This document shows, one piece after another, positions 1 to 64,000 of a DNA stretch of 64,000 nucleotides. The translations under genes were made by a program, and so were the position numbers. The stretch's first letter is position 1. Each line of letters begins with the position of its first letter. The notes below the pieces were generated by a model. The model saw nothing but the letters and a program-made list of their open reading frames with translations, had not been told where the DNA came from and did not search any database. Origin of the DNA: Candidatus Corynebacterium intestinavium (lineage in GTDB: Bacteria > Actinomycetota > Actinomycetes > Mycobacteriales > Mycobacteriaceae); NCBI GenBank assembly GCA_019120635.1, contig DWUR01000098.1, positions 1-64,000 of the forward strand. Direction: 5' to 3'.

Positions 1-39
1 ACACGGAAGGGGTCACTGGTTCGATCCCAGTATCGCGCA
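1..39 (+). tRNA. tRNA-Val(GAC), 3' part only (truncated by window edge)
   Basis: Bases 1-39 are identical to the 3' part (339-377) of the complete tRNA-Val copy. Confidence 0.85.
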
Positions 40-70
40 CGGTGAGTTTACTATTATAGTGGATTCGCAC

Positions 71-146
71 GCGGATGTAGCGCAGTTGGTAGCGCATCAC
101 CTTGCCAAGGTGAGGGTCGCGAGTTCGAGTCTCGTCATCCGCTCCA
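71..146 (+). tRNA. tRNA-Gly(GCC), CCA encoded
   Basis: GCGGATG...CATCCGC acceptor stem, anticodon loop TTGCCAA, T-loop GAGTTCGAGTCTC, terminal CCA. Confidence 0.95.
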
Positions 147-199
147 GGTATTCTCTGCTCTACGTGGAGGATCACCACATCAGGCGGGTTTCACGCCAC

Positions 200-271
200 G
201 GTGGAATGGCTGAGTGGCTTAGGCAACGGTCTGCAAAACCGTCTACACGGGTTCGATTCCCGTTTCCACCT
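200..271 (+). tRNA. tRNA-Cys(GCA)
   Basis: GGTGGAA...TTCCACC acceptor stem, anticodon loop CTGCAAA, T-arm CGGGTTCGATTCCCG. Confidence 0.95.
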
Positions 272-305
272 CTCAGTTCGCCCCCGGGGCTGAACTTGAA
301 AGCTA

Positions 306-377
306 GCGCGATTAGCTCAGCGGTAGAGCACTTCCCCGACACGGAAGGGGTCACTGGTTCGATCCCAGTATCGCGCA
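306..377 (+). tRNA. tRNA-Val(GAC)
   Basis: GCGCGAT...ATCGCGC acceptor stem, anticodon loop CCGACAC, T-arm ACTGGTTCGATCCCAGT. Confidence 0.95.
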
Positions 378-484
378 CGGTGAGTTCACTATTACAGTGG
401 ATTCGCACGCGGATGTAGCGCAGTTGGTAGCGCATCACCTTGCCAAGGTGAGGGTCGCGAGTTCGAGTCTCGTCATCCGCTCCA
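339..484 (+). repeat. Direct repeat copy 2 (tRNA-Val 3' part, spacer, tRNA-Gly)
   Basis: Matches 1-146; homology ends right after the CCA. Confidence 0.95.
409..484 (+). tRNA. tRNA-Gly(GCC), second copy, CCA encoded
   Basis: Identical to the tRNA-Gly at 71-146. Confidence 0.95.
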
Positions 485-490
485 AAGATG

Positions 491-525
491 AAGAGGCAGC
501 AGTATTCACACTGTTGCCTCTTTTC
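491..525 (+). terminator. Intrinsic terminator of the tRNA cluster
   Basis: AAGAGGCAGCAG-tattcaca-CTGTTGCCTCTT stem followed by TTTCT. Confidence 0.8.
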
Positions 526-555
526 TCATATCCCCACGATATTCTCGAAGACACC

Positions 556-1902
556 ATGAGCCACTCTGCCCCTTCCCCAGCGCCTGCCTCCGCGATGCCA
601 ACCCGGGACGAGTCTCGTCGCGGCAACGCCAGGACCACCCGCTTCGATGAACGCTTTCCCTGGGTGAGTTGGGCACTGTGGCCGCTGGCGATCCTCACCG
701 CCCTGCACAAGATCTGGGCTTCTTACGAGAGCGGCACGACGGACGACTTCACAACAGTCTGGGAGGCCGTGAACCGCTTCTGGTCGGGCGTGCCGGTGTA
801 CTCCGAGGACTACACCACCACCGACCCGCACTATCTCTACCTACCGGGTGGGACGATGCTGCTGAGCCCGCTGTCAGCCCTTGGCAGTTTTGAAGCGGCA
901 CGGACGCTGTATATCTTCGGCAACGCCATCGCGATCGTGATTGCCCTTGGGATCCTCAGCCACATCATCTACACCGCCCGCGGCTGGTCTAAGACCTGGC
1001 TGGGGTCCCTTTCCGGGGCACTGTGGCCACTCAGCATCGTCGCAGTGTTCAACACCGAAGCCGTTCAAAACAACCTGCTCTTCGCCAATATCAACGGAGT
1101 GCTCCTACTCCTCGCCACGCTATTCCTGTACTTCCTCCTGCGAGGAGGCACCACCTCCCAGGTGTTCAGCGGGCTCGCGCTGGGACTCGCAATCACGATC
1201 AAGCCCCAATTCGTCGTCCTCCTGTTCCTTCCCTTCTTTCGACGTCAGTGGCTAAGCCTGGTTGCGGCTCTCCTCCTACCTATCGCCTGCAATGTCGTGG
1301 GCTGGACGTTGATGGCTGAGCCCCAGGGCTTCTTCGACAATCTCGTTCCGTACCTCGGCGAGGTCCGCGACTTCGCGAACTCTTCCATCGTCGGTGTCGG
1401 CGTGTACTTCGGGGCCAGCACCGCGACGATTTGGTTCTGGCGCATTCTCGCCGCCGTCCTCGTACTCATCGGCGCTTTTACCCTGCTGCCGTGGCGCAAC
1501 TCCACCCGGCCCGGGGATCGCGCTATGTGGGCATTCACCACCTCCTCGCTGCTGCTGATCGGGGTGTTCCTCGTCAGTTCCCTCGGGCAGATGTACTATT
1601 CACTGCTCATCGTCCCGCTGCTCTTCACGGCACTCCTCCGCCGATCGACGATGCATAATCCAGTCGCGTGGCTGGGCGTCTACCTGTGCCTGGCCATCGA
1701 CAGCTGGTACTCGGATCAATGGTTCTGGGCCGGGCGAATCTTCGAAACTCTGCGCGGCACCGTAGGCTGGATGCTGCTGCTCATCAGCATCACGATCAGC
1801 GCGCTGATCTGGTTCCTCAACCGCTCCACCCCATCCATCTCCGGTGGAAGGCACCGCAAGCCGGCGGAAGAGAACAAAACCCAAGCCTGGAAAGGTGAAT
1901 AG
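556..1902 (+). CDS. GT87/DUF2029-like polytopic membrane glycosyltransferase (putative polyprenyl-phosphate mannosyltransferase)
   Basis: Multi-TM ORF; PVYSEDYTTTDPHYLYLPGGTMLLSPL is typical of GT87. Start moved from 397 (inside tRNA-Gly) to in-frame ATG 556. Confidence 0.75.
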   Translation: MSHSAPSPAPASAMPTRDESRRGNARTTRFDERFPWVSWALWPLAILTALHKIWASYESGTTDDFTTVWEAVNRFWSGVPVYSEDYTTTDPHYLYLPGGTMLLSPLSALGSFEAARTLYIFGNAIAIVIALGILSHIIYTARGWSKTWLGSLSGALWPLSIVAVFNTEAVQNNLLFANINGVLLLLATLFLYFLLRGGTTSQVFSGLALGLAITIKPQFVVLLFLPFFRRQWLSLVAALLLPIACNVVGWTLMAEPQGFFDNLVPYLGEVRDFANSSIVGVGVYFGASTATIWFWRILAAVLVLIGAFTLLPWRNSTRPGDRAMWAFTTSSLLLIGVFLVSSLGQMYYSLLIVPLLFTALLRRSTMHNPVAWLGVYLCLAIDSWYSDQWFWAGRIFETLRGTVGWMLLLISITISALIWFLNRSTPSISGGRHRKPAEENKTQAWKGE

Positions 1903-1909
1903 TTTTCCA

Positions 1910-2320
1910 ATGACCGAAGATTTCCAGAATCTTTCTAACGAGCAGTGGCGCCAGCGCCTCAATCCCGAGGAGTTTCAGGTGCTGCGACTGGCTGGCACCG
2001 AGCGTCCCCACACCGGCGAGTACGTTGATACCGAAACCGAGGGAGTGTACCGCTGCCGCGGCTGTGGCTCCGAGCTCTTCCGTTCCTCGGAGAAGTTCCA
2101 CTCTGGTTGTGGCTGGCCGAGCTTCTTCGACCCAGCTGATAGCGATGCGGTTGTTTTGCGAGAGGATCTGAGCCTCGGCATGCGCCGCGTCGAGGTTCTT
2201 TGCGCGACCTGCCACGGCCACCTGGGGCACGTCTTTGAGGGCGAGGGCTACGATACGCCCACCGACCTGCGCTACTGCATCAATAGCATCGCGATGACCC
2301 TCGAGCCCCGCGAGCTTTAG
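1910..2320 (+). CDS. msrB: Peptide-methionine (R)-S-oxide reductase MsrB
   Basis: CRGCGSELF, FHSGCGWPSF, CATCHGHLGHVFEG and RYCINS motifs; start MTEDFQNL at 1910. Confidence 0.95.
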   Translation: MTEDFQNLSNEQWRQRLNPEEFQVLRLAGTERPHTGEYVDTETEGVYRCRGCGSELFRSSEKFHSGCGWPSFFDPADSDAVVLREDLSLGMRRVEVLCATCHGHLGHVFEGEGYDTPTDLRYCINSIAMTLEPREL

Positions 2321-2348
2321 CCCAACCGCTCCCCCCGCAGAAAAAGAT

Positions 2349-2390
2349 GCCGGGTGCTGCTCCGTCTTCAGGAGCTGCACCCGGCTTTAG
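2349..2390. terminator. Bidirectional terminator between convergent msrB and hemY
   Basis: GCCGGGTGC tgctccgtcttcaggagct GCACCCGGC flanked by A-rich and CTTTA sides. Confidence 0.8.
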
Positions 2391-2419
2391 TCGCTCACTG
2401 CTTTCACGCAGCGTGGGCC

Positions 2420-3823
2420 TTAACCCAAGTCGGCAATGATCTTATCCGCCGCAGCGATCCCGGTCGCAACGGTAGCTGGCACCCCGACGCCGCGGAGCAT
2501 CGAACCAGCGACCGCGAGACGCGGCACCCCGGCTACGTCATCCAGCACCCGCGACATCTTCTCGGCGTGCTTCACCCCGTAGCACGGGATCCCGCCATGC
2601 CAGCGCTGCACGAAGATCTCCTCCGGAGTCTTGCGCTCGCCTGTGACCCGCTCCAGGTCCTCCAGAGCGTAAGCAAACAGGGCCCGATCACTAGCGTCGA
2701 CGTACCAGGGCTCGTCCTTGGTGCCGAAGGAGGCGCGGACGAAGGCCCCACCGCCCTGGGCGAGGTGCGGCCACTTTTTGGAGCTGAAGGTGAAGGCTTT
2801 CGCCGCGGTGCCTGAGTTGGACCCCAGCAGCACGCCGGAGCGCTCGGGAATACCGTGGTCAGAGGCAAAACGCATGCCCACCACCGCAGAGCTCGAAAGC
2901 TCCACGTTGCCCAACGCCTCCGCTGCCACCGGCGCAGCGTCCTCCAAGATGACGGACGCGGTCGGCGCGGAGGTCGCGACGACGACGGCGTCCACCGTCC
3001 CCAGTGGATCAATCACCCACCGGCCGTCCGAGGTCCGGCCGAGCGACTCAACAGCGGAGTTCAGGATCAGCTCGGGGTCGGCCTGGCGCATCATCTCCTC
3101 GATTAGGCTGCGGTAGCCCTTGTCGAAGGAGCGGAACGGTGATCCCCCACCGCCCACCGCAGTGGCCCGTCGCTTCGCCAGCAGATCTTCCACCACGTCG
3201 AGCAGGAAGAAGCCCTGCCCTCCCTCGCCTGCGCGATCCAGTGCCGCCCCCAGCTGTGGCAGGGTCGCCCGCACGCCGAGATCGTAGGCGCTGCAGGAGT
3301 ACACCCCACCCAGAAGCGGGGAGACCAGCTTATCCACCACAGCCTTGCCCAGCCGGGCCTCAACAAGCGTGCCCACGGTGGTGTCGTCGCCCGCGTTCCA
3401 CGTCATCGGCTGGCCATCGCGCTCGGCGTCCAGACGGGCGGCCTCCGCAGGGCTTAGGATCTCGGACACCGCATCAGCCGAGACAGGAATGCCCATCAGG
3501 GTCTCCCGCGGGATGTCAACGAACTTGCCATCCACCAGGAAGGACGAGCGCGCCGTAGAGGGGGTGCGTAGCTCGGAGCTCATTCCCAGCTTGTCGATCA
3601 GTTCCATGAATGTCTGGTCGAAGCTCAGGAACGCCTCGGCGCCCATATCCACGGGGCCGGTGGAAAAGCGCACCGTCTTTAGCTTCCCGCCCAGGCGCCC
3701 GTAGGCCTCGGCGAGCATCAGCTGGGCGCGATCCCCGAGCTGTTGGCGCAGCTGCCAGACCGCGCTGACTCCGGCGATCCCGCCGCCGATAACGGCGATG
3801 CGTGGCTTTCGCGCCGTGGTCAT
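2420..3823 (-). CDS. hemY: Protoporphyrinogen/coproporphyrinogen III oxidase HemY/CgoX type
   Basis: N-terminal FAD motif VIGGGIAGVSAVWQL; LGGKLKTVRFSTGPVDMGAEAFL; C-terminal LRGVGVPATVATGIAAADKI. Confidence 0.93.
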   Translation of the reverse strand: MTTARKPRIAVIGGGIAGVSAVWQLRQQLGDRAQLMLAEAYGRLGGKLKTVRFSTGPVDMGAEAFLSFDQTFMELIDKLGMSSELRTPSTARSSFLVDGKFVDIPRETLMGIPVSADAVSEILSPAEAARLDAERDGQPMTWNAGDDTTVGTLVEARLGKAVVDKLVSPLLGGVYSCSAYDLGVRATLPQLGAALDRAGEGGQGFFLLDVVEDLLAKRRATAVGGGGSPFRSFDKGYRSLIEEMMRQADPELILNSAVESLGRTSDGRWVIDPLGTVDAVVVATSAPTASVILEDAAPVAAEALGNVELSSSAVVGMRFASDHGIPERSGVLLGSNSGTAAKAFTFSSKKWPHLAQGGGAFVRASFGTKDEPWYVDASDRALFAYALEDLERVTGERKTPEEIFVQRWHGGIPCYGVKHAEKMSRVLDDVAGVPRLAVAGSMLRGVGVPATVATGIAAADKIIADLG

Positions 3824-4932
3824 GAGTTGTGAACCTCCTCGAAGGCTGCGGTGATAGCGTCGGCGTCCGTGTGTGGCATCACGCCGTGGCCAAGGTTAAA
3901 GATGTGGCCCCGGGAATAGCCCAATTCGATGGCCTCGTCGGCCTCCGCGGCGATCCGCTGCACGTGCTCGCGGATCACGTCACGGCCTGCAAAGAGCACC
4001 GCCGGGTCGAGGTTTCCCTGATAAGCCTTCGGGGTCTGGTCTGGCAGCGCCTCCTGCACCCGCTTCGCGGCGACGTTCATCGGCACGCGCCAGTCAACAC
4101 CCACGACATCCGGGCCAACCTTCGCCAGGTCGACCAGCAACTCACCAGTGCCGACGCCGAAGTGCGTCATTGGGATACCGTACGGTCGCACCGCATCGAG
4201 GATCTTCTGGGAATACGGGGCGACGTACTCCCGGTAGTCGCGGGCGGTGAGGAAGCCTGCCCAGGAGTCGAAAAGCTGGATGGCATCCACGCCGGCCTCG
4301 ATCTGCGCCTGGAGGAAATGCGCGATCATCGGGCTGAGCTTCTCCATGAGTGCGTGCCACAACTGTGGCTCGGCGTACATCATCGCCTTGGTGACCTCAT
4401 GGTTCTTCGACGGCCCACCCTCGATCAAGTAGCTAGCCACCGTGAACGGAGCTCCCGCGAAGCCAATGAGCACCTGATCCGTGCGCAGTCGCTCGAGGAT
4501 CTGCCCGATGCCCTCCACGATCGGGCCGAGCTGGTCGGGCTCGAGGTCCGGGATGTTCGCGATCTGCTCGGCAGTGCGCACCGCCTCCCCCATGACTGGA
4601 CCGCGCCCAGCAACGATCTCAACGTCCATCCCGGCGGCCTTCAGCGGGACAACGATGTCGCTGAAGAGGATCGCTGCGTCAGCATCGTGGCGAACGACGG
4701 GCTGCATGGTGATCTCAGCGAGCAGATCCGGCATGAAGCAGGAATCCAGCATCGGAATGCCCTCGCGAACCTTGCGGTATTCCGGCAGGGAGCGGCCGGC
4801 CTGGCGCATCATCCACACAGGGCGGCGGGTTGGCTTCTCACCACGCACCGCCGCCAGGTACGGGGCGTCCGCATCGGCGCGTCGAGCGGCGGAGGCTGCA
4901 GCGAGATCGGGCGTCAACAACTCATTAGTCAT
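3820..4932 (-). CDS. hemE: Uroporphyrinogen decarboxylase
   Basis: RRPVWMMRQAGRSLPEYRKVR, FSDIVVPLKAAGMDV, GFAGAPFTVASYLIEGG, FNLGHGVMPHTD. Start MTNELL chosen; ORF is open to 4959. Confidence 0.95.
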   Translation of the reverse strand: MTNELLTPDLAAASAARRADADAPYLAAVRGEKPTRRPVWMMRQAGRSLPEYRKVREGIPMLDSCFMPDLLAEITMQPVVRHDADAAILFSDIVVPLKAAGMDVEIVAGRGPVMGEAVRTAEQIANIPDLEPDQLGPIVEGIGQILERLRTDQVLIGFAGAPFTVASYLIEGGPSKNHEVTKAMMYAEPQLWHALMEKLSPMIAHFLQAQIEAGVDAIQLFDSWAGFLTARDYREYVAPYSQKILDAVRPYGIPMTHFGVGTGELLVDLAKVGPDVVGVDWRVPMNVAAKRVQEALPDQTPKAYQGNLDPAVLFAGRDVIREHVQRIAAEADEAIELGYSRGHIFNLGHGVMPHTDADAITAAFEEVHNS

Positions 4933-5048
4933 GGTTTCCATTATGCCAGTTATCCCCAAGTAACCGGCAGGTGATGATGGCTGTCTTATTGGACTTCCCT
5001 CGGCGTGGCACGCCCCATCAAAAACCTTAAAGGCTAGGTTTAGACATT

Positions 5049-5726
5049 GTGAATGAGCTGAACAACGCGAAAGACAGTCACCAGCGCCCGGGAGCGACCG
5101 CGCTCGGCGTCCGCACCCCCGAGGCGGAGCCTGAGCAGACGCCGGAGTATTTCGAGCACGCCGTGAAGTCGATGTCGGAGGCGCCCCTGCGCTCGGGCAT
5201 CACCATCGCGGAGATTCGGCCACCGCGTAACCTCGCGCCACTGAGCCACGCGATCGGCCTGGAGATCAGCCAAGTGGATCTGGCCGACCGCATTGCCTCG
5301 CAGGAAGAGCCAGATGGCACGGTGGCCGCCGGGGACGGCTTCGGCCGGCTCATTCTTCTCCACGACCCGCACGGCGAGGAGCCGTGGCAGGGAGCCAAGA
5401 TGCGCATGGTCGCCTATATCCAGGCCGATATGGATGCCGACGTCGCGTCCGACCCGCTGCTGCCCGAGGTCGCGTGGGACTGGCTTACCGAGGAGCTTGG
5501 TGGCCCTGGTGCCGAGTACTCCGACCTCGGTGGCACCGTCACCTCCACGGCCTCCGTACGCTACGGCGAGATCGGTGGGCCCCCGCGCGCCTTCCAGCTG
5601 GAGATGCGCGCGTCCTGGACCGCGACAGGCGTTGATCTGGAAGGCCACGTCCAGGCCTTCGCGAATGTCTTGGCGAACGTCGCTGGCCTTCCGCCGGAGG
5701 GTGTCTCGCAGCTGCCGCGCTTCTAG
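5049..5726 (+). CDS. DUF3000 family protein
   Basis: Position and sequence (LRSGITIAEIRPPRNLAPLSHAIGLEI...) resemble the actinobacterial DUF3000 family (Rv2680-like). Confidence 0.75.
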   Translation: MNELNNAKDSHQRPGATALGVRTPEAEPEQTPEYFEHAVKSMSEAPLRSGITIAEIRPPRNLAPLSHAIGLEISQVDLADRIASQEEPDGTVAAGDGFGRLILLHDPHGEEPWQGAKMRMVAYIQADMDADVASDPLLPEVAWDWLTEELGGPGAEYSDLGGTVTSTASVRYGEIGGPPRAFQLEMRASWTATGVDLEGHVQAFANVLANVAGLPPEGVSQLPRF

Positions 5727-5782
5727 GCTTTCCTCACGCTCGTTCTGTTCGCGCCCACAGGCGGCGCGAATGCAAATATTCA

Positions 5783-5826
5783 ACCCCGGCACCTGCAGGT
5801 TGCTACCGCAAGGCCGGGGTTGTTTT
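5783..5826. terminator. Bidirectional terminator between DUF3000 gene and siderophore ABC operon
   Basis: AACCCCGGC...GCCGGGGTT stem followed by GTTTT. Confidence 0.75.
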
Positions 5827-5840
5827 CATCCCGTCTACCT

Positions 5841-6596
5841 CTAGTAGTAGATGGCGGTCGGTCGACCGTGGATCCGCTCGACCTGAACGGGAAAGTCATA
5901 GAGGCTGCTGAGCGTCTCCCCGGTCATGACCTCCTCCGGCGTCCCCGTGGTGTGGACCTTGCCGTTCTTCATTGCAACAAGCCGGTCGGAGAACGCAGCG
6001 GCCATGTTGATGTCGTGAATGACGATGACGACGGTGCGCCCCTGCTTGTGGGCGGCGGCCTTGATCGTGCGCATCATCGACACGGAGTGCTTCATGTCGA
6101 GGTTGTTGAGGGGCTCGTCCAGCAGGATGTACTCGGTGTCCTGGGCGAGAACCATCGCAACGAAGGCGCGCTGGCGCTGTCCGCCGGAGAGCTCGTCGAT
6201 GAACTTATCGGCGATCTCACCGAGTTCCATCGTCTCAATCGCCGCATCCACTGCGGCTTCGCACTCCGCCGTCAGCCGACCCTGGGAATGCGGGAAGCGG
6301 CCGAACGCCACCAGCTCCCTCACCCGGATACGGCTCAAGGTGTGGTTTTCCTGCCTCAAGACAGCGAGAATCTTCGCCAGCTCGCGGGTATCCGTTGCAT
6401 ACACGTCCATTCCCGCGACCTCCGCGGTTCCACCGTCGGCGTCGATCAGGCGTGCGATCGCAGTCAGCAAGGTGGACTTACCTGCTCCATTGGCGCCGAT
6501 GATGCTGGTAACCCCGCCCTCGGGAATACGAAGATCGACGTGATCCAGAACCAGCGAATCACCGTAGCGCTTGCTGAGTTGCTTAGTCTCAATCAC
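5841..6596 (-). CDS. Iron-siderophore ABC transporter ATP-binding protein (FepC/CeuD-like)
   Basis: Walker A GANGAGKSTLL, signature LSGGQRQRAFVAMVLAQ, Walker B YILLDEP. Confidence 0.92.
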   Translation of the reverse strand: MIETKQLSKRYGDSLVLDHVDLRIPEGGVTSIIGANGAGKSTLLTAIARLIDADGGTAEVAGMDVYATDTRELAKILAVLRQENHTLSRIRVRELVAFGRFPHSQGRLTAECEAAVDAAIETMELGEIADKFIDELSGGQRQRAFVAMVLAQDTEYILLDEPLNNLDMKHSVSMMRTIKAAAHKQGRTVVIVIHDINMAAAFSDRLVAMKNGKVHTTGTPEEVMTGETLSSLYDFPVQVERIHGRPTAIYY

Positions 6597-7591
6597 TTGA
6601 GTTTCTCCTTCCGCAGGAGCAGGAACAGGAACAAAATACCTCCCAAAAATTCAATCAGCACGGAGACGGTGGTGCCGTAGCTAAAGATCTGCCCCAGGAT
6701 AAACTGCGCGCCAACGAGCGAGGAAACGCCGAACAAGGCAGCGACCGGGAGGGTCCAGGTATGCCGGGTCGTTCCCGTCGCCCGGTAGGCCAAGTGGGCG
6801 ACGATGAGCCCCAGGAACAAGATCGGACCAACCAGAGCGGTGGAGGCCGCTACCAGAATGGTGGTGGCAGCGAGCATGAGCAGGCTTTCCTTGCGGTAGC
6901 CCACGCCCAGGCCGATGGACGTCTCCTGTCCCAGCGCCATGACGTCCAGCACGTGGCGTTTGTGCCAGATCCATGCGGAAACGACGAGTGTCACCAGCAG
7001 GGTGAAGACCAGCAGCGGGCGGTCGATTCCGGTGAAGGACGCGAAGAAGGCATCCTGCAGCACCTGGTACTCGTTGGGGTCGATCATCTTCTGCAGAAGA
7101 GCGGCCAGCGACCTAAAGAAGATCCCGCACACCACACCAATGAGCAGCAGCACATCCAGGGTCATTGTCTTGGATGTCACCAGTGGGCTGAACACGACCA
7201 GAGCGAAGACAACCATGATCGCCGTGTTCAGCAAGAAACCCGCAATAGGGTGCATGCCACTCAGCGCACTGCTGCCGAGGAAAAAGACGATCAGCGTGTT
7301 GATCAGAACGTAGATCGAATCAAAGCCGATCAGGCTCGGGGTCAGGATGTGGTTCCGGGTCAGTGTGTGAAAAACCACGGTGGATACGCCGGCGGTAATG
7401 CCGGCCACAGCGAGCGCGCCGATGGTCGTCAACCGAATGGGCAGAACGAAAGCCCAGGCTCGGGGCAGTTGCCAGAAGATGAAGAGGCCGATCAGCGCCA
7501 CGGTGATGAGGAGCACCGCTACCAACGCGCGCCGTGGCCTCTTCGAATCTTCCCGCTTCGTGCTCGATGCGTGTGTCACGCGTCCCAGCAA
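6593..7591 (-). CDS. Iron-siderophore ABC transporter permease (FecCD family)
   Basis: Polytopic; ALVGPILFLGLIVAHLAYRATGTTRH FecCD motif; overlaps the ATPase start. Confidence 0.9.
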   Translation of the reverse strand: MLGRVTHASSTKREDSKRPRRALVAVLLITVALIGLFIFWQLPRAWAFVLPIRLTTIGALAVAGITAGVSTVVFHTLTRNHILTPSLIGFDSIYVLINTLIVFFLGSSALSGMHPIAGFLLNTAIMVVFALVVFSPLVTSKTMTLDVLLLIGVVCGIFFRSLAALLQKMIDPNEYQVLQDAFFASFTGIDRPLLVFTLLVTLVVSAWIWHKRHVLDVMALGQETSIGLGVGYRKESLLMLAATTILVAASTALVGPILFLGLIVAHLAYRATGTTRHTWTLPVAALFGVSSLVGAQFILGQIFSYGTTVSVLIEFLGGILFLFLLLRKEKLK

Positions 7592-7614
7592 AAGCTAACC
7601 TTTCCGTACTATCG

Positions 7615-8763
7615 CTAGCCGCGACGGACGCGGCGGAACAGCTTTGGCTTCGTTGAGTTCTGGATGCGAGCCCCACGAATCAAGATGTAGAGGAATACCG
7701 CAGCACCCAGAACACCAAGAACGGTACCCACCGGGATCTCATACGGGTAGCGGATGACGCGGCTCAGAATGTCCCCACCCAGGGTCATAGCTGCACCACA
7801 GGCCGCGACCCACGGCAGTGCCTTGCGAGCATTGTCGCCAACGCGTGCGCGAACCAGATTGGGGACGATCAGCCCGATGAAGGGAATCGCACCCACGACG
7901 GTGACTGTGACGGCCGCGATGATAGCCACGATGACGATGGCGGAGTACTCGACGAGCTTGACGCGGACGCCCACTCCCTTAGCCAGGTCGTGGCCCAGGC
8001 CGAGCAGAGTCAAGCGGTCAGCGAGAACATAGGCAGCGAGGGCAAGCAGTGCGACGAGCCAAAGGAGCTCATAGCGACCACGGAGCACGCCTGCGAAGGA
8101 TCCGAGCTGCCATGTGCCGAGGCTCTGCAGCAGGTCGAAGGAGTATGCGAAGAACGTGGTGGCAGCACCAATGATGCCACCGTAGATGATGCCCACCAGC
8201 GGAACCGTGAAGCCGGTTCGCACCTTGATGCGGGCCACGATGACCAGGAAACCAATCGTGCCGATGAGCGCGGTAAGGCTGGCCATCCCGAGCTTCGCCC
8301 ACATCGGGGCACTGGGAAGCAGGAGCGCGACGGCCAACAAACCAGCCATCGCGGACTCCGTGGATCCTACGGTAGAGGCCTCAACGAAGCGGTTACGAGC
8401 CAGCAGCTGCATGATCAGCCCGCCCATGGCCAACGCAGAACCAGCCAGCAAGGCGGCCAGGGTGCGCGGGATACGGGAGACAGCGACCACGGAGGAATCC
8501 GCGTCCGCAGCCCCCAGCATCAGGCTGAACAGCGAGAGCAGCACGAGAACGCCCACGAGGATCATGGCGTAGACGGAACCGCGCGAACGAGGCGTTGTTT
8601 GCCGGTCTGCGGATTCGTCCGTTGCCGCGGGATGACCTCCTGCAGCAGTGTCGATTGCGGCGTCCTGAGCATCGACCTGATCCCGGTACGAGGTGTGCGG
8701 GGCACGCGACAAGGGGACTCCTGCTTGCCTCGTCAGGGTGCTCACGGAACCGTTGGTACCCAT
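7615..8763 (-). CDS. Iron-siderophore ABC transporter permease (FecCD family)
   Basis: SRIPRTLAALLAGSALAMGGLIMQLLARNRFVEASTVGSTESA and GAIPFIGLIVPNLVR; start MGTNGS at 8763. Confidence 0.9.
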   Translation of the reverse strand: MGTNGSVSTLTRQAGVPLSRAPHTSYRDQVDAQDAAIDTAAGGHPAATDESADRQTTPRSRGSVYAMILVGVLVLLSLFSLMLGAADADSSVVAVSRIPRTLAALLAGSALAMGGLIMQLLARNRFVEASTVGSTESAMAGLLAVALLLPSAPMWAKLGMASLTALIGTIGFLVIVARIKVRTGFTVPLVGIIYGGIIGAATTFFAYSFDLLQSLGTWQLGSFAGVLRGRYELLWLVALLALAAYVLADRLTLLGLGHDLAKGVGVRVKLVEYSAIVIVAIIAAVTVTVVGAIPFIGLIVPNLVRARVGDNARKALPWVAACGAAMTLGGDILSRVIRYPYEIPVGTVLGVLGAAVFLYILIRGARIQNSTKPKLFRRVRRG

Positions 8764-8813
8764 CTTGCTCGCTACTCTCCTAATACCGTCTCGCTCGCTT
8801 GTTACGTGATTGA

Positions 8814-8841
8814 ACCGCGCCACGGGTGCCCGTGGCGCGGT
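8814..8841. other. Strong intercistronic hairpin just 3' of the siderophore-binding protein gene
   Basis: ACCGCGCCACGGG-tg-CCCGTGGCGCGGT, perfect 13-bp arms. Confidence 0.85.
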
Positions 8842-8851
8842 CATTGTTTTA

Positions 8852-9811
8852 TTACAGTGCCTGCTCGATATCGTCGAGCATGGTGTTCAGGCCGTCGATG
8901 CCGCCACCGTTGAGGTACCAGTCAGCACCGCTCAGCATGTAGATCCGGTCTTCCTTGGCCGCATCCGTCTGCTTGACCAGCTCGTTGTCGAGGGTGGCCT
9001 TCGCGGAGTGGCCTTCCTGGCCGATCGCTGCGTCGCGGTCGATCACGAAGATGGTCTTCGGGTTGATCTTCTTCAGCAGCTCGAAGGAAGCGTTCTCGCC
9101 GTGAGAGCTACCGCTGTCAATATTGCCTGCCGGGGTGAAGCCGAGATCGTTGAAGACCAGGCCGAAGCGGGAGTCCGCACCGTAGAGGCTGATCTCCCCG
9201 CCACTGGTCATCAAGACGGCGGCCTCCTTCTTATCGGCCGGAACGGAGTCGGAGATCTTCTTCACGCGCTCGCGGATCTCGTCGGCCTTCTCCTTAGCTT
9301 CGGCTTCCTTGCCGAAGAGCTTGCCCAGGGCCTCGACACGCTCCAGATTGCTCTCGATCGTGTAGTGATCGTAGTTAATCGTCATGTTCGCGGTCGGGGC
9401 GATCTTCTCGAACTCCTTGAGCATCTTCGCCTGACGCCCGCCGATGATGATCAGATCCGGATCCGCTGAGGCGATGGCCTCCATGTCCGGCTCCTTCAGA
9501 GAACCAGCGTTAGCTTCGATCCCCTCTGCAGCCTTCGGCATGGTGGCAGCCTTGGCGGTGGACACGACGCGGTCCTTCTCTCCCAGCGCAGCCAGGGTAT
9601 CGAGGGAAGCGTAGTCGAGGACGACGATGCGCTTCGGCTCGGACTCCAGCTCGACGGTGCCATTTTCAGCTTCGAGGGTATAGGTCCGATCCGCGTTATT
9701 CTGCTGGCTAGATGCGGAATTATTCTCGGCGGAGTTGTCCTCGGCCGCGCAGCCCGCGAGGATCAGAGAGAATCCGGCAGCTGCTGCAACGAGTGCGTGG
9801 GAGATCTTCAA
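8852..9811 (-). CDS. Siderophore-binding lipoprotein (FepB/CeuA/FhuD-like)
   Basis: Lipobox SLILAGCAAE; RIVVLDYASLDTLAALGEKDRVVST; C-terminal SGADWYLNGGGIDGLNTMLDDI. Confidence 0.92.
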   Translation of the reverse strand: MKISHALVAAAAGFSLILAGCAAEDNSAENNSASSQQNNADRTYTLEAENGTVELESEPKRIVVLDYASLDTLAALGEKDRVVSTAKAATMPKAAEGIEANAGSLKEPDMEAIASADPDLIIIGGRQAKMLKEFEKIAPTANMTINYDHYTIESNLERVEALGKLFGKEAEAKEKADEIRERVKKISDSVPADKKEAAVLMTSGGEISLYGADSRFGLVFNDLGFTPAGNIDSGSSHGENASFELLKKINPKTIFVIDRDAAIGQEGHSAKATLDNELVKQTDAAKEDRIYMLSGADWYLNGGGIDGLNTMLDDIEQAL

Positions 9812-9893
9812 TCTTTTGCTCTTCCTAGTTCGTCCCCGGTCCGCCTCTGCAGGGAGACACGGCCGGCATTATTCCGAAGGTTGACCGAACAAG

Positions 9894-9912
9894 CAAGGTT
9901 AGCTTGCCCTAA
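9894..9912. promoter_or_regulatory. Putative DtxR box 1
   Basis: CAAGGTTAGCTTGCCCTAA matches 14/19 of the DtxR consensus TTAGGTTAGCCTAACCTAA; upstream of siderophore operon. Confidence 0.7.
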
Positions 9913-9943
9913 GTCCCCCTAGATACTGTCAAAGAGAGTGAAG

Positions 9944-9962
9944 ATAGGCAAGCCTAAATTGA
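9944..9962. promoter_or_regulatory. Putative DtxR box 2
   Basis: ATAGGCAAGCCTAAATTGA matches 13/19 of the DtxR consensus. Confidence 0.6.
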
Positions 9963-10035
9963 ATCCTTCGCGGATTTAGGCAACATTATTGTTTCTAATT
10001 ACCCCCGTTACCGGGTGAACAGGGGGTAAAAGCCA

Positions 10036-11925
10036 CTAGAAGCGGTCGAGCCACCCCGTCACGCGCTCCTCCACGGATGCCACATCAAGGCCCACTTCCC
10101 CGAGCACTTCTCCCCGCGATGCGTGCGCCAGGTACTCCTGCGGCACCGCGAGCAAACGCACCGGTGTATCCACCTCCGCAGCGCTCAACGCCGCCTGCAG
10201 CGCAGAACCGGCGCCACCGTGGATACCGTTATCCTCGACCGTCACCACGAGGTCGGCATCGCTGGCGAGCTCGACGAGTTCCTCGGAGACCGGGTAGACC
10301 CAGTGTGGATCCACGGCCGCAGACTCCCAGCCCTTCGCCTTGGCCGCCTCAGCGGCCGCCCGGGACTGCCCCACGAGCGCGCCGTAGTTAATCACCAGCA
10401 GCTTCTTCGCACCGTCCCCATCGGTCGTGCGGTGGTCGAACAGGACGTCGTAGCTCTCCTCCTGCCGGAGGGCAGGAATGTCTGCCGGAACGCTGCCCTT
10501 CGGGAAGCGCACGACGGTGGGGGCGTCGTCAACATCGAGGCACCGGTCCAGCGCCACGCGCAGTTGCTCCCCGTCGCGCGGAGCAGCGACATGAATCCCC
10601 GGCACAATTCCGGTGATGGACATGTCCCACATACCGTTGTGGCTGGCACCATCCGGGCCGGTAATGCCAGCGCGATCCAGCACAAAGGTCACGCCCAGCC
10701 CCAGCAGACCTACATCCATCAGCATCTGGTCGAAGGCGCGGTTGAGGAAGGTCGAATACACCGCAACAACCGGGTGCAAGCCGCCCAAGGCAAGGCCAGC
10801 CGCGGAGGTGACGGCATGCTGTTCTGCGATACCGACGTCAAAGGTGCGCTGCGGAAAGACCTCACCAAACTCAGCGAGTCCAGTGGGGCCGGCCATCGCG
10901 GCGGTGATCGCCACGACGTCATCCCTCTCCCCCGCCCGCTCGATGAGGTGGGAGGAGAACACCTGGGTCCAGCCAGGCTTCGAGGCTTCCTTCGGCACAC
11001 CGGTGACTGGGTCGATCACGCCCGTGGCGTGCATCTGATCAGCTTCGTCGTTCTCCGCCGGGTCGAAGCCCTTGCCCTTGTGGGTGATCGTGTGGACGAT
11101 GACGGGGCCGCCGTAGTCCTTCGCGTAACGCAGGGCGTTCTCCACCTGGCCGATATCGTGGCCATCAACCGGGCCAATGTACTTCAGCCCCAGGTCGGAG
11201 AACATTTCCTGCGGGAGGATGGAGTGCTTGACCCCTTCCTTGAGACCGGAAATCAGCTGGAATGCACGGTCCCCAACCCACCCCATGCGGCCGAGGGTGT
11301 TTTTCCCGGACTCCATGACCTTGTCGTAGGCGGGCTGCAGGCGCAGCGCGGCAAGGTTTTCTGCCAGCCCACCGATGGTCGGCGAGTAGGAACGCCCATT
11401 GTCGTTGACGACGATGACGATAGAGCGCTTCTTGCCGGTGGCGATGTTGTTCAGCGCCTCCCAGCACATGCCACCTGTGAGTGCCCCATCACCAACGACT
11501 GCCGCGACGTGACGGTGAGACTGGCCGCTGAGCTCGAATGCCTTGGCCAGCCCGTCGGCATAAGAAAGGGATGCCGAGGCGTGGGAGGACTCGGTCCAGT
11601 CATGCGGGCTTTCCGCGCGGTCAGGGTAGCCCGACAGGCCGTCCTTCTGTCGCAGCGTGTCGAAGAGATCGCGGCGCCCCGTGAGGATCTTGTGCACGTA
11701 CGCCTGGTGTCCCGTGTCGAAGATCAGGGGGTCGGACGGCGAGTCGAAGACACGGTGCAGCGCCATCGTCAGCTCGACGACACCGAGGTTCGGACCCAAG
11801 TGTCCGCCGGTTGCGGAAACTTTTTCAATCAAAAATTCCCGAATCTCCTGCGCCAGCTGATCCAGCTTGCCCTCATCGAGCATCTTCAGATCCGCTGGTG
11901 AGGAAATATTTTCAAGGATTCCCAT
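10036..11925 (-). CDS. dxs: 1-deoxy-D-xylulose-5-phosphate synthase
   Basis: [68 protein letters not shown]; start MGILENISS at 11925. Confidence 0.95.
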
Positions 11926-11995
11926 TGAACTCAGTTTCTCTCCATCCCACATTGAATTCGCTGGCCCCATCTTAGTGGGGACACCGCCTTCAGCG

Positions 11996-13246
11996 TTATT
12001 CGCCCGCCGCCTCGAAGTACAACAGTGTTTCGACGTGATGGGCCAACCCGAAAGCGTCGACGATCTCCATCTCGCGCAACTCATAACCCGCGTCTCGCCA
12101 CAGGCCCGCGTCGCGGGCTGCCGTGGCGGGGTCGCAGCCGATGTGAATCACTCGCGGTGGGCGGTGCTGCGCGATGTTCTGAATGACGGCGGCCCCCGCC
12201 CCCGTCCGCGGCGGGTCGAGAACGACGGCGTCCAGCTTCGCGACCTCCTCGAGGTTCTCCAACCACGCACCGACGTCGCTGCTGCGGAAACGCACGGCCG
12301 TGTCCGTCGCTTCAGAGCCAGCTTCCCGGGCTGCAGCGAAGGCTTCCCGTCCAGCTTGCGTTGCGCTGCTCGCGACGTCCACAATCTCAACATTGCGCGC
12401 GGAGCCCAACAGGCCCGCGGACAGAGCGCCGCAGCCACCGTAGAGATCCCACACGGTGTGCAGCTCTCCGTTCAGCCGGTCGGCGACCCAGCGGGCGTAA
12501 TAGGCGCTGGCTTGGATGTGAGACTGCCAGAACGCGTCCACCGGCACCTTCCAGCTCACGCCGAGGTGCGAATGCAGCACCTCGCCATCGCCGTCGAGAA
12601 CACGGCGTTTCCGGCCCCGTCGGGTTTTCTTGAGCTCCACGACGGAGCGCTTACCGTCTCGACCGACACCCACCACGATCTCGCTGTGTGGGCTGGGATT
12701 TAGCCCGGCGACGCCCTCGGCCAGTCCGGGCAGCCATTGGGAGCACTCCACCTCAGCCAGCGGGACGATCTCATTGCTCTTCGGCTTCCGCAGTCCGGCC
12801 TGCCCTTCCGCGTCGACGCCGAGGCGTGCGCGGTGACGGTAGTGAGTAAAAGGCCACAGGCTCGTCGCGCGAACATGAGCGTCGAGGAAAGCCTGCGACA
12901 GCTCGAACTTGGCAAGGCGACGGAACTGGTCAATGACCACCGCCTGCTTAAAATCCAGCGAGCCGTGGGCATCAACGAAGTCGAGGTCGCAGCAACCAGC
13001 TCCGGCAGCAGCAGCGTCGCATTGACCAGCGACCCGGTGCGGGCTCGGCTGGTCAATAGCTAGCGCTTGACCAGTGCGGAACCTTTGCTTGCCGCTTTTT
13101 TTAGCCGGGTCCAGCGCAACCTCGACCCCCTTCTCCCCGGGCAACCCGCCACGAACAAAAACGATCTGTCCGTCGTTCTGGCCAATGACCACCCCTCGGT
13201 GGCCGGGTTGATCCAGATCCAGAGTGATGGTCTCCGGGCTAATCAT
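11996..13246 (-). CDS. TrmA/RumA-family class I SAM-dependent RNA (uracil-C5) methyltransferase
   Basis: TRAM-like N-terminus, [39 protein letters not shown]; start [11 protein letters not shown] overlaps DUF3710 stop. Confidence 0.88.
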
Positions 13247-13985
13247 TGCCGTCCTCGTTGGGATCCTGCTGCTGTGCCGGGGCATTCTGCTGCTCCTGCA
13301 GGTGTCGCGCCAGCTCCTCAACCATGGCCTGCGGCAGCTGAACCGGCAACGGATCGCCGGCGGGGATTGGGTCCGTGCCGCGAACAACGAAGGTGCGGGC
13401 GATGATCTCGCGGCCCAGCGCCGCCATCTGCTCAGCGGACTCCTGTGGGCCGGCGAGCGTCATGCGCAGCATCCATCGCGGGCCGGTCGCCCCAATAACT
13501 CGGAGTGTGCCCTCACCGGACTCTGCAACGATCTCCGCGCCCCAGGGCCCCTCCTCGGTGGTTGCCTCCAGCCCGTCGGCTGCCATGCCATCGATGAGCG
13601 TCGGCACCGTGTTATCCCAAAGTTCGCCGGTGGTGGGGGCAGCGAAGACCACCGGGGTGACCCGGCCGAATGGGGTGAGGATGTGGAGCATTTGCGGGCC
13701 ATCGTCGCCCATCTCCACCTGTACCTCGGCCTCGTGTGGAACCGGGATCATCATGGACCCCAGGTCGAGTCCGCCCTTGGCGAAATCGCTGAAATTGTAT
13801 TCACGGTAGTCCAGTGTGTCCCCGTCGAAGGGCCCAAAGTCCTCACCCTGGACGGGTTGGTCAGCTTCTCCCGATCCGGCTGCGGCGTTTCCCGCCGCGT
13901 CGGAGACCTCCTGCTCGGCCTGGCTCTGAGGCGCGCTTGGATCTGCGCCACTGGGTTCGTTTTTCTTCTTAGAAAATGGCCACAT
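13239..13985 (-). CDS. DUF3710 family protein
   Basis: GPFDGDTLDY...DLGSMMIPVPHEAEVQVEMG, RWMLRMTLAGPQE; adjacent to dut as in other actinobacteria. Confidence 0.85.
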   Translation of the reverse strand: MWPFSKKKNEPSGADPSAPQSQAEQEVSDAAGNAAAGSGEADQPVQGEDFGPFDGDTLDYREYNFSDFAKGGLDLGSMMIPVPHEAEVQVEMGDDGPQMLHILTPFGRVTPVVFAAPTTGELWDNTVPTLIDGMAADGLEATTEEGPWGAEIVAESGEGTLRVIGATGPRWMLRMTLAGPQESAEQMAALGREIIARTFVVRGTDPIPAGDPLPVQLPQAMVEELARHLQEQQNAPAQQQDPNEDGND

Positions 13986-14101
13986 TTTTAACTACTGTCC
14001 TTCCGCACTTGCCAACGCGGCGCTGGCTAGCTCCACCGTTGGGGTTTAAAAGCTGGAAATTAAACTTAATCGGCTATCGGGACCGGCTGCCCGACCACGC
14101 A

Positions 14102-14551
14102 TCAACGCGTGCCGGTGGAGCCGTGGCCACCACTTCCGCGGGCGGTCTCCCCGAGTTGCTCAATGCTGTCCACAGCCACGACGTCGCAGAGGCTGACCTC
14201 CTGAATGAGCAGCTGAGCGATGCGTTCACCCCGGCTGATGCTGATTGTTTCTTGCGGGTCAAGGTTGATCAGGTTGACCTTGACCTCCCCCCGATATCCC
14301 GCATCGATGGTGCCGGGCGCATTGACGATCGACAATCCCTTCTTCACCGCCAGTCCGCTGCGCGGGTGAACCAGACCAACCTTGCCGACCGGCACCGCCA
14401 TCGCAATTCCCGTCCCCACCAGGCTGCGCTGCCCGGGGTTCAAGGTGATGTCCTCGGCGGAGTAAAGATCGATGCCCGCATCTTCAGGGTGTGCCCGGTT
14501 CGGTAGCGGGAGAGATGGATCAATCTGAAAAATTTCCAACGGGCTGCTCAT
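14102..14551 (-). CDS. dut: dUTP diphosphatase
   Basis: [53 protein letters not shown]-terminal [10 protein letters not shown]. Confidence 0.95.
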
Positions 14552-14772
14552 GAGGCTCCATTCTACAAGGTCATTCCCATCTCGTTATTGGCCCGCTGCA
14601 GGAAAGTCTCCCCCTCGGTGGGAGCCACGGCGGCTTCGGAACACCTGATGGTGTGTGGGTAAGATGGTGGCCGGTAATTGCCACCCAATAACGGCTCGGT
14701 ATGGCGCCTCACCGCCTGCGAGGCCGGCCCCGGGTAAAGATCCACATGTAGACGAGGAGCACTCTGCGAGTC

Positions 14773-15294
14773 ATGGACGCTGCGAACGGAGCATCGACCC
14801 CACCGGCGAAGACCGACGAGGCGACGGGCACGCGGGTGCTGTACAGCGAGACCCAGCGCGTTCCGCTGTCCTGGTGGCTCGCCACCGCCGGCGTGGTCGC
14901 TATCATCGCTTGGCAAGCTCAAATGGGACGCGACTGGTGGTGGTCGATCGTGGCCGGGGTGATCGCAGCCGCCCTCGCGACCTGGGGGCTCATCGCGCTT
15001 TCTCGGACGAAGGTCGAGGTCGTGGAAGACTCCCGGGGGGGCAGGATTATCCGCGCGGGCGATGCCCAGCTGCCGGCCTCCGTGGTCGACCGCACGCTGG
15101 TCATTCCGCCCACCGCGAAGCAAGCTGCGTTGGGTCGCCAGCTCGACCCTGCCGCTTTCGTCATTCACAAGGGGTGGATTCCGACGATGGCAATGCTCGT
15201 GCTCGATGATCCGTTGGACCCCACCCCCTACTGGCTGGTCTCCAGCAAGAACCCCCAGGAACTGCTGGAAGCGCTGGGAAGGCCCATTTACTAG
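14773..15294 (+). CDS. DUF3093 family membrane protein
   Basis: Two predicted TM helices; DPLDPTPYWLVSSKNPQELLEAL; position between dut and DUF4193. Confidence 0.8.
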   Translation: MDAANGASTPPAKTDEATGTRVLYSETQRVPLSWWLATAGVVAIIAWQAQMGRDWWWSIVAGVIAAALATWGLIALSRTKVEVVEDSRGGRIIRAGDAQLPASVVDRTLVIPPTAKQAALGRQLDPAAFVIHKGWIPTMAMLVLDDPLDPTPYWLVSSKNPQELLEALGRPIY

Positions 15295-15359
15295 GGTTCC
15301 CAGCGCCTCCGCCCTCCCGGTCTGCTCGGTGTTACACCCACAGGCCGGCTTTTTATGCC

Positions 15360-15659
15360 TTAAGCGCAGTCGATGCAGATGAACTCGGTGTCGCTGAGCT
15401 TCTCACCGACACGGCTGCGGTGCTGCACGAGGAAACACTCGGAGCAGGTGAACTCGTCGTTCTGCTTCGGCGTGACCGTGGTTGACAGCTCCTCCCCGGA
15501 GACTTCCTCCATCGGCAGTTCGAAGGGCTCCACGATTTCGCCATCGTCGGTGTCCGAAATCGCTGGCTCCGCCTTCTCAGCGGCCTTCAAGCCTTCGAGA
15601 GAGTCAGTCTCCAGCTCTTCCTCAGCGCTTCGTCGCGGTGCATCGTAGTCCGTGGCCAT
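15360..15659 (-). CDS. DUF4193 family protein
   Basis: MATDYDAPRR start and CSECFLVQHRSRVG...FICIDCA zinc-ribbon-like tail. Confidence 0.88.
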   Translation of the reverse strand: MATDYDAPRRSAEEELETDSLEGLKAAEKAEPAISDTDDGEIVEPFELPMEEVSGEELSTTVTPKQNDEFTCSECFLVQHRSRVGEKLSDTEFICIDCA

Positions 15660-15845
15660 CGTTGTCCTCCCACACTCCTCGGATGATGCTCATCAGTTCT
15701 TGGGCGGGGATCCCCGCCACCTGCCGTACCGAGGGCCACAAGCCCTTTCTCCACGGCAGCCATTCGCCCCCTAGTCGAGGGCGCCTCATGTGTGCTGAAC
15801 GCGGATATTAGGCCATGAGGTGCACACTTGTCACCTCCCCCCTAG

Positions 15846-16868
15846 TCATCGCAAAGAAAGTTGCTCGATGCTACCCCCTGCACCCTGGCTAACCAGCATT
15901 TTTTCGAGTTCTTCCTGCACCCCCGGCACGCCGGCGATGATGGGCAGCCCGCTGTCCGCCGTGTAGTTCAGCGTGGGGGTCACCACGGTTGCGCCCGCCC
16001 TTGCAGTAATCAGCGCGCCGGCCGCGAAATCCCAGGCGTTGAGCCCGTGCTCGTAGTAGCCGTCCACCTGACCGCTGGCCACCATGCAGAGGTCGAGCGC
16101 GGCAGAACCCAGGCGTCGGATATCCCGCACGTGAGGCAGGACGGCGCCCAGCAGGCGTGCCTGTCGCTGCCGGCGTTCGGCGTCGTAGGAAAAACCGGTC
16201 GCCACGAGCGCCTGCGCCGCGTCCTTCCGTGCCTCCTGCCGGCTAATGTTCTTGCGGTCACCGACGACCGCGTCCTCGCTCCCCAAATCAACGGGGGCGA
16301 CCGTCGCGGGGCCACCGACACAGGCGCCAAAGACATGTCCATGTGCAGCGTCAACGACTGCACCGGCCACCGGCACCCCGTCGAGGGCAGCTGCTACTGA
16401 CACAGAGAAGGCGGGAATCCCGTAGACGAAATTAACGGTGCCGTCGATCGGATCCACGATCCACTCCAGCCTTGGCCCTGCAGAGTCACCAGGATCGGCG
16501 CCCAAGGATCCTGCAGCGGGGGCAGAACTATCCGCCCCCTCCTCTTCGCCGAGGACGGTGGCCTGCGGGAACCGGTCATGCAGCCACTCGCGGATGAACG
16601 TCTCCGCGGCGCGGTCTGCTTCGGTGACGGGGTCGACTGCGGAAGACTTGGTCTGCGCCACCGGCATTGCCGAACCCATCAGCTCGATGATGGAGCCCGC
16701 CACAGCCTCACCATCGGTGCGTTCCCGGCGAGTGCGCAACACCAAGGCAGCGGCGAGTGCCGCGACCTCTTCAGCCGCGGCTTGCAGCTCGTGCACGCTC
16801 GCCCCGCCGGGGATTACCGCCGGAGCGTGGTCGGTGGTGGTTTTATCAAGCAACAAGGTCTCGGTCAT
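15846..16868 (-). CDS. Inositol monophosphatase family protein (SuhB-like)
   Basis: DPVTEADRAAETFI, LGEEEG, WIVDPIDGTVNFVYGIPAFSVS, LNAWDFAAGALI; start MTETLLLD at 16868. Confidence 0.93.
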   Translation of the reverse strand: MTETLLLDKTTTDHAPAVIPGGASVHELQAAAEEVAALAAALVLRTRRERTDGEAVAGSIIELMGSAMPVAQTKSSAVDPVTEADRAAETFIREWLHDRFPQATVLGEEEGADSSAPAAGSLGADPGDSAGPRLEWIVDPIDGTVNFVYGIPAFSVSVAAALDGVPVAGAVVDAAHGHVFGACVGGPATVAPVDLGSEDAVVGDRKNISRQEARKDAAQALVATGFSYDAERRQRQARLLGAVLPHVRDIRRLGSAALDLCMVASGQVDGYYEHGLNAWDFAAGALITARAGATVVTPTLNYTADSGLPIIAGVPGVQEELEKMLVSQGAGGSIEQLSLR

Positions 16869-16906
16869 GCCTCCACAGATACCACTGATGTGTAGCATTC
16901 AGACCC

Positions 16907-17812
16907 ATGAGCACCGAGCAGGCCAATAGCGCCGAATGGGCCGGAATCACCGTGGGAATTGACGTCGGTGGGTCCGCGATCAAAGCAGGCTTCGTCGATA
17001 CCCACTCCCACCGCCTCGTCGGGGAAAGATTCACCGCCCCTACTCCCCAACCGGCCACGCCCGAACGGGTTGCCGACGCCGCCGCAGCTCTCGCAACGCA
17101 GGTACTCGCCCAGGAGGTGGGCGCGGAGCTCACCACGCCTGCCAGCCCAGGCGGGTTCCGCGCGCTGCGGATCGGCGTCGCCATTCCCAGCGTGGTCACC
17201 AACCAGGAGGCACGAACCGCAGCGAATATCGCGCCCTCGTGGATCGGCACCAAACCCGCCGCAGTGTTTGACGACGCCCTGCAGAAGGCGATTCCCAACG
17301 ATCATTCAGCTAGGTCCGATCTCCAGGTGGAGTGGTTCTTCCTCAACGACGCGGACGCCGCTGGGATTTCGGAATGCGGCCCGTTTAGCGCCGACGAGGC
17401 TGCTGACCCGGAACACAGCCGGCTTTTCCTGACCTTGGGCACCGGTATCGGCTCTGCGCTCTTCCATGGCACCAGGCTTTACCCCAATACCGAGCTGGGC
17501 CACCTGACCGTGTTGACCGACGACGGTTCCCCCAGCAAAGCGGAGCGTTGGGCCTCGGCCGCGGTGAAGGCCCGCCAAAACCTCACGTTCCCCGAGTGGG
17601 CGGCCCGGTTGAGCACAGTACTCAATATCTATGTTGCGCTGCTGCGCCCCCAGGAGCTGATCCTCGGTGGCGGGATCTCCGCCGAGGCAGCCCGGTGGCT
17701 GCCCATGCTTAAACTCGAGGAACCTGCGGTCCGGGTGAGCATCGCTCGCCACTTCAACAGCGCCGGCGTCATCGGGGCAGGGCTCGCCGCTGCCTGGGGC
17801 CTGCGCCCCTAG
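16907..17812 (+). CDS. ppgK: Polyphosphate/ATP glucokinase (ROK family)
   Basis: GIDVGGSAIKAGFVD, FLTLGTGIGSALF, LILGGGISAEAARW; adjacent to sigA. Confidence 0.88.
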   Translation: MSTEQANSAEWAGITVGIDVGGSAIKAGFVDTHSHRLVGERFTAPTPQPATPERVADAAAALATQVLAQEVGAELTTPASPGGFRALRIGVAIPSVVTNQEARTAANIAPSWIGTKPAAVFDDALQKAIPNDHSARSDLQVEWFFLNDADAAGISECGPFSADEAADPEHSRLFLTLGTGIGSALFHGTRLYPNTELGHLTVLTDDGSPSKAERWASAAVKARQNLTFPEWAARLSTVLNIYVALLRPQELILGGGISAEAARWLPMLKLEEPAVRVSIARHFNSAGVIGAGLAAAWGLRP

Positions 17813-17836
17813 ACGGCAAGAGCCATAAAGCTTGGC

Positions 17837-17842
17837 TATAAT
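17837..17842 (+). promoter_or_regulatory. Candidate -10 element (TATAAT) of the sigA promoter
   Basis: TATAAT 24 bp after ppgK stop; implies a roughly 315-nt sigA 5' leader. Confidence 0.55.
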
Positions 17843-17873
17843 GGTCGGCCGTTGGGCGTTTGGGCGCCAGAAG

Positions 17874-18136
17874 GCAGCATTTCAGCTGCTCAGAGAAACT
17901 ACTCCCCAGTAAAACACCGCCCGGTGGGCCGGGTCGGTTCTACGTCACCAACACGAACTTGTTGGTGAACGTATGCTGGCGAGTAGAACTGAATGCGTCG
18001 TTTCCTGGTCGCTATCCACCAGGAAACGGCGAGCAAACGTAGTTTGGATAGCGACTGGTAGGAAAACCCAAGCGGGTGACCTTCCTAAACGTACAGCGCG
18101 CTCGTCGGCTCTTCCCGGCGGTCACAACCGTACGTT
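17874..18136 (+). ncRNA. Structured sigA 5' leader with mutually exclusive helices (candidate cis-regulatory RNA)
   Basis: Serial hairpins (17874-17889, 17920-17933, 17941-17973, 17996-18031). Alternative pairing of 18001-18018 with 18045-18065. 7-bp AACGTAC/GTACGTT helix 18088-18136. Confidence 0.55.
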
Positions 18137-18164
18137 GCAACAATCCCCGACCGAAAGGGCTTCT

Positions 18165-19769
<1,605 letters not shown>

Positions 19770-19810
19770 CCCACACGCCGTGCCCGCCAATAGTGGGGCC
19801 GGAAAAGAAA

Positions 19811-19842
19811 ACAACCGCCGGGAAACCCGGCGGTTGTTTTTA
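19811..19842 (+). terminator. sigA intrinsic terminator
   Basis: ACAACCGCCGGG-aaa-CCCGGCGGTTGT followed by TTTTT. Confidence 0.95.
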
Positions 19843-19856
19843 TCTCTATCTGTCCC

Positions 19857-20216
19857 CTAGTTTTCGCGGTGCTCCTTGACGCATTGAGTCAGCTCCCCGT
19901 CGCTGAGCCCCTTGCACTGCTCCGGAAACTCAGTGGCCACCTTCGTGGTGATCAGCGCTAGGCCCATCGCGAGGATCGCGAGCACGAGCCCCACGATGGG
20001 GTAGGCTCGCGCCGTGCCGTGGCGGTTCGCGCGGATGAGGGCAACGATCGCCACGACCAGCGCAATCATCGCAACAAAAATACCGATCAGCGGGAGCAGC
20101 CCAGCCGGGAGGGCAAGCACACCCAGGATCAGTGCGGCCAGCGACATCCGGCTGGCTACCTGGGGTGCACGGGCTTGTACGGCCGGCTGGCCACCAGCTG
20201 GATTCTTCTTCGCCAT
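19857..20216 (-). CDS. Small membrane protein, DUF4190-like
   Basis: Two hydrophobic segments, SLAALILGVLALPAGLLPLIGIF; C-terminal Cys pair. Confidence 0.65.
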   Translation of the reverse strand: MAKKNPAGGQPAVQARAPQVASRMSLAALILGVLALPAGLLPLIGIFVAMIALVVAIVALIRANRHGTARAYPIVGLVLAILAMGLALITTKVATEFPEQCKGLSDGELTQCVKEHREN

Positions 20217-20295
20217 CTCGCCTCAACGATCCTTTCTGGGGAATTTATCTAATAGCCCTTCCCGGGCTGCGGTGTACCTGGCATGAGGGCACAGC

Positions 20296-22032
20296 CTACC
20301 AGTCGCGCAGGTAGGCGATGCGGTCTCGCAGCTGCTCAGCGGTGCACAATGCCGTCGGGGGGCCACCGCAGTTGCGCCGCGCCTCGTTGTGGATCGCCCC
20401 CTGCGGTCTACCGGTTCGTGCCGCGGTCATGTTCACCAGTGCGTTGAGCTCCTTGCGCAGGGCGGGCAGCTCCTCGCTGGCCACGCGGCGACGGTGCGCC
20501 TCCGCGCCGCTCATTTCACCGGCAGCCCCGCCGCTGCGGCGCTCTTCAGCCTCCCGGCGCTTACGCTCCTCGGCTTCGCGGGCGCGTGCTTCGACCTGGT
20601 CGGCCTGCCGCTGCTTCAGCAGAGTGCGCATCTGCTCCGCGTCCAGCAGCCCCGGCAGACCCAGGTAATCCTGTTCCTCCGCGGAACCGGCCAAGGTGGT
20701 CGTGCCGTAGGTCGAGCCGTCGTAAATCAAGGAATCCAGCTCGGCCTCCGCGCCGATGGACTCGTAGGTCATCAGCTCATCCGGCTCGTTCTCCTCGCGA
20801 TTGGCTTGGGCCAGCAGTTCATCGTCCCAGCCCTCCTCGTCCTTCTTCGGCGCGCCCAGCACGTGGTTGCGCTGCTTCTCCAGCTTGGACGCCAGGTCCA
20901 ACAGTACCGGCACGCTGGGCAGGAACACGCTGGCGGACTCGCCCTTACGGCGGCAACGGACGAAGCGACCGATCGCCTGGGCGAAGAACAGCGGGGTCGC
21001 AGCGCTCGTGGCATAAACACCCACCGCCAGGCGGGGCACGTCCACGCCCTCCGAAACCATGCGCACCGCGACCATCCATTCGTCTTGGCTGGCGGAGAAT
21101 TCCTTAATGCGGTCGGAGGCACCGACCTCGTCGGAAAGCACGACGGTGACCGGGGTGCTGCTGATCGTCGACAGGATCTTGGCGTAGGCGCGGGCGGTCG
21201 TCTTGTCGGTCGCGATGACGAGACCGCCGGCGTCCGGGATGTGGGTACGCAGCTTCAGCAGGCGGGTGTGGGCGGCCTTTAAGACCGCGGGGATCCACTC
21301 CCCCTTCGGGTCCAGCGCCGTCCGCCATGCGCGGGCGGTCTGCTCCGGGGTAAGTGTTTCACCCAGCCGGGCCTCGAACTCCTCGCCCGCGCTGGAGCGC
21401 CACCGGGCGTGACCGGAGTAGGCCATGAAAACCACCGGCCGAACCACGCCGTCGCGCAGGGCCTCCGAGTAGCCGTAGGTATAGTCCGCACGCGATTCCA
21501 GCGCGCCGTCTGTGCCCGGCACCTCGATGTAGTCCACGAAGGGGATTTGCGCATCGTCGGAGCGGAACGGGGTACCGGTCAGCGCCAGTCGACGCTCAGC
21601 GTGAGCATAAGCCAAGCGCACGCCGTCTCCCCAGCTCTTCGCGTCACCAGCGTGGTGGATCTCGTCGAGGATCACCAGAGTCTTCTGGGCGGTGGCTACC
21701 TGATAGTGCTTGGTGGGCTTCATGCCGACCTGGGCATAGGTCACGGCCACGCCGTCGTAGGCGTTATTGAATGGCGAGGAGTTGGAAAACTCAGCGTCGA
21801 GGGCTATCCCCATGGCAGCGGCGGAGAGCGTCCACTGGACCTTCAGGTGCTCTGTGGGAACCACGATAACGAGTCGCTGGACAACGCGCTTCTCCAGCAA
21901 CATCGACGCCAGCGTCAGGGCGAAGGTGGTCTTACCGGCACCCGGCGTTGCGACCGCAAGGAAGTCCCGCGGCTGCTGCTCCTGGTAGAGGTCCAGGGCC
22001 TCCTGCTGCCATGCACGGAGGGTTCTTTTCAC
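20296..22032 (-). CDS. DEAD/DEAH-box (SF2, type III restriction-like) helicase
   Basis: Walker A ATPGAGKTTFAL, DEIH box VILDEIHHAGD, motif VI QAIGRFVRCRRKGE. Confidence 0.9.
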   Translation of the reverse strand: MKRTLRAWQQEALDLYQEQQPRDFLAVATPGAGKTTFALTLASMLLEKRVVQRLVIVVPTEHLKVQWTLSAAAMGIALDAEFSNSSPFNNAYDGVAVTYAQVGMKPTKHYQVATAQKTLVILDEIHHAGDAKSWGDGVRLAYAHAERRLALTGTPFRSDDAQIPFVDYIEVPGTDGALESRADYTYGYSEALRDGVVRPVVFMAYSGHARWRSSAGEEFEARLGETLTPEQTARAWRTALDPKGEWIPAVLKAAHTRLLKLRTHIPDAGGLVIATDKTTARAYAKILSTISSTPVTVVLSDEVGASDRIKEFSASQDEWMVAVRMVSEGVDVPRLAVGVYATSAATPLFFAQAIGRFVRCRRKGESASVFLPSVPVLLDLASKLEKQRNHVLGAPKKDEEGWDDELLAQANREENEPDELMTYESIGAEAELDSLIYDGSTYGTTTLAGSAEEQDYLGLPGLLDAEQMRTLLKQRQADQVEARAREAEERKRREAEERRSGGAAGEMSGAEAHRRRVASEELPALRKELNALVNMTAARTGRPQGAIHNEARRNCGGPPTALCTAEQLRDRIAYLRDW

Positions 22033-22044
22033 CTTGTATCGGAC

Positions 22045-22287
22045 CTACTTCTTACGCAGGCTCTGGTAAATTTCCTCGCACTCCGGGCACACCGGGGAAC
22101 CCGGTTTTGCCTGCTTGGTCACCGGGAAGGTCTCACCGCACAGTGCAACCACCAACCGGCCCATGACCGCCGACTCCACGATCTGGTCCTTCTTGACGTA
22201 GTGGAAAAACTTTGGGGTGTCGTCCTGGGTCTGCTCCCGCTCATCAACCTTCGGACGTTCCAGCGTGCTGGTGCTCGTGGCGCTCAC
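22045..22287 (-). CDS. DUF3039 family protein
   Basis: KFFHYVKKDQIVESAVMGRLVVALCGETFPVTKQAKPGSPVCPECEEIY. Confidence 0.88.
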   Translation of the reverse strand: MSATSTSTLERPKVDEREQTQDDTPKFFHYVKKDQIVESAVMGRLVVALCGETFPVTKQAKPGSPVCPECEEIYQSLRKK

Positions 22288-22347
22288 AATCCTCCATCTT
22301 GCCCCTGGGGGCTTCCCACAATTGACTCTCGTACTACCGTAGACGGT

Positions 22348-22818
22348 ATGTCATCAGCAGAGAAACGTGCCGGTCGTGCCCGGGGCAGTTCAGCCACCGG
22401 GGCGCGCCGTTTCCGCCGACCAGGCAAGCGGGTAGACCGGATCACGGATGCGAAGAAGTCGCAGCTGGAGGACTGGCACCACCGGCGTCGCCTCTATTTG
22501 GGGCTACAGATTGCACGCATCCCGGTGCTTGTCCTGGCCGTGATCCTGCTGTGGGTCACCAACAACCTGATGTTGGGCGCGGTGGTGGCGTTCATCAGTG
22601 TTCCGCTGCCCTGGGTCGCGGTCATGCTCGCCAACGAGTCCGGGGAATCCACCAAGGAGTCGGAAAAGGTCTATAAGCCTGGCCTTGTGCGAGCCAACCG
22701 GGCGGCGATGGCCAATTCCCAGCTCTCCCAGGCAACGAACCCACAGCGGCAGCTGGAGCCCAGCGAGGTGGACTCCACCGACCGTCACCCCGTCATTGAC
22801 CACGAGTCCGCGGACTAG
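22348..22818 (+). CDS. DUF3099 family membrane protein
   Basis: RRRLYLGLQIARIPVLVLAVILLWVTNNLMLGAVVAFISVPLPWVAVMLANE; start MSSAEKRAG at 22348. Confidence 0.85.
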   Translation: MSSAEKRAGRARGSSATGARRFRRPGKRVDRITDAKKSQLEDWHHRRRLYLGLQIARIPVLVLAVILLWVTNNLMLGAVVAFISVPLPWVAVMLANESGESTKESEKVYKPGLVRANRAAMANSQLSQATNPQRQLEPSEVDSTDRHPVIDHESAD

Positions 22819-22943
22819 CCCGGCCATCACCTGGACGTATAGCTTGCGATTTCCCCAGCGCCCGTGAAGAGATCATTGCTTCAGTGGCGGCACGCAGAGC
22901 CAGTTCCCCCAACCACCACCGAGACAAGAAGGCACACCCCGCA

Positions 22944-24674
22944 GTGACAACCCACCCTTCCAATATGCAACTGACCTCCCAGCCCGCCCGCGAGGCCCTC
23001 GGTGGCCTGCTCGCCGTTGCCCGTGAACGCGGACTCAGCACCACCCTGCTCGAGGACGTCCTGGGCGAGGCTGGCCTTCGCGCCCTCAACCTCGCCAACC
23101 CTGCCGGAGCGCTGCGCGCAGTCCGCGCCTTTAGCCAGCGCAGCTCCCCCGGCGCCGCAGGTATTGCCCAACTGGTGGAGCTCTTCGTCTTGCGGGAACC
23201 AGCTGCCCTGGCGACGTGGCAGGAACTCATCGGCACAGACCTCACCCGGCGCGCCATCGACGCGCGCCTGATCAGCTCCCTGCCCGGTAGTGCGGATGAG
23301 CTGCAGCTGCGGGTGGATATTCGTCCGTACTCCTTCCCGCACCTGTTCGCTGAAGCGGATGGCGATGCATCAAGCCTGGGTGGAGAATTCCTGCTCGCGT
23401 CGGATCCGGATGCTGGCCTGTGGCCGCAGGAGCCTACCCCGGACGATCACGTACCGGGCCTGGGTAACGCTCCCCGGTCGTTGCTTCGGGCCATCCCGCC
23501 GGCGGACAATCCGTGGCTGCCCTCCCCGCGGCGGATCCTGGATCTGGGTTGCGGTGGTGGGGCGCTGAGTTTGGCCTTGCAGCTGGCCTACCCCGAGGCT
23601 CAGGTAGTTGGGACTGATATTAGTGGCCGGGCGTTGGACTTCGCCGCGGTCAATGGCACGCAGCTGGGTCAGGCTCGAGGCGAGTTCTCCACGGCTGAGG
23701 TAGCCCCCGCGAGCGGCATCGAGTGGCGGGAGGGCTCCTGGTTCGAGCCCGTGGCGGGTGAGCACTTCGACCTCATCGTGTCGAATCCGCCTTTTGTGGT
23801 CCAGCCCCCAGAGGTCGGGCATGTTTACCGCGATTCTGGGCTGGGCTTGGACCGTGCGACCGAGCTCGTCGTCTCCCACGCTCCTGAGCATCTCTCCCCC
23901 GGCGGCACGGCGCATATTCTGTGTTCTTGGGCAGTGTCCGCCGAGGATTCCGTGGCGTCGAAGATGGGGCGTTGGCTGCCGGCGGAGGGGGTGCGAACCT
24001 ACGGCCTCGTGCGGGAGTATGTGGACCCGGAGACCTACGTGACGACGTGGCTGAGCGACGAGGGTATTGACCCACGCTCCCCGGCGGGCCGGCGGAAGGC
24101 TGGGCAGTGGCTTGACTACCTGGCTGAGAACGGGGTCAGCCATATTGCATTGGGTTTTGCCCACCTGCGTGCGATTGATGGTCCCACGGAGGTTACCGTC
24201 GAGCAGCTGCCCGACACCATGGTGCCGGGTACCCCGCTGGGTGCTGAGGTGGCTGAGTGGTTCATCCGTAGTCAGTGGCTGGCCGATGTCTCCGCCGAGG
24301 ATGTCCTGGCCGAGCGTTTTGCCGTGCGCCCGGGGGTGGCCACCGAGTTGGTACGGCAAGCTGATGCGGAGGCCGGCCAGGGGTTCCGGGAGCTGTGTCT
24401 GCGCCTGGTCAGGACAGACGGCCCGGCGTGGACGCATGAGATCGACGCTGCGGTGGAATCCATCCTCGCGGGTCTGAATCCGGAGGGCTTGGCTCTGGAG
24501 GATGTGCTGGGTCTCTATGCGGCTGTGACCCGGCCTGGCGAGGGCGAGGACCTGGGTGCTGCAGGAGAAGATTATGAGGAAGTCCTGGCTGAGAGGATGC
24601 TGGGCATCATCGTCGACCTCGTGCGCCACGGCATCGTGGTACCGAGCAATCTGGTCGACTGGGCAGAAAGTTAA
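22944..24674 (+). CDS. Class I SAM-dependent methyltransferase (N5-glutamine methyltransferase-like)
   Basis: [16 protein letters not shown] and [18 protein letters not shown] at 22944 or ATG at 22965. Confidence 0.85.
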
Positions 24675-24684
24675 GAGGAGAAAC

Positions 24685-25152
24685 ATGAAGGCAGTTATCA
24701 GCACGGTGAGTCAGGCCAGCGTCGACGTCCGAGATGAATCCGGTGAGGTCCGTCGAGTCGGCGAGGTCTCCGGTCCGGCGTTGCTTGCGCTCATCGGCAG
24801 CGGCAAGGACGACGACGCCGACGCCTGGGAGACGATGGTGCGCAAGATCGCGGAGCTGCGGTTGTTCCCCGCCTCGGGTGAGCCGTGGGGTGGCCAGCGG
24901 GATCTGTCGGTTGAGGAGGTGGGCGGTTCCGTGCTGGTGGTCAGCCAGTTCACCCTGATGGGCAAGACGAAGCGGGGTCGGCGCCCCAGCTGGTCAGAGG
25001 CGATGCCGGGTCCGGCTGCGGAACCGGTGATCGAGAACATTGTCCAGGGGCTTCGTGACCGTGGGATCCACGTTGAAACTGGCGAGTTCGGGGCTGATAT
25101 GCAGGTCAGCTCGGTCAACGAGGGTCCTTATACCGTCTTGGTCGAGTGTTAG
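24685..25152 (+). CDS. dtd: D-aminoacyl-tRNA deacylase
   Basis: [53 protein letters not shown]. Confidence 0.92.
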
Positions 25153-25227
25153 GTCAGCGATCCTTGAGGTAGCTAGCCCCGTTTGTGGGGTATAGGCGTT
25201 CTCCGCCCCGACGGTTGATCTGGGCCT

Positions 25228-25254
25228 GGGAACAAAACCCGGGCCCCGGCCGTT
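25228..25254 (+). promoter_or_regulatory. Candidate ECF sigma (SigH/SigE-type) promoter of sigB
   Basis: GGGAAC-N17-CGTT about 70 nt upstream of the sigB start. Confidence 0.65.
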
Positions 25255-25325
25255 GGTTGTATTAGCGCCTCAAAATTAGCGCCCCGTCGGATGCCCATCG
25301 TGAGCTCAAGAGGAGACCTAACTGC

Positions 25326-26348
25326 ATGAGCAAGTCCACCAGCGGCAGTGATTCCGCCCGCGCGACGTCCGCCAAGGATGATGCCTCGCAGCCGGAGCAG
25401 AACACTGACCGCCGTCGGCGCCGAGGCAATAACGAGAACCCTTCGGCCGACCTCGTCCGCGTCTACCTGAATGGCATTGGTAAGACTGCCCTGCTGACTG
25501 CTGAGGACGAGGTTGAACTCTCCCAGCGCATTGAGGCCGGGCTGTATGCGGAGCAGCTGCTCAAGAGTGGCAAGCCATTGACCCGTGCGAAGAAGCGCGA
25601 TGTGAAGATCCTGGCACGTGAAGGAAAGGCTGCGCGCACCCACCTGCTTGAGGCGAATCTGCGCCTCGTGGTCTCGTTGGCCAAGCGCTACACGGGCCGT
25701 GGCATGCCACTGCTGGACCTGATTCAGGAGGGCAACCTGGGGCTCATCCGCGCGATGGAGAAGTTCGATTACAAGAAGGGCTTCAAGTTCTCCACTTACG
25801 CCACCTGGTGGATCCGCCAGGCAATCACCCGCGGCATGGCGGATCAGTCGCGCACTATTCGCCTGCCGGTGCACCTGGTGGAGCAGGTCAATAAGCTCTC
25901 CCGCATCAAGCGCGAGATGTACCAGCACCTGGGCCGCGAGGCGACGTACGAGGAGCTGGCTGAGGAGTCGGGGATCCCGGAGGATCGGATCGAGATGCTG
26001 ATGAAGCAGTCCCGCGACCCGGTGAGCCTCGACATGCCAGTCGGCACCGACGAGGAAGCCCCGTTGGGCGACTTCATCGAGGACTCCGAGGCAGAGGATG
26101 CCGAGGCTGCGGTCGTCGCCAGCCTGCGCCACTCCGACATCCGCTCCGTGCTGGCCACATTGGAGCAGCGAGAGCAGGATGTCATCACCCTGCGCTATGG
26201 CCTTGACGATGGCCTGCCCCGCACGTTGGACCAGATCGGCCGTCAGTTCGGCCTCTCCCGTGAGCGGGTGCGCCAGATCGAGCGCGAGGTCATGGCGAAG
26301 CTGCGGGAAGGCCAGCGCGCGGACAAGCTCCGCGAATACGCCGTATAG
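25326..26348 (+). CDS. sigB: RNA polymerase sigma factor SigB (principal-like)
   Basis: Full region 2-4 sigma-70, [47 protein letters not shown]; adjacent to dtxR; SD AGGAG. Confidence 0.95.
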
Positions 26349-26439
26349 TGCGCCACTCCCCAGAACCGGGGATGTATGGTTGAGGCGTTGATTTTTTCGA
26401 GGCTTTCATCAGCTCGAAAGGTGAGAAAGGGCGAGTAGG

Positions 26440-27159
26440 GTGCGAGACCTAGTAGACACCACGGAGATGTACCTCCGGACGATTTACGAGCTCGAGGAAG
26501 AAGGCATCCCGCCGCTGCGCGCCCGGATCGCCGAGCGACTTGAGCAGTCCGGCCCCACGGTGAGCCAGACGGTGGCCCGTATGGAGCGCGATGGCCTGCT
26601 CTCCGTTGAGAAGGACCGCTCTCTGAAGCTCTCCGACGAGGGCCGGGCACTCGCGACCGCCGTGATGCGCAAGCACCGCCTAGCCGAGCGCCTGCTGACC
26701 GACGTGATCGGCCTGCCGTGGGACAAAGTTCACGACGAGGCCTGCCGTTGGGAGCACGTCATGAGTGACGAGGTCGAACAGTGCCTCGTTGAGGTTCTCG
26801 ACGAGCACGACACCTCCCCCTTCGGCAACCCCATCCCGGGGCTGAATTTCCTGACCGAACAGGCGGCGGACGATGCGGATTTCGCCCAGACGGCCGTGGC
26901 GGAAGACCCGAATTCGGTTCGCGCCGCCGACCTGGCTACCGGCGAGGAGCACGAGGCCGTGGTCGCCAGCTTTAACGAGATCGTCCAGGTCGAGGGCTCC
27001 TTGATGAAGCGGCTGCGCGAGGCAGGTATTCTCCCAGGTGTCACTGTCACCGTCATCCCGACTGAGGATCACCTCATTCTGCGTGGCGAGTCCGCCGAGG
27101 TCGCCATTCCCAGCGAGCTGGCGCACGCTGTCCGCGTACGCAGCGTGTCGGGCTCTTAA
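26440..27159 (+). CDS. dtxR: Iron-dependent repressor DtxR
   Basis: [54 protein letters not shown] start. Confidence 0.96.
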
Positions 27160-27203
27160 CCGCCTCGGCGCCTCCCGGCCCCGCCAGACCTCGCATTCCT
27201 CGA

Positions 27204-28238
27204 TTGAAGAAAGCCCCCACCGTGACTGAACACAACGCAATTGAACCTGGCAGCAACGTCCTCGTTACCGGTGGTGCGGGCTACGTGGGTAGCGTGTGCA
27301 CCGCTGTTCTCGTTGAAAACGGATTCCACGTCACCGTCGTGGATAACCTGAGCACCGGCAATCGGTCCGCGATTCACCCGAAGACGAACTTCGTGGAAGG
27401 CGACATTGCCGATGTGGCCAGCGAGGTTTTGGCGAATGGCGATTTCGCCGCCGTTTTCCACTTCGCCGCGCGCTCGCTCGTGGGCGAATCCGTGGAGCAG
27501 CCGGATGCCTACTGGCACCACAATGTCGTCACAACCCTCACGCTGCTGGACGCGATGCGCGAAGCAGGTGTGAAGAACATCGTCTTCTCCTCCACCGCTG
27601 CCTGCTACGGCGAACCGGAACAGGTGCCCATCACGGAGGATATGCCCACGGCCCCGACGAACCCCTACGGTGCCTCGAAGCTGACGATCGACTACATGCT
27701 CTCCTCCTACGCCAAGGCTTACGGCCTGGCAGCGACGAGCCTGCGCTACTTCAACGTCGCGGGCGCCTATCAGCAGTTCGGCGAGAACCGCGAGGTGGAG
27801 ACCCACCTGATCCCGATCGTCCTGCAGGTCGCTCTGGGCCACCGCGAGTCGATCAGCATCTTCGGCTCCGATTGGCCCACCAAGGACGGCACAGCAGTGC
27901 GCGACTACATCCACATCAAGGACCTCGCGGATGCCCACGTGCTGGCTGCGACGTCCAATGTGGCCGGCGAGCACCGGATCTTCAACCTTGGTAGCGGTGA
28001 CGGGTTCAGCGTCCGGGAGGTCATCGACACCTGTCGGGAGGTCACCGGGGCCGAGATTCCGGCGATCGAGGCGCCTCGGCGCGCCGGAGACCCGGCAGTG
28101 CTCATCGCCTCGAGTGCGAAGGCTATCGCTGAGCTGGGCTGGGAGCCGAAACTCTCGGATCTGAAGACGGTGGTGTCGGACGCTTGGCGGTTTACCTCCG
28201 CGCTGGGCGATGCGGCCCACTCCGCTCCCCGTCCTTAA
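27204..28238 (+). CDS. galE: UDP-glucose 4-epimerase
   Basis: [23 protein letters not shown] motif, [13 protein letters not shown]; downstream of dtxR. Confidence 0.94.
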
Positions 28239-29551
28239 GGTTTCGCGAGCTCACCTCCCTCGGTGTCGAGGTGACGTAGGTGTTCAACGGCGTCCCAGTC
28301 GAGCACCCGCGTGAAGGCCTCCCGCGTGTCAGCCGGGACGTGCTCGCGCGGCTTCTTCCCGTTCAGGACCTCTGTGGCGATTGCGACCTTATCCTTGACG
28401 ATTTGGAGCGCGAGGCCGGTTTTCAGGGCTATGACGAGCACCTGGTTATCCTTCCACCCCATGGCGTTAGTCGCCTCGCAGACTGCCCGGCGCGCGGTGT
28501 GGAATGCGACCACTCCTTCCCCATTCCCGACGAGTACCTGGGTGAGCACGTAGAGCACATTGCTTCTCACGTCGCCGGTTGTGTGGCGCGCAGTTGCCGC
28601 GAGCAGTGAACGGATGACGGGCGAGGGCATGCCGATTGATGTGGTGATGAGAAAGGCCTGGCTGCGGGGCTCCCCACAGAGCCCGGCGATCGCGCTCAGC
28701 AGCGCCAGGTCTGCCGTTGCATCCTCCACCGTGGTGAGCCCATCGAGTATCTCTTCTGTTTTGGCCAACAGGTGGCGGAGGGCAGCATCCAGGCACCGCG
28801 GGTTCGGCTGCCCGGCCAGGGGTGGGTCCTGCTGGTCCAGCCAGCATTCCATGTCCTCGCGAGCTGCGAAGTTCAGGGCATTGGTCACCCCCGCGTGGAG
28901 GGCTACTGGGTTGGCGCTTTGTACCGAGATGGTCCCCCCGTCCACCCATAGTTGGGTGTGGAGGTCATATGTCGCCCACTCCTGGTGGTCTGCGATCTCC
29001 TGGGCCCAGTGGCTGGTGTGCACGGGGATTCCGGCCAGGGCGAGTTGGGTGCGTGTGTCGGCGAATACGTCGACGGCGCGGGCTGGGGTTCCTCCGATAA
29101 CGAGGATGATCGCCTGCGGGCATTGATCCGTCGGCACGGTATCCACGATGGGAGCCCCCAGTGCGGCGCAGAAGGTGTCGATGGCCTCCTCGGTACTATC
29201 GCCGTCCAGGTCGGCTCTCACCACGGGGCCAACCTGAAAGGTGACGGTGGCGCTTGTGGTGGCGCGGTCACCCGGGTTGCTGCCTCGAGGTGGCCCATCC
29301 TTGCTGACCGGTTGGAGTCCGATGAGCACCAAGGAGTCCTGCGGTGTGAAACCGAGCATGGCTGGCAGGCCTGCAAGCAGAGCTCCGGGGTCGGCTCCCA
29401 GAGAGATGTCGCGCTGCCCGGTCGGAGCGGTGTCGCCGCCTTGAATGCCTCGCAGCCTATTGCCGGGTGGCTGGGACCGCGCGGCGGTGGTCTCGTGGGG
29501 AATATTGCGATGGTCGTTGTGGTTAGAATGACGTGAATGGTGTGATCTCAT
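28235..29551 (-). CDS. DUF4192 family protein
   Basis: [29 protein letters not shown]-terminal half typical of DUF4192. Start uncertain (ORF open to 29677). Confidence 0.85.
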
Positions 29552-29764
29552 GAACAAAGTGTGCTCGATCACCCGGTCAGCCCCAGCGCAGCAGCGTTGG
29601 TCTGCGGAGGAGAACCGCCAAGGCCCTGTGGACACGCAGTGGACTGTGGATAACTTCCCCCCGCCGGAGCCCGCCACGTATTTTGGCTGGCCTGAACTCA
29701 GTTAATGCCGAGATCCCCGGCCCGCTGCCCCGCAGTCGTTGTAAAGAAAGGGAGCGCAAAGACG

Positions 29765-30799
29765 ATGCCTCAGGAGAATTCTTTTAGCCGCCGTCCCCGG
29801 AACACCATGTATGAGATGGAATATCCCATTCCGCTGGAGGCGGATTCGCCGGACGAGGGTATTCCGATGCTGATCGCACTCCAGGGCTATGCCGATGCGG
29901 GCCAGGCCATCGCAGTCAGCGGAAATCACCTCCTGGAGGCACTGGATAGCTCGGTTGTCGCCAGCTTCAACCTCGATGATCTACTGGATTACCGCGCACG
30001 GCGCCCCAGCATCACGATCGACCAGAATCGGATCACCAAGTCCGACAAGCTCAGCCTGGACGTGCGCATCGTCAAGGATGTTAACGACCGGCCGTTCCTG
30101 CTGGTCGCCGGCCCAGAGCCGGACTTGAAGTGGGAGGCATTCGGGCACGCCATCATGGAGTTGGCGCAGCGAGCGAATGTCTCCCGGGCGATTTCCTTCT
30201 ATGCTGCCCCGATGACGGTGCCGCACACCCGCCCGCTGGTGATTTCCGCACACGCTTCGGACCCGTCCCTGGTGCGGGATTACCACACGTGGGACGCACG
30301 GCTGGTGATCCCGGGGGCTGCTGCGCTCGAGACTGAGATGCAGCTGTCTGCCGCGGGGTTCGACGCCATTGGGCTTACGGCCCATGTGCCGCACTACATC
30401 GCGGGTTCGGAGTACCCAGAGGCTAGCTACGCGCTGCTGAAGGCCTTCGGCGACCTCGCCGACCGCGAGCTGCCGTTGAAGGCGCTGGAGAAGGATATGT
30501 CGCGCGTACAGCAACAGCTCGCACAGCAGACGGAGGAATCCCACGAGATCGCTACCGTCGTTGGGGCTCTCGAGCAGCAGTACGACAAGGAAGTCCGTAG
30601 GCTTCGAAAGAAGAAGAGTTCGTTGCTCGAGCCAGGACAGGACATCCCCACTGGCGAGGAGCTGGGCGCCGAGTTCGAGGCATTCCTGGCCCGCATGAAT
30701 GACGCGGCGGATACCGATTCCGCGGCAGGCGGGGAGGATCCAGCGGATCCCACCGATAGCAACGACCCACGCGACGACAATGAAGGAGACTCACAGTAG
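29765..30799 (+). CDS. PAC2 family protein (proteasome assembly chaperone-like)
   Basis: LIALQGYADAGQAIAVSGNHLLEAL, FLLVAGPEPDLKWEAF; start MPQENSFSRR. Confidence 0.88.
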   Translation: MPQENSFSRRPRNTMYEMEYPIPLEADSPDEGIPMLIALQGYADAGQAIAVSGNHLLEALDSSVVASFNLDDLLDYRARRPSITIDQNRITKSDKLSLDVRIVKDVNDRPFLLVAGPEPDLKWEAFGHAIMELAQRANVSRAISFYAAPMTVPHTRPLVISAHASDPSLVRDYHTWDARLVIPGAAALETEMQLSAAGFDAIGLTAHVPHYIAGSEYPEASYALLKAFGDLADRELPLKALEKDMSRVQQQLAQQTEESHEIATVVGALEQQYDKEVRRLRKKKSSLLEPGQDIPTGEELGAEFEAFLARMNDAADTDSAAGGEDPADPTDSNDPRDDNEGDSQ

Positions 30800-33357
30800 T
30801 GGGAATCGCTGCCCAGCTGGCCGACCTACTCCCCGACCTCGACGAGGTCCCTGAAGGCCTCGTTGACGACGCCGTGTTGGCGTCCTTCTTGCGGTGGACG
30901 GAAGACCGCGGGATCAGCCTCTACGAGGCGCAGAAGGAGGCAGCCACGGCGCTGGTCGCCCAGGACCACGTCATCCTGGCGACCCCCACGGGGTCCGGGA
31001 AGTCGATGGTGGCCCTGGCGGCCCACTTCGTGGCGCTGGCGCGCGGGCAGCGCAGTTTCTACACCGCCCCGATCAAGGCTTTGGTCAGCGAGAAGTTCTT
31101 CGACCTCTGCGCTACCTTTGGCCCTGAGAATGTGGGCATGATGACCGGTGATGCGACCGTCAATGGTGGTGCCCCCATTATCTGCGCCACCGCCGAGATT
31201 CTCGCCAATATCGCGTTGCGCGACGGCAAGGATGCGCAGGTCGACCAGGTGGTCATGGATGAGTTCCACTACTACTCCGAGCCCGACCGTGGCTGGGCCT
31301 GGCAGGTGCCCCTCCTGGAACTCCCCCACGCCCAGTTCCTGCTGATGAGCGCCACGCTGGGAGACACCGCGTGGCTGGAGAAGGACCTGACCGGCCGCAC
31401 CGGCAGGCCCTGCACCCACGTTTCTGGCTCCGTCCGCCCGGTTCCGCTGAGTTTCGACTACGTCTACACCCCGGTGCACGAGACCATCGAGGAGCTGGTC
31501 AAGGACGGCAAGGCCCCGGTCTACGTCGTGCATTTCACCCAGCGCGAGGCCATCGAGCGCGCCCAGGCGCTGACGAGCCTGAGCCTGGTCAGCGAAGAAA
31601 AGAAGAAGGCGATCGCCGAGGCGATCGGGAACTTCAAGTTCACCACCAGCTTCGGCAAGACCCTATCCAAGCTGCTGCGCCGCGGGATTGGTGTCCACCA
31701 CGCCGGCCTGCTGCCGAAATACCGGCGCCTGGTGGAGCAGCTCGCCCAGCAGGGCCTGCTGACCGTCATCTGCGGCACCGACACTCTGGGCGTGGGGATC
31801 AACGTTCCGATCCGCTCGGTGCTCATGACGGAACTAGCGAAGTTCGACGGTGAACGCCACCGCATCCTGAAGTCGCGGGAGTTCCACCAGATCGCCGGAC
31901 GAGCAGGACGCGCAGGCTACGACACGGAAGGCACCGTCGTCGTCCAGGCGCCGGAACACGAGATTGAGAACTTCCGGCTCCGCCAGCGCGCTGGGACGGA
32001 CCCGAAGAAGCTCAAGCGACTGCGCAAGAAGTCCGCGCCACAGGGCCGAACCACCTGGTCCGAGTCCACGTACGAACGCCTGCTCACCGCGGAGCCAGAA
32101 GAGCTGGTCAGCCAGTTCACGATGAGCAACTCGATGCTGCTGAACATCGTCGCCCGCAAGGAATGGACCTTCGCCGCCCTCAAGCGGCTGCTCCGCAGCA
32201 GCCACGAGACCCGTGCGAAGCAGAACGCTCACATCCGCACCACGATCGAGCTCTACCGTGGCCTGCTTCGCTCCGAGGTGGTCGAGGAGTTCGCGGCGGA
32301 CACTCCGTCCGGGAAGGACGCCCGCCTGACCCAGGAACTGCAGCGGGACTTCGCGCTCAACCAACCGCTGGCCCCGTTCGCGCTAGCTGCCCTAGGCCTG
32401 CTCGACCCGGAGTCCCCGGAGTTCACCCTGGACGTGATCTCCACTTTCGAGGCGGTTCTCGACGACCCCCGTCAGGTACTCAGCGGCCAGGAACGCGCAG
32501 CCCGCGATGAGGAGCTCGCCGCGCTCAAGGCGGAGGGCGTGGACTACACCGAGAGGATGAACATCCTCGAGGACGTCACCTACCCGCAGCCGCTGGCCGA
32601 ATCCCTCGACAATGCCTTCGACATCTTCTGCGAATCCAACCCCTGGGCGAAGGATTTCGACATCTCCCCCAAGTCGGTCCTGCGCGACATGATCGAAAAA
32701 GGCATGACCTTCTCGGACATCATCGCTACCTACCGCTTGGGGCGTTCTGAGGGCGTGGTGCTGCGCTACCTGACCGACGCGTGGCGCACCCTGGATCACT
32801 CGGTGCCACAGAGCTACCGCACGGAGGAGCTCGAGGACATCATCGAGTGGCTCGGCGAGCTCATCCGCCAGGTGGACTCCTCCCTGCTGGATGAGTGGGC
32901 CACCCTCTCCGACCCGGATGCCCCGCTGACCGAGGAGCAGGTCACAGAGCACGCCTTCGGGGTCACCGACAGTTCCGCGCTCTCGGCCAACAAGCGGGCC
33001 CTGCGACGCATGGTGCGCAACCACATGTTCCGCCACGTGGAGCTCTTCGCCTTCGAGAAGGAGGAGCAGCTGGCGGAGCTGGATTCCTACCTGGAGGACG
33101 CTCCCGACTGGCCCGCCGCCATGGACGACTACTTTGAGGAGTACGCGGACCTGGGGGTTGACGCCGACGCCCGCTCCAACTCGATGGTGCTCATCGACGA
33201 GAACCCGGAGGGTGCGGCCGGCCAGTGGCGGGTGCGCCAGATTCTGGATGACCCGGAGAAGGACCACGGCTGGGCCTTCGAGGGCATGGTGGACCTTGCC
33301 GCTACCGACGAGGCCGGCGAGGTGCGCCTAGCCAGCCTGGTTATTCACCAAGGCTAG
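30799..33357 (+). CDS. Ski2/Mtr4-like DEAD/DEAH-box RNA helicase (DUF3516-type C-terminus)
   Basis: ATPTGSGKSMVALAAHF, VVMDEFHYY, LLMSATLGD, FHQIAGRAGRAGYD. Confidence 0.92.
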   Translation: MGIAAQLADLLPDLDEVPEGLVDDAVLASFLRWTEDRGISLYEAQKEAATALVAQDHVILATPTGSGKSMVALAAHFVALARGQRSFYTAPIKALVSEKFFDLCATFGPENVGMMTGDATVNGGAPIICATAEILANIALRDGKDAQVDQVVMDEFHYYSEPDRGWAWQVPLLELPHAQFLLMSATLGDTAWLEKDLTGRTGRPCTHVSGSVRPVPLSFDYVYTPVHETIEELVKDGKAPVYVVHFTQREAIERAQALTSLSLVSEEKKKAIAEAIGNFKFTTSFGKTLSKLLRRGIGVHHAGLLPKYRRLVEQLAQQGLLTVICGTDTLGVGINVPIRSVLMTELAKFDGERHRILKSREFHQIAGRAGRAGYDTEGTVVVQAPEHEIENFRLRQRAGTDPKKLKRLRKKSAPQGRTTWSESTYERLLTAEPEELVSQFTMSNSMLLNIVARKEWTFAALKRLLRSSHETRAKQNAHIRTTIELYRGLLRSEVVEEFAADTPSGKDARLTQELQRDFALNQPLAPFALAALGLLDPESPEFTLDVISTFEAVLDDPRQVLSGQERAARDEELAALKAEGVDYTERMNILEDVTYPQPLAESLDNAFDIFCESNPWAKDFDISPKSVLRDMIEKGMTFSDIIATYRLGRSEGVVLRYLTDAWRTLDHSVPQSYRTEELEDIIEWLGELIRQVDSSLLDEWATLSDPDAPLTEEQVTEHAFGVTDSSALSANKRALRRMVRNHMFRHVELFAFEKEEQLAELDSYLEDAPDWPAAMDDYFEEYADLGVDADARSNSMVLIDENPEGAAGQWRVRQILDDPEKDHGWAFEGMVDLAATDEAGEVRLASLVIHQG

Positions 33358-34309
33358 CGACCAGCTCAGCCCGGGCGGTTTCCTGCACCGCTGCAAAGGC
33401 CTCAGAGAGAACGCGGCCGAGCTCTTCGTAGTCCTCGGTGCGCACGCTGCTAGAGCGGTGGGCGATCCCCACCGTGCGGCCTGCTGCCTTCTCCTCGGGG
33501 TGGAAGGTCGCCAGGCCGATGCCCGGGCGCTGGCACTCGCTGGGCACCGCGCTCAGCGGAACGAGGGTCGCGCCCTGCCCGGCGGCAACGAGGTGGACCA
33601 CGGTAGACAGGCTCGTTGCCCGGGTCACCGCCAGTCGGGGGTCATGGCTCATGCTCACCCTGCGGCACAAGTCCATCACCTGGTCCCGCAAACAGTGCCC
33701 CTCGTCGAGGAGCAGGAGGTCGAGCTTTTCGAGGTCGTTGACCCGCAAGTCGCGACGGCCGGCCATCGGGTGGCCTTCTGGGACGACCACCACGAACTCC
33801 TCCTCGTAGAGGGGAATCGTGGTCAGCCCGGCGTCCTCAAACGGGAGGCCCAACACCGCGACGTCGATGCGCCCCTGCCGAAGGGCATCCACCAGGTGGT
33901 GGGTCTTCTCCTCCACGATCTGGGGGGCATCCCCAGCCTGCGGTTCATCAAGGGCGCGCAGGAAATCCGGGAGAATGAAGGGGGCGATCGTCGGGATCAT
34001 ACCCACGACCAGGGCGCTGCCCAGCCCGCCTTTCACAGAATTGGCGTGATCAACGAGGGCGTCCACGCTCTCGAGCGTGGCGTGGGCGAAAGGCAACAGC
34101 GAGCGCCCCATCGGCGTCACGATGACTTTTCGGGTGGAGCGTTCGATCAGCTGCACGCCGAGCCCCTGCTCCAGGGTCGCGAGAGCCTGCGAGAGGGAGG
34201 GCTGGGAAATGCCCAGGTGCGCCGCCGCCGTGCCGAAGTGGCCGTGTTCCGCGATGGTCGCGAAGGTCCGGACCTGCGCGATGGTCGGCCGATACTCTTT
34301 GTGGATCAC
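33341..34309 (-). CDS. oxyR: LysR-type hydrogen peroxide regulator OxyR
   Basis: LysR HTH FATIAEHGHFGTAAAHLGISQPSLSQALATLE; LLLLDEGHCLRDQVMDLCR redox-Cys motif; divergent from hrpA. Confidence 0.92.
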   Translation of the reverse strand: MIHKEYRPTIAQVRTFATIAEHGHFGTAAAHLGISQPSLSQALATLEQGLGVQLIERSTRKVIVTPMGRSLLPFAHATLESVDALVDHANSVKGGLGSALVVGMIPTIAPFILPDFLRALDEPQAGDAPQIVEEKTHHLVDALRQGRIDVAVLGLPFEDAGLTTIPLYEEEFVVVVPEGHPMAGRRDLRVNDLEKLDLLLLDEGHCLRDQVMDLCRRVSMSHDPRLAVTRATSLSTVVHLVAAGQGATLVPLSAVPSECQRPGIGLATFHPEEKAAGRTVGIAHRSSSVRTEDYEELGRVLSEAFAAVQETARAELVASLGE

Positions 34310-34439
34310 TGCTACCTATCAATGTTTCAACAATGCTGAAGCCTTATCCTACGCGAGCTGCCCGGGTGGTTTTAGCCAAAAGCTATGAATGGCTCCCGGC
34401 TACAGTTGGCAGTCGCAGAGTTGTTAAGCTGGAGCCCTA

Positions 34440-37400
34440 ATGAGCAGGGAAAATAGCGATAAGAGCACGCAAAAGTCACCGCAGCAGCCGTCGCGGCGCG
34501 CCGCCAACGGACGCCACCGCACCCGTGGAGGCAGGCCACGCCGCCGGGGACACAACGGCCGACAGCGCCGGGAACGCACGGCCGGCGTCAATCTGCCGCA
34601 GCAGGACCGGGTCTTCCCCCAGATCCGCTTCCCTAGCGAGCTCCCCGTCTCGGAGAGACAGGCGGATATCGAAAAGGCTATCGCTGAAAACCAAGTCGTC
34701 ATCATCGCTGGTGAGACCGGCTCGGGTAAGACCACCCAGATTCCGAAGATGTGCCTGAACCTGGGTCGCGGCAAGCGGCAGCGCATCGGGCACACCCAGC
34801 CCCGGCGCATCGCCGCCCGCAGCGTGGCGGACCGCATCGCCGAGGAGCTCGGCTCGAGCACGGATAAGCCGGATTCCCTGGTCGGCTACAAGATCCGCTT
34901 CGACGATAAAACCAGCGAAAACACCGCGGTCAAGCTCATGACGGACGGTGTGCTGCTCAACGAGATTCAGCGCGACCGGCTACTCCGCGAGTACGACACG
35001 ATCATCATTGATGAGGCGCACGAGCGCAGTCTGAACATCGACTTCCTGCTGGGGTACCTGAAAAATCTGCTGCCAAAGCGCCCGGATCTGAAGCTGATCA
35101 TCACCTCCGCGACGATCGACCCCGAAAGCTTCGCGGAGCACTTCGCCAGCGCCGACGGCACACCCGCACCGATCGTCGAGGTCTCGGGCCGCACCTACCC
35201 GGTCGAGATCCTGTACCGCCCGCTGGAGCGAAGCTATACCGACCCGAACGGCGGCGAGATCACCACCCACGTGACGGACCCGTTGGACGGGCTGATCGAG
35301 GCCGTCGACGAGCTGTGGAGCTTCGGCAGCGGCGACATTCTGTGCTTCTTCTCCGGGGAACGCGAGATCCGCGACGCCGCCGAGGCGCTGGATAAGCATC
35401 TAAACCGCGACCGGCGCGGGGCACTCGTAGACATCCTCCCCCTGTTTGGGCGACTGTCGAATGCGGAACAGCACCGCGTGTTCAACCCTGGACAGCGTCG
35501 CCGGATCGTGTTGGCCACGAATATCGCCGAGACTTCCTTGACCGTACCGGGCATCCGCTTCGTCGTGGATACCGGTTATGCGCGTATCTCCCGCTACTCC
35601 AATCGCACGAAGGTGCAGCGCTTGCCGGTGGAGGAGATCAGCCAGGCCTCCGCGAAGCAGCGTTCGGGCCGTTGTGGCCGTGTCGCCGACGGTATTGCGA
35701 TCCGGCTGTATTCGCAAGAAAACTTCGAAGCCCGACCGGAGTTCACCGACCCCGAGATTCTGCGCACCCACCTGGCCAGCGTCATCCTGGCGATGCTCGC
35801 CCTAGGCCTCGGTGATATCCAGAAGTTCCCCTTCCTGCAGGCCCCGGACTCTCGCGCGGTGCGCGACGGCGTGGCCCTGCTCAGCGAGCTGGGCGCGATC
35901 TCCGGCGGTGACCGGCACGCGTTGACGGACGTGGGACGGGACATGTCCCGCATCCCGACCGACCCGCGCTTGGCGCGGATGATGGTCGCCGCCCACCGCC
36001 TGAACATCCTGGACCAGGTCACCGTCATCGTCGCTGCGCTGTCAATCCAGGACGTCCGGGAACGGCCGTTGGAGAAGCAGCAGCAGGCCGACGAGTTCCA
36101 CGCCCGTTTCAAGGCGAACTCGGACTTCATCTCCACCCTGAAACTGTGGAGCTACCTGCAACAGCAGCGCGCCGAGCTCAGCGGTAATCAGTTCCGCAAA
36201 CTCTGCCAGCGGGAGTTCATCCACTACTTGCGTGTCCTGGAGTGGGCCGATCTGGTTCGTCAGCTGCTCAACATCGCCAAGGAGCTGCGCTGGTCCGTGC
36301 CGAATATTCAGCATGTCAGGCAGCTGACCTTCGACGGTGAGCCAATCGCCGAAGATGATGTCCACCGCGCGCTGCTGGCCGGGCTGATCAGCCACATCGG
36401 CATGCGGGAGGGCGAGAGCCGCCAGTTCACCGGCCCCCGCAATTCGCACTTTGTGGTGCACCCGAGCTCCCATGTCGCGAAGAAACCACCGCAGTGGATC
36501 ATGGCTGCGGAGCTGGTCGAGACATCCCGGATCTTCGCCCGAACGGTGGGGCCGATCCGCCCGGAGTGGGTGGAATCAATCGCGCCCCACATGGTGAAGT
36601 ACACCCATTCGGAGCCACACTGGTCCTCGAAGCGAGGTGCGGCAATGGTCTACGAAAAGGCCCTCCTGCTTGGACTCCCCATCGTCACGGAGCGTCGCGT
36701 CAACCTGGGCCGTATCGACCCGGAGCTGGCGCGGGATATGTTCATCCGCAAGGCGCTGGTCGAGGGCGACTGGGAGACGCGCCATAAGTTCTACCGCCAC
36801 AATCAGGAGCTTCTTGAACAGGCCGAGAAGCTGGAGGATAAGGCCCGGCGCCGGGACATCGTGATCGACGATGATGCCCTGTTTTCTTTTTACGACGCCC
36901 GCCTGCCCGCAGACATCATCTCCAGCCGACATTTTGATTCCTGGTGGAAGAAGGCACGCCACAAGAAGCCGGACCTGCTGGACTTTTCGCTCGACGCGCT
37001 CATCGATTCGCACGAAGGGGCCGCGGAGGCCAACGAGTTCCCGGACACCTGGCGGCAGGGCAGCCTGGAGTTCGACCTGGAGTATGTCTTCGACCCCACC
37101 GATCCGCGCGACGGTATCACCATGCAGGTTCCACTCCCCCTGCTGGCGAACATCGACCCGGAGATCACGCAGTGGTTGGTCCCAGGCATGCGCCACGAGC
37201 TAGCGGTAGCGCTCATCCGTTCCCTGCCAAAGGCGATCCGCAAGTCGGTGGTCCCGGCAACGGATTTCGCAGCCCGGGCGCTGGAGGCCATGACGCCCTA
37301 CGACGGGGCGATCGACGAGTCGCTGGCCGATGCGCTGCGCTCGCTGGGCGGTCGGGGCATCAATGCCACCGACTTCGACTGGACCAAGGTGCCTGACCAC

Positions 37401-38558
37401 CTGCGCATGAATTTTGCGGTTATTGACCGCCGCGGCAATGTGGTGCGCACCGGCCGGGATATCGTCGCACTCCAGCGGGAGCTGGCCGGTGATGTCCGCC
37501 AGGCAATTGCGGCGGCGAGTGCTCGGTCTCTGCGTGGTGGCCAGGGCTCTACGGCTGCCAGCCCGCTGGATGCCAAGGTGCACCAGAAGGGTGCGGGCGC
37601 AGCTGGCAATAAGGGCCGTGGCGCTGGCGGGAAGCAGAAGGCGGCTCAGGGCGGGGCCGGTGTGGGTGGCGTGCTTCAGCACGCTGACGAGTGGTCGGCC
37701 GAGAGTATCGGCGATATTCCTGAGTCCATCGAGACCGTCGTCGACGGCCAAGCTGTCAATGCGTTCCCCGCACTGGTTGCCAGCTTCTCCGCTGGCAAGA
37801 CCGGGCACCGCAGCACGCGTTTCGAGCTCAAGGCCTTCCCCACCGAGCAGGCGGCGAAGGCTCAGCAGTTCTCGACGGTGCTCGGGCTGATGGCCGAGGC
37901 CACCCCGATTTCCGCTGGGCAGATGCTTAAGGGGCTGCCGTTACGCCAGCGCGTGGCGCTGGAGAACTATCCGAACGGTGGTATTGAGGCGTTGGTGGAC
38001 GATGCGCGCACGGCGGCGTGCCGCCAGCTTCTGGAGAAGATTGGCCCGGTGATCAGAACCCCTGACGAGTGCGAACGGGCTTGCCAGACGGCCCGCCAGC
38101 AGGCTCCTGGGCTGGTGCGCCAGATCCTGGTTGCATTCGCCCCAGCTGCATTAGCCATCCAGGACATCTCCGCAGAACTGGAGCAGTGGGATGGTCCCGC
38201 GATTGCAGAAATGAAAAAGCAGGTGCAGCTGTACGCCGCGGACCACAGTCTGGTGACGTGGGGTATTCAGCGCCTCCGGCACGTCCCCCGGTACGTCGAG
38301 GCTATGAAGGAGAGGCTGGCACTGCTGGAGCGGGATCCTGATCGCGAGGCGGAATTGGCGGAGGAACTGGCGGATGCGATGAAGGTCTACCAGCAGACGG
38401 TGGATCGTCTGCCCAGTGCCCGGCAGGCCTCACCCCAAGTCAAGGATCTGCGTTGGCTGATCGAGGAGCTCATGGTGGCTCTGTTTGCCCAGCATTTGGG
38501 CACTGCCCGCAGCGCATCACTGCAGCGGGTCCGCAAGGCTGCCAGCCAGATCCGTTAG
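34440..38558 (+). CDS. hrpA: ATP-dependent RNA helicase HrpA
   Basis: GETGSGKTTQIPKMCL, DEAHERSLNIDFLLGYLK, QRSGRCGRVADGIAIRLY; 1372 aa with DUF3418-type C-terminus. Confidence 0.95.
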   Translation: MSRENSDKSTQKSPQQPSRRAANGRHRTRGGRPRRRGHNGRQRRERTAGVNLPQQDRVFPQIRFPSELPVSERQADIEKAIAENQVVIIAGETGSGKTTQIPKMCLNLGRGKRQRIGHTQPRRIAARSVADRIAEELGSSTDKPDSLVGYKIRFDDKTSENTAVKLMTDGVLLNEIQRDRLLREYDTIIIDEAHERSLNIDFLLGYLKNLLPKRPDLKLIITSATIDPESFAEHFASADGTPAPIVEVSGRTYPVEILYRPLERSYTDPNGGEITTHVTDPLDGLIEAVDELWSFGSGDILCFFSGEREIRDAAEALDKHLNRDRRGALVDILPLFGRLSNAEQHRVFNPGQRRRIVLATNIAETSLTVPGIRFVVDTGYARISRYSNRTKVQRLPVEEISQASAKQRSGRCGRVADGIAIRLYSQENFEARPEFTDPEILRTHLASVILAMLALGLGDIQKFPFLQAPDSRAVRDGVALLSELGAISGGDRHALTDVGRDMSRIPTDPRLARMMVAAHRLNILDQVTVIVAALSIQDVRERPLEKQQQADEFHARFKANSDFISTLKLWSYLQQQRAELSGNQFRKLCQREFIHYLRVLEWADLVRQLLNIAKELRWSVPNIQHVRQLTFDGEPIAEDDVHRALLAGLISHIGMREGESRQFTGPRNSHFVVHPSSHVAKKPPQWIMAAELVETSRIFARTVGPIRPEWVESIAPHMVKYTHSEPHWSSKRGAAMVYEKALLLGLPIVTERRVNLGRIDPELARDMFIRKALVEGDWETRHKFYRHNQELLEQAEKLEDKARRRDIVIDDDALFSFYDARLPADIISSRHFDSWWKKARHKKPDLLDFSLDALIDSHEGAAEANEFPDTWRQGSLEFDLEYVFDPTDPRDGITMQVPLPLLANIDPEITQWLVPGMRHELAVALIRSLPKAIRKSVVPATDFAARALEAMTPYDGAIDESLADALRSLGGRGINATDFDWTKVPDHLRMNFAVIDRRGNVVRTGRDIVALQRELAGDVRQAIAAASARSLRGGQGSTAASPLDAKVHQKGAGAAGNKGRGAGGKQKAAQGGAGVGGVLQHADEWSAESIGDIPESIETVVDGQAVNAFPALVASFSAGKTGHRSTRFELKAFPTEQAAKAQQFSTVLGLMAEATPISAGQMLKGLPLRQRVALENYPNGGIEALVDDARTAACRQLLEKIGPVIRTPDECERACQTARQQAPGLVRQILVAFAPAALAIQDISAELEQWDGPAIAEMKKQVQLYAADHSLVTWGIQRLRHVPRYVEAMKERLALLERDPDREAELAEELADAMKVYQQTVDRLPSARQASPQVKDLRWLIEELMVALFAQHLGTARSASLQRVRKAASQIR

Positions 38559-38608
38559 CCTATGGTGTGCCGGCCGCGCGAGCGCCGGGCGGCGCTATGG
38601 GCTCGGTT

Positions 38609-39082
38609 TTAGTTCCCCGGGTGCGGAGAGTTGCCCTGGTGCTGGCTGCGCAGCAATGCGATCTCTGCCTCGAAGTCCTCGGAGGAGCTGAAGGACTTAT
38701 ACACGGAGGCGAAGCGGAGGTAGGCGACTTCGTCGAGTCGGCGCAGCGGTGGCAGGATCGCCAGGCCAATGTCATGGGCGTTGACCTGGGATCCGTAGTC
38801 CGCACGAACGCTCTGCTCAACCTCGTGGGCTAGCAGCTTGAGGTCGTCGTCTGACACATCGCGTCCCTGACAGGCTTGCCTTACGCCCTTGATGACCTTC
38901 TCGCGGCTGAATTCCTCCGTCACCCCGTTGCGCTTCGTTACGAGAAGGACCGAGCGCTCCATGGTGGTGAACCGGGTGAGGCATTGCAGGCACTCCCGGC
39001 GCCGGCGGATGGCAATTCCGCCTTCGACAACTCGGGAGTCCACAACACGGGAATCTTCACAGCGACAACTTGGGCATAGCAC
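38609..39082 (-). CDS. nrdR: Transcriptional repressor NrdR
   Basis: [42 protein letters not shown] zinc-ribbon/ATP-cone. Confidence 0.96.
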
Positions 39083-39192
39083 GCCACTAGTTTATGCCCA
39101 GCACGCAGAAAAAGCGCCACGGCGTGATTCCACAGTTCCCCCCCCCAATTCGATCGCCACGCCGCTACTGTGCCCAGCCGAACGGAGGGTGG

Positions 39193-39642
39193 CTAGTCCG
39201 CCGCCTCGGCTGACGCGATCTCAGACACGGTCGCGGTGGTGGCAGGAGCCTGTTCTTCGCTACCTTGGCCCATCGCCAACGGGGACAGTCCAAGGGTGAG
39301 CACCAATGCAATTCCGCTCAGCAGCACTCCACCCCGGGAGGTGGCCACCCGGTTGGCAATATCCATTCCACGGCGAAGTGCGGAGGCCTGCGAGGTCACG
39401 ACCCGCTGGGAACGAGCATTCGCTACTGGGTGAGCGAAGCGACGCTGCTGCACGAAGTTCGGCGTGAAGGCCCGCCCCTCCCCATGGGTATTCGAACGTA
39501 CATTCTTTCCGACGCCAGGTGAAGCGCCCCCGGAAAGCGACTCGGAACCTTCGAACAGGACCCGCTCAGTTGGAATAGCGACGCGTCGACCGACGCGAGA
39601 CGCAGCCGCAGGGACGTGGGAAATGCTCTTAACGAGAGTCAT
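39193..39642 (-). CDS. divS: Putative SOS cell division suppressor DivS-like protein
   Basis: Position nrdR-X-lexA and divergent from lexA as in C. glutamicum; basic N-terminus plus one TM helix; putative LexA box upstream. Confidence 0.65.
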   Translation of the reverse strand: MTLVKSISHVPAAASRVGRRVAIPTERVLFEGSESLSGGASPGVGKNVRSNTHGEGRAFTPNFVQQRRFAHPVANARSQRVVTSQASALRRGMDIANRVATSRGGVLLSGIALVLTLGLSPLAMGQGSEEQAPATTATVSEIASAEAAD

Positions 39643-39770
39643 AGTAGATTCCTTCCTCGTTCGAATTCCGATCATCAGCGCTGATCTTTCCGATGGATCG
39701 CCGGTAAGTAGCCGTTGGATAGGAGTGAATCATCCGCTGGGGACAGCGCCCCAACGCCGCCCCACATGTA

Positions 39771-39786
39771 TCGAACGGGTGTTCTA
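39771..39786. promoter_or_regulatory. Putative LexA (SOS) box in divS-lexA intergenic region
   Basis: TCGAACGGGTGTTCTA vs corynebacterial consensus TCGAACANNTGTTCGA. Confidence 0.75.
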
Positions 39787-39974
39787 GGTGGCCACATAGA
39801 AAATATAGCACGCACGTTCGAAGAAAGTCGAGCGTGTTAGTCCAAATATCGAACATGCAGGTGATAGAGTGGGTGCCAGCGCGGTCGAGGCCTCCCTCGA
39901 ACGCGGGAGCACAAGTTTTCAATCACATGCCAGGTGGCACACGCAGCTGACTGCCGCCCGGGCCGCAAGGAGAG

Positions 39975-40730
39975 TTGACCGTGACGACATCCCCCGAGTC
40001 CCCCCGCCGGCGCCCAGGCCGCCCCAAGAAGAGTGCTGCAGATGCGAAGGTCAAGGGCAACCTGAGCTCCCGCCAACGCCGCATCCTGGAGGTCATCAAG
40101 GATTCCACGGTTCTCCGGGGCTATCCCCCAAGCATTCGCGAAATCGCAGATGCAGTCGGCCTCCAATCCACCTCCTCGGTGTCCTACCAGCTCAAGCAAC
40201 TTGAAGAGAAGGGCTACCTGCGCCGTGAGGACAACAAGCCTCGCGCATTCGATGTTCGAGGCTACGAGGACCACGCGAACCCCGGCCTCGTGAAGCCCGT
40301 GCCACGGAAGCAGCCCAAGACCGCCCCTGCTCCCGTCTCCGACGACCGCCCCGCAGCGACGTACGTGCCCGTCGTCGGCCAAATCGCCGCGGGCAATCCG
40401 ATTCTGGCGGAGCAGAACGTCGAAGCGCAGTTCCCACTCCCCGCCGAGCTGGTTGGTACTTCCGACGAGCTTTTCCTCCTGCAGGTGGTCGGCGAGTCCA
40501 TGCGCGATGCGGGCATCTACGACTCCGACTGGGTTGTGGTCCGCTCGCAGCCGACCGCAGATCAGGGTGACTTCGTCGCCGCCATGATCGACGGGGAGGC
40601 CACGGTCAAGGAACTGCACCACGATGAGGACGGCGTGTGGCTGCTCCCCCACAACGACCTTTTTGAACCAATCGCCGGCAATGAAGCGCAGATCCTCGGT
40701 AAAGTCTCCGCGGTCCTGCGCAAGATCTAA
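39975..40730 (+). CDS. lexA: LexA repressor
   Basis: [75 protein letters not shown]. Start TTG 39975 or GTG 39981. Confidence 0.95.
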
Positions 40731-40762
40731 CCCAAGTTTTTGGATTAAGTGGGTAACTAAGC

Positions 40763-41563
40763 GTGCTTTCAGCTCAGCGTCGTCGACAAATCACCTCGCT
40801 TGCCGCCGTGCAGGGCAAGGTCACCGTCACCGAACTCGCGGCCCAGTTCGGGGTCACCGCCGAAACCATCCGCCGGGACTTATCCCAGCTCACGGCAGAG
40901 GGCAAGCTCTACCGGGTCCACGGCGGAGCCGTCCCGGCCCGGCAGTTCCAGACCGACTACGTCCCCCTGGAGACGCGGAAACACTCCGCCGCGCTCGCCA
41001 AGCAGGCGATCGGCAGGGCCGCAGTGCAGTTCGTCCCCCTCGACGGCGGAACCATCTTCCTGGACTCCGGAACCACCACCGCGATGATCGCCGAGGCCAT
41101 CGTCGAGCATGCCGAGAGCATCGACAAAAACTACTCCCTATCCGTCGTGACGAACTCTCCGCACAATGCGCTGCTGCTCTCCACCGACCCCCGCATCAAG
41201 GTGCAACTGCTGGGTGGCAAGATCCGCGCCCAATCGCAGGCGGTGGTGGGAGACGTTGCCCTCCAGACATTGGCGCTGCTGCACGCTGATGTGGCCTTCA
41301 TCGGCACCGATGCCTTCACCCTAACCCACGGGCTGTCCACCCACGACGCGGCCGAGGCCGCTATTAAGCGCGCGATGATCGCCTACTCGGACAAAGTGGT
41401 CACCCTGTGCGACTCAACGAAGTTCGGCCTGGACTACATCGTGAGCTTTGCCGAACCGGAGAAGATCGATGTGGTCATCACCGATAACTCCGCCCCCGAA
41501 GGATTCATCGCCCAACTCAACGACACTGGCATTCAAACGGTGGTCGTCGACCAGCAGGGGTAG
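40763..41563 (+). CDS. sugR: DeoR-family regulator, SugR orthologue
   Basis: DeoR HTH TVTELAAQFGVTAETIRRDLSQL; strong resemblance to C. glutamicum SugR (FQT..LETR, VVGDVALQTLALLHADVAFIGTDAFTLTHGLST); adjacent to lexA. Confidence 0.85.
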   Translation: MLSAQRRRQITSLAAVQGKVTVTELAAQFGVTAETIRRDLSQLTAEGKLYRVHGGAVPARQFQTDYVPLETRKHSAALAKQAIGRAAVQFVPLDGGTIFLDSGTTTAMIAEAIVEHAESIDKNYSLSVVTNSPHNALLLSTDPRIKVQLLGGKIRAQSQAVVGDVALQTLALLHADVAFIGTDAFTLTHGLSTHDAAEAAIKRAMIAYSDKVVTLCDSTKFGLDYIVSFAEPEKIDVVITDNSAPEGFIAQLNDTGIQTVVVDQQG

Positions 41564-41680
41564 CTGCCGAGCTCCCGCCCCACGCACCGGGCTGGCAGCT
41601 CCCCCTGCTGCGCTCAATGCCAGCATTTCCCGCGGGCAGCCGCCCGTCCCCAACGCCAGGACTACCCCCCCTCACGGGAC

Positions 41681-43066
41681 TTAGGGCCTCGTGATGTAGC
41701 GCCCCTCGCCCAAATTGTCGTAGAGGTAGCGCAGCACCGGGTAGCCAAGGATGATGCCCACCGAGCCCCAAGCAATGCCCTCCATCGGGATGGAGCCCAC
41801 GTTCAGTGTCAAGTTGCCGATGCCGACGATCATCGCCACCGCAGCAGCGGTGAGGTTCACCGGATCCGTCAGGGAGACCTCGTTATCCATCCAAATGCGC
41901 ACCCCGAGCAGGCCGATCATGCCGTAGAGCACGAGCGTTGCCCCGCCCAACACACCCACAGGGATCGTTAGAATCGCGGCACCAAACTTCGGGATGAAGG
42001 CCAACACGATCGCCGTTGCCGCGGCCACCCAGTACGCGGCCGAAGAGTAAACCTTCGTCGCCGCCATCACGCCGATGTTCTCCGCATAGGTCGTGGTACC
42101 GGAGCCACCACCGGATCCAGCGAGCACCGTGGACATACCATCGGCCATCAGCGCCTTGCCCGCAAGGTCGTCGAGGTTACGGTTCGTCATCGTCGACACG
42201 GCCTTCACGTGGCCGACGTTCTCGGCGATGAGGACGACCACCACTGGCAGCGTGATCGTCACGGCGGTCACCGTGAATTCCGGGGTCTCGAAGTGAGGGA
42301 AACCGATCCACGCGGCCTCACCCACGTGCTGCCGCGCCTCCTCTGACACGCCACCCGAAAGGAAGGCGAAGCCCCAACCGGTCAGCACGCCCAAAAGAAT
42401 TCCGAGTCGAGCCACCATCCCGCGACCCATCACCGTGAACAAGAGGATCCCCAGCAGCGTCACGCCGGCGATCAGTGGCTGTTCCTGGACGTTACCCGTC
42501 GAGGTGGGAGCGAGGTTCAACCCAATCAGGGCCACGATCGCACCAGTCACGGCCGGTGGCATCACGGCATCCAGCACCTGCCGACCGGCGAGCTGAACCA
42601 CGAGGCCGACCACGAACAGCAGCGCACCGGTGGCCACGATTCCACCGAGCTGTGCCGCGAAGCCCTCCGCTTGGGTTGCAGCCAGCGGGGCCAGGAAGGC
42701 GAAGGAGGAGCCGAGGTAGGACGGCAGTCGGTTGCGGGTCACCAACAGGAAGAGAATCGTCCCGAGTCCGGAGAACAGCAGGGTGGTGTTCACCGGGAAA
42801 CCCGTGATCGTCGGCACCAGGAGGGTCGCGCCGAACATCGCGATGACGTGCTGCATGCCCACGCCGATGGTGCGTGGCCACGAGAGGCGCTCCTCAGGCT
42901 TAACGACCCCGCCCGGTTCGATGTCGCGGCCGTTGCCGTGCAAATCCCAGCCGAAAAACGAGCCGCGGTGCTCCGTCTTCTCTCCTGGCCCCGGCGTGCC
43001 CGGCTCCGAACTACTTGCTGCGTTGTATTGCGCGCTTAGCGCCCCATTGTCCTTAGTCACGGCCAT
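41681..43066 (-). CDS. uraA: Uracil/xanthine permease (NCS2 family)
   Basis: GVGMQHVIAMFGATLLVP, GSGGGSGTTTYAENIGVMAATKVYSSAAYWVAA. Confidence 0.92.
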   Translation of the reverse strand: MAVTKDNGALSAQYNAASSSEPGTPGPGEKTEHRGSFFGWDLHGNGRDIEPGGVVKPEERLSWPRTIGVGMQHVIAMFGATLLVPTITGFPVNTTLLFSGLGTILFLLVTRNRLPSYLGSSFAFLAPLAATQAEGFAAQLGGIVATGALLFVVGLVVQLAGRQVLDAVMPPAVTGAIVALIGLNLAPTSTGNVQEQPLIAGVTLLGILLFTVMGRGMVARLGILLGVLTGWGFAFLSGGVSEEARQHVGEAAWIGFPHFETPEFTVTAVTITLPVVVVLIAENVGHVKAVSTMTNRNLDDLAGKALMADGMSTVLAGSGGGSGTTTYAENIGVMAATKVYSSAAYWVAAATAIVLAFIPKFGAAILTIPVGVLGGATLVLYGMIGLLGVRIWMDNEVSLTDPVNLTAAAVAMIVGIGNLTLNVGSIPMEGIAWGSVGIILGYPVLRYLYDNLGEGRYITRP

Positions 43067-43129
43067 AACACTACTGCAGCTAAGGAGGGTTCAGTGCGTC
43101 AGCTCCGCGTCCCGAGCGCGGCGGGCGGA

Positions 43130-44650
43130 TTAGCTGGTCGCGGCGCCGTCGACGTCCAGATCGTCGTGCTCTCGGTCAGTCACGCGGAAGGCGTCCAGTT
43201 CCCGGGCGAGTTTCTTCGGGACGCGAGCGGTGAGGACGGTGCCGGTGGCGTCGTATTCCTCCTGTGTGACGGTACCCAGGTCGTGAATGCGGGAGACGAC
43301 GTCGCCCCGGTCGAACGGGACCGCGAACACTCCCGTCTCGTCCAGTGAGTTCAAGAAGAGCTCGAGCCTGGTCTCCAGCTCGTCGATGCCCTCCCCGGTG
43401 TGCGCGGAGACGAACACCACGTCGTTGAGCTTGTGGCGCAGCTCGGCGAGGACCAGCGGGTCCGCCTTGTCGATCTTGTTGACCACCATGATCTCTGGTG
43501 GGGCGTCCTGGCCACTCTCGGCGACGATCTCGCTGATCACCGTGTTCACTGAACGGATCTGTTCGAGTGGGAAGGGGTCGGAGCCGTCGACGACGTGCAG
43601 AACGACGTCCGCGGCCATGACCTCCTCCAGCGTGGAACGGAAGGCTTCGACCAGCTGCGTCGGCAGGTGGCGGACGAAGCCCACGGTGTCGCTGAAAATC
43701 ACGCTGCGCCCATCGGCGAGTTCCGCCTTGCGGGTCGTGGGGTCCAGGGTGGCGAACAGCGCGTCCTCGACGAGCACACCCGCGCCAGTCAGCGCATTAA
43801 TCAGCGAGGACTTTCCTGCGTTGGTGTATCCGGCGATTGCGACCTGGGGGACCGCAGAGGCGTCGCGGCGCTGGCGCTTGGTATCGCGGGAGGTCTTCAT
43901 CGCCGCGATTTCCTTGCGCAGGCGTGCCATCTCGGCGCGCAGGCGGCGACGGTCGGCCTCGATCTTTGTCTCACCCGGGCCACGCAGACCGACGCCACCG
44001 TTGGAGCCAGCCCGGCCACCGGTCTGTCGTGACAGCGAGGTACCCCAGCCGCGAACTCGGTTGATGAGGTACTCCATCTGAGCCAGGGAGACCTGGGCTT
44101 TGCCCTCGCGGGACTTCGCGTGCTGCGCGAAGATATCGAGAATCAGCATGGTGCGGTCGATGACCTTGGCGTTCAGCGCGTTCTCTAGGGCGATCATCTG
44201 GCCCGGGCTCAGCTCACCATCGCAGATCACGGTATCCGCACCCGTGGATTGGATGATCTCCGCGAGCTCGCTGACTTTGCCACGACCGATATAGGTGCCC
44301 GGGTCCGGCTTATCGCGCTTCTGGTAGACCGTCTCGAGGACCTCGGAGCCAGCGGTCTCGGCGAGGGCAACTAGCTCCTCCAGGCTCGCTTCGATCTGCG
44401 CGATAGTTCCCTCGGTCCACACCCCCACGAGGATGACCTTCTCTAGGCGAAGCTGGCGGTACTCGACCTCAGTGATATCGGACTGATCGTCCGTGTAGCT
44501 GCTGACCCCTCTGGTCAGCCGCCGGAGGCTGGAACGCGCCTCCAGATCGAGCTCACCGATGGTCGGACTCTGCTGAGTTTCAAGTTCGAAATCCTCGCCT
44601 TCCGACGAGTCTGAAAAAAGATTGACAACATTATCTGAATTTGAAGCCAT
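43130..44650 (-). CDS. hflX: GTPase HflX
   Basis: DPGTYIGRGKVSELAE, GGVGLRGPGETKIEADRR, VAIAGYTNAGKSSLINALTGA, FSDTVGFVRHLPTQLVEAF. Confidence 0.95.
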   Translation of the reverse strand: MASNSDNVVNLFSDSSEGEDFELETQQSPTIGELDLEARSSLRRLTRGVSSYTDDQSDITEVEYRQLRLEKVILVGVWTEGTIAQIEASLEELVALAETAGSEVLETVYQKRDKPDPGTYIGRGKVSELAEIIQSTGADTVICDGELSPGQMIALENALNAKVIDRTMLILDIFAQHAKSREGKAQVSLAQMEYLINRVRGWGTSLSRQTGGRAGSNGGVGLRGPGETKIEADRRRLRAEMARLRKEIAAMKTSRDTKRQRRDASAVPQVAIAGYTNAGKSSLINALTGAGVLVEDALFATLDPTTRKAELADGRSVIFSDTVGFVRHLPTQLVEAFRSTLEEVMAADVVLHVVDGSDPFPLEQIRSVNTVISEIVAESGQDAPPEIMVVNKIDKADPLVLAELRHKLNDVVFVSAHTGEGIDELETRLELFLNSLDETGVFAVPFDRGDVVSRIHDLGTVTQEEYDATGTVLTARVPKKLARELDAFRVTDREHDDLDVDGAATS

Positions 44651-44827
44651 TGCCTTCCAGTTCTACACTGTCACCTGCATAAAAGAAAGTAAATGGCGTG
44701 CGCATCCGGGCGTAAAACCCCAGCGGTGTTCCACTGGCTCATGTCCCTTCACAGGCTGTCGGCCGGGACGCCGAGCACGTGTTAACCCCACTTTCCCACT
44801 CCCCGATTTTTAAGGCGTTGGTTCCCC

Positions 44828-45652
44828 ATGGCTACTGCATCCCAGAAGGCGATTCCCGAGCTCAGCAGCGTTGGATTGGCCTATCCCCAGTGGCAGGATG
44901 CCCTCGAGGCCGCTTATGCCTCCGGCCATCTTTCCGTCATCGGGGAGGTATCGGGCGGCCAGGTCCTCCAGTACGCGGATGCCTCCGGGGCGACGCTGAC
45001 GATCCTCGCTGCCCCGCCGTATGGCTCCTTCGTGGGTCTGCACCCGGCAGGTCAGCTGTCCACGACGGGGCACGTGACGATGGTTAACGATCTCATCGGG
45101 ATCGTGGACATCGTCGCTGATAGCCCGATGCTGCAAGTCAGTGGCGCTAGCGCCCCGGTCATCGCTTCCTTCACCGCGACGGTTGGGCAGGGCCCCATGA
45201 TCGCGGAGCAGGAGCCGCTGGAGTATCAGCCGCTCTCGATTTCCGTTTTGGCCACGGATGTTCGCATCTTCCCGGACGCAGTCGCCTTCGCTGAGTCCGG
45301 CGGTACCGAGGTCGGCTCTGTGACTTCCCGGGGCCTGTCCGAGCTCAACAACGGCTCTGCTTCCCCGCACGCGCAGGCCACGGTCGCGGTCGAAGTCACC
45401 GAGGCAGAGCTGAAGACGAACGAGCTGAACGGCCAGCAGTTCTGGGCGCTGACGTGCCGCCACCCGTTCGAGTTTTCGCTCGCGGTCGCCGCGGATCACC
45501 CTGACCTTCCGACGGATGCCACGCGCCCGCCGTTCGCCACACCTGGAGCCATCGTCAGCGGGGACGTCCAGTTCGCCATCAGCATTAACGATCCTGGCGC
45601 CTGCAGCCCCGGTGGCTGCGGCAGCGGAGACTGCGGCTGCGGCGGACACTAG
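44828..45652 (+). CDS. Uncharacterised protein with Cys/Gly-rich C-terminus
   Basis: 274-aa ORF, clear start and no family recognised; ends [16 protein letters not shown]. Located between hflX and miaA. Confidence 0.8.
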
Positions 45653-46656
45653 CTCCGGCTGGACTCCCCCAGCTCGTCGATGACTTGCCCGGCGAGCAGG
45701 CCGGGGTCGGCGAGAGTCGCATCCAACCAGTGGGTTCGCGGATCACGGCGGAACCAACTGCGCTGACGGCGGGCATAGCGGCGGGTGCCCACCACCGTGT
45801 CCTCCCGAGCCTGCTCCATGTTGCACTCACCCGCCAGCGCGCTTAAAACCTGGGCATAGCCAATGGCCTTGCCGGCGGTGGAATCCCGACGCAGCCCAGC
45901 CGCAACCAGGGCCTCGACCTCCCCGACGAGGCCGGCGGCAAACATCCGATCGACGCGGGCCTCCAGCCGCGGGTTGAGCCAGTTCCCCGGGGCGTTGAGC
46001 CCGAAGATCCTCGTACCCCACCGGGTGGGGACATTCTTTGGTGGTTGCGAGGCCGCGAAGGGTTTACCCGTAAGCTCGATGACCTCCAGGGCGCGGACAA
46101 TGCGTCGCGGATCCTTTTCCTCGATAATGTCCGCCGCATCGGGGTCCTTGGCGCGCAGAACCCCGTGTAGTGCTTCCACCCCGATGCGATCCTGTTCGGC
46201 CATCCACTTCGCCCGCACAGCCGGGTCAGTTGGCGGGAACTGCCAGTCGTCGACCAGCGCCTGCAGGTACATCATCGAGCCACCGACGATGATCGGGCGG
46301 GCACCGCGGGCCTGGATCTGTTCCACCTTCTCCCCCGCCATCGCGCGGTACGCAGCCACGCTGGCGGTGTCGTCGACGTCCAAGCAATCGAATAGGTGGT
46401 GTGGGAACTCGGCGCGGTCTGCGAGCGATATCTTCGCGGTGCCGATATCCATGCCGCGGTACATCTGCATCGAATCGCCATTGATAATCTCCACCGGCTG
46501 ATCCAGTCTGCGCGCGAGTTCGAGGGAAAGCTCGGATTTACCGGAGCCCGTGGGACCCACGATCAATAGTGGACGCAGGCTGTCCGCTGCGGTTACCCCG
46601 GCGGGTGCGGTGAGCGGCGAATCTGTTTGTGAGTTATCCATGGCTATCACCGCCAA
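45649..46656 (-). CDS. miaA: tRNA dimethylallyltransferase
   Basis: [62 protein letters not shown]. Confidence 0.95.
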
Positions 46657-46782
46657 ATCTTAGTCTCCGGATGCCTTAAAGCCTCAGTTAGGCGCGGTTT
46701 TGGTTCGGGCATCTGCCATAATGAGCCCGCAACGAGTATTTCCGCTCGCGGAGCCGGTGACTGACGTGCAAAGGAAGAAAGC

Positions 46783-48177
46783 ATGACCGACAAGCAGCAG
46801 AGTTCCCAGCCCCAGACCGGGGCCGCCCGCCCGAAGCCGGGCCCACGCCCAGGCCCGGGTGCCATGCCCAAAAAGGTGAAGCCCACCCCGGGGACGAAGG
46901 CGCAAGCTCCTGTGCCAGTGCACCCGGTCAGGTCCAATCCAGCGGACTTCGGGCGAGTCGACGCCGACGGTGCGGTGTGGCTGCGCCGCGAAGGCCATGA
47001 GGACCGCGTTGTCGGGCAATGGCAGGCTGGGGCTCCCGAGGAGGGTCTCAAGCACTTCGGAGCGAAATTCGATGATCTCGCGACGCAGGTCGCCACGCTC
47101 GAGACACGACTGAGCACTCAGCCGGAGCAGGCGGCATCGATCAAGTCCTCTGCCAGCGAACTGCTCGATGGGCTGGATCACGCGGAGGTCGTGGGTGACC
47201 TCGATGCTCTGCAGGTCAAGCTAGAAGCGTTGCTGCGGGACTGCGATAAGGCGCAGCAGGACGTCGCGCAGGCCAAGGCGGAGCGCAAGGACCGGGCCCT
47301 CCGGGGTAAGAGGGCGCTTGCCGAGGAGGCTGAGAAGCTGGGCGAAAGCTCCACGGAGTGGAAGGCGACGGGAGACCGATTCCGCACGATGGTCGACGAG
47401 TGGCGGGGCTTCCGTGGCCTTGACCAAAAGACCGACGACGAGCTGTGGGAGCGTTTCTCCCGGGCTCGCGAGCAGTTCAACAAGCGGCGCGGGGCGCACT
47501 TCGCAGACCTCGATAAGCAGCGTGAGGTCGCACGGCGGAAGAAGGAAGAGCTCATCGTCGCCGCGGAGGAGCTCCAGCACTCCACCCGCTGGGCGGAGAC
47601 GTCGGCAGCCTACCGCGACCTGATGGACCAGTGGAAGGCCGCCGGGCACGCCCCGCGCAAAGTCGACGACGAGCTGTGGGAGCGCTTCCGAGCTGCCCGC
47701 GAGGTGTTCTTCAACGCCCGCAAGGCGGATCAGGATGCTCGCGACGAAGAGTTCGAAGAGAATGCGACCAAGAAGCAGCAGCTGCTCGACGAATACTCCT
47801 CCCTGATCGACCCCAAGGCCCACCTCGGGAACGCCCAGCGCCTGCTGCGGGAGCTGCAGGAGAAGTGGGACGAGATCGGCTACGTGCCGCGGGCTAAGAT
47901 CCGCGAATTCGAGGACAAGATCGGGGCGATCGAGAAGCGCGTCACGGACGCGGTTGAGGAGAAGTGGCGCCAGACCGATCCGGAGCTGCAGGCTCGGGTC
48001 GACCAGTTCTTCGCCAAGGCGAAGGATCTGCAGCAGCAGGCCAATGAGGCCAAGGAGGCTGCGAAAGATAAGCTCGCCGCGAAACTGCAGGAACAGGCCG
48101 ATCAGTGGCGGCAGTGGGCGGAGACCGCGCAGGCCTCCACCAAGTCCGAGTCCGATTCCGAATCCGAGGAAAACTAA
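46783..48177 (+). CDS. DUF349 family protein
   Basis: Repeated W..(F/Y)R.M.D.WK/RGF..LD..LWERF motifs, coiled coils; Rv2731-like position. Confidence 0.9.
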   Translation: MTDKQQSSQPQTGAARPKPGPRPGPGAMPKKVKPTPGTKAQAPVPVHPVRSNPADFGRVDADGAVWLRREGHEDRVVGQWQAGAPEEGLKHFGAKFDDLATQVATLETRLSTQPEQAASIKSSASELLDGLDHAEVVGDLDALQVKLEALLRDCDKAQQDVAQAKAERKDRALRGKRALAEEAEKLGESSTEWKATGDRFRTMVDEWRGFRGLDQKTDDELWERFSRAREQFNKRRGAHFADLDKQREVARRKKEELIVAAEELQHSTRWAETSAAYRDLMDQWKAAGHAPRKVDDELWERFRAAREVFFNARKADQDARDEEFEENATKKQQLLDEYSSLIDPKAHLGNAQRLLRELQEKWDEIGYVPRAKIREFEDKIGAIEKRVTDAVEEKWRQTDPELQARVDQFFAKAKDLQQQANEAKEAAKDKLAAKLQEQADQWRQWAETAQASTKSESDSESEEN

Positions 48178-48203
48178 AAGAGGGGGCTCGAAGCCCCCCC
48201 CTT

Positions 48204-48240
48204 AGCCCTAGCTCTGTGTCAAGAGCTAGGGCTTGTCTTT
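48204..48240. terminator. Bidirectional terminator between DUF349 gene and Rv2732c-like gene
   Basis: AGCCCTAGCTCT-gtgtca-AGAGCTAGGGCT, 12-bp perfect stem then TGTCTTT. Confidence 0.9.
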
Positions 48241-49045
48241 AGCCTTCTTGGCCCTCGGTGTTCTTATCGCCGTCGATTTTCCGGCGGCGCTGCTTAGCGC
48301 GAGCGCGGCGATCGTCGACGATGTCCTCGAGCTCAGCCTTGGGCCATTCCTCGACGCCCGTGCGTAGGCGCTGCTGGGCGGCCTGTGCCTCCGCAGAACG
48401 GTGTGCCTCCTCGCGGCGGGCGGCCGCGAGCGCGCGCTGCAATGGATTACGGCGGAACAGCACCCACGTGATCATGACAAACAAGATCGTCATGCCGATC
48501 GCACCAATGACCAGCCCAAAAGAAGGTGGTCCGGCCGGGTCGGTGACCGGGCGCGATTGGCGCATCCAGATCGCGAACACGCTATACCACCAGCCCACGC
48601 CCGCAAAAGCCCAGTTGACCCACGCCACCAGCCAGGATCGCGAGACGATCGTGCCGATGGTCAGCATGATGCCGCCCAGGACGGCGAGGGTGGCGTACAC
48701 CCGTTCCGGCATGGTGATTTGGAACTTCTGTGCGGTCGGCGAGTTGAAGAGCACATCGATGCCCAGCACGTCCCGAGAGTGCGGCAGGAAGAGGGAGACG
48801 AGCACCAACATCAGCCCGAGCGCCATGAACGGCAGCTGCTGGCGGTAGTCGACCACCTTCGCAGCCTTCTCCTCGGCAGCGGTGAGGTCGCCCCGGTAGG
48901 CGGCAAGCGGACCCTTGCTCTGCTTGTCTTCGGTGGCTCCGGCTACGCCGGGCTTGCTTTCCTGCGGCGCATCGGCGGAATTCGCGTCATTCTTTTTAGT
49001 CACAGCCACACCCTTCGTGGACGTTGTTGGGCGCCGCGGTTGCAT
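48239..49045 (-). CDS. Conserved membrane protein (Rv2732c-like)
   Basis: Four hydrophobic segments; immediately downstream of miaB; start near 49006-49045 uncertain. Confidence 0.75.
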
Positions 49046-50537
49046 CAGCCTGGGGGTTAATACCGATGGTTGGCACGCCGAGGCTCACCCCGATCGGCGC
49101 GGTGGTCGGGGTCTGGCCAGCACCCGACATGTCGCCGGCCTTGGTCAACCGGTGGTTGACGAGTGGGCCGTCCGCAATGAGGAAGAACGGACGGGCGTCG
49201 GTAATCGTGACTTCCACTATATCCCCAGGACGAACGTCCTCGCTTGGGGTGAAGTGCACGAGCCGGCCGTCCCGAGCACGGCCCGACATGCGGTGGCGCT
49301 GGGCGTCCTTGCGGCCACCGGTTTCCTGGACCAGCAGTTCCTGGGTCGTTCCCACCAGCTCCTGGTTATCTTCGGCCTGGATGCGCTCCTGCAGCGCGAT
49401 GAGGCGCTCGTAGCGCTCCTGCACGACGGCCTTGGGGATCTGGTCTGGCATGGTGGCTGCCGGGGTGCCGGGGCGTGGCGAGTACTGGAAGGTAAATGCG
49501 CTGGAGAAGCGCGCCTGCTCGACGACGTCGAGGGTCGCCTGGAAGTCCTCTTCCGTTTCTCCGGGGAATCCCACGATGATGTCGGTCGTGATGGCCGCGT
49601 GTGGAATGCGTTCGCGGACCTTGTCCAGGATCCCCAGGAACTTCTTCGAGCGGTAGGAGCGGCGCATGTCCTTGAGGATGCGGTCAGAGCCAGACTGCAG
49701 GGGCATGTGCAGCTGGGGGCAGACGTTGGGTGTCTCGGCCATCGCATCGATGACGTCGTCGGTGAATTCAGCAGGGTGAGGGCTGGTGAAGCGCAGCCTC
49801 TCGAGACCTTCGATCTCGCCGCAGGCGCGCAGCAGCTTGGCGAATGCGCCCCGATCTCGCGGCAGGTCCTCGTCGGCGAAGTTCACGCCGTAGGCGTTGA
49901 CGTTCTGCCCCAGGAGGGTGACCTCCTGCACGCCCTGGTCCACCAGCGCCTGAACCTCAGCGAGGATCTCCCCCGGCCGGCGGTCCTGCTCCTTTCCTCG
50001 CAGAGAGGGCACGATGCAGAAGGTGCAGGTGTTATTGCAGCCCACGGAGACCGATACCCAACCCGAGTAAGCGGATTCCCGCTTTGCCGGGAGCACGGAG
50101 GGAAACTCCTCGAGGGAGTCGAGGATCTCGACCTCTGCCCGCTGGTTGTGGGCGGAACGCTCCAGCAGAGTGGGCAGCGAGCCGATGTTGTGGGTGCCGA
50201 AGACGACATCCACCCAGGGGGCGCGGTCGACCACCGCGTCCTTGTCCTTCTGCGCCATGCAACCGCCAACGGCGATCTGCATGCCGGGATTGCGATCCTT
50301 CATGGGCTTGACCATGGCGAGCGTTCCGTAGAGCCGGTTGTCCGCGTTCTCCCGCACCGCGCAGGTATTGAAGACGAGGACGTCTGGTTCCTCACCATCG
50401 GCTGCAGGCTGGTAGCCCGAGTCCTCCAGGAGCCCGGAGAGGCGCTCGGAATCGTGAACGTTCATCTGGCAGCCGAAGGTGCGGACCTCGTAGGTGCGCT
50501 GTTCGGGCTGCTCAGATGCGGAAGTTTTCTTTTCCAT
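48996..50537 (-). CDS. miaB: tRNA-2-methylthio-N6-dimethylallyladenosine synthase MiaB
   Basis: [61 protein letters not shown] domain. Start near [13 protein letters not shown] open to 50624. Confidence 0.95.
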
Positions 50538-50630
50538 AGCGTGAGTCACGTGTGCAGATCCTACCCCCAGGGCGGGGGCGAACACGAACCGTGTCACGCC
50601 CGCCACAGCGCCGCACGCGGCCACCCCGCG

Positions 50631-51272
50631 CTAACTGGATTTGAGCTCGGCGAGCTGCTGATCCAGCGCCTCACGGGCGTATGCCAGGCTGGTGCCCGCG
50701 GGAAAACCGCGGCGGGCAGCGACCCCCACCACTCGCTTGAGGAATTTATTGTATTCCGCGCGATCAGCAGGCACCGCCCGAATACTCGCAGCCTTCTTAT
50801 CAATCAGTCCACGCATAATCGCGTCCTGATCCTCCCCGTCGACGAGCTCCACGGCAGCCTCGATGTGTTGCTCGGCGACTCCCTTGTCCCGCAGCTCGCG
50901 GCGCAGCACAGCGACAGACTTCTTTTGATTCCTGCTTCTTTGCTCGACCCAGAGCCGCGCGAACTCGCTGTCATCAAGCATGCCGTTGCGCTGGCAGCGG
51001 TCGAGGACTTCCCTGACGAGTTCCGGGGCATAGTCCTGCTTGAGTAGCCGCTCCTCAAGCTCTGCCACCGAGCGCGGGCGATGGTTGATGAGGCTTTGCG
51101 CCCGATTGATCACCGGGGCGAGAGCCTCCTCCTTCTCCCGATCGACGAGCTGGCTACCGCTCCCCTGCGTCCAGGACTCAATTGCCCGCCGCAGCGCGGC
51201 AATCTTTTGCTCCCGGTTCTCCGTGGAGTCCCCGGCTGTACCCCAATGGTCGGCTGCGTTGCCTTCAGTCAC
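50631..51272 (-). CDS. recX: Regulatory protein RecX
   Basis: RSVAELEERLLKQDYAPELVREVLDRCQRNGMLDDSEFARLWVEQR; 8 bp downstream of recA. Confidence 0.93.
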   Translation of the reverse strand: MTEGNAADHWGTAGDSTENREQKIAALRRAIESWTQGSGSQLVDREKEEALAPVINRAQSLINHRPRSVAELEERLLKQDYAPELVREVLDRCQRNGMLDDSEFARLWVEQRSRNQKKSVAVLRRELRDKGVAEQHIEAAVELVDGEDQDAIMRGLIDKKAASIRAVPADRAEYNKFLKRVVGVAARRGFPAGTSLAYAREALDQQLAELKSS

Positions 51273-51280
51273 AGCGGGGC

Positions 51281-52396
51281 CTAGTTCTCCGGCTCGACGT
51301 CTGGGTCATCGAAGTTGGGAACCACGTCGATGGGCTTATCCTCATCGGCGATGGGCTCGTCCTTCGCCTTGGCGTAGGGGCCAACCTTGAGCTCCCGCAT
51401 GATGCGATCCTCTAGCTGCTCGGCCAGCTCGGGGTTGGACTTCAGGAACTCGCGTGCCTTTTCCTTGCCCTGGCCGAGCTGTTCGCCCTCATAGGTGAAC
51501 CAGGACCCCGACTTCTTGATAATTCCGGCGTCCACACCGAGGTCGAGGATCGAGCCCTCCCGAGAGATGCCCTGGCCATAGAGGATGTCGAACTCCGCGA
51601 TCTTGAACGGTGGCGAAACCTTGTTCTTGACGATCTTCAACCGGGTGCGGTTACCCACGACATCCTGGCCGTCCTTCAGTGCCTGGATGCGGCGGATGTC
51701 GCAGCGAACGGAGGCGTAGAACTTCAGGGCCTTACCACCGGTGGTGGTCTCCGGGGAGCCGAACATCACGCCGATCTTCTCACGCAGCTGGTTAATAAAG
51801 ATTGCGGTAGTGCCGGTCTGGTACAGCGCGCTGGTCATCTTGCGCAGCGCCTGGCTCATGAGTCGAGCTTGGAGCCCCACGTGAGAATCTCCCATTTCGC
51901 CGTCGATCTCCGCCTTGGGGGTCAGCGCCGCAACGGAGTCGATGACCACCACGTCGATCGCGCCAGAACGCACCAGCATGTCCGCAATCTCGAGGGCCTG
52001 CTCGCCCGTGTCCGGCTGGGAGACCAGCAGCGCATCCGTATCCACGCCCAAAGCCTTGGCGTACTCCGGGTCCAGCGCGTGCTCGGCGTCGATGAAGGCG
52101 GCGATGCCGCCACCCTTCTGAGCCTCAGCAATGGCGTGCAGCGCAACGGTGGTCTTACCCGAGGACTCCGGCCCGTAAATCTCTACGACACGGCCACGCG
52201 GGAATCCTCCGATACCCAGGGCAACGTTGATGGCGATGTTGCCCGAGGGGATTGCGCTGATCGGTGGGCGATTTTCATCGCCCAGGCGCATAATCGCCCC
52301 CTTACCGAAATCCTTCTCGATCTGAGCCATCGCCAGATCGAGCGCCTTGGAGCGATCCTTCTGTGCCGCCGTGGTGGCCTTCTTCTTTGGTGCCAT
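51281..52396 (-). CDS. recA: Recombinase A
   Basis: [73 protein letters not shown]. Confidence 0.98.
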
Positions 52397-52688
52397 GACA
52401 CCCTCCTCGTTTTCGCGTCTGTATTTTCGTTCTGGTTTTTATAAATTCGAGCCGCCAACGTGGCTTCACCCCGTCGCGCGTCCGCGCGGCTAGGCAGAAA
52501 GGTTTCGGCTTCCGCTTGGGGCTAGTTCTATCACCCGCAGCGGACACCACTCTCGCCCACCTGGGCTCGCTGTGGGCAGCGAACGTAACTATCCACAGGA
52601 GCATGAAGTGCTGGCACGTTGTTCGGCTTTAGTTATAGGACACCGGGCTGACACGCACCGCGCCACCCACTACCTCGAACCACACTAC

Positions 52689-52704
52689 ACGAACCTTTGT
52701 TCGA
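52689..52704. promoter_or_regulatory. Putative LexA (SOS) box upstream of recA
   Basis: Minus strand TCGAACAAAGGTTCGT vs TCGAACANNTGTTCGA. Confidence 0.75.
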
Positions 52705-52806
52705 TTTATTCGAACGGCGCGCCGCGTTCTTTCATCGATGGGATACCCCCCAAAAAACCGCCTAAAAGCGATGCGAATTGGGCGAGAATCTTGCCGCTCT
52801 TAGGGC

Positions 52807-53013
52807 TCAGTCATCCTCCCCGAGCATCCGCTCTTCGGGAACCTCGAAGTCGCGACACAGCTCCCACCACACATTTCGTGGCTCTTCACCAGCCTCGATC
52901 GCCTCCTCGGCGGTCTTCCCCAGCCGCGACAGCACATGGCTTTCCACGATCCAGCTCCCGTAGGTGGCTCCAAACTCACCCGCGATCAGCCGGTCAAACT
53001 CGGTTCTCCTCAT
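52807..53013 (-). CDS. DUF3046 family protein
   Basis: MRRTEFDRLIAGEFGATYGSWIVESHVLSRLGKTAEEAIEAGEEPRNVWWELCRDFEVPEER. Confidence 0.92.
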   Translation of the reverse strand: MRRTEFDRLIAGEFGATYGSWIVESHVLSRLGKTAEEAIEAGEEPRNVWWELCRDFEVPEERMLGEDD

Positions 53014-53037
53014 GCCCGGACGGTAGCACAGAAATAG

Positions 53038-53064
53038 TTGAACAAAACGGGGAGTTTTGTTCAA
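53038..53064. promoter_or_regulatory. Palindromic operator between DUF3046 gene and bioYMN (candidate BioQ/other regulator site)
   Basis: TTGAACAAAAC-gggga-GTTTTGTTCAA, perfect 11-bp arms. Confidence 0.7.
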
Positions 53065-53086
53065 TGACTTGTTAATATGTCCAACG

Positions 53087-53689
53087 ATGAAAACTCTCAA
53101 TGTTCGCGATCTCGGCGCGATCGTCGCATTCGCCGCCCTGACCATCGCACTAGGTGCAGTAACCATTCCAGTCGGCTTCACCGGTGTGCCGATCGTCCTC
53201 CAGAACATGGGCGTGATCCTCACCGCCATGATCCTCGGCTGCCTCCGTGGTGGACTATCCATCAGCCTGTTCGTCGGCGTTGGCCTCGTGGGCGTGCCTA
53301 ACCTCGCTGGGTGGAGCCCGACGATTTCCGCGATTTCCGGCCCCAGCATCGGCTACATCGTGGGTTATATCTTCGCAGCCTTCATCGTCGGTGCAATCTC
53401 TCAAGCAATCCTCGGCCGCCGCAACCGCACTGCTCAACCCGGACAGAGCTGGTCTTCCATCGTCGGGCTGGCTCTCGCGGGTGTGATTGGTATGGCCGTG
53501 ATGTACCTTTTCGGTTCCGTCGGGCTGATGTTCCGCCTCGGCCTGGATTTCCCGGGCGCCCTGGTGTCCAACACGCCGTTCATCCTTCCCGACCTGATTA
53601 AGTGCGTCGCCGCGGCTGTCATCACCTTCGGCGTCTTCCGCGCGGTACCTCACCTGGTTCCAGCGGCGAACCTGCGCTCCCGCAACTAG
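53087..53689 (+). CDS. bioY: Biotin ECF transporter substrate-specific component BioY
   Basis: TIALGAVTIPVGFTGVPIVLQNMGVILTAMILG...GGLSISLFVGVGLVGVPNLAG. Confidence 0.93.
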   Translation: MKTLNVRDLGAIVAFAALTIALGAVTIPVGFTGVPIVLQNMGVILTAMILGCLRGGLSISLFVGVGLVGVPNLAGWSPTISAISGPSIGYIVGYIFAAFIVGAISQAILGRRNRTAQPGQSWSSIVGLALAGVIGMAVMYLFGSVGLMFRLGLDFPGALVSNTPFILPDLIKCVAAAVITFGVFRAVPHLVPAANLRSRN

Positions 53690-53709
53690 TTTTCCCTCCT
53701 CTCCCCCCC

Positions 53710-54417
53710 ATGCCTCTCATCGAGTTCCGCGACCTCACCTTGCGGGGTATCGGCCGCTCCCCCGACGCCCCGCCAATTCTCGATTCGATCAGCCTCCGGC
53801 TCTCCGAACACCGCATCGGCATCATCGGCGCCAACGGCTCCGGTAAGTCTTCGCTGGTGCGGTGCATCAACGGGCTCAACATTCCCGACGAGGGCGAAGT
53901 CACCGTCGATGGACTCTCCACCGCCAAGCGCGCCGGGGAGATCCGCCACCAGGTGGGCTTCCTGTTCTCCAACGCGGATAACCAGATCATCATGCCCACC
54001 GTTGCTGAGGACGTCGGGTTCTCCCTGCGCGGCAAGAAGCTGAGCCGCCAGGAGAAGCGCGCCGCGGTGGCCGAGATTCTCGACCGGCTTGGGCTGGCGG
54101 GCAAGGAAGAGCAGTCACCCCACACCCTCTCCGGCGGAGAAAAACAGCTCCTTGCGCTGGCGTCGATCCTCGTGATGAGCCCACGTCTCATCATCGCCGA
54201 CGAGCCGACCACGCTACTCGATCTGCGCAACCGCCAACGTATCGCCCACACGCTGGCTGCCCTGGAGCAACAGCTGATCGTGGTCTCGCACGACCTGGAG
54301 CTCTTCGAGGGCTTCGATCGGGTCATTTGGATCGACGATGGTCGCATTCGGGCCGATAGTGCCGACGGTGCTTCCGTCTCTAATGTGCTCTCGAACTACC
54401 GGACGTGCATGCTGTGA
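53710..54417 (+). CDS. bioM: ECF transporter ATPase BioM
   Basis: GANGSGKSSLVRCINGL, LSGGEKQLLALASILVMSPRLIIADEPT. Confidence 0.9.
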   Translation: MPLIEFRDLTLRGIGRSPDAPPILDSISLRLSEHRIGIIGANGSGKSSLVRCINGLNIPDEGEVTVDGLSTAKRAGEIRHQVGFLFSNADNQIIMPTVAEDVGFSLRGKKLSRQEKRAAVAEILDRLGLAGKEEQSPHTLSGGEKQLLALASILVMSPRLIIADEPTTLLDLRNRQRIAHTLAALEQQLIVVSHDLELFEGFDRVIWIDDGRIRADSADGASVSNVLSNYRTCML

Positions 54418-55040
54418 GACTGCCCCGCATCAATACCGCAGCTCCGGTCCTGTACATCCCGACGGGCTCGTTCGTCCATAGGCTTCCCGCCGGAGCCAAG
54501 CTCACGGGCCTCATTGCTTTTCTCGTGCTCGTCGCCATCTTCGCCAAGACTCTGGTGGCTGGCGCGGGCTGTGTGGTGGCCGCGGTTGTCGCTTACGCGC
54601 TGGCGAAGATCCCCTGGCGCACCGCGCTACGCCAGCTCACCCCGATTCTCATCATTCTGCTGGCTTTCGGCGCGTTGACGTGGTGGCGCAGCGGTCTGAA
54701 CGAAGCCCTAGTGCGTTTCCTAGTGCTGTGGGCCTCGGTCTCCGTAGCAATCCTGTTGACAATGACCACCAAGGTCTCCGACCTCCAGCGCGCCGTGGAG
54801 CGGGCACTCGCCCCGGCTGCCACCATCGGCCTGCCGGTGGACAAGATCTCCCTGGCCATAAGCCTGACGATCCACATGATCCCCCTCCAGCTGCGCACCA
54901 TCAACGAGGTCGTGGAAGCACAACAGGCCCGTGGCGGAAAGTTTTCCGCCCGGGCCTTGGGTATCCCCCTGGTGATCCGCACCTTGCTTCGCGGCCGGGA
55001 AGTCGGCGAGGCGCTGCAGGCGCGCGGGGTGGGCGACTAA
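54405..55040 (+). CDS. bioN: ECF transporter transmembrane protein BioN
   Basis: CbiQ/BioN-type; HRLPAGAKLTGLIAFLVLVA, overlaps bioM. Confidence 0.88.
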   Translation: MHAVRLPRINTAAPVLYIPTGSFVHRLPAGAKLTGLIAFLVLVAIFAKTLVAGAGCVVAAVVAYALAKIPWRTALRQLTPILIILLAFGALTWWRSGLNEALVRFLVLWASVSVAILLTMTTKVSDLQRAVERALAPAATIGLPVDKISLAISLTIHMIPLQLRTINEVVEAQQARGGKFSARALGIPLVIRTLLRGREVGEALQARGVGD

Positions 55041-55058
55041 GCGCCCACGAGGAAGGGC

Positions 55059-55925
55059 TTAGTTGCCTTCGCGCAGCTGACGCATGCGCTCGGCAACGGC
55101 GTCCGCACTCGGCTGCGCCTGCTGGTCGGCAGACTGTGCAGTGCCAGCCGACCCGGAAGTGCTGGCGTCGATGGACTTCTGAGCCGAACCACTGATCTGC
55201 CCCTGCTCCTTGCGCATCTCCGAGCGGATCTGTTCCAGGCGGGAGTGCCCCGCGAGCTGGGTGCTGGCCTGGTTGATGTCCGCCATGCGCCCCTGCACCG
55301 AGTTCTGGGCGAGTTCCGCCTGGCCCAGCGCGCGTGCGTAGCGGCCCTCGATCTTTTCCCGCACCTGGTCAAGGTTCGGCGAGGAACCGGACACGGCCTG
55401 GTTCATCGACTGCAGGGATTCCGCGACCTTCTCCTGCATCTTCGCCTGCTCCAGCTGGCTGAGCAGCTTGGTGCGCTCGGCCACCTTCTGCTGCAGCTGC
55501 ATGGCGTTGCGCTCAACCGCCTGCTTTGCCTGGTTGGCCTGCTGCAGCGACTGATCGTGGAGACCCTTGAGGTCCTCCACGGACTGCTCCGCTGTCACGA
55601 GCTGGGCAGCGAAGGCTTCAGCCGCGTTGTTGTACTCCGCAGCCTTGGCCGCGTCGCCATTGTTCTGTGCATCGTCCGCCAGCTTCAACGCCTGGCGAGT
55701 GTTGTCCTGGAGCTTCTCCACCTCAGCGAGCTGGCGGTTGAGCTTCATCTCCAGCTGGCGCTGGTTACCAATGACGGCCGCTGCCTGCTGAGACAGCGCC
55801 TGGTGCTGGCGCTGAGCTTCCTGGATGGCCTGCTCAATCTGGATCTTCGGATCCGCATTCTCTTCAATCTTGGAGTCGAAGAGAGCCATAAGGTACTTCC
55901 ACGCCTTAGTGAAGGGATTTGCCAT
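55059..55925 (-). CDS. pspA: PspA/IM30 family protein
   Basis: [65 protein letters not shown] coiled coil. Confidence 0.95.
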
Positions 55926-56032
55926 GCGGACTGCACTCCTTGGGGATAACTATCGACAAAAGTTTTGCCCGCCCCGTGGGAGACGAGCCTCATCTGCGCT
56001 AATTTTAGCAGCATCTGCGCTGCCAATAGTGC

Positions 56033-56473
56033 TTAGTTCACGCGCGCCATCGACGAAGCCAGCTCTGCCGCTGCCGCATCAAGGGTCATCATGGACGCCG
56101 CTTCGAGGATCGCCGAAGCGACGCTGATCCCCATGGCGTGGCACACGCTCGCGAGCAGCTCGGAGGAAACTTCCTTGCGCCCCCGCTCCAGCTCCGAAAG
56201 ATAACCGGGGCTGACGTTGGCAAGCTTAGCCAGCTCGCGGAGGGTGAATCCTGTCTGCCGACGCGTATCCCGCAGCGTCGCGCCGAGAGCTTCGCGCAGC
56301 AGCGGCTCGTCGCTGGGCGCCATCGGCATGGAGGCATCCCAGTTCTGCTCCAACACGTGTTCCGCGCTGAAGCCATCCAGCTTGTCCGCCGAGTGGGGTC
56401 GCTGAGCGCTCCCGCGGGAAGCCTCTGAACTGCGCGAGGGGGAATCTAGCAGCAAAATATTTTCTACCATCAC
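56033..56473 (-). CDS. clgR: Transcriptional regulator ClgR
   Basis: LREALGATLRDTRRQTGFTLRELAKLANVSPGYLSELERGRKEVSSELLASVCHAM. Start uncertain: 56473, 56329 or 56323. Confidence 0.93.
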   Translation of the reverse strand: MMVENILLLDSPSRSSEASRGSAQRPHSADKLDGFSAEHVLEQNWDASMPMAPSDEPLLREALGATLRDTRRQTGFTLRELAKLANVSPGYLSELERGRKEVSSELLASVCHAMGISVASAILEAASMMTLDAAAAELASSMARVN

Positions 56474-56480
56474 TACCTCT

Positions 56481-56507
56481 AACGATCCTGGCGAACTATT
56501 TGTTCCC
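56481..56507 (-). promoter_or_regulatory. Candidate ECF sigma (SigH/SigE-type) promoter of clgR
   Basis: Minus strand GGGAAC-N17-CGTT, same spacing as the sigB site. Confidence 0.7.
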
Positions 56508-57032
56508 GTCGCCGGCGATCCCGAGGATCATCTCCAGCGCACCATTCACAGCGAGCTGCCGGATCACGGCGCGTGGCCGGGTTCCGAGATCCAGGGTACG
56601 TAGCGTCGTTCCCCCGGCTCCCGCTGGCGCTGACAACCCGATATGCACCTCGCCGACCGCATGGCCGTCCTGCCCATCCGGCCCCGCCACACCGGTCAGC
56701 CCGATGCCGATGCTCGCCCCGCAACGCTGCGCCGCACCCTTGGACAATTGGACCGCTACCGCGGGGTCGACGGGGCCACGCTTGTGCAGCAGCTCCCGGT
56801 CGACTCCCGCCAGCGTGGCTTTGAGGTCTGTCGCGTACACCACCAGACCACCGCGCAGCACGGCTGAGGCCCCCGGAGTATCGGCGATGCATGCGGCGAG
56901 CATCCCCGCAGTGAGGGATTCAGCGGTGGCCAGGGTCCAGCCTCGTTCCCGGCAGGTGTCGATCACCTGGGCGGATAGCTCCGCCGCCTGCGCGCGGAGC
57001 GCTCCCAGCGAGTTTTTCCCAACCTGCTGCAC
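56496..57032 (-). CDS. cinA: CinA C-terminal domain protein (nicotinamide-nucleotide amidase-like)
   Basis: WTLATAESLTAGMLAACIADTPGASAVLRGGLVVYATDLK, GVAGPDGQDGHAVGEVHIG. Confidence 0.93.
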   Translation of the reverse strand: MQQVGKNSLGALRAQAAELSAQVIDTCRERGWTLATAESLTAGMLAACIADTPGASAVLRGGLVVYATDLKATLAGVDRELLHKRGPVDPAVAVQLSKGAAQRCGASIGIGLTGVAGPDGQDGHAVGEVHIGLSAPAGAGGTTLRTLDLGTRPRAVIRQLAVNGALEMILGIAGDGNK

Positions 57033-57053
57033 GATCCTGCCCAGCTCTCTCGA

Positions 57054-57722
57054 CTAGTTCTGTTTCCGGGAGTCCACCATGTACTGCAGTCCAGTCACCA
57101 CGGTGACCGCGACAGCCAGGGCCATGACCCCGTGCCCGATCCAGGCGACCGCACCTGCCAACGGCATGATGTACAACGCGACGGCAAGCGTCTGCAGGAC
57201 GGTTTTAAGCTTCCCACCCTTGGACGCCGGGACCACCAGGCCGCGCCGGGCGAGGACCAACCGCCACAGGGTGATGCCGAGTTCGCGGACGACGATGACC
57301 GCGGTCACCGTCCACCACAGTTCACCCAGCAAGTTGAGGCTGATGAAGGCCGCAAGCATCAGCAGTTTGTCGGCGATCGGATCGGCAAGCTTTCCGAAGT
57401 CCGTGATCACCTTGTACTTGCGCGCGAGGTACCCGTCCAGCTGGTCGGTCACCATCAGCAGCAAGAAGACGACGAGCGCCCACCAACGGTCCGCCCGAGC
57501 GGCGGCGTCGTCCTGCCATGCCCCTGTTCCCGCGATCGCCCACAGGAAGATGGGGATCAGCAGGATGCGAATGGTCGTGAGGACGTTCGGCACGTTAAAG
57601 CGACGCACAAAACGACCAAATGCGCTCAGCGTATCTGGTTGCGTGTTCCGCTCCACTGTTGTCTCCACGCTGGTAATTCTACCTACCTGCGGGATCTTTA
57701 CCGAAACCGGCGTCGTCGGCAT
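57054..57722 (-). CDS. pgsA: CDP-diacylglycerol-glycerol-3-phosphate 3-phosphatidyltransferase
   Basis: CDP-alcohol phosphatidyltransferase motif TDQLDGYLARKYKVITDFGKLADPIADKLL. Start may be 57669 (GTG). Confidence 0.93.
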   Translation of the reverse strand: MPTTPVSVKIPQVGRITSVETTVERNTQPDTLSAFGRFVRRFNVPNVLTTIRILLIPIFLWAIAGTGAWQDDAAARADRWWALVVFLLLMVTDQLDGYLARKYKVITDFGKLADPIADKLLMLAAFISLNLLGELWWTVTAVIVVRELGITLWRLVLARRGLVVPASKGGKLKTVLQTLAVALYIMPLAGAVAWIGHGVMALAVAVTVVTGLQYMVDSRKQN

Positions 57723-58794
57723 GTGTCGGTGCTGGTTCCTCGGTCGCCGCGTCCTGCCTCTCCTGGGCCTTCTTCCCCACCGTGAGGCTCAGCACCGTCG
57801 TGATGACCAGCGTCAGGACGATGAAGATCAGGGAGAATTCGACCGACACCTCCGGGACGGAGACGTTGCCCCCACCATTGATGAACGGCAGGTTATTTTC
57901 GTGCAGCGCGTGCAGCACTAGCTTCACGCCGATGAAGGCGAGAATGATGGACAGCCCGTAGGAAAGGTAGACCAGCTTCTCCAGCAGCCCATCCAGCAGG
58001 AAGAACAGCTGTCGCAGCCCCATCAGAGCCAGTGCATTGGCGGTGAAGACAATGTAGGGCTCGCTGGTGATGCCGTAGATCGCGGGGATCGAATCCAGTG
58101 CGAAGAGCACGTCGATGAAGCCGATGGCCAGCAGCGCGACAAACAGCGGGGTCACCATGAGGCGCCCCTTGCCGGAAGGCTTCTTCTTTCCTTCGACGTC
58201 GTCGGTCGCGCCGTCCTGCCGAACGAAGAGGCGGTCCGAGTGCACCTTGTCCGTCACCGGCACTGCCTTGCGCAGGAGCCGGATGATCTTCATGTCGTTA
58301 AGGTCGGTCTCATCGGCGCCGGTGACCTCGTCGTAGGCCAGCTTCGCGGCGGTCCACAGCAGGAAGATGCCGAAGAGATAGAACACATCGGACCAGCGGG
58401 CGATCGCAGCCGCGCCGAGCCAGATGAAGATACCACGCAGAGCAAGTGCCATGAGGATGCCGGCGAGCAGCACCTTCTGCTGGTACTTCCGCGGAATCTT
58501 AAACGTGGCCAGGATCAGCGAGAAGATGAATAGGTTATCGACGCTGAGCGCCTTCTCGGTGATGTAGCCGGCGAAGAACTCCAGCCCGTGCTGGTGAGGG
58601 TTGCCCGGCTCGCCCCAGGTGAACCACAGGAACACCCCGAACGCCATCGCCAGACCGACATAAAACGCCGACCAGAGTGCGGACTCCTTCAACGTCGGCT
58701 CGTGCGGTGTGCGCACGTGCGTAAAAAAATCGAAAACAAAGAATCCGAGCACCACGACAATCGTGATGATCCAGGTTAAGGCGTTAACTTCCAT
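57679..58794 (-). CDS. TerC family integral membrane protein (Alx/TerC-like, probable Mn2+ exporter)
   Basis: FFAGYITEKALSVDNLFIFSLI, FIDVLFALDSIPAIYGITSEPYIVFTANALALMGLRQLFFLL. Confidence 0.94.
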   Translation of the reverse strand: MEVNALTWIITIVVVLGFFVFDFFTHVRTPHEPTLKESALWSAFYVGLAMAFGVFLWFTWGEPGNPHQHGLEFFAGYITEKALSVDNLFIFSLILATFKIPRKYQQKVLLAGILMALALRGIFIWLGAAAIARWSDVFYLFGIFLLWTAAKLAYDEVTGADETDLNDMKIIRLLRKAVPVTDKVHSDRLFVRQDGATDDVEGKKKPSGKGRLMVTPLFVALLAIGFIDVLFALDSIPAIYGITSEPYIVFTANALALMGLRQLFFLLDGLLEKLVYLSYGLSIILAFIGVKLVLHALHENNLPFINGGGNVSVPEVSVEFSLIFIVLTLVITTVLSLTVGKKAQERQDAATEEPAPTHADDAGFGKDPAGR

Positions 58795-58827
58795 TGGTCC
58801 CTCCGGCCCTTCAAGCGTGTTCAGTGA

Positions 58828-58985
58828 CCGGAGGTCTCCCCCGCCAGGTGCAACGCGACCTGACCGGAGTGGCCGGGTGAGCGCCGCGCCGGCAGGATTG
58901 AGGCCTGCTCGCCGCCGCTCCGCCGTGTTGACGACCGACTCCGTGGATTGGGGTACTCCCCTCCATCGGGAGCAATGCTACACCA
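58828..58985 (-). ncRNA. yybP-ykoY (Mn2+) riboswitch upstream of terC-family gene
   Basis: Minus strand GGGGAGTACC (58961-58952), GGTCGTCAACAC (58936-58925), GGGGGAGACC (58842-58833), then CCTCCGG that can pair with SD-containing CCGGAGG (58806-58800) before ATG 58794. Confidence 0.82.
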
Positions 58986-59036
58986 GCGGGCAGACAAGCC
59001 CCGCACCACCCGCCGGGGCGTCCCCGCAGCCTTTCC

Positions 59037-62000
59037 TTAGAAAGCCCCCGAGGGCGGGCTGGCGGGAATGACGCGCGTCTGGGTGTCGTCATCGCCATCG
59101 CTGCCCGCCGAATTTTCGCCGGACGCCGCCGACGGTGCCGCATCGTCGGAGTCCTCCGCACCGCCGTCCTCATCGAGCACATCCTTCGGGGCTTCCTCTG
59201 GGTCGGCGCCCTTAATCATCCAGATGATGGTCTCGAGCTCCTCCGGCTTGACCAGCACCTCACGTGCCTTCGAGCCCTCGGAGGGGCCCACCACTCCGCG
59301 GGTCTCCATCAGGTCCATGAGGCGGCCGGCCTTGGCGAAACCGATGCGCAGCTTGCGCTGCAGCATGGACGTCGAACCGAACTGCGACGTCACGACCAGC
59401 TCGACGGCCTGGATGAGGTCCTCGAGGTCGTCGCCGATGTCGGCGTCGATGTTCTTCTTCGCCTCGGCGGACTTATCCTCGGTGACGCCCTCCGTGTAGT
59501 CCGGCTCAGCCTGCGCCTTAGCGGCCTCGACGACAGCGAAGATCTCCTCGTCGGTGACGAAAGCTCCCTGCATGCGAATCGGGCGGGGAGCACCCTGCGG
59601 GATGAACAGCCCGTCGCCCATGCCGATGAGCTTCTCGGCGCCTGCCTGATCGAGGATCACGCGGGAGTCGGTCAGCGAGCTCGTCGCGAAGGCCAGCCGG
59701 GATGGCACGTTCGTCTTGATCAGACCCGTGACGACGTCCACGGACGGGCGTTGGGTCGCCAGCACCAGGTGGATGCCGGCGGCTCGTGCCTTCTGGGTGA
59801 TGCGGACGATGGCGTCCTCAATCTCGCGCGGGGCGGTCATCATGAGGTCAGCGAGCTCGTCCACCACACAGACGATGTACGGGTACGGGCGGTATTCGCG
59901 CTCCGAGCCCAACGGGGTGGTGATCTCCCCGGACCTGACCTTGCGGTTGAAGTCCTTGATGTGACGCACGCGGGTGGCCTTCATATCCATGTACCGCTGC
60001 TCCATCTCCTCCACCAGCCAGGTCAGCGCGGCGGCCGCCTTCTTCGGCTGGGTGATGATCGGGGTGATGAGGTGCGGGATGCCCTCGTATGGAGTCAGCT
60101 CCACCATCTTCGGGTCGATGAGGATGAGGCGGACATCCTCTGGCGTGGCGCGGGTGAGCAGGGAGACCAGCATCGAATTCACGAACGCGGACTTACCGGA
60201 GCCGGTGGAACCGGCAACCAGCAGGTGTGGCATCTTCTGCAAGGAGTGCCCCACGAAGTCGCCCTCGATGTTCTTGCCCAGGCCGATGAGCATCGGGTCC
60301 TGGTTGGCCACGACGTCCGCGGAGCCCAGCACGTCGCCGAGGCGCACCATCTCGCGGTCGGAGTTCGGCACCTCGATGCCGACGGCGGACTTGCCCGGGA
60401 TCGGGGTCAGCAGCCGGACGTTATCCGTGGCCACCGCGTAGGCGAGGTTGGACTGCAGATTCGTGATCTTGGAGACCTTCACGCCGGGGCCCAGCTCGAT
60501 CTCGTAGCGGGTGACCGTCGGGCCTCGCTGGAAACCGGTGACGTGGGCGTCGACGTTGAATTCCTCGAAGACCTCCGTGATCGCGTCGATCATCCGGTCG
60601 TTGGCGTCGCTGCGCTCCTTCGCCGGCTCGCCCGGGATCAGCAGTTCGGTGGACGGCAGGACGTAGCTGCCCTCTGCCCCCTGCGGTGCGGCTGGGGACG
60701 AGGAAGCCTCCGACGCGGTGGCGCCCCCGTTCTCGCTCTGCCCCTCGGCCGTGCCCGCAGCCAGTGCGGCGGCGTCGATGCCGGAGCGAGCGACGATAGC
60801 CTGGCGCATGGCCTCGCGGGACTGGTTGACAGCCTTGTCTCCTGCCGCGCGCTCTTCGGCGTGGCTCCGCCCGGCAGCGGGCTCAGTCTGCGGAGATTCC
60901 TGGCGCGCCGCGGGGATCGCGGAACGCTGTTGGGCACGGGCAGGCTTGCGGCGCGGCGTGTCCTCCTCCGGGCTAGCAGCGACATCGAGCACCGCGGTCT
61001 CATCCGTATCGGAGACCAGTGGTAGTGGTTCATCGATGTCGTCGGGGACGACTGGCTCGGGCTGCCGTGTCGCGGCGGCTCGCGGCGCCGGGGCGCTGCG
61101 GCGGCGGGCGCGTCGGGCAGGTTGCGCGGGCTCCTCCTCCACCGGGTAGTTGGCCGCCGGGGACTTCTTCCGGCTGCGGGTTGGCAGGGGGTAATCGTCC
61201 TGATCCACGGCCTCATCGAGGCGCTGGTCGATTTCCCCGTAGGGGTCGTCGTCGTAGTCCTCTTCCGAATCCCGGGAGAAGCGTTCGCGCAGCGCGTCGA
61301 ACGCGCCCTCGAGTCCCAGCCAGGAAACGGATCCGGCGAAGAATTCGGCGACCGTGCGGCCGGTGAGCTGCAGGGCACCGTAAATCATGATGAGGAACAG
61401 CAGCGGAACGGCAACGTAATTGCTAAAGCCCACGGACATCGGCGTGCCGATGAACTGTCCGACTATGCCGCCCGCTCCAGCCTTGTCCGCGGTGCTGGTA
61501 GGCAAACCGGCGAAGATGTGGATGATCCCCAGCAGGGACCCGGCGACAAGCCCCACGCCGAGGCCGCGGCGCAGGTCGGAGCTCTGCGTCGTGCGAACTC
61601 CGAACATCAGGATCCAGGCAAGCCCCAACAGGGCGACCGGGACGATGTACGCCCCCACACCGATAGCCCAGGTCAGCGCGTAGGCGATGCCTTTGCCGAC
61701 CGCACCAGCAACGTTAAACCACAGGGTGGCGGCGAGAATGATCGCAACACCGCCACTGACGAGCGCCGGGCCGTCGAAGCCGCCGCCGATCTTGCGTGGC
61801 CCCTCCTCGAGCTCATCGCCGTCAAGCTGCGTGTCCTCGACTGGCGCCACCTCCTTCGCCGCTGGCTTCTTGCGTCTGGGACGCCGCGGCTGGGTGCCGT
61901 CTTCGTTCTGCTGAGAGGCCAAACCTTCTACTTTCTTCTTCGACGTGCGGGCTTGTGGTCGGTGCGCGGCGAATTCGACTGTGTCTGCGTCTTCGCTCTC

Positions 62001-62333
62001 ATGCCGGGGACGCCGGAGCGCGCCACCGATTCCGCTGGCTACCGAGTCCGCGATCGTTTTGATGCTTCCGCCCACGGCACGGTAGGCACTGCCCGTCCTA
62101 CCAAACTCCATGTCGGAGGCCGAATTACCCGACCGCGCGGTCTTGGCCGTCGACGCACCGGGGCCGACGGAGAGGTCCTCGTCGATCCCCATGCGTGGGG
62201 CACGGCGCCTCGCTGCTGGGCGAGAATCCCGCTGACCGGGGCGAGAGTAAGAGCGCCGGGAGCGGTTGCGGGAGGGCGACGTGCCGGGACGGTTTCTGAC
62301 AGACATATCCGCCATATTAGCCCCAGTAGTCAC
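59037..62333 (-). CDS. ftsK: DNA translocase FtsK/SpoIIIE
   Basis: [68 protein letters not shown]-terminal gamma domain. Start possibly [11 protein letters not shown]. Confidence 0.96.
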
Positions 62334-62455
62334 ATGTTTAACACTTTCAACACGCCTCGCACTGGGTTTCCTGGCGAGAATCCCGGTTATCCGGGCACGG
62401 AACTCCCTTCTCCCACCGCCCCGTGGGGCAGCAAAAGGACGGGGGACGAAAGGAA

Positions 62456-62504
62456 GACCGGGCCGAGGCCACCGCGTGTGTCACGGCGAGCCCCCGGCCC
62501 GGTC
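62456..62504 (-). terminator. Possible terminator downstream of rnj
   Basis: GACCGGGCC ... GGCCCGGTC inverted repeat, 9-bp arms, just past the rnj stop; weak U-tract. Confidence 0.45.
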
Positions 62505-62518
62505 AGCCAGTTCAATCG

Positions 62519-64000
62519 TTATTGAGCAGGCACGGACGGTGCGTCCTCCAGCTCCTCAACGATCTCGCTGGTCATCGGAACCACGGTCGGAACGATCAGC
62601 GGCTTGCGGTTCCACTTATCGGAGACGTGGCGGGCGAGACGACGACGCAGGGTCTGAGCCATGCGGTAAGGGTTATTCTCCCCCTCACCGGCCAGGTCCA
62701 TCATCACGTCGTCAGCGATCTCTCTGAGCTCCTTGAGCAGGTCCTTGGCGTCCCCAGAGAAGCCCTTGGCCTGGATGTGCGGAGCCTCCAGCGGACGGCC
62801 CGTGCGGTTGTCGATCACCACGGATACGGCGATGAGGCCACCCTCGGCCATCGCGGTGCGGTCCTCGAGGGTATCCGCGTCCACGTCGCCCATGCGGGTG
62901 CCGTCGACGTACAGGTTGCCCACGGTGATCTGACCCACGACCTTCGCGTGCCCATTGTGCAGGTCCACGACCACGCCGTTCTGGGCGAGCGGGACATTCT
63001 TCGGGTCCACGCCGGTGGAGATAGCCAGATCGCGGTTGGCACGCAGGTGGCGCCACTCGCCGTGCACCGGCATCGCATTGCGCGGGCGCGCGGCGTTGTA
63101 GAGGAACAGCAGCTCCCCTGCCAGACCGTGACCAGAGGTGTGGACGTTGGCGTCGCGGCTGGTGACGACCGTCGCGCCGATCTGCGACAGCATGTTGATC
63201 ACGCCGAACACTGCCTCCTCGTTACCCGGGACGAGGGAGGAGGAGAGAATGATCAGGTCGCCGTTGCGGACGGTGATCTGGCGGTGCTCGCGGCGTGCCA
63301 TGCGCGACAGCGCGGCCATCGGCTCGCCCTGGGTACCGGTGGTGATGAGAACCACCTTGTGCGGAGCCATGCGGGAGGCCTCGTCCATGGAGACGATGGT
63401 GCCGCGCGGGGCGTTCAGGTAGCCCATGCGCTCTGCGATCTCCATGTTGCGGATCATCGAGCGGCCGGTGAAGGCCACCTTGCGGTTTGCCGCGACCGCC
63501 GCGTTCACGGCGGACTGGATGCGGGCCACGTTGGAGGCGAAGGACGCCAGAATCACGCGCTGCTTCGCGTCGCGGATCAGTCGGGTCAGCGTCGGGGCGA
63601 CGTCCGCCTCGGAACCGGAGAATCCCGGGGTTGCGGCGTTGGTCGAGTCGCAGAGCATGAGGTCCACGCCCTCGTCGCCGAACCGGGACAGCGCCGGCAG
63701 GTCCGTCGGACGGCCGTCGATCGGGGTCTGGTCGAGCTTGATGTCGCCGGTGTGGATCACCAGGCCGGCCGGGGTCTTCAGCGCGATGCCCAGGCAGTCC
63801 GGGATGGAGTGGTTGACGTTCCAGAAGCGCAGGTCAAACGGGCCGTAGTTCACGTGCGACTGGTCGTTGACCTCGACGATCTTCGGGCGCTGGCGGTGCT
63901 CCTGGGTCTTGGCCTGGATGAGCGCCGCGGTGAAGCGGGAGGCAACGATCGGGATGTCCGCGCGGTGCTTGAGCAGCCACGGGATCGCACCGATGTGGTC
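62519..64000 (-). CDS. rnj: Ribonuclease J, 5' end beyond window
   Basis: VIHTGDIKLDQTPIDGRPTDL, SQGEP-like TTGTQGEPMAALSRMA, TSGHG. Frame stays open through 63854-64000 (DHIGAIPWLLKHRADIPIVASRFTAALIQ...), so 63853 is not the real start. Confidence 0.95.
   Translation of the reverse strand, partial: DHIGAIPWLLKHRADIPIVASRFTAALIQAKTQEHRQRPKIVEVNDQSHVNYGPFDLRFWNVNHSIPDCLGIALKTPAGLVIHTGDIKLDQTPIDGRPTDLPALSRFGDEGVDLMLCDSTNAATPGFSGSEADVAPTLTRLIRDAKQRVILASFASNVARIQSAVNAAVAANRKVAFTGRSMIRNMEIAERMGYLNAPRGTIVSMDEASRMAPHKVVLITTGTQGEPMAALSRMARREHRQITVRNGDLIILSSSLVPGNEEAVFGVINMLSQIGATVVTSRDANVHTSGHGLAGELLFLYNAARPRNAMPVHGEWRHLRANRDLAISTGVDPKNVPLAQNGVVVDLHNGHAKVVGQITVGNLYVDGTRMGDVDADTLEDRTAMAEGGLIAVSVVIDNRTGRPLEAPHIQAKGFSGDAKDLLKELREIADDVMMDLAGEGENNPYRMAQTLRRRLARHVSDKWNRKPLIVPTVVPMTSEIVEELEDAPSVPAQ

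Follow-up and report, generated by a model that had tools for sequence, protein, structure and literature searches.

The terC leader of a Corynebacterium very probably holds an alx-type yybP-ykoY Mn2+ riboswitch that acts on translation

Two leaders of E. coli, those of alx and mntP, have been reported as Mn2+ riboswitches, and reporters for both respond to Mn2+ (PMC9603457). In crystal structures of the L. lactis and Xanthomonas oryzae aptamers, the metal is contacted via the N7 of an adenosine (A41 and A48, respectively; PMC6754395, PMC9190785). Closer to the present DNA, it is already known that the terC leader of a sister species, C. glutamicum, is annotated as RF00080: the cg2157 leader scored 49.1 bits in an older Rfam, and the gene's 5'-UTR, seen by RNA-seq, starts close to the start of the aptamer (PMC3890552). 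Older Rfam versions also gave an element in C. pseudotuberculosis.

The locus described here lies in a 64-kb stretch of DNA (64,000 nucleotides; hereafter, the window). An initial annotation had read a yybP-ykoY riboswitch upstream of a TerC-family gene; that gene matches PF03741 (E = 1e-47) and is preceded on the minus strand by ftsK (stop at 59037) and followed by pgsA. The nearest named relatives of its protein are from Corynebacterium sp. HMSC27B11 (95%) and a C. urealyticum assembly (92%); judged from sequence, the source genome is that of a Corynebacterium near C. urealyticum. The leader spans 58964-58795 (minus strand) and comprises a yybP-ykoY-type aptamer followed by a hairpin able to mask the Shine-Dalgarno sequence (SD). 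The ATG of terC (58794-58792, minus strand) lies 5 nt 3' of GGAGG; a gene of the metal transport or metalation kind that the class controls stands immediately 3' of the leader. The features of the locus are as follows.

58975-58980, minus strand: TAGCAT, putative -10 element of a promoter belonging to terC itself, from a genus-wide TANNNT comparison; the transcript would begin a few bases 5' of P1.1
58960-58964, minus strand: 5' arm of the P1.1 switch helix, GGAGG; partner 58834-58830, with pairing in 99% of cells across 70 distinct sequences
58954-58959, minus strand: 5' strand of the docking loop L1, GGAGUA; unvaried in 74 of 74 aligned sequences
58950-58953, minus strand: P1.2 5' arm, CCCC; partner 58842-58839
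58938-58943, minus strand: P3.1 5' arm, CGGAGU; partner ACUCCG, 58870-58865
58934-58937, minus strand: bulged C58937, then GGU (58936-58934), partner GCC, 58873-58871
58924-58933, minus strand: L3, CGUCAACACG, containing A58929
58877-58923, minus strand: P3.2 variable arm, long; length and sequence differ freely among relatives
58871-58876, minus strand: CCG and GCC, the L3 3' strand and the top of the P3.1 3' arm; CCGG conserved, closing U-G pair
58865-58870, minus strand: P3.1 3' arm, ACUCCG (covariance-model (CM) alignment, 70 distinct sequences)
58843-58864, minus strand: P4 hairpin, 7 pairs, GUCAGGU/ACCUGGC
58839-58842, minus strand: P1.2 3' arm, GGGG (CM alignment, 70 distinct sequences)
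58835-58838, minus strand: L1 3' strand, GAGA; AGA unvaried, first G in 72 of 74
58826-58834, minus strand: CCUCCGGUC; first 5 nt are the P1.1 3' arm, and the segment serves as anti-SD arm in the alternative state
58800-58808, minus strand: GGCCGGAGG, the arm of the OFF hairpin that carries the SD GGAGG
57679-58794, minus strand: terC, 371-aa TerC family membrane protein (PF03741, 162.5 bits)

The signature motifs of the class occur on the minus strand where they had first been read (GGGGAGTA at 58961-58954, GTCGTCAACAC within 58935-58925 and GGGGAGACC within 58842-58833), as do the three segments proposed to pair (CCTCCGG, 58834-58828; GGAGG, 58964-58960; CCGGAGG, 58806-58800). At the P1 junction, the L1 sequence GGGGAGUA (58961-58954) faces its partner GAGACC (58838-58833), and both are unvaried in relatives; the docking role of L1 is taken from PMC6754395, with A58957 as the equivalent of the A-minor residue A10 of L. 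lactis. L3 contains UCAACAC (58931-58925), which conforms to the pattern UCA-N-N-A/U-C considered against ligands in PMC9190785 and PMC6754395. Of the aligned sequences, 72 have letters at this place; the UCA and final AC of UCANNAC are unvaried in all of them, and so is A58929, which corresponds to the Mn2+-contacting A41 of L. lactis and A48 of Xanthomonas. The P2 helix is absent from the window, where merely 6 unpaired nt separate P1.2 from P3.1. We do not treat P2 as a defining feature of the class, because the alx leader is without it and its presence varies within the genus: Corynebacterium loci L051-L059 carry a hairpin at the place of P2, between P1.2 and P3.1.

Does this arrangement recur before other terC genes? 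In a first set of 57 TerC loci from the genus and family, the series GGAGUA ... CGUCA(A/G)(C/U)ACG ... GAGACC precedes the start codon at 55; the two loci without it are L013 and L019. Sixteen compact leaders of relatives, the window's clade left out, were aligned over helices P1.1, P1.2, P3.1, P3.2 and P4 (alignment A1). The covariation score of this alignment was 0.424 vs. 0.191 +/- 0.018 after shuffling, and it was at most 0.197 when the partner was slid by 1-3 columns. A covariance model made from A1 (R1), again without the window's clade, matched the window at 58964-58830 (minus strand; 59.3 bits, E = 1.2e-13), E. coli alx (48.3 bits, E = 1e-10) and, weakly, E. coli mntP (23.8 bits, E = 4e-4); the calibration of R1 was short, rendering these E-values rough and leaving the bit scores unaffected. 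With the rest of the 64-kb window as the specificity control, the second-best match there reached 15.5 bits. The match to alx makes the element homologous to an accepted member of the class, and the class assignment of the initial annotation is supported by these comparative data, including a model built from relatives that links the window to alx.

R1 was then applied to 82 sources, namely the 80 TerC loci, the window and alx, and matched 74 times. In the 70 distinct aligned sequences, 88.5% of cells are paired and two-sided changes occur at 23 of 28 pairs; these final helix counts come from the CM alignment, which is fitted to the model, and they lean towards the structure. Covariation on the 70 sequences was 0.382 vs. 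0.148 +/- 0.007 for shuffled controls, which leave the relatedness of the sequences in place, and at most 0.10 with the partner slid by 1-3 columns. P3.1 has two-sided changes at eight of its nine pairs (CM alignment of relatives); in P4, 95% of cells are paired and all five modelled pairs change on both sides. P1.2 occurs among relatives as CCCC/GGGG, UCCC/GGGA, UUCC/GGAA and CUCC/GGAG, and compensatory changes are present even among the closest relatives of the window. Covariation thus bears out the helices that bring L1 and L3 together (P1.1, P1.2, P3 and P4). The element is real and above chance, and the comparative evidence supports reading the terC leader as an ordinary member of the yybP-ykoY class.

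The initial annotation had named an RF00080 search as its check, with the lack of a hit as a refutation. Taken literally, that outcome was obtained: in Rfam 15, cmscan gave no match in 3 kb of the terC region (E up to 1), none in 221 b of the leader (E up to 10) and none at the terC loci of 17 relatives. However, RF00080 also gave no match to the E. coli alx leader, and E. coli mntP scored 41.6 bits, below the cut-off of 45. Because these reported Mn2+ riboswitches likewise fail RF00080, its silence is uninformative here; it is a property of the detector that leaves class membership unaffected. The class assignment therefore stands, and RF00080 was dropped as its arbiter on account of the failure with alx. 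A match of RF00080 in the source genome itself (L001, 13.9 bits) was rejected: it consists of an isolated intergenic GGGGAGUAGCC, and neither L3 nor P1 could be seen around it.

The current public model seems to have lost the alx-like subtype. What is new here is the breadth of that form: R1 at E up to 1e-3 had a match in 164 of the 247 Actinomycetes genomes sampled, in none of which RF00080 passes its gathering cut-off, although weak R1 matches include false positives (e.g., L080) and the downstream gene was examined for part of the matches. In a phylum-wide sample of 198 genomes, 42 had a match at E up to 1e-4. Annotation pipelines based on RF00080 would under-report Mn2+ riboswitches in Actinomycetes. 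Five of six downstream proteins scanned with Pfam are TerC; the sixth, at L192, is the start of a 1,586-aa ORF that, from its sequence, reads as a P-type ATPase, a kind of protein whose genes are among the known yybP-ykoY targets. At the mycobacterial loci L085, L104 and L192, the same riboswitch, with the re-paired SD hairpin CCUCCAGCG/CGCUGGAGG, stands before a very long ORF. TerC homologues with no motif or model match upstream also occur (L013, L019, Nocardia L158, L170, L180, L182, L185, L187 and L188); these are possibly paralogues outside riboswitch control. That L080 match (G000:C61:55344, 27.4 bits), a candidate for another riboswitch in the source genome, was rejected, as it is situated inside a 277-aa ORF, methyltransferase-like by eye, and is without L3.

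The initial annotation had also proposed that the 3' segment of the aptamer pairs either in P1 or with the SD, and this layout found support. One strand pairs in the switch helix of the aptamer or with the SD, as in a translational ON switch, and these mutually exclusive pairings occur in all but one of 90 distinct terC leaders: in 89, at least 4 of the 5 nucleotides of the P1.1 3' arm pair with the SD region in the folded segment; the leaders for this count and for the extension analysis were chosen by motif, and the lone exception, L007, has a mis-called start codon. The 5-bp complementarity of CCUCC to the SD could by itself follow from the presence of CCUCC in P1.1; more telling is how the hairpin continues outside CCUCC:GGAGG. 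Of 89 leaders, 86 have at least 3 further contiguous pairs beyond the SD core, and at position 9 of the hairpin pairing was 88% vs. 55% in shuffled controls, with a covariation of 0.830 vs. 0.261 +/- 0.064. In two leaders (L147 and L151), the extension is exchanged on both sides, the complete replacements being CCUCCAGUUUUG/CGAAACUGGAGA and CCUCCACAA with UUGUGGAGG; it is likewise replaced at L085 and L104 (AGCG/CGCU), which are mycobacterial and upstream of a different gene. In the window, the 43-nt SD hairpin has a folding energy of -18.5 kcal/mol (z = -3.1 vs. dinucleotide shuffles). Folding of the full leader without metal gave -91.5 kcal/mol for the OFF state vs. -80.3 kcal/mol for the ON state; this calculated gap of 11 kcal/mol in favor of OFF ignores tertiary contacts and co-transcriptional folding. 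Such a preference would fit an ON state that depends on ligand.

A TANNNT hexamer recurs 16-19 nt 5' of P1.1, with 59 placements at these four offsets among 68 distinct leaders and 5 at the next offset; a generic sigma-70 promoter scan detected nothing. From this recurring -10-like element, the aptamer is probably near the 5' end of the transcript, which would begin within a few bases of the aptamer start, as in C. glutamicum.

The terC leader is, we are confident, very probably an alx-type (P2-less) yybP-ykoY Mn2+ riboswitch that operates as a translational ON switch. The sequence comparisons show its anatomy, conservation, covariation, homology to the alx leader and two mutually exclusive pairings; that Mn2+ is the ligand, which way the switch works and that TerC handles Mn2+ in the source species are inferred. 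At low Mn2+, CCUCCGGUC (58834-58826), which includes the P1.1 3' arm, would pair with GGCCGGAGG (58808-58800); this would hide the SD, and TerC synthesis would stop. At high Mn2+, L1 and L3 would dock around the ion, held by the N7 of A58929 plus phosphates, and docking would stabilize P1.1 (GGAGG, 58964-58960, with CCUCC, 58834-58830). The SD would then be free, and TerC would be made to handle excess Mn2+. The prediction for this locus is that Mn2+ induces terC translation in the source Corynebacterium.

The same aptamer and switch could have as their main output a premature, Rho- or RNase-dependent loss of untranslated mRNA, beyond SD occlusion alone. Rho terminates transcription in the E. 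coli mntP leader, where Mn2+ partly relieves it, and Rho and RNase act on the FMN riboswitch of C. glutamicum (PMC11647493); the lack of an intrinsic terminator in the terC leader is in keeping with such a route. Yet nothing in the leader sequence specifically indicates a rut site, and the loss would be compatible with SD occlusion, which would be its trigger. We consider this output unlikely, though plausible enough to keep in view. Improbable, in our estimation, is a response to alkaline pH, in place of Mn2+ or alongside it, in the manner of the pH-responsive element of E. coli alx: alx is the closest known structure, and the responses of alx and mntP reporters to pH and Mn2+ are additive (PMC9603457), but the intact Mn2+-site residues and unvaried contact adenosine of the window lead one to expect Mn2+ sensing anyway. 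Riboswitches with intrinsic terminators, as in B. subtilis and L. lactis, are common among Firmicutes members of the class (PMC11647493), and control of this type is very improbable here: the terminator scan found nothing resembling an intrinsic terminator from the aptamer to the ATG, the hairpin includes the SD, and 3' of it comes GACCAAUGG rather than a U tract. That G-rich motifs came together by chance in GC-rich DNA, or that the leader is the remains of a decayed element, might be suspected from the silence of RF00080 on the leader and from the 27.4-bit R1 match inside coding sequence, without L3 (L080), but this is refuted by the comparative data (59.3 bits vs. 15.5 for the next match, the unvaried core and the compensatory changes) and can be practically discounted.

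The leader has a further potential pairing: at 58961-58950, GGGG-AGUA-CCCC can form a hairpin of its own that would destroy L1 and P1.2. The P1.2 5' strand is pyrimidine-rich across actinobacterial relatives; that of E. coli alx (ACUU) differs. The sequence could be an OFF-state hairpin, or the pyrimidine pattern could come from a bias in C-to-U change. A broader reading, which we offer tentatively and think doubtful, is that Actinobacteria have in common an alx-like subclass of their own, in most cases lacking P2 and with the SD built into the switch, in which a P1.2 5' strand kept as YYCC would pair with GGGG of L1 to form GGGG-AGUA-YYCC and break the metal pocket in the OFF state. If true, this would be a two-hairpin switch, of which we found no description for the class.

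Among the known systems, the C. glutamicum cg2157 leader comes from the same genus and gene family but another species, and the likeness rests on its description. E. coli mntP is under translational ON control by Mn2+, as terC would be here, and matches R1 weakly; it differs in L3 and the P3 region, and the current Rfam model recognizes it better (41.6 bits). The L. lactis yybP and Xanthomonas oryzae aptamers share with the present leader P1.1 as the switch helix and the residues of L1 and L3, the adenosine at the metal among them; they have a P2 hairpin and a four-way junction and are described as controlling transcription, whereas the present leader has no P2 and an SD output. The E. coli alx leader carries, in the same order as the window, GGGGAGUA, GAUCGUCANNACG, CCGGUC and GAGACC, and it has P1.1, P1.2, P4 and a P3.1 that is likewise bulged after three pairs. 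As read from its sequence, it likewise has no P2, and a TerC gene is downstream. The two leaders differ in P1.2 (ACUU/AAGU in alx vs. CCCC/GGGG in the window) and in the distance from aptamer to gene: the alx leader runs ~80 nt past the aptamer, whereas 35 nt separate P1.1 from the ATG in the window, where, unlike in alx, the P1.1 3' arm is itself the pairing partner of the SD.
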